DNA from: Gamsiella multidivaricata
Taxonomy: Eukaryota > Mortierellomycota > Mortierellomycetes > Mortierellales > Mortierellaceae
DNA: 64,000 bases
Reading direction: 5' to 3'
Assembly: GCF_025024155.1 (NCBI RefSeq)
Contig: NW_026251720.1
Location: 62,001-126,000, forward strand
In this document: positions 1-64,000 of the stretch, in pieces
How the letters are laid out: each line of letters begins with the position of its first letter
How positions within the stretch are numbered: position 1 is the stretch's first letter
The notes under the pieces: generated by a model
The model's database searches: none
The model's input: only the letters and a program-made list of their open reading frames with translations
What the model was told of the DNA's origin: nothing
Made by a program: the position numbers and the translations under genes

Positions 1-1661
1 GACGCTCCTTATGAATTAGCGCAAACTCCATGCCGAGCTTGTCGGCAATCACAGTTGCGCGTTTGGCTCCTCCGGCATCGGGCGAGACCACGACAGCATC
101 CTCCCAGTTGGGGATACGCTCCCTGATATATTTAACCATCAAGGGCTGCCCATACAGGTTGTCGACAGGAATGTCAAAGAAGCCCTGGAATTGAGGATCA
201 TGCAAGTCCATGGTAATAATGTGGTCCGCACCTATTTAATGTTAAAGAACAACAAGACATGTCGGCAATGCGAACCTTATAAGCGGTCATCCATGGCGAC
301 CATAGCTGCTCCTTCCTTACCAGCAGTGACGAGTAAATTGGCAATAAGTGTCCCTGAACGGGCAACCCAGTGTTTGTATCCGGCCTTTTGAGGGTTCACT
401 TGGTCACTGATGACACAGGTCTGAGAAGGTGTTGCTGATCTGGATCCCGATCCAGCTCCATTGATCGTGGGAATACTGAGATGCGAGGGATGGGCGGTGG
501 ACTGAGCGCGGATACCGCGGGGAGCGAGAACGCGGGTCTTGCTAGCGTCGTTGACCTCAGACCTCAAGGCTGAAAGAGTAGGGATCACCCCGCTTCCACT
601 TCCGTTGGCGGTCGATCCATTGCCAGCGGAAGGGGAAAGTGTCGGGGAGGTTGCAGCCGATTCGATGTCCGAGTTGGACTCGTTGGTAGAGTCAAACATC
701 TTATCAAAAGGATTCTTGCGATCGACACGATCCAGGCTAGGGGTTTGCAGAGGTGTGCCCGCAGGGGTGACTGGCAAGGAGAAGGGGGTATTCGATCCGG
801 TGTAACCGAAAAAGACGTTCTGAGGAACACGCGACAAGGGCATGCCGTTCTTTTTGTAGGGTGCATCCGGCTGACGCGCATAGGGGAAACAGGGGATAAC
901 GGCGGTGATGCGGCGAGCACTAGCGGTCTTGCAGGCAGCTACCAGTAGTCCAACAAGTGATTAGATGATCAAAGAAAGACGAGAGTAGATAAATGAGGGT
1001 GTTAGACAAACTATTATCGTCGGCTGAACGCGAAGGAGCAAGTCATTCGCAACGCCGCAATGGCAGACAGGCAAGCTGAGAAATAGGGCTCCCTTGCGAA
1101 CCAGACTGCCATTGATTTGAACACAGAGAGACACACAAGCACGGGTACGCACCGAGCATGATCAGCAGCTCCATGAGGTTATCATTGACGGCGCCACATC
1201 CAGACTGGATGATAAAGACGTCCTTGTTGCGGACACTGTCGCCAATCTCAACATTAGTCTCCTTGTTGGCGAATTTCGAGAGCTTGACCTGGCCGGGCGA
1301 GACGCCGAGACGGGCACAGATCTGGTCGACGAGTGCAGGATGGGAGCTCCCTATCGGAAGAAACAAACAAATGGTCAGCGCCACCAATTGAAATATATGG
1401 ATCGTGAGGAAAAAAAAAAAGGTAGCGGGCACAGCACGGAGAATAGAAGATTGGCCCGGTATCCACATAGACAAGGAAGGAAGGAGGAGGGAAGAGGGCA
1501 GGAAAAAAGGGTATGTTCGATTGATATGGAGGGTGTGCGCCGTGGATAAGACGAATCAATTTTCATTTCATTTTGAGTCATAAGCATAATCGGTCCGGTG
1601 AACGAATTCGGTGGGGGTGTTGGTCCCATTCCATACCGCTGAATACGACGATGTTTCGCAT
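1..1661 (-). CDS. PRS1: Ribose-phosphate pyrophosphokinase (PRPP synthetase), 3' end beyond the window
   Basis: Makes PRPP from ribose-5-phosphate and ATP for nucleotide, His and Trp synthesis in the cytosol. Exons on the minus strand: 1637-1661, 1153-1350, 321-938 and 231 to below 1. The start is MRNIVVFSG, followed across a phase-1 intron by [16 protein letters not shown]. Family blocks seen: [22 protein letters not shown], then [31 protein letters not shown] and ALIHKERR at the window edge. Between FPYARQ and the [10 protein letters not shown] block lies a Ser/Pro/Thr-rich insertion of roughly 140 residues, absent from the compact animal enzymes but comparable in kind to the non-homologous insertions of yeast Prs1/Prs5. 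The C-terminal PRPP-binding loop lies outside the window. The symbol is the family name; which fungal paralogue this is cannot be decided here. Confidence 0.93.
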
Positions 1662-1669
1662 GCTTGTGG

Positions 1670-1790
1670 GATGTGTGGAATCAAGCGGGGTGGAGGGAAG
1701 ATGAAGAGTGAAGAGTGGAGAGTGGAGAGTGGGGAGTAGAGAGTGGGGAGACGGATCTGAAGGAGAAGACAGGCGGGGTTGACGGGGTAA
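1670..1790 (-). promoter_or_regulatory. Pyrimidine-rich leader/promoter of the PRPP synthetase gene
   Basis: On the coding (minus) strand this stretch is strongly CT-rich, with repeated CTCTCCACT-like units just upstream of the PRPP synthetase ATG at 1661. CT tracts near transcription starts are common in fungal promoters. The Fanzor stop codon lies only 143 bp upstream of that ATG, so this is the only promoter space left between them. The role is inferred from position and composition. Confidence 0.35.
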
Positions 1791-1830
1791 AATCCGAATA
1801 TCCCTTAGACCGTCTCAACTGGAGGGAGAG
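1766..1830 (-). ncRNA. Candidate structured 3' end of the Fanzor transcript (omega-RNA-like), speculative
   Basis: On the minus strand, GTTG-AG-ACGG at 1810-1819 can pair with CCGTCAAC at 1778-1785. This gives an eight-pair stem with a two-base bulge and a 24-base loop spanning the Fanzor stop codon. TnpB and characterised Fanzor guide RNAs come from the 3' end of the nuclease gene and its flank, so the position is right. A stem of this size can occur by chance and there is no expression evidence. Confidence 0.2.
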
Positions 1831-4800
1831 ACAGCCACCTAGGATAAATTTTAACTGATACGGCCAGTACATGTACAGTTATTCGGCGGAGGGGCTCTGG
1901 GCGAGACAGGCTACTGATCCATTCGAGGCCAATATTAGCCAAATTCTGAGCGCCCACGCAGTCCCTGTCTAGCCATCTCTGGCACCCATCCTCAAGGCAG
2001 ACGAACGCCCGATTCGCTGGCTTTGCCATTCTTCGGTCCTTGTTTTGTCGTACACAGCTTGGGCATTTCGATGACGTGAGATACTCATCCGAACAAACGG
2101 CGATGTACCCGAGGCTGTTTGCCTATGTAGTGCAATGGCATGCGGAAACATGGCATCAGTATCGATACTAGGCTGAAAACAAGCAAATCGCAACGAATAT
2201 AGCGAATATCTTTAAAACAACATACCTTGTGAAAAAAATACCCCTTGAAGCTCTCGTGTAGCGATGCCAGCTTGGTATGGGTGTTGAACTTTCCTGGCCC
2301 GTATACAAACATCGCCGGTCTCGTTGGCCCAGTATGCATCCCGCTTTGTGGGTCCACAGTTCGCAATGCCCCATGCACGGCATGATCCTTCTCTGCCCGG
2401 TTCGTCTTTTTGAGCTCCCACAGCTTTTTTTTTCATCGAACGGGATCCGTAAAAATCGCAAAGTGGTTGTAGGACATAGCTGAACTGTCGGAGGCCATGC
2501 CGGTGTTCTCCCATGCTTACGAACGACGACAACGGTAGCGAGGCTTCCAATTCCAATATGCTAGGCGTCTCGCATATGTGCCTACTCAATCCTGCATCGT
2601 CTTTGATTGTGACAGTGGCCCGTTCGCGTTTTTTGGCCTCCAGCGTGGCTCTGAATGACAAGTTGGGACTGTAGAGAGCGGAGCGTCTGATAGGCAGGTT
2701 CGTGACCTGGTTCGGTTTTCGGGGGTCCAGCGCACAAAATGATGCTGAAATTACTTCACCGGGGTCCACCCCCACCCCCACAACATTCTGGAGGTCTTGA
2801 TCGAAAGCCTTTGCGAGAGACCCTTTATTAGGAAATCGCGATGTAATCTCCGGGATCCGCGCCTTAAATTTGGATGACTGCCAACGTCGTTGGATGTCAA
2901 ATGCCATTAGGTGGAGCTGGACTCCGTCTGTTCTCATCATATTGCTGATGGCATAGTACTCCTTAACGCTGTCATTGCTTGGGAGATCGGGGGGCACGGG
3001 GGGCTCCGTGCCTTCGGCAGCTGCTTGTTTCCTAGCCTTGTGATTTGAAAAGACCCTCTTCATGTACCCATCGAGTGCAGCTTGGCCGTATGTGTTTGGA
3101 TGGTCCTTCAGCAATCGGTTCATGGTCGTTGTTTTCTTGCCATATGAAGTCTGGTTCTTGAGGGGATCCGCCTTGATCTCGACCTTGTCTCCGATAAACA
3201 ATTGTCGGAAAAGCTCCCCATATTTCTCTGATGCAAGTTCGTGGGCCGTCTCGGAAGAGCAGACTTGAGTTTCCATGATATGCCGTGTAGGGTGCGTCTT
3301 TGAATTTGGATTGCCCCAAAGAAGTGAAAGAATGGCAGCCTCAGAGCACAAGATGAAAGAGTCTCCCAACTTCGACACTGGACAGAAAATAGGACGCAAG
3401 TCCGACGGCATACGGAGAAAGTACCTCCACCAAGTTTGGATGTGCCCCTTCTTAAATGACACCTTGTCTTTCTGTTTATCGCCGTCGGAGCTCTCGTCAT
3501 CCTCAACTGGAGGTATATCATCGTGAAGAAACGAGCACGCTTCAGCTAATAGAAACAAAAAATAAACGTAAGTTCACAGTGGAAAAGCAAATCGACGCGA
3601 GATAGATCTTGTTCTGGACAGTGGAAATGTTACCTTGTTCACAATGAACTTGGGCAGTCTCTGGGAATGTTCCCGAACCGCGGTCCGGACCTCCACCGCC
3701 AGTTCCGCCTGGATGACGCTCAGGGCAGTCCTTTGTCGGTACGCAATCTGAAAGAACGCTCAGGAAATCGTCATAAATCGAGCGCGCAATTGTTTTCGCC
3801 TGAATTGCCGCCGAGTCTTTAGGTAGTCTCCCGCGGGGTGCTACTGGACCATTCAGAATCAAAGAGATCAGACTTCTGATGATAGTTTCTCCATGTGCCT
3901 TGTGCAGAATGAGATCAAGTGGGTCCGCGTTCTTTTCCTCCTTGTGCTGGACTTTCGGAGCACTCGCTTGATTGACATCAGTGCCCAAGTTCTGGTCTGG
4001 TGCCGGACGCGCTTGATCTGAATTGGATATGGTGGCAGTGCTGACCTCCTTGTAGAGAAAAAGTTCGAGCGCTTTAAACACGAGGATACGAGTTTGGCTC
4101 ATGATGCGGGCCGTCTCGCTGATGCGTTCCGCGACGATCTTGGTCTGGACTACGTTCAGCTTCGTGGCGCGATGCAGGCATCCTGTGATCGACCCTGCAG
4201 TCATTGTGGCAGTCTTGAAAGCCTCTCCGAACAGGCGCTTAGTCAGGTTAGCTCCGGCTCGCCTCTCCGTTTTATCATTTTCCTCGTCCTTCTTGGGTTT
4301 CGCCTTGATTTCACTCCTGGCCTTAGGATTATCATCCATGCTTCCGTCCTTCTTCTTCCGCAGGCGCGGTTCCTCGATGGACATCTTTTCCAATGTGATC
4401 TTGTCGGCCGGGCATGACTGGCTGACGTCCATGACAACATGAGGGGAATAACGAGGGTTGGCATCTCCGTTCCTGCTCTTGTACCTAAGTGACAATCCCA
4501 AAAATTAAAAAAAAATATCAATAAGATGATTGTACCAAAGCGACAAAGCTGTAAAAGGTCGTAATGAATTTGAACTCGCTAACAAAGTCATACGACAATC
4601 ATACCTGCTTCGTCTCCATTTTGCCTCCCGGACTTTCTTACGTCTTACTTTGCCTTTGGGGCGTCGCTTTCTCCGTTGCTGGGCGTTCCCTTTCTCGTGT
4701 CTGCGGCGACGGCGTTGGGTTTGAAGAATTATCTGCTGTCCAGGCGTCTGCAGGCTGTGCTGGACAGGGGAAGAAAACGCCAAGCCTGCAGAAGTGTCGA

Positions 4801-6352
4801 TGGTGAGTGTATCGGCTGGAGGATTTGTCCGCGAGGCTCGAGTCATATTTCTCCTTTGCAGCTTGCACTTCGCGAGCTTCTGGAGTACGCCCAGTATTCT
4901 CTCATGGGTCGTGCACGATGGCGTAGCGGAGTTAAGATAGTCTTCACGCACTTGAACGAAAGCCGAAATGGCGTGAGTGTAGTCGTCCACACCCTTTTTT
5001 TGTCCTCCTCTCGCCCGTTGCAAATACTCTTGGATCAGCTCCTTGATAACCTCAGCCTCAGTCGTCTTGGATCCTGGCGCGTCCATGGTCGATCCATCGC
5101 CTGCTCCGGTCTCGGTTCTCATCTCTCGGATGATCTTGGTGTTTCTTTGGAAGCCGTGCCACGGGAGTGCCTTGGAGTAGTCATTCTTAGTAACGATTGA
5201 TACTAGCAACAGCTCACGGTCGCATGCGAGGTCCAGAGACTCGAGCAGGTCAGCCTTCTTGTACGTGGTAAGCTCTCGGTACTTTCCGACGGGTATAGTG
5301 ATTTCTCTAACACCTTGATATACCTTCATATCACTGTCGGCGGTAATGATTGCGAGGTCGTCTTTGTTGTTATCAGCTTGACACAACTCAGCAATGTGCG
5401 TGTCTGCTTGGAAGGGACATTCGCAGATGTGCCACTCCAAGGTCTCCAGCACATTTCTTATGTCTGCCAGCGCTGCCTTGGATGTCTTGTACGAGTTTCG
5501 ACATTGCTTGTACAGGGGGTCCAAAGAGCCGCTGTTTTTTCCTATGGCGTTGTCAACTCGCACTTCCAGAGCCTTGATCCGGTTGCTGAGGGATATGGCC
5601 CGATCTTGTCGCTCTTGAGACTTTTGTATCGAGGCCTTTCCGTCAAAGTGTAAAACTGTTGTCGATTTGCTAAAGTGCTTTGACATGATTTTGTTGAGAT
5701 CATGCGCTATGTGACCGTAGTTCTGTGACTAGAGATGAGGCGGGGTCGAGGGACGAAGCAACAGAACATGTGTCAGCACTTGGTTGCTATGCTGCGTGTG
5801 CTGATACGAAACCATTGGCACATTTAATTACCTGCTCTGTTGTTCCAGGTCGGTCTGGTGTCAATCGTCCATTAGGGCCAATGGACAATGCAGGATGTTG
5901 CACTCCGGCAGCCTGTACCTCGCTCGCATAACTAGGGCGTGCCTTTCCTCGCTTGGATGGAGCCTCGGAGAAACTCAGGGCGCGCTTCTTGATGCCGCTT
6001 CTCCTGCTAGTGCTGGCGTCTGCAGCAGAAGGCGCGTCTTGCGCTGCTGAGGCTGTGGAGACTACGGGGGCTGTGGGCACTGCGAGAAAGGTCGTCGTTT
6101 CTGTTAGAATGGAAGCCGCTGATGCGCTGGTAGTTGTCGTAGCCGTTGCCTCAGCTCTCGCTTCCTTGGCGACTCTGTTACACGTCGCTTTGAAGGTCCT
6201 TGTTTGCAAGAATCCGAAGTACAGACTTAAGACATCGACATGAACTTTCTTGCTCTGCAGACCATAAGCTAGCGTTCCTTTGGTGTCTTTATAGCTTTGG
6301 GTAGCCCAGTGACTCCCATCTGGTACGATAAAGGCCAAGTCAAAGTAGACAG
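1805..6352 (-). CDS. XPG/FEN1-like nuclease region joined to Fanzor (TnpB-like) nuclease; frameshifted, first exon uncertain
   Basis: Exons: 5832-6352, 4605-5722, 3634-4484, 2226-3545 and 1805-2122; the joins keep phase. Counting from 6352, residues about 25-205 hold XPG-N-like blocks (KKVHVDVLSLYF, then HFDGKASIQKSQERQDR). Residues about 275-360 hold an XPG-I-like block (CPFQADTHIAEL, ITADSDM, VTKNDY). A basic linker follows. A Fanzor N region lies around residue 600. RuvC-I is VGVDPG, with its Asp codon at 2764-2766. Then come SLHESFKGYFFHK, a zinc finger (CPSC ... CLEDGC) and RuvC-III (DRDCVGAQNLANI). About 1,375 residues. A nine-A tract (2425-2433) shifts the frame by one base; dropping one A restores agreement with all downstream motifs. 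An upstream exon ending at 6409 is possible but its phase does not fit, and no MG start was found. Alternative: two adjacent genes. This may be a decaying transposon gene or hold an assembly error. Confidence 0.8.
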
Positions 6353-6852
6353 CTAATGAGGATCAAATTTGGTGCATGTATCCATTCGCAGAAGCATTCA
6401 AGACTCACGTTGAGAATATGCGACAGTGCTTGAGGGCTGATAAGGGAGTGGATGAGGGAAGGAGTGGGGTCAAGGATGTGAGGAATGATTTTTCTTTTAA
6501 GACTCCAAAATCTGCGTCCAAAATGTTCGTATGTTCATGCACTATGTTATGGAAATTGCAGTGTTCACATTGATTATCGGTTATTTCATTCGTATCTAAC
6601 AGTGATTGATCACTGTTCTCATAAACCACCTAGACTGGGGCAGCGAAAAACTGCAGTTGCTGCAAGATAATGTATTTCGTGTCAGGAGGATAATGGTCGT
6701 CTCTGTTCGCAATTACGCGTCACAAGCTAGTCTACGCATCTATCTTGCATCTATCTTGGGCTGAAGCGTGCGGGGGATGCTTTCATTTATTCTCAACCCT
6801 CTCTTTCCCAATACTCATTACTCTTCATCCTCTTCCACCTGCATCTCATACT

Positions 6853-8682
6853 ATGTCAGACAGAAAACTGCCCATCGACAAGAGTGAGCGCATCCTCAAC
6901 GAGCTGCTCAAGATTCCCGTCAATACCATCTGCTGCGACTGTGGAGCTGCCAGTACGTGTCCCAAAGAAACAACACCTTTACGACCTACTCTCCATTGTA
7001 ACCATGCTATCGACAGTCGAAAAATGTAGTATCAATGCGTTTTTCCTCTTTCTCCAATTGTAGATCCAAAATGGGCCTCATACTCGCTTGGATGCTTCCT
7101 GTGTGTGCGCTGCTGCAGTGTGCACCGCAAGATGGGCACCCACATCTCAAAGGTCAAATCCGTCACTCTCGACTCGTGGACACAGGACGATATCGATGTA
7201 AAGCAAACATCGACCGCCCTTTTCACATCAACCTGTACATCTACCGTAGAGAACTGAGGACCAGGAACCTCTTTGACTGACAAAGACATCTGTGTGTTCT
7301 ATTCGTGGCTCTTTAGACAATGAAAAACTGGGGCAATGGCAAGGTCAATGCCATGTATATGCCCCACCCAGAGCGACATCCACCGCCAACAAGCATGGAA
7401 GGAAGGTACATGTCAAGAAACCGCTTGAACTGCTGGAAATGCTATTTTACCGGTACCTTTACTCTAATCACAACCTCATATCCCTCGTCACTTTTTTAGT
7501 GCTATGGAACAATATATCCGGTCCAAGTACGAACGAAAAGAGTTCATGGAGGGTGGAGGAGGCAACAAGCATCAGGTGAGGCCACTTTCTCATGTTACTA
7601 TGGCTATGGTCATGATGGAACTTCAGACACTAATCAGTCTAATCAAACTGTCGCTTCCTTCGCGGCTGCAGCCCTCGTCAAGGTCAGCATACGGTAACAC
7701 ATTCTCCGGAGGAAGAGGCAGCAGCTATAATAACGACATTATCAACACTCAATCCTATACTACCCAAATGTCCGCCCTGCGTGCCATGGGCTTCACCGAT
7801 AACGCTAAGAACCTACAGGTTCTCCAGTCCACGGATGGAGACGTGCCCAACGCGGTCGAAATCCTTTGTCGTATTGGCTCTGGACCTGTTACCTCTTCTG
7901 CCAATCTTTCCGTCTCAAACTCTTCACGCAACAACCATTCGCCGTCAAGAAATTTGCCTCGGCGCAGCCCATCCAGCAATAGCACCAGTGCTGGCGGCAA
8001 CGATCCAAAGGAGACGATTCTCTGGAACATGGGCTTTCATGATACGGCTCTGAATAAGGAGGCACTCCGACGCGCGGGAGGCAACCCCGATGTCGCTGCT
8101 GGGATCTTGATTGATGAGCGGGATAAGTTGGCTCGGGCAGTGAGAGATAAATCGTCGTCTTCGCTGTTACCTGCGCGTCTGGATCCTCCGGGTAGCAACA
8201 AGGTGCAGAAGAACGAGAGTAATCTTTTGTTGGATCTCTCTGACGATAACAGCAATAGCCAGCAGCAACAACAAAATCAGCAGCAGCAGATGTTTCAACA
8301 GCAAATGCAGATGCAAAATGCCTTTGGAAATTCGAGCCAGCAGTGGTCTAACCAGAATTCCATGGATCAGTTCGGTAAGCTCCTCCCTGTGTCTCCTATA
8401 TTTGCACCGAGAACCATCCTATGCAGCTTACCAACAATATCTCACACTTGCGATACAGGTCAAAATCACAACCAACTTCAATCGATCCTGGAAAAGAACG
8501 CGAGCATTCTAGCGCTCTACAATTCAGAGAACAACAACAATAATATGAATAACATGAATGGGATGCACAATATGAATAACATGGGCAATATGTTTGGAAA
8601 TAACACCATGAACAACGCATTTGGCCTCCAGCAGCAACAGCAAACAGGAAACTTTGGCGATATGAACTCATGGGCCTTGAGC

Positions 8683-8721
<39 letters not shown>

Positions 8722-9330
8722 TTGGCCATGAACTCTGCGTTCGGATTACAGGGCAATATGGTCACTGGCAGTAACGCCGGCAACAACCTCTTTGGCAACC
8801 CCAATAACAACAACAATGCCACGAGTATGGGCATGAGCAACACCCCGTCGAGTCTCTTCGGTCTTTCGAATCAAGGATCGGGCAACAATTTCAACAGCGG
8901 CAATGCTTTTGGTACGCTAGGCAGCACAAATTCAGGCTTATCTGGAAACAACATGTTCGGTACGATGAACGCTAACAGCAACACGACAGGTATGGGCGTC
9001 TTGGAATCAACATCGCCCATGACACCATTCAGTACCATATCGAACAATAACAACATGAATACGAACAACAATGCGTTCATGAACGGGACCAGCCAAGGCA
9101 TGAGTCCGATGGGAAACATGGGAACCGGCATGGGCTTGAATAGTACGAATAGTATGAACACTATGAGCAGCATGAATAGTATGGGTGGTATGAACGGGAC
9201 AAACAACAACTTCAACTCGGCCTTCGGACTGAACCAGAACAACAATAGCAACTTTAGTAACTTCAATAACAACAGCAATCCATGGGGGAGCAACAATAAC
9301 AACAGCAACAACAACGGAAACCTCTTCTAG
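6853..9330 (+). CDS. ArfGAP with UBA-like domains and Asn/Met/Gly-rich tail
   Basis: GTPase-activating protein for Arf in vesicle traffic. Exons 6853-6952, 7064-7197, 7317-7405, 7500-7575, 7672-8374 and 8459-9330; phases agree and give 657 residues. Residues 1-120 form the ArfGAP domain: zinc ligands CCDC and CFLCVRC, the catalytic-arginine segment HRKMGTHISKVKSVTLDSW, and EQYIRSKYERKEF. Two UBA-like helices follow (MSALRAMGFTDNAKNLQVL and ETILWNMGFHDTALNKEAL). The last 330 or so residues are Asn/Gln/Met-rich with a run of 13 Asn, and carry repeated AFG-type motifs. The order ArfGAP-UBA-low-complexity resembles Age2/SMAP-type proteins and fission yeast UBA-bearing ArfGAPs. The start is the first ATG before the conserved ERILNELLKIP block. 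Confidence 0.93.
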
Positions 9331-9411
9331 ATACGCTCGACAAGCGTAAAAAACATAAAATAAAATAGCCAGCCGGCTACTTCTGACTAGCATTTTGAGA
9401 TAAACTGTCTA

Positions 9412-10531
9412 TTATGGAAAGATATCGTATCGTCTATGGTTCATGACAGGCATCTCTGTGCGGATGCGCTCTAACATGGAAAGGTCTACAGGCGCGACTG
9501 CAATCCCTTCCTCTTCGCCATCGCACTCTGCAACTACTTGGCCCCATGGGTCTACAATCTGTGGCAAAGAGAGTGTTACGAAAACAAAAAAAAACAAAAA
9601 AAAAAAAAACGGGTATATGAGCGGCGTTGCCAATTCCCATATTCCATTACAGTCTACATTCGCGCGATGGACCTACCATGGCATGTCCATAACTAAACCT
9701 CTTCTCAGAGTGCTGTCCGACTTGGGCAGCCGCAACAACATACGACTGAGTCTCGATTGCCCTACTCCTTAGAAGAACCTCCCAGTGCGCCTCCCCCGTC
9801 TTGATCGTAAACGCTGAAGGATACGTCAAAATCTCGGCACCCTGTCTCCTGAGCGCCAATGCTAGTTCCGGAAACCGGAGATCATAGCAGATACCAAGAC
9901 CGACTTTTCCAACAGGTGTCCTTACTGGGCGGACGAGTTTATTGCCGGCAACGGTATTCTTGCTCTCCATCAAACGTGGACCATGTGCGATATCGACGTC
10001 GAAGAGATGGATCTTGTGATAGGATTCGACGATGGATCCTTGGTCGCTAATGAGCACATGAGTGTTGTAGAGTCGGCCCAAGTGTGGACTCTATAAGCGA
10101 TTGAAAGTTTGTCCTTTTGTCCCTTGAGTGTTCTACGGGGCATGGGATGCAATTATTTCCAGGCGTAGATTAAAACGAACCTGCTCATGGATACCCACGG
10201 AACACCAGATTCCGAGCTGTTCGGCTTCTGCGCATAATCCTTCAAGAAATGGTCCTGAAAGATGGAGCGGGTGTGAGAGCGCCCATGCTTCGTCACTTGG
10301 GTTCCCGATGAAATCGGACGCCTCTGGGAAGAATATCATCTGCAATGGTGCGCGAATAGTAACGTCAGTATACTCGTTTCTGGGCGCTTCGGATGTATGT
10401 CACGGAGACATATGCCGTACCTGAGTGGCCTGCTTGGAAGCTTGACCCATAAGACGGACGCAGGTCGCAAGGTTTGCAGCGACGGACTGCCCACCACGGA
10501 ATTGGGCCACTGCGATCTTGATTTGCTGCAT
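9412..10531 (-). CDS. NIT1: Nit1-type amidase (deaminated glutathione amidase)
   Basis: Carbon-nitrogen hydrolase. The Nit1 branch (yeast Nit2) repairs deaminated glutathione made by transaminase side reactions. Exons 10421-10531, 10181-10339, 9677-10090 and 9412-9558, all phase 0, give 276 residues, the usual length. The catalytic triad is visible: Glu in FFPEASDF, Lys in SYHKIHLFDVDI, Cys in GICYDLRFPE. GAEILTYPSAFTIKTGEAHWE and RSRAIETQSYVVAAAQ are Nit1 hallmarks. It starts at MQQIKIAVAQF. The ATG is only 116 bp downstream of the OGG1 stop on the same strand, so the two genes are packed head to tail. The last exon follows an intron holding a T-rich tract. Confidence 0.94.
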
Positions 10532-10647
10532 CGTCCTGAATGTGAATGAGTTGAATCGGAAGAAGTGATGTAGGTGCGCTCTGGTACGCCGCGCGCATAA
10601 CTTGTTTTATTCGCACAGAAATTAATGAGATGCAGGTACATCTGAGT

Positions 10648-12313
10648 CTATGCGTTCCTCCTTCGCTTAGACTGACGACGACCACCAGACCCTCCTGCTC
10701 CTATCGATACCGATGCGGTTAAAGGCGGATCAGCCGAATTTTCCAGCTTGACCTCCTCCAAGCCGTGTCGGACAGCTTGCGAGTCCTGCTCCTCCTCTGA
10801 GGGTTCCACTAGTCGGGTATCCACCACTTCCTGCTTGACCTTAACAACATGGCGTTCAGCACCATCGCTCGTCGCCACTGTCGTCCCAATGGTCTCCTTC
10901 TTCACATGGGCTAGCCCTGCGCTCGAGCCCTCTTTGACTCTCCCCTCGATGGTCCGGAGATCCGCCGCAAAGAGTACAGAATGCGCCCATCCAGAATAAT
11001 CGCCAAAGAGGTCGACAAAGTGCTTCCCTACAGCCTTGTAGATCGTCGGCGAAATCGTTTTGGGGACTTTACCCTCGAACCGGAACTGATAATCTCGTAC
11101 AGCAATCTGCCAGACGTGTGTGTCTACAGGGATACTATTGTGCTTGTCCAGTGACATCAGGCACTAAAGCCAAGAACACACCCCAGTCAGTCATAGATTG
11201 CAAGAAAGGACTAGGCATTTTCAAAAGCAACGAATCTTACGACACAATCGGCAACTTTGGGTCCAACGCCTTGAAGAGCAAGCAAAGCGCTGTGGGCTTT
11301 TTCGTACGGCAGATTCCTCAAACCCATAAGCCATTTCTCGCCATTGCCCATAGCACTGATCATCTTGGCCGTGTTAGCAATGTACTTTGCACGATATCCA
11401 AATCCCAGACTGCGCAATATCTCTTCCACGCCGTCCTGCGCCAGGGCGTCTATTGTTGGGAACCCAAAAAATGTCCTGGGCGATTCGTTCGGCTCTTCGG
11501 GCGGGACTGTTATGGGGGATCCGTATTCTTGACACAGTTTCGTCGCCTAGACGTAATATACACACAGTATTCAGATATCATTAGAACCACAGTATTTCAA
11601 TTCGCCGAGTAAAATAAAGCCGATGAGACTTGCTGTGTCAGTACCATTTGGCTGATCCTGCTGATGTTGTTGTTTGAGCTGCAGATGAAGCAGATGAGGT
11701 TCTCGACCGGGTCTTGGCGTAAAATCCTCACGCCTGGAAAATGAGGTGCCTTGGCTTTGAAGTTCGTATCGGCCTTGGACCACTTGTTATAAAGCTCTGT
11801 CAACGGCACATCCAGCTGAAAGTAGTCTCTTAGAAACTCTTTATCGTCTCTCATATTTTGCTCGAAATCCTGGTCCTGGTCATGTTCCTGCTGCGCTCCT
11901 TGATTGTGGTCAACTTTGACTTTTGAAGAGACCGACGGCCTAAAGGTCCTATATTTGAATCCATCTTCTGTTTCTTGTATGATCCATAGCCGGCGATCAA
12001 GGACACAGGACCACGTGGGGAGGGAAATTTGACCCGAGGCAAGTTCCTGGTGCTGACGATGCCAACGAAAGGACTGACCGCATTTGAGCGTCGTCGAAAG
12101 GTCCAACTCTGACCGGGGTATATTCATGATCGTCCATGGCGTGCCTGTGACATCCGTTGATGCAGTTCGTTCCAAAGCTCTCAGTGCTTTTCCTGCTGAA
12201 CTCTTTGCCACCTTCTTGGACGACACCACTGTAACACTGCGGGCTGTTACTCCAAACTCCTGTGCCAGCGAGAGGGCTCTCTTCCGAGTAGTCTTTGGGA
12301 ACGCAGTCATCAT
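10648..12313 (-). CDS. OGG1: 8-oxoguanine DNA glycosylase/AP lyase OGG1
   Basis: Removes 8-oxoguanine opposite C and nicks the strand (base-excision repair, nucleus and mitochondria). Exons 11645-12313, 11241-11546 and 10648-11163; phase 0 joins; 496 residues. Family blocks: TLKCGQSFRWHR near residue 95, RQDPVENLICFICSSNNNISRI, LGFGYRAKYI, and the helix-hairpin-helix LQGVGPKVADCVCLMSLDK with the Schiff-base Lys. The catalytic Asp is in PVDTHVWQIAVRDY. The N-terminus is basic and Ser/Thr/Val-rich, so a mitochondrial signal is possible. A tail of about 110 residues beyond the glycosylase fold ends in a basic, NLS-like RRQSKRRR and has three psi-K-x-E motifs (VKKE, VKQE, VKLE). An insertion of about 25 residues (Gln/Asp-rich) lies near residue 150. 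Confidence 0.95.
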
Positions 12314-12489
12314 ATCAATCCAAGTCTAGCTCGAGAAGTAAGCCGAAGATATAGTTGAAAAGTCGGTCGAGGTAGGCGGGTAGGGTGATAAAAAAAAAAG
12401 AGAAAGAGAAAAGAAAAAGAAAAAGAAAGGAAAAACTGTTTTGCGAGTGGCTTCAGCAAAAAGCAGGTCAGTCTAACAAAAAGATGTCG

Positions 12490-12570
12490 CGTCAACAGCA
12501 GGATTTGAACCTGCGCGGGAGAACCCATGAGATTTCTAGTCTCACGCCTTAACCGCTCGGCCATGTTGAC
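12490..12570 (-). tRNA. tRNA-Ser (AGA)
   Basis: Full cloverleaf on the minus strand. Acceptor GTCAACA pairs with TGTTGAC, discriminator G. The D arm opens GCCGAGCGG. The anticodon stem TGAGA/TCTCA closes the loop CTAGAAA, anticodon AGA at 12535-12537. A long variable arm with a GGG/CCC stem is typical of class II Ser tRNAs. The B box is GGTTCAAATCC. No intron; 81 nt. Confidence 0.95.
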
Positions 12571-12663
12571 TTTAACTATAGATGCCTATAGATTATTATA
12601 TACTCAAGAAAATATTTCTATAATTGCAAGCATTCTCTATATGCATACATTTTTTTTTAACTG

Positions 12664-13929
12664 CCTCGTACGTACTCTGGACACTGGGCAGCACTACACA
12701 AAATTGTCCAGGATCGGTCTGGGTCCGTGGAGGTGAGGTGGGTCCGTGGGCACAGCACCAACACTGGCAACAATCTTGCAGACACTGTGGCGACAGCCGC
12801 CGTCCGAGTCGAGTCAATGCCCTGGTCGGTTGATTTAAGCGAGCAGCAAGACATCCGCTTTTTTGCACATTGCCACGATCATCTTGTGGAACATGATCTG
12901 CGGCAGCTACTCAAGCAGCAGACGACAATCAGGCGTCATCAGGCCTGGACAACCCAACGTCGTGTCAAGAGAGCGATACCAGATCTTGCCGACGTGGAGT
13001 GGCGGTCCACCCTTGCCCATGTCCACGACAAGCGCTCTGTGCACACGTTCTTCAGCAGTGCTGCTGATACGTCCCAGAGGACACATCATATTAAGAAGCT
13101 GCATGGTATGCTGCCTACCCTGAATACCATGAAGGCTCGCCACCCGAGTCTATATCCTGACCGTGTCTGCTGCGTCTGCGATGTTCAGGACGAAGACAAC
13201 CATCACCTGTGGACGTGCAGTGCTACTAGAGATGTCCACAAGGAGATCTGGCGCGAAGGGCTACAGCAGATTGATAAGTGGGGACGAGCTGCAACGACCG
13301 CATACAACAAGAACAGCAAGAAGCAGCAAGAGCGTGATAGGATCCGCGCTGGAGCCGCCGCTGCTGCACCGAAACCCATTCGATGGGTTTGTCCTAACAA
13401 CGAGACCCACATCCGAGGTCTATCCTGTATCGCCGGGACCCGATCAATGCTCAAAGGCGACGAGTATCATGACCGCTCTCCGGATCTGACCTGGAGCATC
13501 AGCGATTTATGCCGTGGCATCACACCCGTAAGCCTTATCAAGGAGTGGGGCAGTCTATTTACCTCGCCATCGTCGATTGCGCGCCAGGTCATTCACAAGT
13601 TCGTCGGCTTTATTGAGGAGAAAGCTACGGAGCTGATCTGGAAACCACGCTGCAAGGCCACCATTGCTCGAGAGCGAGAATGGGGGATCACAGCCAAGAT
13701 GAAACGAACTCCATACAAGGGACCGAGAGGGGACTGGAGTGATGGGTATGGATATATTAGCGACGATGACCAATGTCCGTGTGGTGCATTACTCGCTGAC
13801 CATGTAAACGGGAGCTGCCCTGGCCCCGTGCTTGACCCAGACGCAGCGGATCGGACGCTGCTGGATTGCCTGCAAGGGAGGAGGCGGTTGACAACTATGG
13901 AGGGGATGGGGAAGATACCCTTCTTGTAA
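12664..13929 (+). pseudogene. 3' part of a LINE reverse-transcriptase protein: RNase H and zinc-finger region
   Basis: Open frame without its 5' part. It opens inside an RNase H domain: the block VRWVRGHSTNTGNNLADTVA (from about 12736) matches the C-terminal WVkGHs...GN..AD motif. About 125 residues later, CCVCDVQDEDNHHLWTC looks like the zf-RVT type finger that follows RT/RNase H in many non-LTR elements. The frame runs to a stop at 13927-13929. No reverse-transcriptase motif is present, so this copy is 5'-truncated and dead as a unit. The 3' UTR continues to a poly(A) near 14130-14144. Confidence 0.85.
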
Positions 13930-14144
13930 CAAGGTGTTTTCAGCTTTTAACACACTGATGAGGTGTGGCAATTGTTGCGCAGGCCCTAGGGGCAGGCCCG
14001 GGGAATGTGACCTGTCTTTTGGCGACTGTGGATCGGTTCCGCTTTGGTGGTGAGGACAGCGATAGTAGATCTTTGCTAGTTAGTCTGATAGATTCGCAGA
14101 GTCAATTGACTCGAGAGACAAGTTGTTATAAAAAAAAAAAAAAA
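12666..14144 (+). mobile_element. 5'-truncated LINE copy with poly(A) and 10-bp target-site duplication
   Basis: The element body runs from just after tttaactgcc at 12656-12665 to a poly(A) tract (14130-14144), which is followed at once by the same tttaactgcc (14145-14154). A poly(A) tail, 5' truncation and flanking direct repeats are the marks of target-primed reverse transcription. It lies 86 bp upstream of the 5' end of the tRNA-Ser gene. Confidence 0.8.
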
Positions 14145-14154
14145 TTTAACTGCC

Positions 14155-14376
14155 CTAAAAAAAAAGAAAAAAAAAATGGACATCGTGGCAACGACAGGGG
14201 ACGGCGGAAAGACGAGGAACATATCACGTTGCGGAAGGAGAGGCACCGGAGAGTGATGCGGATTGGGAGGTCAAGGACTTGTACCGAGGATTGGTGCCAA
14301 CGAGATTCATTGAGACCTAGAAACAGCTATCTACCACCACCAGTGCTCATGGGGATCTATGTTAATAAAAAAAAAA
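14155..14376 (+). mobile_element. Second LINE-like 3' fragment ending in poly(A)
   Basis: An A-rich start (14156-14175) is followed by about 190 bp with no recognisable coding, ending in an A tract at 14366-14376. It lies between tttaactgcc and gactgcc junction repeats. Its body does not match the neighbouring copies by eye, so it may be another LINE family or a derived SINE. Confidence 0.5.
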
Positions 14377-14383
14377 GACTGCC

Positions 14384-14559
14384 GGGATTGGAGCTGCGAG
14401 TGACCAGCAGCGGTGCGGCAAAAGCCGCTTATTAGAATATTGAGCACCCTTTACTATGCCTCTAGCAATAGGGTTCCCTAGTCTAGAGTCCCTCACTAAT
14501 AAATCCCACATATCCTCGCGGGTTCTAGTTATCAAAAAAAAAAAAAAAAAAAAAAAAAA
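14384..14559 (+). mobile_element. Third LINE-like 3' fragment with A26 tail and gactgcc duplication
   Basis: About 150 bp of 3'-end-like sequence ends in 26 A residues (14534-14559). It is flanked by aaaagactgcc on both sides (14377-14383 and 14560-14566), a short target duplication. Confidence 0.6.
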
Positions 14560-14562
14560 GAC

Positions 14563-14790
14563 TGCCTGCAAGGGATGGGATGGGAAAGATACCCTTCTTG
14601 TAACAAGGTGTTTTCAGCTTTTAACACACTGATGAGGTGTGGCAATTGTCGCATAGCCCCAAGGGGCAGACCCGGGGAATGTGACCTGTCTTTTGGTGGC
14701 TATGAATCGGCTTTACATTGGTAGAAAGGACGACTGTAGTAGATCATTGCTGGTTAGGTCTGATAGATTTGTAGAATTAATTGCATACTT
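14563..14790 (+). mobile_element. Older LINE 3' end, homologous to 13865-14110
   Basis: From tgcctgcaaggg onward this stretch repeats the 3' end of the first LINE: both carry gatacccttcttgtaacaag, a long identical stretch through the tttaacacactgatgagg block, and gaatgtgacctgtctttt. It diverges gradually and fades near 14,790. It is the resident copy next to which the other pieces inserted. Confidence 0.75.
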
Positions 14791-17700
14791 CTTCCCTTAT
14801 GTGCACGTTCACCTTATCTCCCTTTGGACTGCGCCCAATACGAGTATTCTGGCTTCTCTCCATCGCTCTCCGGCGCTACCTTTCCATCATTCCCATCTTT
14901 CCCACCTTCACACTCACCATCTCGGCAATGATTAGTAAGCGCGGCGCCATACCGGATCATGCTTCTGTATATCAAATATCATGAATACTGAATCGGTTTC
15001 GAAGACTCAGAGAAAAGATATAGTACCATTTGTGATTGGCCAATTAGTTTATTTCCTTTACCCGTTCCCATTTACCCTCTCGCTCCGTTACATCACTCAT
15101 CTACCGTATCTCACACTTACTTTGCTCGACCCCCCTCCCCCATTTCTATCTTGCCCTGTTCTCGTTTATGCGTAACATGGTCTTTTATGCGAAATTTCTG
15201 TTATAAGCCTTCTCTTGAAATGCTTGATGGACTAGGATCGTATTTTATTATTTTTTTGCCCTTTCTGATCGGAATGGCCGCTCTGGTACCGCGCCGGATC
15301 CTGCAGAGTTGAGTAGAACCCTAATCGAGTAGGGAATGAGTTCGATTGAGTATCTCTTTCTGGTTATACAGCAGTTTTTCTAATGCTACGTGAGAAAATG
15401 TGGTTAAATGTTGGTGCGGAGAATCCAATCTATCTTGTAGCGGTTGTGATATATACTTCTTATTCCCGTTTTTCAAAAAGAGATGGCGGATTGCTTCGAG
15501 ACTGTCATCGTCACTCGAGTAAGAAGATAGCCTGCCACAGGGAAAATAAATAAAATAGAGATAAAAAGATAAAATAACATGGCATGCTCTTTCTGTAATT
15601 ATTTCGCTTGTAGCATTTGTCGCATCCTGGAATTAAAAAAATCATTGCTTGTGATGGTTCCGGAGACTCACCCGACCCTAAAAATGCTGTGTTAGTATCA
15701 GATACCCTTGTTGAATCTGTATTTACATATGTGCCATTCCAAATTGACCAGGCACGCCTTCATTCTTTTTTTTTTTTGACCAGCTGGGTGAAATAGTATC
15801 GCTGTACGATTTCTACTGTGCAGGTGAAATTAGACTCGAATGGGAACATATTTCGTGCTCGCCGCAACTGTATACGAATAGAAAATGGAGGTAAAGAAAC
15901 AGGAGTTAAGGGAGGAAGAACAACGTTTTTTTTTCTGCATCTAGAACTCTAAATATCTAGTTGGGCGAAGCAGTTACCAAAAAAAGCAACCTCGAAAGAC
16001 TGAATCATTGGCATTTCTTATGTGGTCTTGACTTGACGGGATCCTAGTGTCTACCTATTGCAATGACATCGAATGATAGAAACGGAAAGACGAAGGGGAA
16101 ATAGAGTGCAGATGCGGAAGTCCGCAATGCTATGTGGGCCCCGTATCAAGATAAAGTCTTAATTTATTGCTTGATGCCCCATAGCTGCTGTCGAAAGCAT
16201 TATATAAAAAAATTATATATGTATAGTAGGATTATAAAAAATCGATGAGATAGAGCCTTGCTTTAGGCTACTTTTGCATGCCCCATAGCTGCTGCGAGGG
16301 CTGGGCTTCTATCTGTTGTACCTGAAAAAAGGATGCATATAAAATTTGATGCAGCGAGTATACATGTAGTTCTACCTCGCATATATAGCTGCATACCCTA
16401 TAGACGTGTATTGAATATGGGAACCTGGACAACGGCAGCAGCAATGGGATATATTTTGTCAGATGCGTCATCAAGTCCCTAACTGAGCGAAGAAAAAGAG
16501 GGTTTACGATACGCGCGAAAAGAGCGACGAGGATACGTCTTGGGTTCATTAGCAAGCCTTGTAGGGTAGGCTGTACTCGGATATGCAATATGTCTAGGCG
16601 GATGGCACGTCTTCATGTTTAAATAGACTTGTACATAAAAGGCCTGTTTCATGAAAATATGACAGTACTTTGTTCGCCAAACACTAGGCGATAGAGCTAT
16701 AGACTATGTTGAGGTTATATGAATATGGTCTAGTGAGATGCAGAATGCGGTTCTGCCAGTACTTAAAGATGTCCGCAGAACCCATTTGGCCTCGGATAAA
16801 TGCTTTGTCAGTAACAACAACAACACCAGCACCCCCCTCTCCTGACTACACCAGAGAGTCGAATCGAAGGTGCTATAGAGATGCACGTTAATACGTGTAG
16901 TTGGCAATCACGCTCTCCATTGCTAATATATAGTATGACACATACTTTTTTTATCCCGAAGGTAAAGCTTGGCGACTGGTCTACATAAAGGCGGGTGGAC
17001 AAGGCAGAACACCGGGCCAGGTCGACAGCACTACAAACACAATGACACAATGAACGCAAAAAAAAAGTCTGTCAGTGTTTGTGTTTGTCGGTACTACGGG
17101 TATTTTTTTAGACAGAACGCCTAATGCTCTGTTGTAACTGTGGGAGATCTAGGCAGCACAACGTACAAACACCAACCACACAACAGTATAGGGACAAGGC
17201 AAGGGGCGAGGAGGAGTGGGAAAAAGGAAAAGCAAGCGCTACACAGAGAACACGCCGTTGTACAGATAGATGATCGACGGAAATAAACAGGGCGAACAGA
17301 AGAAAAGAGATGCCGTCAATCGATTGGTTCCTCTCCCTCTGAACACGTTTTCTGTGCAACCCAAGACGGACGAGGCGCATCCGTCAATGGGCGCATGTTT
17401 CCAATAGACTACTTCTTCTTCTCTTTGCTCTAAGCTTCAGCTTTGGGCTTTGGGCTTTGTTTTTTGGGCTGTGGGCTTTGGAGGTTCTGTGCAGGGGCGT
17501 AACCTTGGGACGTATTCTTGCATAGACTTCACATTCACTCACACACCAAAAAGAAGAGGAAGAGAAGAGGCCGATTAATTATACAACAAGTGCCAAACAC
17601 CCACGCCGGACTACTTGCACTGTTAACTGCATGGTAAAGTTTTATATGGTGAGATACATGTAGACGCCCGTCTTGTCATCCAGCCATTTTCAATCGAGAA

Positions 17701-19805
17701 AAAACCATTCCGGTAGAATTGATGAACCATCGCTCGAGTCGCAGTTGAAAGGCTACGATAGCCACATCTAAACCCCTGTTGTATAGATACATTTCTCAAC
17801 CCTTGCGCAATACACTTGGGTAATGGAATGCAACAGAAGCAGGGTCCGTAGCATCCCATTCGGCGCTTCCTTTACCTTTCTGCGTGTCTGCCCCACTTTT
17901 CTGTCGGTTACCCAATTGGTACATGTAAATGGTTTTCATGGAATAGTAGGTACGCAATGCTTCCAGGCATAGCCAGAAAATCGGATAAAGGCATACAGAC
18001 AATTCATAGACATACAAGAGGGAGGGAGGTAGCTGCGGACAAGACGGTTTTCCGGGCCTATTTGTCGATCGGGATCGGCGTACATTTATTATTACATCTT
18101 TACACCTTTGGGTTGTCATGTTGCATGTCGAATGTTTTTATTTTTTGGTGGTACAATACTCGCTTCGCCATCCTCAAGTCGATTTTCAGAGGGTTGAGGG
18201 TTGCCCGCCAGTATTGCCTGTTGCTGAGGCAAACATTTTCATTTTCGTTGGGCCTTTTGGCCGACGACGACAAATGACCTGGACTCTTTCCAGGGATGTT
18301 TGTGCACAGGTCATTTATGCACATCATGCAACGCGACGTAAACGAAAGGATCTTCCTTTTCATCTCTCTTGATCAGAAAAAAAGAAAAGAAAAGCCCGCA
18401 TGGGCTGTGGAGAGAGGTGGGTGCGGATGAGAGACAGTAAAAAGATTAATCTAGTGCAGGTACACAAGGGTTTAGTTCTGCGATGCGATGTGATTCATTT
18501 GCAGCAATTGGGATGTTGTAGACTATGTACCGCAAGAATCTTGAATGCCTTTGTGTGCGGGTGGATATCTTACTTCATGCATGTAGATAGTCTAACTGGG
18601 AAAGCAGGAGGTGCGTGCACTCTGTGGGGGAGAAGAGGAAGTGGAGGGGGGGGGGGGGGGGGGAAGTCTCGTTTTTCATCTGCCTGCGCCTTACTATTAC
18701 GTGATGTATAGACTAGAGTTCATCTAAAGAGGTCGATCTCTGCCGTAGTCGAAGGGCTATCGAGGTGGTGTAGGGTTGGTCTCAACTGATCTGCAGATCA
18801 AACTCAACCAAGGTCATACATACACAATACAATATAGTTGGTTTTTATTTTTTAGATGTTGGGTGTTGGTGTTGGTGTCCGGAACAGTAAAGTTTTGACC
18901 GATGATGCTTGCTTGCTGCTGCTCTTGCTGCTCGCTTGCCTTGTTGTTGATGTTGTTTGCATCTCTAGTTTGTGGTCTGTTCCTAGACTAACCATGGATC
19001 GATTAAACTGGGCGGGATACTTGCCCCAGCTTTTGCTCGTAATAATAAACCATGTTCATGTGTTTCTTAGGGTACAAACCAAATAGAATAAATTGTCGAT
19101 CGCTCGTCATCTCGCGGCCTAGAGCGTGTAGAATGCGTGCAACTGCGTGCTGGTGGACGCAAATGCGGTCTAGCCCTCCCTTGGAAGGAAAAATAATAAT
19201 AATGAAGGTCGCTTGAGGCATGCAATTAGTCTATCTAAACGTATATGCTCTCTCTTTTTTTTTTTTCTCTGTGAGTTTTTGGCCTCCATCTGTATGTATT
19301 CTTTTGGGGACCTGTTCGGCCGAGGTGGGAAAATAAAAAATAAAGTGCTAAGGCGAGGGTCTAGGACCATCCTCATGTTCAGTGAGAGCGAGTTGTTGGC
19401 ATGACCAGCCCACGGCTCATGATAAACGCCCACTGTTTTTGGTATTGCTCTCATGTCGATGGCCTCGACTTGATCCTTTGCCCTCCTCCCCTATAAATCC
19501 ATTAACGACACATGGTTGCAGCCGCTGTAGACAACAAACAATAATAACCCATGCTGCACGCAATTGAGACCAAAATATACGCCGTTTACAACGCACAAAA
19601 TAAGCATTTGGATAACAGGCAAAGTAACATCGAGATGGCGATTTATTCGGTTGCACACAACAACAAATATATATAGGCTTTTTGGTACAATGGGCAGCGT
19701 TAAAAAAGAGGTTGCCTCGTGGGAGAGAATAAAAGATAATACAAGTGTACAGAGGATGGCTATGTCTGTGGGAAGCAGTAAATAATGGATAGTTTTCTTA
19801 GAGTC
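14791..19805. other. Five-kilobase stretch with no supported gene
   Basis: No open frame with recognisable protein features, no tRNA pattern and no clear splice chain was found on either strand. It is AT-rich with many homopolymer runs. It holds a 17-bp direct repeat (tgccccatagctgctg near 16175 and 16279), short GGGCTTT repeats near 17440-17480 and an 18-G run at 18646-18663. It may hold distal control regions or UTRs of the downstream C2H2 gene, or decayed transposon sequence. Confidence 0.6.
18646..18663. repeat. Poly(G) run, 18 bases
   Basis: Eighteen consecutive G bases within a GA-rich stretch; a likely slippage site and assembly risk. Confidence 0.95.
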
Positions 19806-22059
19806 TTACAAATCCGTTATGATATGAGTGAGAGCGTGGGCTAGGATACCCATCTTTGTGTCGTAAACCTTGGAGCAGCCCTCTTCGAAGCATGGATAAG
19901 GCGGCCTGGTCTTAAGCGTATTATGCATCCATACATGTGCATCCAATGCCTCGGCGTTTGGCAGCATACACGGGCAGTCGTCGAACGGACATTTCTTCTA
20001 ATATCAAATGAGAATAAAACGCGTATACGCAGTTAGCTAAAGATAAAACAAACAAAAAAACGCCCTCCAGTACTTCATCCTCTTAGGCCACAAGCGTCAT
20101 CCCTTAAAGTCAGGGTCGCTTCGCTTAATAAAGAAAGGGCGCCATTAAAGATGTTTGAACGACATTGCGGAATTTTTTTGGGGAGGACTTCAGTCGTACC
20201 TGTTGAACAAGACAATCGTGCTTGTACGCGCTGCGCTGACACTCAAATTGTTGTTGACATTTCTTGTACGGACACGAGAATCGATAGTCAAGACCTAGAT
20301 CCTTATGGATCCTCGTCTGATGATCGGTAAGTTGCTTGCTTCCCGAGTAGACTTTGCCACAGTCCCCAACCAGACACATCCATTCGAAGCCCAGTGATTG
20401 TTCTTCATGCAGCTGCTTGTGCCGCTGAAGCGTCAGGGGGTTGGCCAGAACTGCCTTGCAATCCGCAAAATCACAGCGGAACTCCATTCCAATTAGACCT
20501 TTCTCGTGGTCCAGAACGTGGCGGCGTACATAGTCCGTGCTACCGAACGTGGCTTTGCAGCCCTCGATTGGACACGGTAACCGCTCGCCGGACTTGACCT
20601 GCTTGCACCGCAGCTCATGAGCACGTAGACATCGATTCGTACCAAAAACCTTGCCACAGCCTTCGACAGGGCAAAGCAGCTTGATGCCAGCATCCCTCTC
20701 CGAATGGATCTGGAGGTGGTCCTTGAGACTCTTGGGCGTGGCCAGAATCTTATCACACTCTGGCCAGGTACAAGGGTACTTTACACCAACCAGACCACGC
20801 TGGTGTTTCAGCCGATGCCTGGACAAATTCTCGGTCGAGCCGTAGGCAGCATCACAACCGGGTTCGGGGCACTTGTGAAGCATTCCCGCCAACTTTTGTT
20901 TGCACAACCGAACATGAGCTGTCTGGCTCTGCTTGGTCCGCAGACTGACGCGACAGCCAGGCATGGTGCACGGATAACGCTCCCCCTGGGCTGTTTCCTT
21001 GTGGTCACGAATGTGGCGTCGAAGTCCCTGGTGAGTGGAATATGACTTTTTACAATCGCCAATTGAGCAGGTAAATTGCAGGGGTTGCGGATCGAGTCCG
21101 GATGACGAAGGGATTGCTACAGACTGAGAGGATTGAGGGGTTATGGGCAGCGAGGACATTGATCTCGATCTGGATCGAGATCCATCCGAGTACGCGGTAT
21201 CGGAAGGCGAGGGAGAACGAGATGGAGAGGGCAAGACGTGTGCGACTGTCGGTGTTGCCTCTTCTCTCTTTGCTTCTTTGTGTTCAGTGACATTGTACGA
21301 GGATGATTCAGACGAAATATCACCACCTGTTGTTGGTTCACTGTCTGGGTTCGTTCGAGATTTCTTGGGGGGCCGCTCGATGACCGTAGATTGTGATTTG
21401 GGAGAGGGTGAGGAGTAGTGGGAGATGGATGTTGAGGGGGAGGATGTGTAGGAAGGAGCAGGGGATGAAGACGAAAAGGAAGAGCCATTCGGGGTATCGA
21501 TCTGGTGGGACCGCTCATGTCCATGGAGCCGCTCCATAGAAGCATGTGGAGGCAGGACATGCTGATGGTATCGAGGGTGGTCTTGGTGGTCGTCATAGCG
21601 GTGTCGTAGGTGAGGATGGGGGTGATCGGGTGAGTGCTGAGGGTGGTTACGCTCGTGAGATGGCTGGCTGCGAGAGGGGTAGAACGAAGGTGAGGGGTAG
21701 GGCTCTTCGACATCCATGTCCATGTTCTCGCGATGGTCGCGCTGGTCGCGCTGGTGCTGGTGGTTGTGCTTCTGGTGGTGCTGGTGTTCGTAGTGGTGCT
21801 GGTGCTGGTGTTGAGTGGGTTGATAGGGAAGTGATTGAGGTCTTTCCGAGGAGGGATGTGAAGTGTGTGAGGAGTGTGAGGGATGGGACGAGGCTGTAGG
21901 CGAAGAAGTGGGAGAAGTGGAGGAGGAAGAGGAGGGTTGCTGAGGACGATGGGTGGAAGAGGAGTTGCTGTTGCGTGTAAGGTAGTAGGAGGTGTGCTGT
22001 CCAGTGTGAGTGTGAGAGAAGGACATGGCAGCCATGGCGCCCTTTGGGATCGATGTCAT
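19806..22059 (-). CDS. C2H2 zinc-finger protein with eleven TFIIIA-spaced fingers
   Basis: Exons 20200-22059 and 19806-19997 (phase 0 intron, GTACGA...ATTAG); 683 residues. The start is MTSIPKGAMAAMSF; the frame stays open upstream but without ATG, and a possible 5'-UTR acceptor (TTCAG) lies just before. Residues 1-350 are disordered: Ser/His/Gln/Pro-rich with His-rich and Asp/Arg runs and a possible NLS (PPKKSR). From about residue 355 there are eleven finger units with C-x4-C spacing, such as CSIGDCKKSYSTHQGLRRH and CPIEGCKATFGSTDYVRRH. Units 2, 5 and 9 end in Cys rather than His. The C-x4-C spacing recalls TFIIIA, but eleven fingers and the long N-region do not fit a simple TFIIIA call. 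DNA-binding regulator of unknown target. Confidence 0.9.
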
Positions 22060-22757
22060 TTTGCTATCGATAATCTGAAAAGGGCGTAGTGCGATTGAAA
22101 GTTGAAGTTGAGGGCCGAAGCTGGAATTGCTGTTGCTTTGTGAAAGAGGAAAGGAAGAAAGAGGGGAAAGGGAGGTGTGAACCGGTGTCCTGATAATCTC
22201 CGCTTTTTTCTTCGGCTGTCTTGTCTGGAACACGAGCAAGGTTGGTGGAGTGTGGAGGCAAAGAGGCAACCAATGAGGGACACTGATATTGGTGCTACAG
22301 AAATAAATAACGAAGCAAGTAGAACCGATGTCCCGAGTGTAATAAAAAGAATAAGAAGAATAAGAAGAAAGACAGGAAGAAGTAAAAAGGTACTCCTGAG
22401 GACGAGGGTGAGGAATGAGTAAAGTTGAAGGAAATAAAAAAAAAAAAGGGAGTGGAAGAGAAAGCGAGAGAAGGAAATAAAAAGAGGGGAGGCGGGAGGG
22501 TCAAGCGATTCTTTTTTGTTTTTAGTTCAAGGAAGGACGACTTTTCGTTTATCTCCATTCAATTTAATTTGTTCATTCAATAAGAAGAATGAAAATATGA
22601 AAAAAGGGTTGCTGCAAAGGGAATAAAAAAGGGAGAACCTTTGAGGAGGGCGGGATTAAAAGTGAGGGCCACTACGAATGATGATGTTCACTGGTGTTAA
22701 CTACATGTATATGATAGCTACAGATTTCATGTCTCTGCCTATTGTATTGTGTCCTAC

Positions 22758-22759
<2 letters not shown>

Positions 22760-22791
<32 letters not shown>
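22760..22791. repeat. Poly(T) run, 32 bases
   Basis: An uninterrupted T32. On the minus strand it is an A32 tail, so it could mark a small retroposed copy, but no target duplication was seen. Confidence 0.9.
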
Positions 22792-22796
<5 letters not shown>

Positions 22797-23130
22797 GCAA
22801 AATGCGAAAGCAAAAAACAATTGGAGTGGAGGTATATTGCATAACCCATCTTCAAGATAAGCGAAGCAAAGCAAGGGAGCACGCAATGGCAAAGTAAAGT
22901 AAGGGAGTAAGCAGTGGCAAAACAAAGCAAGGGAACATGTAGCACCAGCATATTACACGTCAACGTAGCAGGTACACTCACGGACGACCCGAACGTGGGT
23001 ATCTTTCGTCTTCATCCGATCTGCTTGACATCGCATCGGACATTCTACAGGGGATTGAAGTCGGAACCGAATCACGCAAGCAATTGTAATCGGATAAAAA
23101 AAAATTCGAGAACATCTTTTTCGTAGACAG

Positions 23131-23230
23131 TAAAGCAGAGTACAAGTAAAGCAAGGTAAAGCAAGGTAAAGCAAAATAAAGCAAAATAAAGTAAAGTAAA
23201 GTAGAGTAAAGTAAAGTAAGTAAAGTAGTA
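23131..23230. repeat. AAAGCA/AAAGTA microsatellite
   Basis: Tandem, imperfect five- to six-base units of the taaagcaagg and taaagtaaag kind run for about 100 bp. A related, looser array of agcaaggga units lies at 22860-22940. Confidence 0.85.
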
Positions 23231-23999
23231 TGAACAAAGTACTCTGCAGGTACGAGGGCGAGCAGGACAAGGAAAATTCAGATGTCTCCGGCCTTCTTTG
23301 GTTCGTCGGTTGGTCTCGCCCTGCGGACAAAAATCAGAAATGAAGGAAAAGAAATATAGAAAACGCGAGCAAGCAAGGGTCTTGCTCTTGGTCACACACA
23401 AATGTTGTCTTGAAACTACAGACGAAAGGTGTGATTCATACATTCTGCTCTCTTGTCCTTTATCCCGATTCAATTTATTATTCAAGGGCCAAGTCTAGTC
23501 CCTTTTGCCCTCTGTCCTTTCCTTATATTGAAGCAAACAAGGTTCAAGTCTATTCAATTCCATCCCCTTGTATTTTATTCTCCTTCCACTGCTCTCCACC
23601 ACCCCACCTCACTTACTCCATCCAACTGAATCATCTCTTCAACTGGTAAGGTCTCCTCATGCTTACACCCTACAGGCACCTTGGTCTACAACAATGTGAT
23701 TCTCGCCCGCTATCCCTCGCCCTCGCTTCCCTGTCCATCACGCGATGTGAGAGGGGTGTTCATCTCGCAATCTCTCACGCCCACAGACCAAACCATCCGC
23801 AGCAGCAACGTCAAGTAGACTAGTCTACCATGCGCACGTATTTTTCTTTCTCTCTCTTTCTTTGCACTCTCCCGTTTTCGCAAAGGAACAATGATGTTCA
23901 GGGGAGTCAGAATTATTAATGTATGCAAAAAGAGGGTGCCGGATAAAAACTAGGGAAACTAGGGTGCGTTCTCTTTCCTTTTTCCTGTATGGGGCGTAA

Positions 24000-24020
24000 T
24001 TTTTTTTTTTTTTTTTTTTT
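24000..24020. repeat. Poly(T) run, 21 bases
   Basis: Uninterrupted T21 in the gene-free interval. Confidence 0.9.
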
Positions 24021-25756
24021 GTGATCTCGCATTTGTGTTGCCATAACATGCTTTTGCCAATGGTCGCACCTTTTCTTTCTAGTGCAGGTTTTCCCAGAGC
24101 AGAAAAAGGGCAAAAAAATAAACGGGGTGGCAAACGAGGGTGCGGAACACAAACCGATCCTCACCTTCGGGCCGTGTTATGGTAAATGTACAACTGATAT
24201 GAACCGTAACTGTGTACTCCACAAAGCGAAGACAGAGGACGAGTTGACTATGGGCTTCTAAGCCGAGCGCGCAGCGAAGCATAAGTAGTCTACATTTCAT
24301 CCCGCACCATCATCGACGCAATAGAAGCATCATATCCAAGTCTAAATGTTTGCTCGCTATCTTGCAATCATATGTTGCTCCATGTTTTATTATGGGGGAG
24401 AGAGTGAGAGCAGCCTTGCTTTGAGTTTGCGCCATCGAGGTTCAGCCAGCCCTTTCACTAACCATCGGGCGGGCGGGGCTCCACGTGGTTCAGGAAAACC
24501 TTAGATTGGATTTGACTCGTTATTGTAAAGATTCAGAACTGTTTGCATCCCGCAACCTTTCGTCATTGTTCTTGTGGATGCCCGAGTTCCAGGCAAACCA
24601 TGAGATTATTTGGGTACTTATGAACTACATCTTACGCATCCCACCCCATCTCCAGTGGTCTCTCTCATGATAGCCGGATTTTAGATGTCCGCACGAGAAT
24701 TCACCATCGGGCGTTCAACGCCCACGCCTGCCCGCCCGCGTGAGCAAATCGTTCATGCAGGCACGGCATGGCACAAATTAAAATAACTCTTATCCCCAAA
24801 GCTCCTTCTTAACAAACGCGTGCTCTGCCCAACGGAGTTTTTAAAAAGCCTGTATATCTGCGGTCATTAAGACGAGCCCAAGAACCAAGAGTCTCCGTTT
24901 ACTTTTACCTAGTTCTTTTTCAAAGGACTTGGCGAAAAAGATGCCGTTCTCTTGGCGTGTGCCCACAACGTGACACCCTTCAACGATAACAACAACAGAG
25001 ATGTTTCCAAAGATACCAACCAGCGTATTCTATTATGGTTCTACACAGCGTGTGGGATGTCGAAGGTGCGCATGTCTATGTTGCAAAAAGAACATGCATC
25101 GATCTCCTTCTAGGACTAGTCTGTTTCCGACTTCTGCAGGCCATGGTACCACAAAAAAAAAATATATATACGCATAGACTACAGCCTACAACCCATTCGC
25201 CCACCTCCTTTTCTCTCCCGCGGGAAATAAACCAGAGAAGCATGCGTGAACATGACGCAACCGCGGAGACAGATTCAGAATGCAAATGAGAGCGTCGTTC
25301 ACTAAAGTCCACATGCGTTTCATGCGCTGTCCGAGCTAGATTAGACTATAGTGCATTTTCCTTTGCTTGCCGCCAGGATTATTGTAACATGTTGCGCCTA
25401 TATCTTTGGGGAGTGATTCGATTTGTTGGATGACAAAGCAAAGGCTTGTTGATGTCATCGTCTCTCTTTGCCGCTCGCAGCTTCTCCTGTAGATGTACTC
25501 TTATCTTTTAAATCGTGGGTTATTTATTTTTTGCATGACAAGTGGGAAAAGAGAGTCGGGTAATCCGAGGGTCGCTGTAAACACGGGTTGTGTTCTTGCG
25601 AAACACCAGCAATGCAATACAGCCATGTGCATTATAATGGTCTTGTATCCGTCCATCGTGGATGCCTGCAGAATAGCATGCCCAATCAGCACAGCACCCG
25701 TTTCTGAATGTCGCTTGGGGCTTAGCAATTGAAGGTCCGGAACTGACTTGCAATAT

Positions 25757-26518
25757 TCACCTCTTTTTAGGACCGAGCATGCTATAATCCGCGCTCGCAA
25801 TGCCGACGGGAGCCATATATGCTGGCGGGGGAACATCCTGTCCGCCCACCTCCTGTCCCTGTCCTTGTTGTTGTTGCTGTTGCTGTAACAGCTGCAGTTG
25901 CTGCAGCTGTCTCTGCAGGTCCTCGGTCCTGCGGGCCGCTTCCTGCTGTGTTTGATGCTGCCTCATCAACGCACCCGTGGCAATCTCCTCCAAGAGCCGC
26001 TGTCGCGCTTGACTCTTCGACATGTGGGTCTCGAGTCGTTCGGCTGTATATTCGACCCATTCTTTAATCTCCGCGTCCTCCTTCGCAACCGAAGATGAGG
26101 CTGTAGATGTGGTGGATGGTGCAGACGAGGAGGAATTGCTTCGGTTAATGGTATCCCCACCATTGCCGCTACCCCCCATGGTGTGGTTCGGCGACTGGTA
26201 ATAGTGGCCTTGAAGTTCGAGGTTCCGAGACTGGATATCGAGGATGACATTCTTGACGAGATCCATGACGAGTTTGATATGGACCTCTGCAGCCTCGTGC
26301 TTGATCTGTTGGAGTTCGTCCTTGGCTTCACGATCAACCTTGTCCTTCTTATCCTTGATCTTGGCCTTCTCGTGCTCTGCAACCTTTTCAGCTTCCTTGC
26401 GGAGGGTAGAGCATTTCTTCTCGGCCTCATGGACCTTGGACTTGTAGTCTTGTTCGATAGCTTTGATGGTTGCCTTAACGGCTTGTTGTTGTTCCTTAGC
26501 CGATTGTGATGAGCTCAT
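25757..26518 (-). CDS. Coiled-coil protein of unknown function
   Basis: Single exon, 253 residues, not recognised. Residues 1-95 are highly charged (Lys/Glu-rich, heptad-like), starting MSSSQSAKEQQQAVKATIKA, and predict a long coiled coil. Residues 110-145 are Gly/Ser/Asn-rich. A second helical segment around 150-220 (EIKEWVEYTAERLETHMSK) leads into a Gln/Leu-rich coiled coil. The tail is Gln/Gly-rich with PPPAYMAPVG. No membrane segment or enzyme motif. A (TTCTTG)n and T19 tract lies directly upstream of the ATG. The real-gene call rests on length, a clean ATG and a sensible composition change along the protein. Confidence 0.75.
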   Translation of the reverse strand: MSSSQSAKEQQQAVKATIKAIEQDYKSKVHEAEKKCSTLRKEAEKVAEHEKAKIKDKKDKVDREAKDELQQIKHEAAEVHIKLVMDLVKNVILDIQSRNLELQGHYYQSPNHTMGGSGNGGDTINRSNSSSSAPSTTSTASSSVAKEDAEIKEWVEYTAERLETHMSKSQARQRLLEEIATGALMRQHQTQQEAARRTEDLQRQLQQLQLLQQQQQQQGQGQEVGGQDVPPPAYMAPVGIASADYSMLGPKKR

Positions 26519-27102
26519 GTTTTATCTTGTTCTTGTTCTTGTTCTTGTTCTTTTTTTTTTTTTTTTTTTGCTGATAGAAAAAAAAAGGATACAATGGAGT
26601 GAAGATAGAAGAGTCTATGTCACTGAGCATGGCAGATGGCAAGTTTATATGCAGACCTGTGAATGGTATATGGTTTTGGCATCTTTAACAGTCATTGATT
26701 GATGTCGGCTGTTTGGTCTTGGCCTTGGCGAAGCATCTTTTGTGTAATGCCAAGGCCTTTGCTTCTGCTCTTTTCAGGGGCGACCAGGAGGGCTAATTAC
26801 GCTTTGTCGTGGGCTGTAGCTTTCTTGGTCTTCCCTCGCCACCATTTCCCGCCCTTGTCGTATGAGGAATGCATTTTTGAGTCGTCAATAAACAAAACAA
26901 AAAGCTGCACCGCCACTTGTCCAAAAGGGCCATTGGAAAGATACCTATCTTTCCAATTTCACAAACATCCTGGATACTGCATATCGTTCTGTTGTACTCA
27001 AAGACCTCGATCAAACAAAATACGAAGAATGCCCCGCTTTATTATAATAACAAGCAAGACCTCATCCTCCTCACACCTCGACTCTGACATCGCGTTCTGG
27101 CC
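26519..27102. other. Intergenic, promoter of the coiled-coil gene and 3' flank of GlnRS
   Basis: Contains TTCTTG repeats and T19 (26551-26569) next to the coiled-coil gene start. A plus-strand open stretch at 26699-27274 overlaps the end of the GlnRS gene antisense and has no family features. Nothing else seen. Confidence 0.5.
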
Positions 27103-30100
27103 CTACTTCTTGAGCGCACTGCTAACCTGCAAGTTGACAGTCCTGTTGAGAATCAGCCTCTTCACTGTGTCCTTGAGAGACATCTCCGGCTTGGCCTTGA
27201 AGTCGCCCAAGTCTGACTCCTTATCCACACAAAAGTATCCGATACGCGTCAACTGGAAGCGCATCGCTTCGTAGTCTGTCTTAGTCTCGCTCGACTTGGC
27301 CCAGCGGTCCATAATGTCCCAGAGTCCAGTCTCCACAAGAGCACCCTTCTCGACCGTCAGACTGCTTGTGTTAACGTCGCTCAAGTATCCGCCTGGGACC
27401 TCGCGCTTGTCATGAGGGTTGCTATGGTTGAACAAACGCTCGAACAGACGGACCTCATCCAATCGAACGGGCGATCCGTGCTTGGGACTCTCAGCCACCC
27501 ACTGAATGTATGTCTTGGGGCGCTTGAAGCCAGGTGCATCCTCGTAGCGAGCAACGAGCTCAATCACCTTTCCAGACTCGTCCTTGATGACCTTGGTGCA
27601 AGTGATTGGGCAGGGGACATTGAGCAAACCAACGGTTTTGCCGGGAGCCAAGCGGAAGAAATCCTTGTCGTCCACTTCCCTGAAATCAGAGCCGTCGATC
27701 CAGACCTCGCGCGTGAACGGAATGGTGTGCTCGCCCATCGATGGATCTCTCGGCTTGTTCTGGACCGTCAACATCTGCTCATAGCCCTCAGGCAAGTTCT
27801 CGATAACGACCTTGATGGGGTGGAAGACACCCATCAGACGAGGGGCGGTCTCGTTAAGGTAGTCGCGGATAAATGCATCCAATTTGGTGGCCTCGATTAC
27901 AGTATCAGACTTGGTGACTCCCAAGGTATGCACAAAGTTGTTGATGGCTTGTGGCGGGACTCCGCGACGACGGATGGCAGGAAGTGTGTACAGTCTAGGA
28001 TCATCCCAGTCAAAGACGAGACCCTTCCTGACCAGTTCTGCGATCTTGCGCTTCGACAAGATAGTGTTGGTGACATTCAAACGACCATATTCCCACTGAA
28101 CTGGCTTGTACACTTCAAGGGCATCACATAGCCAGTAATACGAGTAACGGGACTGAGTGAACTCAACAGTGCAGAGCGAGTGGGTGATGTTCTCGAAAGA
28201 GTCGACGAGGCAGTGTGTATAGTCGTAGGTGGGGTAAATGACCCACTCGCTGCCAGTGCGATGGTGAGGGGTCTTTAAAACTCTATAGGCGACCAAGTCC
28301 CAGAACTGAGGGTTGCCGTTCTCTAAATCCATCTTCATACGCAAAATGGCCTGACCCTCCTCGAACTCGCCGTTCTTCATCTTTTCAAACAAGTCCAAGG
28401 ACTCCTGAATAGGTCTATCACGGTGAACGCAAGCTGTACGGGGTCCGCGTTCAGGGCCGCCACGATGCATCTGGATCTCCTCTCCAGTACACTATCAATT
28501 GATGGATAGATCTCATTAGCAGACCATATTTACACATCTCCTGCAGTTACTGAAGTAAACAAAGAGATCCTGCATCCTGCACTTACGTGGCAGACATATG
28601 CCTTGTCCTTCTTGATCAGTTCGATTGCAAGTTCGTACAGACGCTGAAAGTGCGTGGACGAGTAGGTGATCTCGCTTGGGGTAAATCCGAGCCACTTGAC
28701 AATCTCCAGAATCGAGACAAAGTATCTCTCCTCCTCAGCCTCGGGGTTAGTGTCGTCATAGCGAAGGTTGCAGATACCATTATGGGCCCTGGCGAGACCA
28801 AAGTTGACGTTGATGGCCTTCGCGTGTCCAATGTGCAAGAAACCGTTAGGCTCCGGTGGGAATCGAGTGATGTATTTGCCGCCGGTGGCCTTCAGATGCG
28901 CCTCCATCAACTCGGGCTTGATCTGGGGGTTTCCGCCGGGTTTGTGCAGCTTGGCGAGTTCTCCCTCGAAGAACATGTCGGGCACCTTGAGGACCGAGAC
29001 TGTCTCCTCAATCTCCTTCTCTTCCTTGATTTCAGGCTTGGTTTCCTTTTTCTATCAGTATGAAGGGGATAGGACGAAACAGTAGATAAGGCGTGCGTGT
29101 TAGAGAAAGTATGTATGCATATCTGTTTCTTTTTCTGTCAAATGCAGGGTCGGGTGCAAACAAAAGATGTCCTCGTGGACGGTGATTCAGAGTTGCGCAT
29201 TGGGCTCACGGGCACATTGTTTTTTCTTTTGTGATTACCACTGGCATACCTTCTTGATAGCAATGTCGCGTTCATCCTTGGGACCGAGAATCTCGAGCAT
29301 CTTTGCGTCAACAGCCTCCTTTACATCTCCACCATTAGCCCACCTCAAGCTTATGATATTCTTCGCTCCTGCAAAGAATGGGCCAAAGAACTTATAGCGG
29401 TCCTTGATCAGCCTGTCTCTAACAGTCTCAGTGTATTCGTCGACGGCCTTATTGACATCATCTTTGGTCACAACGACACCTAAGAAAAGAAAGAGAACAT
29501 GAGGGAATAGATGATATTAGTTCATGTTAGTCGCCGACTAGGACGTGTCACGATAGGATAGTTCGCTCCAAGTGATGCACATACCAACGCCGCACTCCTT
29601 GTCGAAGGCAGCTTCGTCGATATCCTTTTTGTCGTTTACAAATTTAATGGCGGCTAAGCACATAAGATAGACAAAAGAAGAAATGAAAATTGGTGAGTAA
29701 GAATGTATACATCCGTCCCGGCCACGAGACTGATCAGCATAGCATATGCATGAGGATAGATAAGGTGCTCGAACTTTGTCCACGTACCGGAAACCTGATC
29801 AGCGGTCGTGAGCTTTCTAATGAGGCCGCGAAGAATAGGACCAGATCAGATCAAGTTCACGAACACATAACAACAGTAAAAAAGGAAACGACTGATCAGC
29901 ACTACCACCAAGTAAACATTGTGCATGCCGTAGTCAACAACACAGCGACAAAAAGGAAAAAGGACAACAAAGGCACGTACGAGTCGCGAATGGCTTTTGC
30001 GATGTAGTCGAGATGGGATGCTGCTCCAGGGGTGATGGTCGAAGCAAGGTGGTAGAGAAGGGCACCCGTGGACTTCTCGCTAGGCTTGTCCTGGAAGCCT

Positions 30101-30216
30101 GCCGAGTGGATGGCCTTCTCGAGGTTGGGAGCAAGGGTCTTGTTCTTGGCGGTCTCCTTGGCCTTCTGCTCGGTTAGACCGATGTTCTGGAAGAGAAGCA
30201 CCAGACTGTCGGACAT
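27103..30216 (-). CDS. GLN4: Glutaminyl-tRNA synthetase, cytosolic
   Basis: Charges tRNA-Gln in the cytosol. Exons 29981-30216, 29788-29816 (only 29 nt), 29585-29653, 29250-29479, 28587-29051 and 27103-28491; phases all close; 805 residues. Residues 1-190 form the eukaryotic GlnRS N-terminal domain (YqeY/GatB-like, used for tRNA binding), starting [21 protein letters not shown] Lys/Glu-rich hinge follows. The class I core has [15 protein letters not shown] (HIGH) and [12 protein letters not shown] (KMSKS equivalent); [11 protein letters not shown] and [20 protein letters not shown] are GlnRS signatures. The C-terminal half is the anticodon-binding beta-barrel, closing with [12 protein letters not shown]. 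Confidence 0.96.
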
Positions 30217-30462
30217 TGGAGTATTGTTGAAAGTGGTGGCGATGGTGGTGGTAATGGTGGTGGTAATTGGGGGTATGGTGGTGATGGAAGGAAGAGGAGT
30301 AGGTTGGGTCTTCAATAACAGAGGCCTGCAAAGCGTGTTTTTATTTGCAGAGGGACTGCTTGCGAAACATCCATTTCCACACAAAAGCTTGCAAACACAT
30401 ACCCCGGACTGAGCAAAAAGAAGAGTGGCATTTTATTGTATATCGAGTCCGTTGTTACATGT

Positions 30463-31691
30463 CTATCGGACAACTTGCTGATATTGCTGCTGCTGCTGCT
30501 GATAGTAGGGCTGCATTACTACCGGTTGCTGCTGTTGCTGCTGCTGCGGCTGCTGTTGCTGCGGCTGCTGTGTAAGGTACTTACCGCGCCAATTAATGAA
30601 CTTCTTCACAGTGAATTGGCGGATGTTCGTAATCTGAGTCTCCAGGACGAGTTTGCGAAGCAACGGCAGCTCATTCATTGCAGGTGTGAACAAGATCTGG
30701 TCGTTACTGTCGTCCGACACGGGTTTAGGGGCAGCATTGGACACCGCAAATGGGGGTCCACCTGCCTGGCCGGACTCTGCCATGCTGATCAAGCGGTCGT
30801 AGTCGATCCTGAAGGTGTAGATCGACACTCCCTGCTCCTTTAGCGTCTTCAAGACATGGACCTTGAGATCGATGACCTCCTGTTCCGATTGAGTGTCAAC
30901 TTTACAGATGACGGGTACAACGTTCGCCTTTTCAGAGATCAGTCGCATAAATTCCACGTCGATGGGCTTGAGGCGATGGACGATGAGGTAGAAGCAGACG
31001 TCGATGAACTTGTGTGCGCCCACGCCTAAGAACGAGAGCAAAAAAAAAAAAAAGAGAACAAGAAGGTCAGGATCCAAGATCCAAGAAGGACTTGGCTAAG
31101 GCATTTTATCAGTTCATACCTGTGACCAAGGATCGCATGAGTTCGTTGTTCGACACCTCTGTAAAAGGCGAGATCCGTTTGTTCTTATCCTCGAATGTTT
31201 GGCCGATGTAGTTCATGAAGTGATCAAAGTTGGTCTGAGCATCGACAACGCTGCCATAGCCCGGTGTATCTAGGAAGATCAGCAAAAAACGAAGTTAGAC
31301 AAGCGATAAACGACCGAAAGGGTAGATAGTCTTTCATTCCCGATTGAGACGTTGCCAACTTACCAACAAAGACCAAGTTACGTGCAGGCACTTCATCGTC
31401 AGCCTCCATGTTGTCCCAGGGGATCTCCATCATGGTGCTTGAGAATTTTTCTACAAGGGCATCGGTGCGCGTGTAGCCGTCGTCCGAGGGGTTCAATGGC
31501 TCCCAGTCGTGAGAGAGAACCTCAGGCAGCGTCTCTGTGAACTGACGTGCGAACGAGGTCTTTCCAACACCGCTATCACCCACGACTGCCAGGCGCAGGT
31601 AGCCGATGTTCTGGCCCGCGAAGGGGTTCACTGGAGAGCCGAGAGAAAAATTGTCCAGAATGCTGGAGGTGTTAGTGTATCTGGTTTCCAT
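30463..31691 (-). CDS. Septin-like GTPase with polyglutamine tail
   Basis: Exons 31364-31691, 31120-31269 and 30463-31025; phases agree; 346 residues. The GTPase core has the P-loop VGDSGVGKTS near residue 40, switch II DTPGYGS, and a G4-like segment CKVDTQ. The size and the order of blocks (YLIVHRLKPIDVEFMRLIS, VVPVICKVD) fit the septin-type G domain. Septins form filaments at division sites and growing tips. It is divergent: the usual C-terminal coiled coil is replaced by about 45 Gln-rich residues (Gln runs broken by Pro/Val). It is divergent from gamma-tubulin, with about 770 bp between the two starts. Confidence 0.85.
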
Positions 31692-32458
31692 TTCTTGAGT
31701 GAGAAATGTGGAGAAAAGATGAATAAAGGGAGGAAACGAGGAGTGCTGGTATTGATATTAACGTTGACAAGGGTAGGGGGCAAGGGCTGAGGAGGGCGCA
31801 TCCATGTCCGTCTTTAATTGCACTGCCACTCTTATTTGCTTGTGTTGTTTACTACTTACTCAGCATGTTATTATCGTGGGCCATGAAGAAGTGTTTCCGA
31901 GCAAGTAGGAAAGACGCAAGCAGCGGTGGGGAGGGCAGGGAGACGAGTTATGGATATGAAGAAGTGGATGAGTAGGGAGTGGAGGAGAGGGATGGGTGGA
32001 TGAGGATGGGGAGCGATGGCGGAAAGGGAGAGGAAAAGGAGAGGGAAAAGGACGAGTACTGTTCATGTCGTACACACAGATGGGGTGCTCCAATTGCTCA
32101 CTTTGCCCACACTTCGCCCTCTCTCTGCGAGAGGACTATCCACAGGAATAATGTTTGTTTGAGAGAGCAAGCTGGCCCAAGAAGCACAACCGGCCTCCTC
32201 TGTTTGATACCCATGATGGACCACATGCTGAGCCTGCTTTGGGGGCCAGGCTGGTTGCGGGTACCGGACACACGGAGAACGCGCCAGGCTAGGCACAGCC
32301 CCTCCGCCCTTCAATTGGTGGCAAACTCCAGTAGTGTGGGGGGTTGCATGTGGCTTATCAGCACGAGGGAGAGAGTTCGTGTTCAGTGCAAGAGCCGTGG
32401 CCCTACAGGGCCATCCATCGATCCTTTCCCTCGATTCAACAACCCGTAGACAACAACG
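31692..32458. promoter_or_regulatory. Divergent intergenic region between the septin-like gene and gamma-tubulin
   Basis: Holds both 5' ends: a CT-rich leader on the minus strand next to the septin-like ATG, and a CT-rich stretch ending just before the gamma-tubulin ATG at 32459. A GA-rich block lies at 31,910-32,060. No coding. Confidence 0.5.
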
Positions 32459-34357
32459 ATGCCGCGCGAAATCATCACCATCCAGGCAGGGCAGTGCGGC
32501 AACCAGAGTACGTGGAACCAGTCTGCTCTCATTTTCAATACTATTCATACAATTACGATCATACTAACGTTGCTTCAACTGGGCTTAAAGTCGGACAGGA
32601 GTTCTGGGGACAATTGTGTGCGGAACATGGTATCAGTCGGGATGGCACCCTTGAGGACTTTGCTACTGAGACAGGGGACAGGAAGGATGTTTTTTTTTAT
32701 CAGGCAAGTATTCAGGCTTGACCTCTGCCTATTATTATTGCAATTAAAGGAAAAACACAAAGCGCGCGTCTGTTTCTCTTCGTTCTCAGGACTGACATGA
32801 TTATTCGATATGCTATTTGATTCATAGGCAGATGACGAGCACTACATTCCACGCGCCATCCTCATAGACCTCGAACCTAGGGTATGATTTACACGATAAC
32901 CGGAGACAGTTACATAAGACAACACCGCGCTGACAATACCATTGGTTGTAATTGGTAGGTCATCAATACCATCACAACATCAGCATACGCCAACCTATAT
33001 AACCCCGAGAACATCTTTCTTTCCAAGGATGGGGGCGGAGCAGGAAACAACTGGTCGCTCGGATACGGCGCCGGGGAGCGCGAGGCAGAGGAAATTCTGG
33101 AAAAGCTTGACAGAGAAGCTGACGGAAGTGATTCGCTTGAGGGGTTCATGCTTTTGCACTCGATCGCAGGTGGAACAGGATCAGGGCTAGGCTCGTTTCT
33201 CCTGGAGCGGCTGAACGACCGATATCCCAAAAAGCTGATCCAAACGTACTCAGTTTTCCCCAACAACGAGGAAATGTCGGATGTTGTGGTCCAGCCTTAC
33301 AACAGTATGCTAAGTTTGAAGCGGTTGACGCAGAATGCGGACTGTGTCGTTGTGCTGGACAATGCCGCTCTAACACGGATTGCTTGTGACCGTTTGCATA
33401 TCGCCAACCCGACCTTTGCGCAAACCAACCAGCTGGTATGTTTGTCTTTTCTACCTCGTCTTCTGTATATTTTGTTAATGTGCTTCGAGCGCAGCTAATA
33501 TTTTAATGCATATGCTCAAAATGTGTAGGTCTCAACGGTCATGTCGGCAAGCACGACAACGCTGCGATACCCAGGATATATGAACAACGACCTCGTTGGC
33601 ATGATTGCATCCTTGATTCCAACACCCAAATGCCACTTCCTTCAGACATCATATACACCCTTCACCAGCGACGGGATTGACCAAACGAAATCCGTACGGA
33701 AAACAACTGTGTTGGATGTCATGCGACGCCTTTTGCAACCCAAGAATAGGATGGTCTCAACAACACCCTCGAAAAAGAGCTGTTATGTGTCCATCCTAAA
33801 CATTATCCAAGGAGAGGCGGACCCTACCGATGTGAGTCAAACTCCTACAATAGATCTGCAGTGTCTGTTGTGCATACATTCTAACATGAATCCCTTGAAT
33901 AATTGTATTGAATCCATAGGTCCATAAGTCATTACTGCGTATCAGAGAGAGACGACTGGCATCGTTTATTCCTTGGGGCCCAGCAAGTATTCAAGTTGCA
34001 CTTACTAAGAAATCACCCTACGTACAGACCCCCCATCGAGTGAGCGGCCTCATGCTAGCCAACCACACTAGCATTGCATCTGTAAGTGAAGCGTTGTCGG
34101 GGACTGAGCATCAGGAGTATGTCGAATAGTGCTACTGTATTGAAATTTTTCATCTTCATACGTAATAGCTATTCCAACGGACATGCGACCAGTTTGACAA
34201 GCTGAGAAAACGCAACGCATTCTTGGAGCCATACCGTCAAGGATCGTTGTTTCAGGATGGACTGGAGGAGTTTGATGAGTCCAGGGAGGTGGTCCAGGAT
34301 CTGATCAACGAGTATGAGGCATGCGAGAACCCGGATTATGTCAATTACGGACAGTGA
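32459..34357 (+). CDS. TUBG: Gamma-tubulin
   Basis: Nucleates microtubules at the spindle pole body within gamma-tubulin complexes. Exons 32459-32507, 32591-32703, 32828-32881, 32959-33435, 33529-33831, 33920-34081 and 34169-34357; 448 residues, the normal length. It starts [17 protein letters not shown] (nucleotide-binding N-terminus). Then come [25 protein letters not shown] and the tubulin signature [22 protein letters not shown]. The C-terminus [14 protein letters not shown] is typical of gamma- rather than alpha- or beta-tubulin. The second intron (32704-32827) begins GCAAGT, a GC-AG intron, because only that cut keeps the conserved YQADDEHY block. The first splice falls inside the codon for Ile17. 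Confidence 0.96.
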
Positions 34358-34789
34358 GAAAGTAATAAAGCATTCGTGCAAGTTATCAATCCCTTGTAAA
34401 AGAAGGACTATCGATGGTTCTGCATAGTTTATTATAATGCATCGAAGGGCCCACAGAGAGAGTCGCGTGGCAAAGCAAAAAAAAAAAAAAAAAAAGGTTT
34501 AGGGTGTAAACGTTCTTACAGTGGGAGGTTTAGTGTATTATTTGCATTGCGAACCAACCATTGTTGCCGCGCTATTTCCTTCTCCGCACCTGTGCCCATT
34601 GCCTTCTTTCTTGTCCCCGCAATCGCATCAGCATCCTGTCGATTCATTCCTTCATTCCCTGCCCATCCCTGCATAGCGACCTTCTGAACCATTCCCACTT
34701 CCTTTCACCATCCCAAGCAGACCCGCTCACTGAGCCTCTTTATCGCGTCGTGGTTGATATATACCCCAAGAAAACGACAAACGAAAGAA
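34358..34789. other. 3' flank of gamma-tubulin and promoter of the Bem46-like gene
   Basis: Contains an A18 run near 34478-34495 and a CT-rich leader (34,560-34,740) before the hydrolase start. No gene seen. Confidence 0.5.
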
Positions 34790-36222
34790 ATGTCCTCGTA
34801 TCTTCCTTGGTATCTATCGTACTCGTTAGCAGCAGCAGCGGTCGCGATCCTAAGCGGAGGAGCACTTCTATACCATTTCCAATGCGAGATCATCTACCCT
34901 GCCAACTTTCCTGAAGGTTCCAGGACACAGGTATTCGGCCAAATATGCATGTACATTGGACTAGACTCTTGTTGCCGCCAATTTTCTCTTTATTTTTTAT
35001 TTGTAAATGTTGATTGAGGATCGATGTTGTTGATTGGAATATAGGTCGCGAAGCCGTCGCAGTATGACATGCCGTTCGAAGATTTGACTTTGGTGACGCC
35101 GGACAAGGTCAAGGTCCGCGCTTATCTGATCAAGCAACCTGACGATCTCGTTGCGCGCAGACGACCCACGATTCTCTATCTTCACGTACGTGAGGTGGAT
35201 GCACCGATCTTTGATTTATTTGGTGTAAAATAAGGGTTCGTTCTGAGGCCTTGGACTAATGAGATTCTTTTCGTTATTCTCCTGGCTGATAGGCCAACGC
35301 AGGAAACATGGGGCATCGACTTTCAATTGCGGATGTGTTTTATAGGCAATTTGGATGCAATATCTTCATGTTATCTTATCGCGGGTGAGTACACCTTCTT
35401 TCACTCGCAATCTTTGTCTGTTCTTTTTTGAGCAGTTATATTGACCTGGATATTTTCATATATCGTGCTCATAGATATGGGCTGAGTGAGGGCAGTCCAT
35501 CAGAGAAAGGCCTCAGGATTGATGCTCAGGTAAAGAGAGAAACCGACTATGTCCTTGAGCAAACACTCAAATTGTGCTATGGAAATAGGCCGTTCATACA
35601 TGATGCGCCATCTTTTTTTTTTTATTTTGTATCCCGTGCTGGCTATTTAGACGGCGCTGGACTACATCAAGAGGCATCCAGTACTCTCGGAAACAAAGCT
35701 GATTGCGTATGGACAGTCGATTGGAGGTGCCGTTTCAATCGACATCGTGGCCAGGAATGAAGATGACTTCTCAGGATTGATCATTGAAAATACCTTTTTG
35801 AGCCTGGTACGAAACGGCATCTTTCAAGCATGAAATTCTGCCAATTCCTTCTCTAATGCTGACACTCATGCTTTTATTTTGTTATCTCGATACTTTCAAT
35901 AACTGGATGGGCTATCCTTTAGCCAAAAGTGATTCCTCACGTCCTGCCAATGATCAGTAAAGTCTCATTTCTCTGCCATCAGATCTGGAACTCGGAGCAA
36001 ATGGTTAAGCAGATCACAAGGCTGCCGGTCCTATTTCTTTCAGGGCAGAAGGACGAGCTTATCCCCCCCGGGCATATGCAGGAGCTCCGTCGACTCTTAG
36101 ATACCACTGGAGAAGTCGTCTGGCGCGAATTTCCACAAGGGACCCATAACGACACCTGCTTGAAACCTGGATATTTTGAAGCCATCAAATCCTTTCTGGA
36201 CTGCATCATGGGGGAAAAGTAG
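34790..36222 (+). CDS. Bem46/ABHD13-like alpha/beta hydrolase
   Basis: Exons 34790-34930, 35045-35185, 35293-35384, 35475-35529, 35651-35806 and 35923-36222; phases agree; 294 residues. Residues 8-30 form one hydrophobic segment (signal anchor). Then FEDLTLVTPDKVKVRAYLI, the oxyanion-side YLHANAGNMGHR, MLSYRGYGLSEGSPSEKGL, the nucleophile elbow YGQSIGGAVS (Ser), the acid in SGQKDELIPP and the His in PQGTHNDT. The family is membrane-anchored at ER/plasma membrane; Bem46 is linked to polarity and hyphal growth, but its substrate is unknown. The start is the ATG before SSYLPWYLSYS. Confidence 0.93.
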
Positions 36223-36340
36223 ATATCTCTGCAGGATCTGTGCACCCACGACAGCAGATAGAATCAAGTTTACGTGGGCGCAGCAGCATTGTCTTTTCCC
36301 TTCATAAAAAATGAAGTATCTTTAATTTTATTGAAATGAT

Positions 36341-39300
36341 TTACAACGTACGCCATCCGCCTATGTCGTACGATTGTTCAATCTTGCGAGCAACATGGAT
36401 CGGGATGCCATGGGTCAACCAAAGCCGCCGGAGATCATCATATCGCAGTGGATTTAAGAACTGGGGTCTTCCGCGTCGAAGACCCAGATCGGCCTCTCCG
36501 TGCTCGTCCAGGAAAGGCGCTGGGTGAAAACATCCGTTCCTGACATGCAGCAAAAGGATCACACACTTTTTGATGAGCAGATAGATGCCAACAGGTCCAG
36601 TACAGCTATTGTATGTAGTAAAACAAAAGTCATTTCTAGATCAGTATACATGCGGGCCAAATTGATTATCAAGTAAATAGCATACTCCATGTTATCCAGA
36701 CTTACGTCAGAGCATGCGTGTTACATTCACCGCGACCCTCGCTGTCCAGACCCTCCAAGCAGCAGAAGCTTTGGCTGCACACAATAGTCCCGCAGCAAAG
36801 ACAGAGCGCTGGATCATGTGGTACAGTGTTACACTTGGGACAAATATACTTGATGCTCTGCTCGAATAGCGCATCCAGCCGTCTGGGCAACCCAACGAGT
36901 TCATAAATCGCAGGGTGATTTAAGCCGATCGAAAGTCGCATGAACTGAGCATGCGCTGCCGCTGATGGGTACGATGACGGTGAAGAGAACTCTTGATTGG
37001 AACTCTGCGCAAAGGTTGGCCCGTTTCCCCTTGAGACGCTCGAGCTTTCGCCTGCATCCGATCCAGGGAAGGAGCCTGGTCCTGAATATTTTGCCACATC
37101 TTCGCACCACGCGCTGAGAAGGTTCTTCAGCAGGTCGTCCTCGATCCACTTTGTGCACAGTGGTAGCAGTTCTGGCAGATGCAGCAGGGCAGCCAGCCTT
37201 GCGTACTCGTCGTCTAGAGGTTCGGCCGTCGACATGGCAGGCTGTGTCTCCGGGAATAGGACTCCATAGCGAGCATCAAACAACAGTGCGCTTTTCCTTA
37301 GGAATGGCAGCACATAGGTCTTGAGCAGCTTGAAGAACAGGCGATCCGGCATCTTGTTCGTGAACTGGTTAAGCTGTGCTTCAGACATGCCCAGACTCCT
37401 CATCACATACACCACAAATGACTCCCATGCGGATGAGTCCTCTGGACTCAAAGGCTGAAGAGTGTGCTCGGTGTAGGCCATGATTCGAGCCTCTCCTGCC
37501 AGCAGCGGCTCAATATCGGTGGCCGCAAAGGCCGCAACGGTCTTGACAATCTCCACCATAAGGAGTATCTCAAGGAGATGACCAGGCTCAACATTTCTAG
37601 GGAGAGAGTGCAGCGCCAGCTCGGTCAAGATAAAGAATGGATCATCCAATAACAGCGGCTCATTCCGCACTAACAGTGGAACCATTGTTGAATGTAATCC
37701 TGGATGCCCCTGCAGAATCTTTGCGAGCCGCTCCGAGCTCATCTGTGACATCCGGAAATGGTTCTCAGGCCGGTTGACCATTAGGGAAGTATACGAGAGG
37801 ATGGTGTCGGCCATCATACGGAGAAGCGTGAGTGTTTGTTGCTGAATGCCCGCAATCAGAGTCGACGTGCCATTTGCTGCATTGACGCCGCGCTGAGTAA
37901 TCTCAACGCAGGAAATCGTATAGGCGAATGCCTCCCACATCACATCCACTTCGGCCACCTGGCTGAACATATGATTCTCCATGCTTTCTTCCTCCGTTCG
38001 GTAAAGATCCCTGAAGTTCATCTGGAAGACCTCAGCTAGTCGCAGGTACATGATCTTCACCAAGTCGGGCTCAGTGGCATCCTGAACTTGACTCATCTGC
38101 GCCGCCATAGACGAAGCCGGTCCATACATTCCTTGGAGGTTCTGGTATCCAGGAGGCTCCGTAAAGACTCCCACACCGTTTGTGCCTCGAATGAATGGTC
38201 CCCCGAGATTCGGCCCCCGGATCAAGCCTTGGACAATACCAATCACACTCTGAGTACGGCTGTTCCTCCGTCCACTGCTCATGCCTTGGGTTTCGCCGGA
38301 TCGCGAGAATCGAGCAGGCTCAGATTCAATCTTCATCAACGACTCCTTCATGTCCTTAGCGAGCTGGACTAGTGTGTCCACTGCATCCTTCTTGAGCCAG
38401 TCTCGAGAGGAGCTGCTACTGTTAGAAACAAGTACGCCGGGATAAGTCTGTTTCTTGCCTTTCCAAATGATGGGCAGCAGCAGATTGCCAAGCGACTTGC
38501 ACAATGGACACATGTATTCACGCTGAGATGGATCCTCAGGGTGGTTCCGGTTGTGCTGTGCCTCATGACGCTGCTGCAACGAGCGGACATAGGTCTCAAA
38601 GCATTTGATGTGCATAAGATGCCCACAGCTCGACGTATAAAGGCCTCCCCTGTGAGATGTTGTTGGAAATCCTCTGGCGACCTTCTGGGGCTTGTATGGA
38701 TGGCTTCCCACTCCAGGTGCCTTGTCCTGCTTTGGGCTGGATTGTGAGGAGTCGGGATCAGAGTTGGCATTCTTTTCAAAGCTGCTGTTGTGTTTCTCAA
38801 AGTTGGAGGCGATGCCAAAGGGACGAATGGATGTCGCTGAAACATCCAAGCTGAGTGGTGATACGACCGCCTCCAGTAAAAACTGTGGATCCTCCATGGG
38901 CGTTTGTCGAAGGACATGGGATCGCTGAACATACGCCAGCATGCCGTACTCGCTCGACTGTGTCATTTCCTCCTGGCAGACGATGCAGGTGCCAGTGGGA
39001 TAGTGCCAGGTGGTTTCTGCAATTTTTTGAGCCCCAAGTTCAATGTTCTCCTCCTCGTCGTTCATTGACTTTACGTCCTCATCCTCATCAGAATCGTAGA
39101 GATCCTCGTTTAGTGACATGAAGCTCTGCTGCGCTTGAGCGAACTGTGCCATGATCCTCGCCTGACGCTCTTGGTTCGCCTTTTTCTTACGCTCCGCCTC
39201 TTCCATTTCACTTGTGCCCGATTCTTCGCTCTCGGATGGGCTCTTGGACGCCTTCCACTGGCCAACGATGGCCTTGGCCTCTGTGGAGCCAAGCTCCTCA

Positions 39301-42300
39301 AACTTGTTAAGCACGAAGTTTAGCTTGGGCTGGATGCTCTTGTAGGCGGGATCATCTGCGCGCTGAATGAGGATGGAGAGCAGCGACAGGCGGATTCTCT
39401 CGTTTCCGTTCACAATGACTGGAAACTTCTCAAATGTTGCGTGTTGCATAAATCCTGCCATGCCGAGGCCGGAAGAAGCGATGGCTAGGTCCTCAGCCAG
39501 GCTTCGTGCCGCGTCATTGTTAGGATCAAGAATGGCAATCTGCATCAGATACGCCGCTTGGTCGATGATTGTATCGGACTTGATCTTGGGCTCCGCCTTA
39601 ACATTCCAGAAGGTGTAAAAGAGGATCTGAGTCATGACTTTGGTATGCATCATGTTGCCAAGGTTCTGGAATGGACCGCGCTCAACCTTGGACAGCTTGG
39701 GCAGGATTTGTGGTGACTTGATCTTGTTGTTGCTCTTCTTGACAATGCGACTCTTGAGAATCTCCTCGGCCTCCTCGCTATTGTTCCTCGAGAAATGAAT
39801 AAAATACGGGTCGACTTCATCAAAGAACTGATCCTTAAGTTCGTACAGTCCATAATCGGTGATTCCATCCGGCGCGCGATAGGATGCGAGCTCTTTAAGA
39901 GTGTCATCAAATTTGACGTGCTCGGCCAATCGTTCAGGAATACGCTTGGTCAGTTCCGAATAAGCGATCGGCTTCAAACAAAGGCCGTGAACAATCTCTC
40001 GCCTGATCTCCTGCTCGACCGTGAATCCTGCAGCGTTGACCCGGTCGGAGACGCAGACGATCAGCAGGGTCAAAAGTTCCTCGGCCATAAAGACGATTTG
40101 CAACAAGTCGTACGTGTTGTGCTCCCTCTGTCCCGAGAACCATTCCAAGAGCTCGAATCTGTCCAGAGCCGTAACAAGGAAATGCTCAGGCTCAAACAGG
40201 ACCATGGCGATCTGAAGCAGGAAAATGTCTGAGTCGTAAGTGTTTTCGCGCAACGAAACTTCGCGGTAGTACTGAGCCTGTGTACGAATGACAAATCCGT
40301 TTCGCACCCAAACGTTCGCCTTGATCTGCGCCATCAAGACGCATACTATCGGTAGGGATAGAAATGCATATGTTTTTAGTACCAGAGTTACATTGAAGGG
40401 GGTATTGTCCGTTACAGAGTATCGAACATGCGGTAGAGAAGGAGTTGTTTACCTCGCAATGGATAATCAAAGATCTCCTGCAGTTTAAACATCCGCTTCT
40501 CCTCAGAATCACCCTCGTTCCCGACAAACTGGAGCATCATCTGGCGGAAGGATTCAAATCCAACGGTTTGCAGCTCCTTTGAGTCCAAATAGTTGACATT
40601 CTCTAGTAGATCCGCCAAAAACCAGTGCAGAGGATGGTGGAATGCGACAGGTTGAGCTGAGACCTTGTACTCAATCACCTCGAAAGTCGATGGAGGCGTT
40701 GTAGGCATGGCGATTGTATGCACCTGAGTCCGGCAAGCAGAGGCTGAGGTTGAGGGACCTGGAGCCGATGCTGATGCTGCGGACACCGCTCCTGCATGAT
40801 GTGGCTGGAATGTGCCAGGCATGCTTCCTGCTTCCATGATGACTGAGTCCTGGATATAGTGCGTCTGCGCGGTCTGCTGTGGTGGCTGTGCGTCCTCGTT
40901 CACAGCCATCTCCTCTTCATGCTTGTCGCACCACTCGTAAATCTTCTTGACTGTTCGTGCAAGCACCTGCGTCAAGACCATGGGACTCGATGTGAAGCAA
41001 TCCGAGAACTGTCGGCAGCATTTATAGAGCTGCAGCGTTACATTGAATGCATTCACCCAGGTGTTGGCTTCAAATTCGATATGGTCGATTGAGTAGCGCG
41101 TGTTGGGATGCATTCCTTGGAACATGTTGAGGCATTCGATCATCTGGGTCTGATATGCAGGACGGTTGGCGACAATCTGTTTGACGGCATCGTTGGCCAG
41201 AATGTACCGGAAATCGTGGAAGATGTGAAAGTAGCGACGGTTCTCAAAGGGCGGCAGATTACAGTTGATCGGTCCACCGTTGTAGTTGGGTCCTTGGAAG
41301 AAGGAAATGAGGATTTGACAAAGGATGTAGATGAAATTGTGTTCGCGCGCCAACATCTCTGCGATCGTCGGGACGGTGAAGAGCTGCACAGAGAACAAAA
41401 TGATTGACAGCTCAGGCTCACGATCCACAACAAGGAACGCTCTGGCGATTTTTAGATAGTTGAACGCAAATCGTACAGCTATGCAAAAAAAATAAAAAAA
41501 AATAAATTAAAATCAGATCACAAGCATTGATCAGATTTGGCGTTGAAAGGATGGACCTACCCATGAACTTTTTGTACTTTGGGCTAAGCACTAGGGTTCC
41601 AATGTACACCTCGCGTAAACTCGCTCGTGGCAGCTTCCAGAACTTGAGGTCCAGCAACAGCAGCCAGTCGATCCTCAGCTTGCGATGGGGCGGACCAGCT
41701 CTGGCGCTCTTGGCGAATGGGTCGGAGGAGTGGACATCTGCATTGCTTGTGTCCAATGTTTCCAGCATTAACGTGTCCTCATCATGCCCAGCAGGAACCA
41801 TCACCGAGTCGCTACCGCGGCCGAATCCAGCATGCGATCGACCAACAGTATCGCCCGCTGGTTCATCATGATGTGAGCTAGAGAGATCCATGTCCCCGTC
41901 GACATCCAGTTCCTGCGCCATGCTCGGTCGCGTCTCATCCTCTGGATTGATGCCGACAATGTCAATAAAGTCATCCTCCATTTCTACAACAGTGTCCTGT
42001 TGGTGCATTGTGTTGTTCTTGTTCAGTTTCCGACGCCATTCACTGCACAACTCTTCGCAAATGATTTCACGGATCGTCAACGACTGTTTTTGTGAGACAG
42101 CTCCTCCTTTGACGTATGCGAGGGACTTAAGGAACGAAATACAGACATCGCACAGCTGTTCCTTGAACGTTTCTCTTGCAGATCGGATGCTAACGACCAG
42201 TCCAATATCGGCCAGACTACTGGCAATCTCCATGAGCCTTGGTATATCGCTGGACCTCTCTACAATCGCACGTCCCTGGAGGAATAGGAAGAATATGTCA

Positions 42301-43355
42301 GTCGCATTTAAGACATTGATCTGGATTTGTCCTTAAGAATACTGCAAAATACCCCTTCCTGTCATACCTGAGTATCAACTGTCTCTGCAATTTTTCTCGC
42401 GTAGTTGGATGACATATTGGTTGTTTCCGAGACTCGATTGATGACGGTCGTGAAGGAGTGGTCCTCATCGTTCCAGAGGATGCATACGAATTCCATGCTG
42501 TCCAAATCGGTTGTTTCTCCTGCAATGTTGCCTGCATCGACGGCATCGCGCTGGATCTGCTCCGTGCTGACACGGGTGCCGTTCATGTTCTCGGGGGAGG
42601 TGGTCATGGTGTCGATAATAAAGTCGAGGACAGTGGCAATGGTTTTGCGAATCGAGGCCACGACTTCGGGTGGATAGTCCAGGTTCTTGGGGTCGTTTTC
42701 GTTGGGAGGAATGTTTTTCGCAGAGTGATAGATGCAATCTAGATCAACCTTCCATGCCTCCGAGTCTCCGCAGTCGCAGCAGCCTCCGCCACCAGCATTG
42801 ACGGAGAACGAAGTGTCGTGGCCCTCGTGGTTTGTGCCGTGGAAGCACCGCAGACAAAAGACGCAGGTCTCGTCTAACGCACATGTTCTTTATCAAACAT
42901 TAATGTATGGAAACAGAGAAAAAATAGAGCCATGGTTAAAGAGTCCATCCATACGCGTAATGTAATTATCGTGAGCCATCGAGTCCAATGCTCAGACCCA
43001 AAGGGTCACCGAGACAGGTGAATATCGAGTATTGGCAAAGAGCAAAGTTGCAAGCCTGCTTAGTTTTGTTTGTTTACCTGCAACGAAACACGCCTTCACC
43101 CATCTTGAAAGTGTGCCCACAGGCCTGTCCTCTAGCCGAAGGTGAGTACTCGTCATCGCCGTTGTCAGTCAAGACTGTGACGCCGTTCTGTCTTGCCTCG
43201 ACAAAGTGTGGGAAGTAGTTGTGGAGGTACTCGTCGTTGTTGTCCCAGAGCGACGCATAGAGCTCCGAGGTGATTTCGCGCTGGGCTTCGTCCTTGAGGT
43301 CGTAGTTGAACCTGCGGGGTGCATCCCGCAGGTAGGCGCGCAGCGGAGAGTCCAT
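36341..43355 (-). CDS. UBR1: UBR1 N-recognin E3 ubiquitin ligase
   Basis: Recognises N-degrons and ubiquitinates them with an E2. Exons 43078-43355, 42368-42887, 41561-42275, 40453-41478, 36706-40345 and 36341-36605; phases close; 2,147 residues. The UBR box around residues 75-145 reads CGHTFKMGEG...CVFCLRCF...GGGGCCDCGDSEAW. A ClpS-like segment follows (FVCILWNDEDHSFTTVINRV) for bulky N-termini. The middle carries helical-repeat sequence including LMAQIKANVWVRNG. The RING starts at CIVCQEEM and continues CGHLMHIKCFETYV...CPLCKSLGN. The C-terminal autoinhibitory/zinc region (CPKCNTVPHDPALCLCCG) ends GEADLGLRRGRPQFLN...WRTL. The second exon needs an AAAG acceptor at 42888, an unusual site that alone restores the CRTCALDETC block. 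Confidence 0.95.
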
Positions 43356-44100
43356 GTACAGTAGACACCCTCTTTTCCTCTCTATTTGTCAGCGACTCGA
43401 TTGTCTATGAGTGTGTCCGTGTGCAGTGAAGGTCTAAAAAAAGAAAATGTCGACAGGGCGTTGCTGAATGGAAGGAGGAAGGAAGGAAGGAAGGAAGGAA
43501 GAGAGGGGAAACAGAAAAGAAGAGAACTGGAAGCGGACGTGAAATGAGACGAAAGGAAGAGGATGAGAAGGATGCCCTGTTTGCGTGTGAATGTGTCTGA
43601 GAGGGAGTTCGACAAAAAGACAGCGCTTGGCCGTGGAGACAGCAGACGCAGCGGACGTATGTTGCGAAATGCACGAGACTAAGCCACCTGCGGGAGTATC
43701 TCCTTGGCGGGGAACACTAAAGGTCCGTAGACCTTAGTGCGCATTGTAACACGCACGCCAAAATAGGAGCACTAATTTCTTGATTCCACGATTTGCCGCG
43801 CACTCCTAACCCCCGGCCGATCTTTTTACGCGTAGATCTGTCTTTACAAAGGTTCCCAAAAGCCCACAATCCAATCCTTCGACTACGATGACGATTCACA
43901 TAAGCATGGGGTGATCTCCGTCTTCATTGAATGCAAGCTATCATGTTCCCAGATCTGGTTCGTTCGATAGACCTACATACTAACGCGTGGCCCAATGCGT
44001 CCCTGTGTTGTTGTAGATGTGATTGATTGATTCCTCGCTCACAAAAATGATACCGAGAAGTAGCTGCAAACGTGCGCGAAAAAACATTAAGCAAACGTGT
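43356..44100. other. Promoter side of UBR1; no gene seen
   Basis: Includes a (GGAA)n tract on the plus strand (about 43466-43502), i.e. a TTCC-rich leader for UBR1, then unremarkable sequence. Confidence 0.5.
43466..43502. repeat. (GGAA)n microsatellite
   Basis: Perfect ggaa repeats in the 5' flank of UBR1. Confidence 0.9.
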
Positions 44101-47100
44101 TACTAACTCAACTCTTAGCATGGTACCCCCAGGCATCATAGTCGAGTCCCCAGATACGCCCTTCAAGTCCTATAACACCTCCCTCGATCCAGGGGAGCGT
44201 CATCCCCCTTCTTGGTCCAGTCATCTTCGCCGCACCAAAAAGCCGTGCAATGATCGCGACAACAACAAACAGATAGCGATGCTCTCGCCCTCACTTCCCC
44301 AGTGCCCGCCGTGGACAGAGTTCGTCCCCCTTTCTTCCTTCCCACCCTTCCCTCTCGACTACTTCCGTATTATAACTCCTTTGTCTCAGCGCTTCCACTC
44401 CGCTGGCTGTAACGATACATAACGGTCTCCGACACAGAAAACCAGCACTTTCGATGGTTTCAACCCTGTTCATCCTTGGGCTCGCGGCCCGAGTCCAAAA
44501 TCCTCAAAGCTTTAACTAATATTGACAAGACTGGAGAGTCGGTCCTCATATGGGAAGATATCGAGAAGCTCTACGACAACGTCCTGTACGCTGCGAATGA
44601 CCGGCAGCTGTACTGTCCGAGAAAGATGAGAACCATAAGTAGTAAGTGGTTCAGAAACAAACAAGAAGCAATTACCCAGTTCGCCTATGGCCATATGGAT
44701 ACAATGATAATGAAGCCTCGCACTCTTCTTATATCGTTTACCACAGCACTCATTTGGTGAACATCCCGGGGAGGCAGTCCCATCGTAGATTCTCAGAATC
44801 GTAGACCTAGGCGGTCAGGACCTTGCTCAGTCGCACGCCGAAATCAGTGGCATTCCTGCTCGCTTCAACAGGCTAGCTAACGAGTGGATCATTCTATGGA
44901 GCGATATCCGACTTGTATTTAAGGATGCGCATCACATCATGGTCTGTATTGAGGTTGTGTTATGTACACGAGATGCCAAAATGAAATAGTAAGTTCAAGA
45001 AGGAATGGAAAAAAAGCGCAGATCGGCAAAAATGTGTACCATCTGTTCACGGCTTTGCTACTAGTCTTAATCCAAGAGAATTAAGTATCGCCCAGGTGTT
45101 GAATTTTACGCGACCTTGAAGAACGCAGAGCAAGGGACATCATTGGTGCCAAGAAGCTCGCATCATCCGGCTACAAGTTTCGTGCAAACCACCAATTCTA
45201 CTTGTGCCATGGAATCAAGCGTGCTGGATCAACCATAACCGCCCGGACCAGCATTAGTATCCATGGAGCCGTCCCAGCTGGTCCCGACAATGTACCAAAC
45301 ATGAAGAGCCCTCTACGGCTGCAGTCAGTCCCCTGCTTGCTGCCCAGGAGCAGATCGACTTTCGTATCTCTGATCCCTTGTCCGCAAGCATAGTCCGTAG
45401 GACGCCTCTGAAGCCGTGTCCATTCGCTACTCCTAGCAGGTATGGGGTCGGCTGCTGCAAGTTAGCGACCACCAGGAGGACCTCTCAAAGCTAGCGACAC
45501 AGGGTTTAACATAAAGCTACGAGCCTCACGAGTACCCGATACTTCGGCTTTTTGTGGTTCTACCCAAACGAAAAGCATTGGGGATAAAATCACCAGCCCG
45601 ATCATGGATCAGTTCCGATTGTGCTTCTTGCGAGAGTGCGGTTGCCACATACACCTTGCGAAGCATGAGGAATACAACATGGAGCGGCCTATGGAATTCT
45701 TCTACGAATACGGACCCTACGTCGCAAATGTACTGAAGATAATTAAGTACGTTTTTATGGCAGCCCCGGTCGCCGATCACGTTGAGCATATTCAGAAGAT
45801 CCTCGAGAAAAAGGGACAGGGAATGGCAACATTGGTGGACAACGCAATCACAGCGATAGAACAGTCAGCGGGCGCCTCGCATGGTGGGGTTGATACCAAC
45901 ACCGGCATCGCCAGTCTTGGGAAGCTGGAGCCCTTGCAAGGCCACTATTTAAGGCAGCTGAAGTCATACTTAGGGGTCCATGACAATAGCAGCGCTCTTA
46001 ATAACCTCGAGTGGATCGTCGTAGAGGGACACGTCAAATGGGATTGTTCTGACCATAGGTTCAACTATTCAGAGTTGCTACAGTAGAGGCTAAGGGACGT
46101 CGTAGGGTTCAGCGGCGGCGGTTCATTCATGGTGCATGGAAGAGTCATGATCACTATTTCATCTCAGGCCATTGTGAAGCAGTTTTATGAGGCGATGATC
46201 CAAACGAGAGGTATCCAGGGACTGGAAACCGCCATGGCATGAAGCGTGACTTTATACGACCTACGATCTTTCGTAGCTATGGTTAACCGAATGAGTATCA
46301 TTCGTTTGACCTTGGACGGAAGTCTCTTCAAGGAACCCCTGCATGATGTCTACAACAATGGCTGCGGATTTGATCCTATTGTGAAGCTCATAGCTAATGG
46401 GCGGACCAAGCGGCTGATACTCAAGAAAATGGGGGAGTTTTGGTTGCTCATCAGAGATCAAGGTCCCTCTGCTCGAAGCACTCATCATCGACTCTGCACT
46501 CTCCTCAGAGAAGAAAAGCGCTAAATCGGAATTCAGGATTTTCCTCAAGTATTGCACCTCGGTCAACAAATTGAACCTGAGATCCGACGATCGATATCTC
46601 TTGCTGAACTTCATAAAGGCCAAGATCGGCCTTTTCCTGCGGCTCAAGAAGATGACATTGAATTGCAAGGAACGTACCATAGCCATCGGCTCTTCCAAAG
46701 GCAAGGTCGTCTCCGCCAAGATGATAATTACCCGCCTTGAAGTTCTCTCGCCCGACAACAGGAAGTTCCTTGATCATCGCAACTTTACCAGGCCATATAT
46801 TATACATACCCCAGGGAAGTCAAGGAAAAGTGAGCTGGTGAATATTATACGCCAGAGCTCAAGTCTTTCGGATATCCACAGTGGATGCCATCCCAAGCAA
46901 GTAGACACCATCATTGACTTGATTACATCGACAAGACACACCGTTATCCAAAGGGCGGACCAAGCGCATCGCTCGGGCTGGAGGTATTCGAAGACAAGGG
47001 CTTCAAGCACTTGGACATTGTCAACATAAAGACCAATTTTCCTGATTGTTCTGGTGCACCTACCATACCGACCGATATCGCGATGCGAGCAGTTCTTCCT

Positions 47101-47900
47101 GTGGTCAGGCCTAGCTATCTCTGGAAAGCGCCTAATAAATACGGGCTATTCCATCAAACAAATGGAGACGAACGGAGCGTTCAGCGACGATCTTGTCGGC
47201 CTGTTGAAAACGAAGATGGGGGCAAGAGACCACGATTCACGTCCCTGATGCTGCTTCGAGCATCACTGACACTTGAAGGCCTTCAGCGCATGCGCTGGGT
47301 CATCGGCCATTCAAGGTGTTAAGCAACAGGACCTCAGCTGGACCTTGGATTTTATTTCAATTTGCAGTGATATTTTCTAAATAAGCAAAGGGCAGGGTGC
47401 CCTGGCTGTCCGCAGCATCTCGATTGACTCAGGAATGTCTGAGACACTTATAACGTACTCTTCAAGGCGCTTCTTCCCTGTACTCAATATATTCGGATCA
47501 ACCTGTTCAAACACGTCAGAGCTTACACAACGTTGCATCGGATGGGTAGCTGATATGATCTCGGCATTGCACCAGGAGCATGCAACTCGGCTCATTACAT
47601 CAAGGATTCTAAAAGAGATCCAAATCCATCATAACACCCTCCACCAGAAGATTGGGCGCTTATGATCAACTCTATCGACTTTTCTACTCTAGAAACATTG
47701 AGCTTCAAAGGAGCCAACGTTCCCTGGAGGTAACCCTAGATACTAGTCGACAAAGTTCCAGGCAACAAGAACTCAGTCGCACCATTGAAGACGTTACGCC
47801 TTGAGGGCATGAAACTAGCCGAGTCCACCAATCCAAAGGCACTCTGGTCGCTGCTAGCGACCCTGGAGGGAAAGGTGCCCGATGTGAGCATCGAAGGATT
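44100..47900 (+). pseudogene. Decayed copy of a large multi-copy Mucoromycota-type protein with LRR-like C-terminal part
   Basis: Discontinuous plus-strand coding in several frames with in-frame stops. Pieces: 44476-44760 (IDKTGESVLIWEDIEKLYDN ... YCPRKMR), 44780-45000, 45604-46086 (LCFLRECGCHIHLAKHEEYN ... EFFYEYGPYVANVLKIIKY), 46246-47030 and on to about 47900. The third piece resembles a block I associate from memory with a large fungal family (CECG...HLAKHEGYD...EFF..YG.YVL). The later pieces have spaced Leu/Ile patterns (IIRLTLDGSLF, SVNKLNLRSDDRY, LKKMTLNCKE) like leucine-rich repeats. Stops near 46085 and 46240 and frame changes show decay. Function unknown; the parent family may have receptor-like architecture, but that is a guess. 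Confidence 0.7.
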
Positions 47901-49862
47901 GTGATGCTTGCCTACAAGCAGAAACTAGATAAATATAGATCGCTTTTAGTAAAGTAACGAGACGAGGATTATGCAGCCTATACTGTTTTGTATTCAGCGC
48001 CAGCTCAAACCTCACAGTATAATGGGATATTTGATAAATCTGGGGATCCAAGTCAAGAAGAGCCCAGGCGGGGTAAGTTAGGGTGAAGGGCATCTTGCGG
48101 GTTTGCCTTCGCCACCTTCTTCTAGTGCTCCACAAGTGCTTGCATGAGAGCATGATCGCGCTTCTTGCCCTCTCTCTCGCCATGCGTTCACAGCTACTGT
48201 GTCTACAGTCCTTTCTCCCTTCATTCGCAATTTCTTTCTCTTTTGTTCTCCCGCCGCTTCTCAAACACTCTCCACTCCAGTTTTATATCCGACTTCATAT
48301 CATCTACTGTACTACTCTCCCTTTCCCCACTCTGCTGAGTACGCTGTGGGAAATGTACGCTCGACCACCACGATTGTCCTTCAGGAATAGATGGAGGCCA
48401 ATAAGTGATGTGCTGAAGGATGCCAAGGCACTCAGGGTATTTCGGGCACCACATCCATATCTGGATTATAATACCAGATGTGTTAGATTATCTAATAAAA
48501 AAAGAGCATTCCATTCCATTATTCGTTCGCGTACGGCTGCAAAGAAAAGGCACGCTCGTAGTTGCAATGTAACATCGGGGGTACCATGGTTTGCAGTCTA
48601 CCTACGATGTACCCTGTATATTTTTTACTTTTTTCAAGTAAGACTGATTGATGGCAAGCCAATCCACTTCTCTTCTGCATGTATCGCTCCGAACCATATA
48701 CCCTACTCTTGAGGCCCCTTCAATTGCTCGTTTTACCAAAGACTATTTGCGCAACCCTGCAATAAAGACCTTTTACCCTTTCTTCTAATTCAAAAAAAAA
48801 GAAAAGAAAAAAAGCATTGTCACATCGTGGCGTGTCCGACGCGCCATCTTTTTTTCGATCGTTCTGATAACCTTAAATGTGTCAAAATTAAGACGCGTCA
48901 GGACACGTGCTGCACAGCCCCACAACATCCGTGAGCGTATAGTCTACATCCACTAATGCTCCAATACCATGGAGCAGGTAGCAAAATAGCTCTGGGGTAT
49001 AAAGATGTAGTTTCGGTACTTTTCTGCAGAATGTGTATAGAAAAAAGGGGCTGTGCTACCATTGTAGGCGAGGCGCGATAACAATAGCCGCGGCTCTTTT
49101 GCTCTCTCTCCTCTTCCATGATGCCGATTCTCGTTCTCGAGGAATTGAGGAAGTGTCAAGTTCACGTAGCAGACTATTAATAATCCTGGAGCACACAAAG
49201 CCATGTAGGCGCATAGAAGGCGTAATGTATACTTGAAACGAAGAACTGCGGGAAACGTGTATATAGTGTTGAAAAATCTTTTTGTTAAGCCTGCGTTTCA
49301 GTGTGCCTTGGGTGTGTAAATGGATGGAATATTTTAGTGTGTCTGTCGGTAGGATGTGCGCGAGAGAGCCATCATCCTCCCGATCCCATCACTCCACCTG
49401 CCATCACTTTTGACATCCATCCTTCCCCTCGCTGGCCATCGACACTTCCTTTGTTGTCGTCGTTCCATCGATTGAGTCCTTCTTTCCGCCCCTGGGAGTC
49501 GATCTCGCACTCTTGCTTCGCTGTCGTGCCTAGTCTTTCACCCACGCGACTGGGCCCTGCTTCACACTCTCGCTCTTTCGGACTACAAAGCAATGTATCA
49601 CCACTTCAACGGCTTCACCATTAGAATCAGCAACCCTAACAGCAGTATCTCCGCGGTCTTCTCTCTCGCTTTCCTTTCCCCCTGAGATATATCCTATTTC
49701 CTTTCCAAATTCACAACAGTCGCTGTTCCGCCACGACCACTTTCAACAGCAGCACCGCCCCTACTGCTTAACTACCACGACCAGGGACAGGGGAACAAGC
49801 GATTTGCAGCAGTACATCTCAGCGTCTCGACCTTTTATTAGGCAGCAATTGAGCGGGAAAGG
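47901..49862. other. Intergenic; promoter and 5' leader of the RalGAP-beta gene
   Basis: Open stretches at 48083-48712 are low-complexity in composition and lack family features. CT-rich sequence from about 49,370 to 49,760 looks like a promoter/leader of the gene starting at 49863. No RNA gene seen. Confidence 0.5.
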
Positions 49863-52800
49863 ATGTTTCTGGACTGGATAGCCCAGCTGGGGCTGCTCGA
49901 ACATGATCCAGGTATGCCGCTTGATACTCTTCTCGCCTTGGCATCCACTCTCGTTGTGCCTGACAAAACTGCCAAAAATAACCAACAGCTTCTTTTACCA
50001 TCAGTTTCCAATGTCCTGGCGCGTTTCCCGCTGTCCGTCAAGAAGACGCTCATCACTGAGGTGACCTCGACACTACTCGTCACCTCGGACCTGTCCCTCC
50101 TGTCTTCAATGGCACACATGAACTGGGCCATGGAAGTCCTGGGTCAGGGATTTGCTCTTCCGCTGGAGGAGCTATCAATTGCACAGGAAACGACCCAGTT
50201 GTATTCTCAATGGCTCTTTGAACCACAGATGCGACCACTCGCCTTTCGACAGGCTGCCGGGACTGCAGATGAACAGCTGTTATATCAGGTCAGTAACTTC
50301 TTTATCCAGAATATTTTGGGCACCGATGTTCATTTCAGCCTCTGCCTAACGCCTCTTTCGATGGATACAAGTAGACGATATTCCATCATTACTCGCTTCT
50401 GTTCCAGATCCGGTCCACATCGCCACCTGCGCCTGGCATCAACCACCTGCACCACCATAGCCATCATAATCACCATCACCGCCATCCTACGACACCACTC
50501 GCGAGTGCACAGTCAACCTCATACAGCCACCAAGCATCGCACTCGACGGCAGCACCACAGGTTCCCGTTGGAGTACTGATACAACGGCACATCGAGCTAT
50601 GCAAAAAAGTGCTCACTGTCCTGACGATGGCAGGACGTCAACTGGGAAATTTATTCTCCGAAGGAACATGGGAGGTGCTCCTCAAAGTGGTCTTGGGCAT
50701 CACGGACAGTCTGCTTCGAGAGCAGCCCAGTAAGTCAGCAACATCGCCAGCATCCTTGATACCGGAGAAGTCTAAGATGAGCGACGATCTTTGTGAGCAC
50801 CTGCTCAGAGTCCTGTTCGAGCTCTGGCTCCGGTCCAATATCCGGCAGGTCCACATGTGGGATATCCTGAAGCAGTGCTTCAATGGCTGGACATACCGGA
50901 TACCAGTCTTGCATCAATGGGCAGCTACCTCCCTTGGACTTTGTCAACGGGTTGTCAGACTGCTTTACGGACCAGGACAAGGCACGGATGTTGTCAACCT
51001 GGCTGTTGGTGGTTATAATATCGGGCTAGATCTGCAGGCGGATTTCACTCTCTATGCATGGCACCGTGTTATTTACCTGCTTAGGTGCCCCGCAAAGCTC
51101 ACGCCAGCCAACTGTTTGGCAGCCGTCAATGGGATTGGCAGGATGGTGGAGACATTTCTCATCGTCGGAAGTAGCAACAACCAGACGACTATACCCGGAT
51201 CTCCACCCTTGCCCTCAACCCCGACCGATATCTTTTCATCATCCCCACTCTCATATTCGAACCACCCCAACTCCTCCAACGCCAATCACAAGTCGACCAA
51301 TTCATCCTCATTTCCTAGCAAACCAACCTCGCCGGATGGTAACACGATCATGCACATGTTTGGTGCCTGGCTCTTTGAAGTGTCTGCACTCCCGACCCCA
51401 GAGCCGACTTCAGCCGCTTACTCGTCGCATTGGCACACATTCGACCCTTATTACCCCACCGACAGCTATCATGAAGCCCAAGCCTCTGCGTTCGGAGTTC
51501 TGTGCAGAATCTTCAGCAAACCGCAGCCCTCCGCTCGACCTTTTCTTCGTATCTACACTGAGCGGTTCTACGAGGCTCTGTCGATTGGTTTGCGCAGTGA
51601 GACCTCGTTACCGACCATCCTGGCTCACTCTGCTGAACTATTCACAAGTGAACTAGAGGGGGTGCGGATGATGGTGCCTGACTTTGTAATCGGTATTCGG
51701 ATGGCGATGGGCGGCCAGATTCGGGTAGCAAATGGTTATATGAGTCAGGAGAAGCAGAAGCAAGTCTTTGAAGATCTACATTTAGCGGCGTTGAAGGTCG
51801 CGGGTTGCATCATGTGTCTGCCCAATCACTTTGAGAAAGTCGAGTTGAAGGAAGGCTGGAACTTGGGGCTGTCAAAGTCAGCCAACATGGCGTTAGATGG
51901 CAAAGGTGGCCGAGAGGACAAGGAAATTCTAGCTCAGCTGGTACGTCTTGGATGGCTATTTAACAGTATGAGGTTCATTATGATGGTATATACTCATGCT
52001 GACATCTGTATCTACATCGACTTTTATTAAATAGATTCGAGTTCTGTATACCACGGACACCCCGGCAGAGGGGTCGATACCGGCTTCAGAGCGTTTTACG
52101 ACGCTTAAATACTACATTTTGGAGATGCTTTTGAACTGTCTAGAGACCGAGACCTCGTCGTTCAATTTGCGGTACTTACTGCACCTCATCGAGGTCTATG
52201 TGCACGAGGATGTTGCATTCTGTCCAGGACTCGTCGGCGTGGTCGTGAAGACGATCCAGGAGAAGGTAACGCTGAAGCAGTTTTCAAAAAAAAGAAAAAG
52301 AAAAAGAAAAAGAACTGAGAGCAGCATGTCTGATTTAATGGCATAATCGATTTCGTTCTAGATTGTGACTATTCAAGTTCCTGTGGATGTGGCTCTGTGT
52401 GCCTTTGATGTGCTTATTGGATGCGCTAAGTTGTACGAATATGTGCGACGGGACAGCAAGGTATGAAGCCATCGTATTTGTCAAAGCTGGACATGGTCTA
52501 TCAGTCAAGGCATAGCTAACAGCTAGATTATATTGTAAATATAATAGAGCTGCGCCCGCGAACTCGTATTGGCACTATGCAGATATGTGGACGCCCTTCT
52601 AGCGAACCACGCAGTCTTAACATCAACACACCCGCTGGTTGTACGGGCATACGAGTGCATGCTGCACTGGATTCTCGCCGGCCAATGGATCGTGGGCGAC
52701 CAGGATTGTCATCTAGCCGTGATCAGCTCCATCAGCAGCGGACTTCACATTGCTGAGAGGGTCGAAGAACAGGAAGCCTCGATCGTGCCTCCGAAACCTC

Positions 52801-54910
52801 CACAGGAGAAGCGACGTTGGGGTGGTGGTGCAGCAGGCAACGCCATGATATCGGCTGTCGGTGCACCCTTGTCGCTAGGCAAGCCATCGAGCAACAGTGC
52901 CGTGAAACTATTCCAGGTCAACAACAAGCATCCCGGGCCGATCAAGATTTTGAATCAAGAGTCGAGACGGGATAAGGAAAATCGCAAGAACCGATCGGCG
53001 AGCTCTTCGATTTCGGGACATGTCAAAGCTTCACGTCTGGATCTGACGGCGATCCAGCATGCGGCTGAAATGGCTATGATCCAGTTTTCGAATCAGCTCG
53101 CTAACTTCCCAATCTGGACCGATGATATCGGACCGAGCAGGATGTCGACTTTGTGGAACGATATCAAAATGAACAGGACAAGCCTTATCAGTCCCAGGGG
53201 TCTTTTTGGGTTCGAACCCCTTGAACACCAGCAGCAGCGGCAGCATCATCCCCCTAACTCCCCGGTGGCCGATATCACGGGTCCTGCGCGGTACTTTCTG
53301 CTAGATAGACGGATTATCCTGGGCTGTTGTGAGTTGTCGAGCATACCTAGCTCGGATAGCGACGCACAGAGTTTTGTGGATGAACGTGGTCCTTTTGTCG
53401 TGGTGACTATGAGGGATTCTAGCGGCAAGAACTCTTGGAAGGTGCGCCCAAGTCATTTTGAGAGAAATTACGCCAATGCGGAACCCAAAACGTTTGCTCA
53501 AAACGGTAATCGAGTAGCGGTACAGGAGGCTGATGAGCATACAAACAACAGGACCGTGCCGGGTTTAGAGGAAGACGGATATGTAGCCGACCCAATTGCT
53601 AGGCCTAGAGTCCTGACAGTCGAAGCTGCAGATGAGAGCAGTATCGGTCTCAGGCGATATGTGCGACCTGCGAAGTGCACAGCAGAAGAAAGTTCTTCAG
53701 AATCCCCGCTTGCGGATGAGAAGAGCAGTACACCACAGATGCTTGCCTTTGAGCCAGGCGAGACTGAGTTCGATCGACCCTCCCAGCAACTCGTGCAGGC
53801 GTCTGGGTAAGATACGTTGTATTCAGCAGATTTCAGCAAATGCAATAATACCAACGGAGTGAAAGCCACGGTGCGACAGATTCTAATCGGTTGTATACTC
53901 ATCTCTTTCTTTTGTGTCATTTACTTATAGATCTAACGTGCTTCGGATTTTGATGGCACAGATGGGATATCTTTCACTTGAAAGCAGATCACGAATCATG
54001 CCCTTGCGTCTTTCAGAGCGTTTGCTGGCCGAGCTGCAGTTCCTAGATGACCTCAAAGAGTACGTCAATTGCTGTCTTTTTCTCTTTCCCACTTGCAGCG
54101 GTGAACCAGGCTGCCAGTTACTTGCTGCATGTCATTTATTCTATCGACTTCTGCAACTTCTTTAGGAGAGACTGCCTGGGGGTGAGCGTGTTCTTTGCCC
54201 AATCAGGAGATGTAGGCTACGACGAGCTGATCCACGGCTCGCCAACTGGAATCTCCAAAGATTTTACCCGGTTCTTGGATTGCCTTGGATGGCCCATCCA
54301 GGTCGAGACTCATTCTGGATATCTTGGCCGCCTGAACAAAGATCTATGCCATACCACTCCATACTTTGCGGATCGCAACAGCGAGGTCATCTTCCACGTT
54401 CCTTATCTGATGCGACCCTCCAGCCCAGATGTGACGCCGATGCACGACCATCGCCTCGTGGACCAATTCCGTTCAGTGACCGTACAGGACTATGTTGCGA
54501 TCGTCTGGGTCGAAGAGCGGGAGCGGATGCTGAACTTGATACCACTGATTGACCAGAGCGCCATGATCTTCATACTGATTCATCCGTTGGAGGCAGATTC
54601 TGCAGGGGGACTGTTTTGGATCAGGATTGTGATTCATGCTGCACACACGACGGCGGGATCGGTGCGATTGGCGGCGAATCCATTGATAATTGGACCGTTG
54701 GCGGATGGAATGCTGGTATCGAGACATTCGCTTGGAAGTCTTGTGAGAAATACAGCCATCTCTGCGGACAAGGCGTGTCGAGTGATGACGGATTCGTACA
54801 CGGAGCCAAGCGCTGTGCGGGCGAGGTATATCCAGGAGGTGTTGCAGATGCACCAGCCGGACGAGCCAGAGAGTATCTCGGAGTTCTACAGGACGATGTT
54901 TGCGGCATGA
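49863..54910 (+). CDS. RalGAP-beta homologue (Rap/Ran-GAP family)
   Basis: Exons 49863-50288, 50375-51940, 52035-52265, 52362-52460, 52548-53806, 53931-54059 and 54166-54910; phases close; 1,484 residues. It matches the architecture of animal RALGAPB. N-terminal helical block: MNWAMEVLGQGFALPLE, TWEVLLKVVLGITDSLL, LCEHLLRVLFELWLRSN. Middle: NTIMHMFGAWLFEVS, EAQASAFGVLCRIFSK. Linker block: GPARYFLLDRRIILGCCE. C-terminal Rap-GAP domain from about residue 1240: DELIHGSPTGISKDFTRFLDCLGWPIQVETHSGYLGRL, VAIVWVEERER and DGMLVSRHSLGSLVRNTAI. RalGAP-beta pairs with a catalytic alpha subunit to switch off Ral-type GTPases. A His-rich run near residue 170 and a Ser/Pro-rich stretch near residue 370 are local additions. 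Confidence 0.9.
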
Positions 54911-57254
54911 TCAGCTCATACTATTTCTTTTTAATCCTTTGTCTTTTCTCTCTTTTCCTTTCCTTTTTGCCAAAAAGCAACCTGTACACCATCACACCAG
55001 TTCCCCTTTCAATGATACTATTCAGCCATATACCAAATAGCAGCTACCCTATAATCATAATTGCGCACTTGGATCAACTGCTCAGAAATAAAGCGGAGCA
55101 GAGAAAATACCCATCGTTGTTTTTCTTTATTGGGAAGCTTACTTGATACCCGGCTCGTGTCACTGCCACCGCTGCTTTCATCACCGCCGCTGCTGTGTTT
55201 TTCTGCTTTTATGAATGCTAGCTGCTGGGTCAGTTCATCCCGAGAGGGAAACACATGTATGAAACCGGAAGAAGATCGCCCCACCATGTGGCAATTGTCG
55301 ATACCTCCCCATGCCAATGAGAATTCCTTTCTACCGCTCCCTCTCGAGGTAAAAAAAAAAGCTGGGTCAATTTTGTTGTGATAAAGCAGGACTCATAGAC
55401 AGGGGGGCAATCCGTTTCTTCAGATCGCTTATACTCGGATGTGTAAATCTGTACTAGGAGTCCGCCGTGCCTAGAAAGAACTAAAATTTGGGCGAAGTAT
55501 CTACAGATCTCATAAACTTAGTCAATCCGCACAATAGGTCGCTCGTTGTCATCATTGGGTTTGGTCGTAACCGTTGATCGATGATCCTCAGAGGAAAATG
55601 AGGGAAAGGCAGCATTTTACTAATGAGAATACTGAAGAGACATGTAAAACAGATATGGATAAGTAGCTTACCTTTGTCATTTTGAAAGTGATGCCACTCA
55701 TCAGACAGTTTGTGTCTTTAGGAAGGAAGACAGCGGAAAAAGTCTTTTTGCCTCCCTCCTCCTCCCCCCCCCCCCCCTCCCCAACAACAACAAGTTAGTA
55801 GCAATAGCAGTTAATGATAACGAAAGAAGACAAAGTAAGAAAGAAAGAAAGTAAGAAAAGACAAAAGAAAAGAAATAAAAACAAGAGCGAAGGAGGGAAA
55901 CAAAGCGTAAAGAAGGACAGAGGGAAAGAAGGGTAGAAAGAAAGAACGAGCGGTAGAGGGACCCAGACCTGGCTCCGGAAGTTTACAGGGATGAAGGCAG
56001 GGAGGAGCACAGTGCCGAGGAACCTTTAGAGATAGGGATGAGAGGATTGGTAGCGCTCACTAAGACTGACACCAGTTGGCACCAGTCTCGCTATGCTGTG
56101 CAATGTCCATCGCCTAGTATACAAGGAGCGCTTTGGCCACCGCAGAACGATATTCGCAGCATACCTCATCCGTTCGCTCGTTGTGCAGATGAATACGTCC
56201 ACACCGCATAACTGCCCCGCAGACCAACGAAATTTCACTCACGAGGCGCGCTGCAAAGCATCGGGAGCATAAGCTACCGTCGGACTCAGCTGAGAGACAT
56301 TGTATTAAACAGCATATAAGGTCTAGTACGGTGATAAGCATCAAACTCATGTCTGTATGCTGTGGACGACAGTCATGGCTCTAATAGTGCTCATGCTAGT
56401 CAGTCTTACTGCCTTTGCTTCTTCTAGGCATGAATGGTGTCATCGCCATCGTGTCGCTAAGACCTCGGGCCAGGAATATGAACATCCCAAGGAGTCTCCC
56501 AAAAAACAGCCTCATGTTCTTCCTATCCGTTTGGTCAGGACTGCAGGCATTGGCGTCGGCAATAGGATAAAGGGTCATGCACGATGAGGTGGTGGCAAGA
56601 TACGGCAGAACCCCCGGCAATACGGGGTTGTCGCTATGACCAACTGTTCTGAACAGGTATCTCCCAAGGTTCCTGCGCATCGTCCATGGAAAAACTAAAA
56701 GAGGCCCCACAGCGTGGTGAAGTGCTTGAACCCCAAGTGCTCATCGTTTTCAGTGCAGCTATACAATCAAATCACGGAAAGCACATTCTGCATTTGTATT
56801 GTGATATTCAGTGTTTCCACACTCTTGTCCCCAGACTACGCTCCCATCGCGTCGTTCTCTCGGCAATTTCAGTCTACCACAATCAAAACCAGCAGCACAG
56901 CACAGGACTCTACAGAATACACGCCCTCGATATGGATGTCAGACGACGCAGACACAAGGGCGGGGCCCTTCCGGACAAGACGGGCATGGGGAGCAGGGGC
57001 CGCCTGGATATTCGATTTAGTCATTTATTTTAGTGGAAACCTGCTTATTATAGGTTCATTGTTCTATGGTACATGCGGGGAAACGAGATTAAGAGAGAAA
57101 GGATACAGGGGATAGAATAGGGCGGTTGTGGTGTGCGGCCAAAATTATTATGGCCATCATCAACATCGTCATCATTATTATTTTCCGCCGGCTTTTGGGG
57201 GTGTTAAGTTCGGACGACAGAGGTATTGATCGCATAGAGAGCAAACAATCGCCT
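54911..57254. other. Intergenic, 2.3 kb; no supported gene
   Basis: Contains a C14 run (55764-55777), an AAAG-rich stretch (55,835-55,945) and short open frames on both strands. The longest, plus strand 56714-57115, lacks an ATG and ends in a hydrophobic helix; it could be the last exon of a small unrecognised gene but I cannot support it. Confidence 0.5.
55764..55777. repeat. Poly(C) run, 14 bases
   Basis: Uninterrupted C14 within a CT-rich stretch. Confidence 0.9.
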
Positions 57255-59788
57255 CTACCGAGTTCTCCAAAGATCATCCGTGATAGGCGGCTTCTGAGCA
57301 TAGAGGACCTTCATAACCAGCTCGGCCTTCTCTGCGACGCACTCCATCTTCATCAGCTCGATCGTCTCCTCAAAGATGCCCTCCTCCAGACGGTTCATCT
57401 CGATGATTTCCTCTCTAAGCGACTCAACCATCTCTAGATAAGATCTCATCGCGACCTGGCCTCTCGGTCCTGCCCAATCTCCGATAGGGATACCATAATC
57501 AAAGCACTCGACATTGATCAATCCGGCGCCCAAGATCGTCGGCATCAGGGCCTCGACCATCTGTATCGGGTTCAATCCAGAGCTCAGGGCTGCCTGTTCG
57601 ACCCACCGGTTGACCTTTAGTGACTCGACGCCCGCACGGAGGACCAAGCCATTGGACTCTGCGAGCTGAATCCATCCACCTGGACGGGTGAGCCTTCGGA
57701 GTTCTGCAAAATGAGGTGTCCATTCTTGGATCTGGGTCCTGAAGGCTCCGAGACGTTGGTGAACGAGGTCGAATTCGCCTTCCTGGTCACGGACGTCGCG
57801 CATCCGAAACTTGCAGTTCTCGGGGATGCGGAGAGGGAGGTGGGCGATGTCGAGAAGTGGGTCAAGGGCGTATACAATCGTCCTTGGGTACTTCAGCGCC
57901 ATGTCCTGAGTGAAGAGCAAGAGATGGTTAGTGATTATAGTCAAGCCATGAGTTGCTCATGTTCGCCTAGAGCAACAGCAGCAGCGAATAAAGAGCAATA
58001 GATAAGTCTTGAGGTCGTACCATAGCCCACTCGCCAGAGCTGCAGTTAATATCGATCACCTTGCGGAATGGCTTCCCTACGGGCGCCATCAGATCCAGTT
58101 CATATGTGACCCTGTCCAGATAGAATGGGCTGTTCTCACACACGATAATATTAAAACGCAAGAAGAAAAAGAATGTTCGGTATTGGGTACAACCTTCTCA
58201 AATACACAATGTAATCATTCCTGCAAGCAAATACCTGTTTTTGCCAAACATACCTTTCGGGGTGATCTAACTCATCTGCATAGACAGGGATGATCCAGCC
58301 TGGGGTTTCGGGGTCTGGGTTGAACGTCAATGCCTCCGCGATCTGGTCCAACCATCTGTAAATACGTTCTCGCTTCTCCGTCTCTCGTGGGTTGGTCGGG
58401 AACTGTTTTGCCAGACGAGCAAAGACCTGGTCCACTGTCGGTGGACGCTGTAAAGAACTGCCACTGTCGATCAGCGGACCTGCATTTGCGAGAGCGTCTG
58501 CCGGCTTTCCAAAGTTGGCACCAGCAGGTGGTCGCTGGTCTCTTTCGGAGGGGTATGTAGTTGTTAGACGAGGTTGTGCTTGATACTGCTGCTGCTGCTG
58601 CTGCTGCTGCTTGAGTTGTGCCTGTTGCTGTTGTTGTTGTTGCTGCAGTTGATAATGATATTGATCCGGTTGTGCATAGGGATAACTAGATTCATTATGG
58701 TGGTAATGTGGGTTACTGTTGCTTTTAGAGTTCGCTGTATTGCCATAGGGAGCCGTGCCATTAGGGCCTTGGTATGAGTTGAGCATGCTGTTTCGATTAT
58801 TGTTGTTGTTAATGACTGTAGGGTCGAGAGGATGGGACGAAGTCGATGCCTGTCGCTGATGATGATCGCCATAGTCTGCCAAGTGTTGCTGCTGAAGTTG
58901 TTGCTGGTATTGCTGTTGCTGTTGGAGTCGTATGATCTGTTGGTGCTGTGCAGTTCCGTTAGGGACCCTACCATCACCAAGGTTCATGGCAGCGACAGAG
59001 GAGACCACGCCACCAAGACTGCCTCCAGGAGCATTTTCAGTTGCGTTTTCGTCCTCCAAAAAAGGGACCGTTGAGGGTGGGACCGGGGCTTGCATCGGGC
59101 GCTGTTGCTGCTGTTGCTGCTGCTGTTGAGTGTGATTAGGATGAAAGGTCGAAGTCCTTCCATGAGACTGATGTGGAGAAGCAGACGAAGGTCTGGGGTC
59201 TGCACCTTGATACAAGGGCTGCGGCTGTTGGTGGTGCATTGACATCATCATCTCCTGACTCGACGGCGTGTTGTGAATCGTATTGGTGTTGCTGTAGCCG
59301 TGTGCTGCAGCCTCTTCTCCCGCACCGATGCCCAAGACCATCGTCGCCCTCGATCCCAATCCTGAAGTTCGTAGGCTGGTCTCATGGCTGTGGATATGGC
59401 CATTGGTTCCAGCCGTGGCTGGGTTAGGGGCTGCACCATGTTTGACCTTTGAGCTGTATTGGAAATGCAGGCTTGAGTCCGAGGTCTTTTCCTGTTGGTC
59501 CAATCGTCCTGGGCTCGACATATTTGGATGGTTCCAGGGCAAACTGCCTACTACTCCAGGCAATCCAGTTCCAGATCCTGGCCCACCTCCACCAACGGGG
59601 GTCTCTGGACGGTCAATGGGCGAGGACGACGAAGCCATGAAGCCGTGGATAGAGTAGTGTCCACTGTCGTTCGGCAGCGGTTGTTGTTGGTTGGCGTGGC
59701 TCTGTTTGCTGGATCGGCCTGAGCCAGGGAGCTTTGAGTGTTTGCCCCGAGACTTTGTCCCTGCTGGGCGGGACTTTGAGTTGCCCAT
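57255..59788 (-). CDS. SAM-dependent methyltransferase with long Gln-rich N-terminal region
   Basis: Exons 58254-59788, 58021-58129 and 57255-57905; phases close; 764 residues. The start MGNSKSRPAG (Gly2, Ser4 context) could be N-myristoylated. Residues 1-440 are disordered, with Gln runs, Asn runs and Ser/Pro. Residues about 450-530 hold a conserved lead-in (RIYRWLDQIAEALTFNPDPE). The class I methyltransferase fold follows: motif I KVIDINCSSGEWAM, acidic end of beta-2 IVYALDPLLDI, RMRDVRDQEGEFDLVHQR, LRRLTRPGGWIQLAES. LaeA-like fungal regulators have this kind of domain, but the substrate is not predictable. The intron 58130-58253 uses GTATGT; a later GTTGTA donor is a weaker alternative that would add 41 residues. 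Confidence 0.85.
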
Positions 59789-61255
59789 GATCAGGCACTA
59801 CTTTGAGTGATGATAGGTGGAGTTGAAGAAGGTATGATCCTGGTTAATTGAACGGACGAAGCGATCAAGAATAGGGGAGAGAAGGAAGCGGACGAAGAAG
59901 GTATGGTTATGAGGGTCAAGGAGGAGGGAGGAAATGATGAGGTGATGATCAGCTGGATATGTAGGGACCGGGGCGGGATGGAGAGAAGGAGAGGGTCTTG
60001 GGTGGTGTGAGGATGGGGGCTAGGGGTGTGAGGGATGGATGCAACCTTATCGGTCTGAGTTTCGGTTCAGGAGCGAGGGGAAAGTGTGAACAGGTTATGC
60101 GTAGTTATGCGGCAATCGAATGCTACAAATGAAGAAGAGGAAGACAGGACAGGAGCACGAAGGGGAAGAGGGCAAGACGATGATAAAGCGATGTAGAGAG
60201 GGAAGATGGGGCGGTGATACAGAACGAGGTGGAGTGCAGAGAGTAGCGGTGCGCAAGTGGGTGTGTGTCTGGAAGAAGGGTTGTCTGCTGGTTGCGTGCT
60301 TACGAGATGAGGAGGACGATGATGTCGAGGAGGGGGAGGGGAGGAGGGGAGGAGGAGAGGAGGCGAAAGAGTGATGGAGCGATGGAGGGAGGGAAAGGGA
60401 GTGGGGGCCCCTTTTGTTGCTATGGAGAGATGTGTATGGGGGATGAGAGATGATGTGTGTGGAGTAAGAGGCGGTTATAGTTGTGGTTGCAGCGGAAGGG
60501 GGATGGGTGATGGGGGATGGATGGGAGAGGGGATGAGGGAAGGGATGCAGGTCTGATGAGTGAACCACACTTTCTGTAATTTATCCCCCCCTCCCTTCTC
60601 CTCTGCCCCTCGGGTGACTGAATATTGGACTCGTACTTGATATTAATGCTGCTACTCCTTGTGCTGCTGCTGCTGCTGCTGAAGATGAGGATGATGCGAA
60701 TATCCTATATGGCTCTTGTCAAAAATGAGAGCAGACATCTTTTTTAATGTGCTAGATGTTGATACAGGAGATAATGTTGAATTAAACGCCTGTGTATATT
60801 CAGGTACCAGGGCCGATGTCTGTCTTGTGTAACAAGGAGATGGTGGTGATGGTGATGGTGATGGTGATGGTGATGGTAATGGCACCCAGAAGTTTATCTC
60901 GCACAACCATGCAACGTTAAAGAACGCGCCCGATTGAAGAACAGGGCACCAATGAGAGAGCTTCCCTATGCACTGGGCCACATCACACAGGACAAACCCG
61001 CAAATCCCATATTTACCCCGTCTCTTCATACCCCACACGATCACATTCCCAATGCCACCAAGTTGAATACTACGACAATGTCATTCACAAACTCATCTTT
61101 TTTTAATAAATTGCAAAGTTCGCAAAATGAAGAAAGCTATAGTACAATAATGGGCGATCTAGTTTTCACACACACTCTCTTTCTCTCAAATAGTTTTTGT
61201 CCGTAAGCAAGCAAAGAAAATAGTAGTAATAGTAGCAAAAGAATCGCTTCGTCTT
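59789..61255. promoter_or_regulatory. Upstream region of the methyltransferase gene and 3' flank of TFIIA
   Basis: 59789 to about 60590 is strongly CT-rich on the minus strand, as in a promoter and 5' leader. 60655-60690 holds CAG-type repeats. 60841-60882 is a (TGATGG)n array. 60900-61255 is unremarkable. Confidence 0.45.
60841..60882. repeat. (TGATGG)n microsatellite
   Basis: About six tandem tgatgg units with one variant unit at each end. Confidence 0.9.
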
Positions 61256-62621
61256 TCACCACTCGAAATCGCCGTTCGCCCTGTGGAACAAATAGTCACG
61301 GCCATTGATCAGCATAATACCGTCCTTCAGAACACACTTCCACTTGCTCTTCGTCCTCGACACCTTGTCGTACTGGCACAGTACAATGTTATCGGACTCA
61401 TCATCCATATCCCCATCGCTGTCATCCAGGTCCGATCCCAATCCTGTATCATCGTCCTCATCATGATCGCCATCCACCTGTCCAATCGTAAACCCCTCCA
61501 GTCCATCTCTCTTGGCCTTGCGTGCAGCCCGCTCAGAGAGCGTCAGTGTAAAGGTCATCTCCCCAGGGGCTTGTCCCGTCAATTGCTCTGTTTCCCTGGC
61601 CTCCATGAATCGTTTTTCCACATATGCATCCAGCTCTGTAGTGCTCATGAATTCAAGCTCGGCCACATCCGCTGCTCCATCTGTCTGAGGAATGTTGGTG
61701 GAATTCGTCGTGCCGTTTCTACCACCCCCTGGGAGCGAGATGTTCTTGCCGCCAGATGTAGATCGAGGCGGGACATGCGGCTGAGGACGGCCTACATTGC
61801 TGTTGTCTCCAGGCAGGGTTGTCGAGGCAACGTTCGCGAGGTTGGCTGCTGGCGTTTGCTCAACTCGATAGTTAAATGACTAAAGGATAAACGCGCAGAC
61901 TAGTCAGCTTCTGCGGTCTCAGCCTGACACACCAAGGCTTTTTTTTTTTTTTTTTTCTTTATAAAAAATAAAAAAAATAAAAAAAAAAACACACAATGCA
62001 ACTTACACCGGGAGGAGGAGGTGGGGCGGTATAGCTGGCCAAACCTGGGGCGACAGCTGGGACAGAGGCAGAGGCAGATGCAGCTGCTGACTGATCATAC
62101 TCATCAAATTCGTATGGCTCCGCAGGAGCAGTAGATTCCGAAGGCTGGAAGGCCACGACCTTGGACTGGGCAATCTTAGTCTCCCAAGACTGTTCGGATC
62201 GAACGGACGGACGACCAAACGATATGATCGTGGATATTTGTTAGCAAGAGTAGAGATATTGGTTACTGTTAGACAAAAAACGGACCACATGGGAGCACAG
62301 ACTGTTCGCAATAATGTGTTTCTGGTCAGGAACAAGGGCTGCCAATTGCATTGCCGCCATGGACACATACCCTTTGAAGTTCGTGCATAATGGTCTCATC
62401 CACACCCATATCCTCAAAATCACGTCGGACATTAGTTATAACGTCGTCGATGACGAACCTATACACAGCAGTCTACAAGGCCGCGACCAAGTTCCGAACA
62501 GAGATAAAATCAAAATGAGATCCAACAGTGCTTCATCACATCCGATTTTCAGGACAAGCGACAAAAATCAATATGAAGATAGCAAGTGCCCAAGAGCACG
62601 TACCACAGCGTTGTTTGCCAT
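61256..62621 (-). CDS. TOA1: TFIIA large subunit (alpha/beta)
   Basis: General transcription factor that stabilises TBP on DNA. Exons 62604-62621 (18 nt, MANNAV), 62371-62472, 62007-62189 and 61256-61879, all phase 0; 308 residues. N-terminal four-helix part: VYRFVIDDVITNVRRDFEDMGVDE...IMHELQR, then SWETKIAQSKV. A long variable Pro/Ala/Ser/Asn-rich spacer follows. An acidic stretch (DGDHDEDDDTGLGSDLDDSD) leads into the C-terminal beta-barrel NIVLCQYDKVSRTKSKWKC...GIMLINGRDYLFHRANGDFEW. The tiny first exon was placed by the ATG with a following GTACGT donor and agreement of phase. The third intron holds long A/T runs. Confidence 0.94.
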
Positions 62622-62912
62622 GGTGGACGAGAGTGGAGAGTGGACACACTGTGTCACAGTAGAGTGTGTAGTTTGGCTCGAGGGGTTGATGGTAATAGAC
62701 GAAGAGCTGCGTGTGTAGATGAGATGAGAACAAAGATAAAGCTGAGAGGACAATGAAGAAACGGAGCAGATGGAAGATGAAAAAGCGAACGAATGCAAAA
62801 AATCTTCAAAGGTGGTCTTTTATACACGTCATGACACGTACGCGAAATCTATTTGTACGTGTATTTATTCGTCTCTGAAAGCGCGGTGCCTGGATCCATT
62901 TATGAAGGCATA
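62622..62912. other. Short spacer between TFIIA start and CDK1 end
   Basis: Both genes are on the minus strand, so this holds the TFIIA promoter and the CDK1 3' UTR in under 300 bp. The minus strand near 62,640-62,770 is CT-rich. Confidence 0.45.
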
Positions 62913-63941
62913 CTACGTTCGGATATTCATTCGTGCAGCCCCAACCCCATTCTGACGATTGTGCCTGATGGTGTCAAAGTAGGGATGCATCAGAGCTAAA
63001 AGTTATAGAAAGAGAGACGTTCAATGTAAAAGTGCTCTTGGTTAGCATAGTGGACAAAAGGTCTGCTTGCGTTGCAGTCAAGAACACTGATCCCCGCTAA
63101 TACCTCGTTTGGCGGAAATTCTCCTTGCAGGATCGTACTCGATCATCTGGTCCAGCAGGTCCACTCCCTCGGGGCATAGTGTTGGTAAGGACTTTTCTAA
63201 CGCTTGTCTGTGCCACTGCGGGAATGTTGGTTTCCAGTCTTTTAACGAAGTGATCCCTGGCCACATATCCTCGGTGGGTGTTCCTCGAAGTCGAAATATC
63301 CTAAACAATTCATCAATTTCAGAGTCGCCTATCGATATATAATCTTGAATTGTTAACTATGGCAAAATAAATGTTTTCATTATTGCGTGCACCATGGCAT
63401 GTACTGGTTCCAGAACTGTTACCGTACCTGGAAAGAGCGGCTTTTTTAATACCATTTCTGCAAAGATGCAGCCAATACTCCAAATATCCACTGCTGTTGA
63501 ATAGTGCCGACAACCCATCAGAATCTCAGGAGCCCTATACCAAAGCGTTACGACCTCATGCGTATAGGGTCTCAGAGGTATTCCGAATGCGCGCGCAAGA
63601 CCAAAATCTGCTAATTTGAGGTTCCTCGTCTCGTCAATCAAGAGATTTTGAGGTTTGAGGTCGCGGTGGAGGATGCGTCTGGCGTGACAGTATTCAACGC
63701 CCCTGATCAACTGGTGCAGATACTCCTATCAAGTTGAAAATAAGGTGCGTCCCTGAATGTTGGTATTTTGAAAACAGGCCATCGCTGGTCCTGCTGCAAG
63801 CTGTGATTTACCTTGACTTGATCAAGAGGGAGTCCGGAGATGCTTGTCATTGGCAAGGTATCCATGTACTTCTTGAGATCGAGATCCACGAACTCGAATA
63901 CCAGATAAAGCCGGTTTTCATCGTGAATGATATCCAGCAAT
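62913..63941 (-). CDS. CDK1: Cyclin-dependent kinase CDK1 (Cdc2/Cdc28), 5' end beyond the window
   Basis: Master cell-cycle kinase. Exons in the window: 63812-63941, 63428-63725, 63104-63328 and 62913-62995; phases agree. Visible: [17 protein letters not shown] (hinge), [11 protein letters not shown] (catalytic loop), [11 protein letters not shown] (DFG), [17 protein letters not shown] (activation-loop Thr), [30 protein letters not shown], and a C-lobe end [13 protein letters not shown]. The tail is about 15 residues longer than compact Cdc2 ([13 protein letters not shown]). The PSTAIRE helix and the ATP loop lie upstream, past position 64000; 63942-64000 reads as intron with a TATTCAG acceptor. 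Confidence 0.93.
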
Positions 63942-64000
63942 CTGAATAGTATTTGTGTATTGTGGAGCATAGGAATGTACAAGCAAACGATGTATAAGTG

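Follow-up and report, generated by a model that had tools for sequence, protein, structure and literature searches.

A 64,000-nt window of the genome of Gamsiella multidivaricata (Mortierellaceae, Mortierellomycota) carries the relic of a gene in which an XPG/FEN1-like part is joined to a Fanzor. The XPG-Fanzor pairing is real and extends beyond this locus, and the fusion is a widespread variant of Fanzor1. The pairing had been proposed in a sequence-only reading of the window, and it was backed by the predicted fold, the genomic order, single long proteins elsewhere, and the co-divergence of the two halves. The interpretation that we slightly favor is that of a decayed transposon-borne fusion gene, whose Fanzor part is predicted to have made a guided cut in DNA and whose XPG-fold part is predicted to have trimmed 5′ ends or flaps.

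Gene anatomy and decay of the window copy

Direct reading of the letters located all of the XPG and Fanzor motifs that the sequence-only reading had named (the XPG blocks, VGVDPG, and the CPSC...CLEDGC finger). The features of the locus are as follows, with splice-site conservation measured across ten sister copies.

1799..6688, minus strand: shared element, the stretch common to the sister copies
5832..6319, minus strand: exon 1, with the MGVTGLPK start (6319-6296), the VHVDVLS block (6245-6225), and a low-complexity Ala/Thr insert
5729..5831, minus strand: intron 1 (GT-AG), both sites retained by all ten sister copies
4605..5728, minus strand: exon 2, the XPG core, with HFDGK (within 5653-5636), CPFQADTH (5419-5396), ITADSDM (5347-5327), and VTKNDYSK (5194-5171)
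4717-4604, minus strand: basic linker of exon 2
4485..4604, minus strand: intron 2 (GT-AG), donor retained by all ten sister copies and acceptor by seven of the ten
3634..4484, minus strand: exon 3, linker and REC-like helical part (judged from position and alignment to relatives)
3546..3633, minus strand: intron 3 (GT-AG)
2226..3545, minus strand: exon 4, with the TDG of the WED part (MMRTDGVQL, 2940-2914), RuvC-I (VGVDPGEV, 2775-2752), and ILELEASLP (2559-2533)
2123..2225, minus strand: intron 4 (GT-AG), acceptor kept in all seven sister copies having that stretch
1805..2122, minus strand: exon 5, with EYLTSSKCPSC (within 2089-2054; alternative RuvC-II Glu and zinc finger), CLEDGC (1999-1982), and RuvC-III (DRDCVGAQN, 1969-1943)
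1799..1884, minus strand: 3′ tail, candidate 3′ part of a guide RNA scaffold

Five minus-strand exons with GT-AG introns were confirmed; the proposed joining of the five in phase was not. The MGVTGLPK start does not share a frame with the VHVDVLS block, which by its position would supply the first catalytic Asp residue of the XPG part; the two are separated by a stop, and the frame is broken between 6272 and 6269. Exon 4 departs from the Fanzor frame at a run of nine A residues (2433-2425), past which the Fanzor continuation GKFNTHTKLASLHESFKGYFFHK lies in the neighboring frame and joins exon 5 in phase; the exon 4 piece past the run reads GKFNTHTKLASLHESF in the neighboring frame. Comparison with the sister copies revealed that 3723-3523 and the tail past 1884 are also frame-shifted. 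A copy on the same contig, L025, is 98% identical to the window copy and has no indel relative to it in exons 1-4, and it therefore shares the frame breaks of these exons. With the frame lost near 6270 and in the A run, the window copy cannot be translated into the full protein in a single frame, and the claim of an intact in-phase gene at this locus is unsupported; the window copy and its twin L025 are relics.

Recurrence of the fusion in Gamsiella and other Mortierellomycetes

The broken frame of the window copy, and the status of the public proteins as predictions, would fit two neighboring genes that were wrongly joined by the exon reading and by gene predictors. We regard this explanation as hardly credible, and the first evidence against it came from the arrangement of the two parts in the genome. 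We merged the matches from four protein queries into 110 XPG-part loci and detected 109 matches to the TNB domain. At 60 of the 110 XPG-part loci, a TNB match followed within 6.5 kb on the 3′ side and in the same orientation (median gap, 2.9 kb), versus five loci with the match 5′ on the same strand, three with it 3′ on the opposite strand, and three with it 5′ on the opposite strand; chance pairing is addressed by this recurrence of the XPG-then-Fanzor order. When exon 2 of the window alone served as the query, this same-strand 3′ arrangement was found within 8 kb at 45 of 65 matches, including 38 of the 49 with less than 60% identity. The intron between the halves is conserved, and at one locus (L047) an open frame of 483 codons spans the junction without interruption, linking the end of the XPG part to the REC part; both observations also argue against two separate genes. 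An XPG part was located 5′ of 59 of the 109 TNB matches and was not detected at the other 50, so the XPG part is not needed for spread, is often lost, or was missed.

The same fused order, which the sequence-only reading had suggested looking for in other fungi, was found in predicted proteins of nine other genera. A query with the N-terminal part retrieved 53 proteins from public sets; we take the named species among them to be all Mortierellomycetes, and the remainder, without a species name, came largely from metagenome sources. The fused-profile query retrieved 23 proteins and the Fanzor-part-only query (built from P0056) retrieved 60 long proteins, P0056 included; every protein in both sets is species-named, and all of these species are presumably Mortierellomycetes as well. 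The XPG profile was present in 40 of the 60 Fanzor-search proteins, a share that is biased upwards by a search range of approximately 726-2310 aa excluding short Fanzors without an XPG part, and in 24 of the 26 proteins of at least 1180 aa, the exceptions being P0089 and P0122. These counts likewise speak against wrongly joined neighbors, and they show the fusion to be frequent in long proteins; its frequency among all Fanzors is not given by these shares. Both parts occur in single predicted proteins, and we take the genera among the 24 to include Gryganskiella, Entomortierella, Linnemannia, Haplosporangium, Dissophora, Mortierella, Podila, Benniella, and Actinomortierella. For P0081, P0082, and P0091, PF00867 and PF07282 both appear in the database's own annotation.

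The two halves have also diverged together, as would not be predicted by a joining error. Distances in the two halves correlated with r = 0.83 among the 16 of 60 proteins from which both halves could be extracted by pattern, none of 2000 permutations gave a correlation as high, and r was 0.87 with the window copy added. The dN/dS ratios of the 30 pairwise comparisons listed (12 for the XPG half and 18 for the linker and Fanzor parts) all fell in the range 0.25-0.80; values below 1 in both halves are expected if both were kept while the element was active.

Folds and catalytic residues of the two parts

Structure prediction of the first half, a check that had been set in advance, recovered a PIN/XPG fold, with FEN1 and EXO1 at the top of the structural rankings. 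Profile ranking of the XPG part placed Rad2, XPG, FEN1, and EXO1 first and listed no XRN. An action of the XPG/PIN part on RNA, trimming a guide RNA precursor instead of DNA ends, is unlikely in view of both rankings, and described Fanzors function without such a part, according to the portion of the source available (PMC10432273). The XPG-part blocks from the second Asp onward align to Rad2. In the Pfam scan, exon 2 gave a sub-threshold match to a 5′-3′ exonuclease domain (E = 0.0034; 17.6 versus 34.3 bits), and none of the six window pieces scanned passed the Pfam XPG cut-offs; PF00867 is annotated on some relatives in the database.

The catalytic acids of the XPG part were assumed to be those of FEN1. 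All seven are present in 15 of the 24 long XPG-bearing relatives, whereas six differ by gaps only and three carry a substituted acid (P0080, P0106, and P0109). The window family lacks the complete set: the third of the seven acids is changed from Glu to Gln (CPFQADTH), as it is in 8 of 8 sister copies that were readable at this site by the pattern used, with ten near copies among the loci searched. Because of this change, we file the window copy as XPG-like in fold and not as an active member, and the relatives are better candidates than the window family for a protein with two active nucleases. To judge from these residues, the second nuclease of the window family may be weak or dead, or its XPG part may be only a structure-specific DNA-binding module.

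A non-cutting role, in which the XPG part binds branched or flapped DNA and positions the Fanzor there, is accordingly the explanation favored for the window's family, in which the low-complexity insert of exon 1 has also been added. However, we consider such a role improbable overall, given the intact seven acids of the 15 long relatives and the dN/dS below 1 in 12 of 12 XPG-half comparisons.

The identity of the second part was supported by both motifs and folds. Two of the six pieces in the Pfam scan had matches (the short piece past the A run was scanned in a frame other than the Fanzor frame), and the last exon passed the cut-off for the Cas12f1-like TNB domain (PF07282; 27.8 versus 26.3 bits). 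The window contains the RuvC-I DPG motif of Fanzor1, the TDG motif of the Fanzor1 WED part, and an alternative RuvC-II Glu six residues ahead of the first zinc-finger Cys (E-YLTSSK-C). The relatives mostly have D-A/G/L-G at RuvC-I, with DPG in a few, and the alternative Glu was found by a narrow pattern in 25 of the 60 Fanzor-search proteins. Models of the Fanzor part match Cas12f and Fanzor structures, and residues 420-1108 of the relative P0059 match solved Fanzor1 structures in fold; the model of the full-length fusion was of low confidence.

The mobile element, its proposed activity, and known systems

Eleven copies, including that of the window, have the same sharp 3′ end (plus strand, TATCCCTTAGACC...), outside of which their sequences appeared unrelated by eye; copies with matching ends, which the sequence-only reading had suggested looking for, were thereby recovered. 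In the window this end lies at 1799, where the plus strand reads TATCCCTTAGACCGTC.... The end pattern occurred 14 times in the genome at no more than two mismatches, and the reversed control did not occur. The 5′ side is variable, and the end of the window element at 6688 looks cut short, since most copies share sequence further out; no target-site duplication and no second end were fixed for the window element. Where a sister copy has an open frame in the 3′ region, its coding sequence ends approximately 80 nt ahead of the element end, and the 3′ tail is well conserved and carries a GTCTC...GAGAC hairpin. The folding energy of the tail was unexceptional in four copies (z from -0.94 to 0.01), and covariation was almost nil (1 of 27 pairs). 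As the folding energy is not unusual, we infer the guide RNA from known Fanzor1.

Several window-family copies have a piggyBac-type element (PF13843) on their 5′ side, in the same orientation. Four loci (L026, L027, L030, and L031) adjoin such an element, with its transposase or remnants of the transposase, and the terminal repeat there opens with nine bases of the window-family element, TATCCCTTA, although it is cut short in L027; L028 has only the start of the repeat. PiggyBac elements duplicate a TTAA target; no TTAA was seen in the 3′-end flanks shown, the opposite end not being fixed. The piggyBac-type element may be the mobilizing system or a mere neighbor.

The location of the gene in a sharp-ended repeated element, together with these adjoining transposases, is consistent with an XPG part that serves transposition, cutting flaps or branched intermediates at the element ends during excision or integration. 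We nevertheless think this quite unlikely. No evidence links the XPG part to the element ends, and the 22 piggyBac-type matches in the genome fall in approximately 12 places compared with 110 XPG-part loci, so that most loci have none adjoining. To our knowledge, DDE transposases need no such helper.

A cut followed by processing of the 5′ ends is proposed because it is the simplest reading of the conserved fusion. The enzymes XPG, FEN1, and EXO1 act on 5′ ends and flaps, and the Fanzors and TnpBs that we know of leave end processing to the host. By analogy with known systems, an RNA from the 3′ end of the element would provide the scaffold and, from adjoining host sequence, the guide. The RuvC site would cut the site that the element had left, or its allele; resection or flap removal by the fused 5′ nuclease would follow and bias repair toward recopying of the element from the homologue or sister. 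In the parts of the reports available, Fanzors cut DNA matching a guide derived from sequence next to the element (PMC10432273), and one Fanzor leaves 5′ overhangs (PMC11423790). A bolder reading, which we rate as somewhat less likely than not, is a phylum-wide, self-contained cut-and-resect machine, an RNA-guided nuclease with a built-in 5′-flap/5′-exonuclease, in which one mobile-element protein would provide both the programmed break and the end preparation for copy-back homologous repair. If true, a natural, conserved fusion of an RNA-guided cutter with an end-processing nuclease would reveal what the basic machine gained through selection and would provide a natural model for editing tools in which cutting is coupled to resection. 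The fusion also makes the service of Fanzors to their transposons directly testable.

The XPG-Fanzor fusion is not described in the literature searched, in which we found no paper naming Fanzor with XPG or Fanzor with Mortierella. In the portions of text available, TnpB and XPG were mentioned together only in Cas12a R-loop work, and Fanzor and FEN1 only apart, with Fanzor in the reference list; none of the papers on Fanzor and flaps among the matches listed looks like such a fusion by its title or the start of its abstract. The word XPG is absent from the main texts of Bao and Jurka 2013, Yoon 2023, Saito 2023, and Xu 2024 as available, the scope being main text and prior notice in supplementary tables being possible.

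The fusion resembles the XPG/FEN1/EXO1/Rad2 5′ nucleases in its predicted fold and in the MG start and the DG...K, EAD, DSD, and NDY blocks positioned where the catalytic acids lie; unlike them, it is joined to an RNA-guided nuclease and carried on mobile elements in many copies, and one acid is changed in the window's family. The piggyBac-type element of the same genome has an inverted repeat that begins with TATCCCTTA, as does the 3′ end of the window element; however, the window copy has no transposase of its own, and no PF13843 match was found on its contig (C24). With Fanzor1 (SpuFz1 and PpFz1; PDB 9ceu and 9cf1), the fusion shares the TNB zinc finger, the TDG of the WED part, a transposon-borne gene ending close to the 3′ end of the element, and, in the window, a RuvC D-E-D with DPG and the alternative Glu. 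The long two-part proteins differ from Fanzor1 in their length of 1180-1358 aa, which results from the N-terminal XPG part and a long linker; certain described Fanzor1s run to approximately 800 residues in the part of the source available (PMC10711439). The Parasitella Fanzor, as presented in the available part of its report (PMC11423790), is likewise a fungal Fanzor1 that has gained an extra domain, but its domain is a RuvC insertion binding cyclophilin, a host protein, whereas the domain gained here is N-terminal and has a nuclease fold.

Genomic setting and twin copy

The XPG-Fanzor element occupies the stretch between a ribose-phosphate pyrophosphokinase gene and an ArfGAP gene, and a close copy (L025) is located elsewhere on this contig, C24, at a distance of approximately 50 kb.

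Features flanking the element (window stretches 1-1680 and 6850-9330) and its twin
One flank, minus strand: ribose-phosphate pyrophosphokinase gene
Other flank, plus strand: ArfGAP gene, then a UBA-containing frame
C24:9834-14360, strand opposite to the window copy: L025, 98% identical to the window copy

The frame breaks of the window copy in exons 1-4 were also present in L025, which lacks the 3' end of the element; judged from these sequences, L025 therefore likely arose after decay had begun.

The piggyBac-type neighbour

Members of the window family were preceded on their 5' side by a piggyBac-type element (PF13843) lying on the same strand as they do (L030:5592-7678, and likewise at L026, L027 and L031). 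The inverted repeats of this piggyBac-type element begin TATCCCTTACTCTG, and their first nine bases are the same as those at the 3' terminus of the XPG-Fanzor element.

Fanzor relatives and the XPG catalytic site

No XPG part was found 5' of the zinc finger in 50 of the 109 TNB (PF07282) matches in the genome; these Fanzor copies may be truncated, may have an XPG part that was missed, or may represent a fusion-free line. The 1409-aa predicted protein P0122 of Linnemannia hyalina carries PF20147 and a TNB domain with no XPG match, perhaps reflecting a further case of domain swapping or a joined gene model.

One XPG catalytic acid is changed from E to Q throughout the family (window 5396-5419 and the sister copies). 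The E is kept at this position in 23 of the 24 long XPG-bearing relatives (at least 1180 aa), that is, in all those covering the site, P0110 having a gap there.
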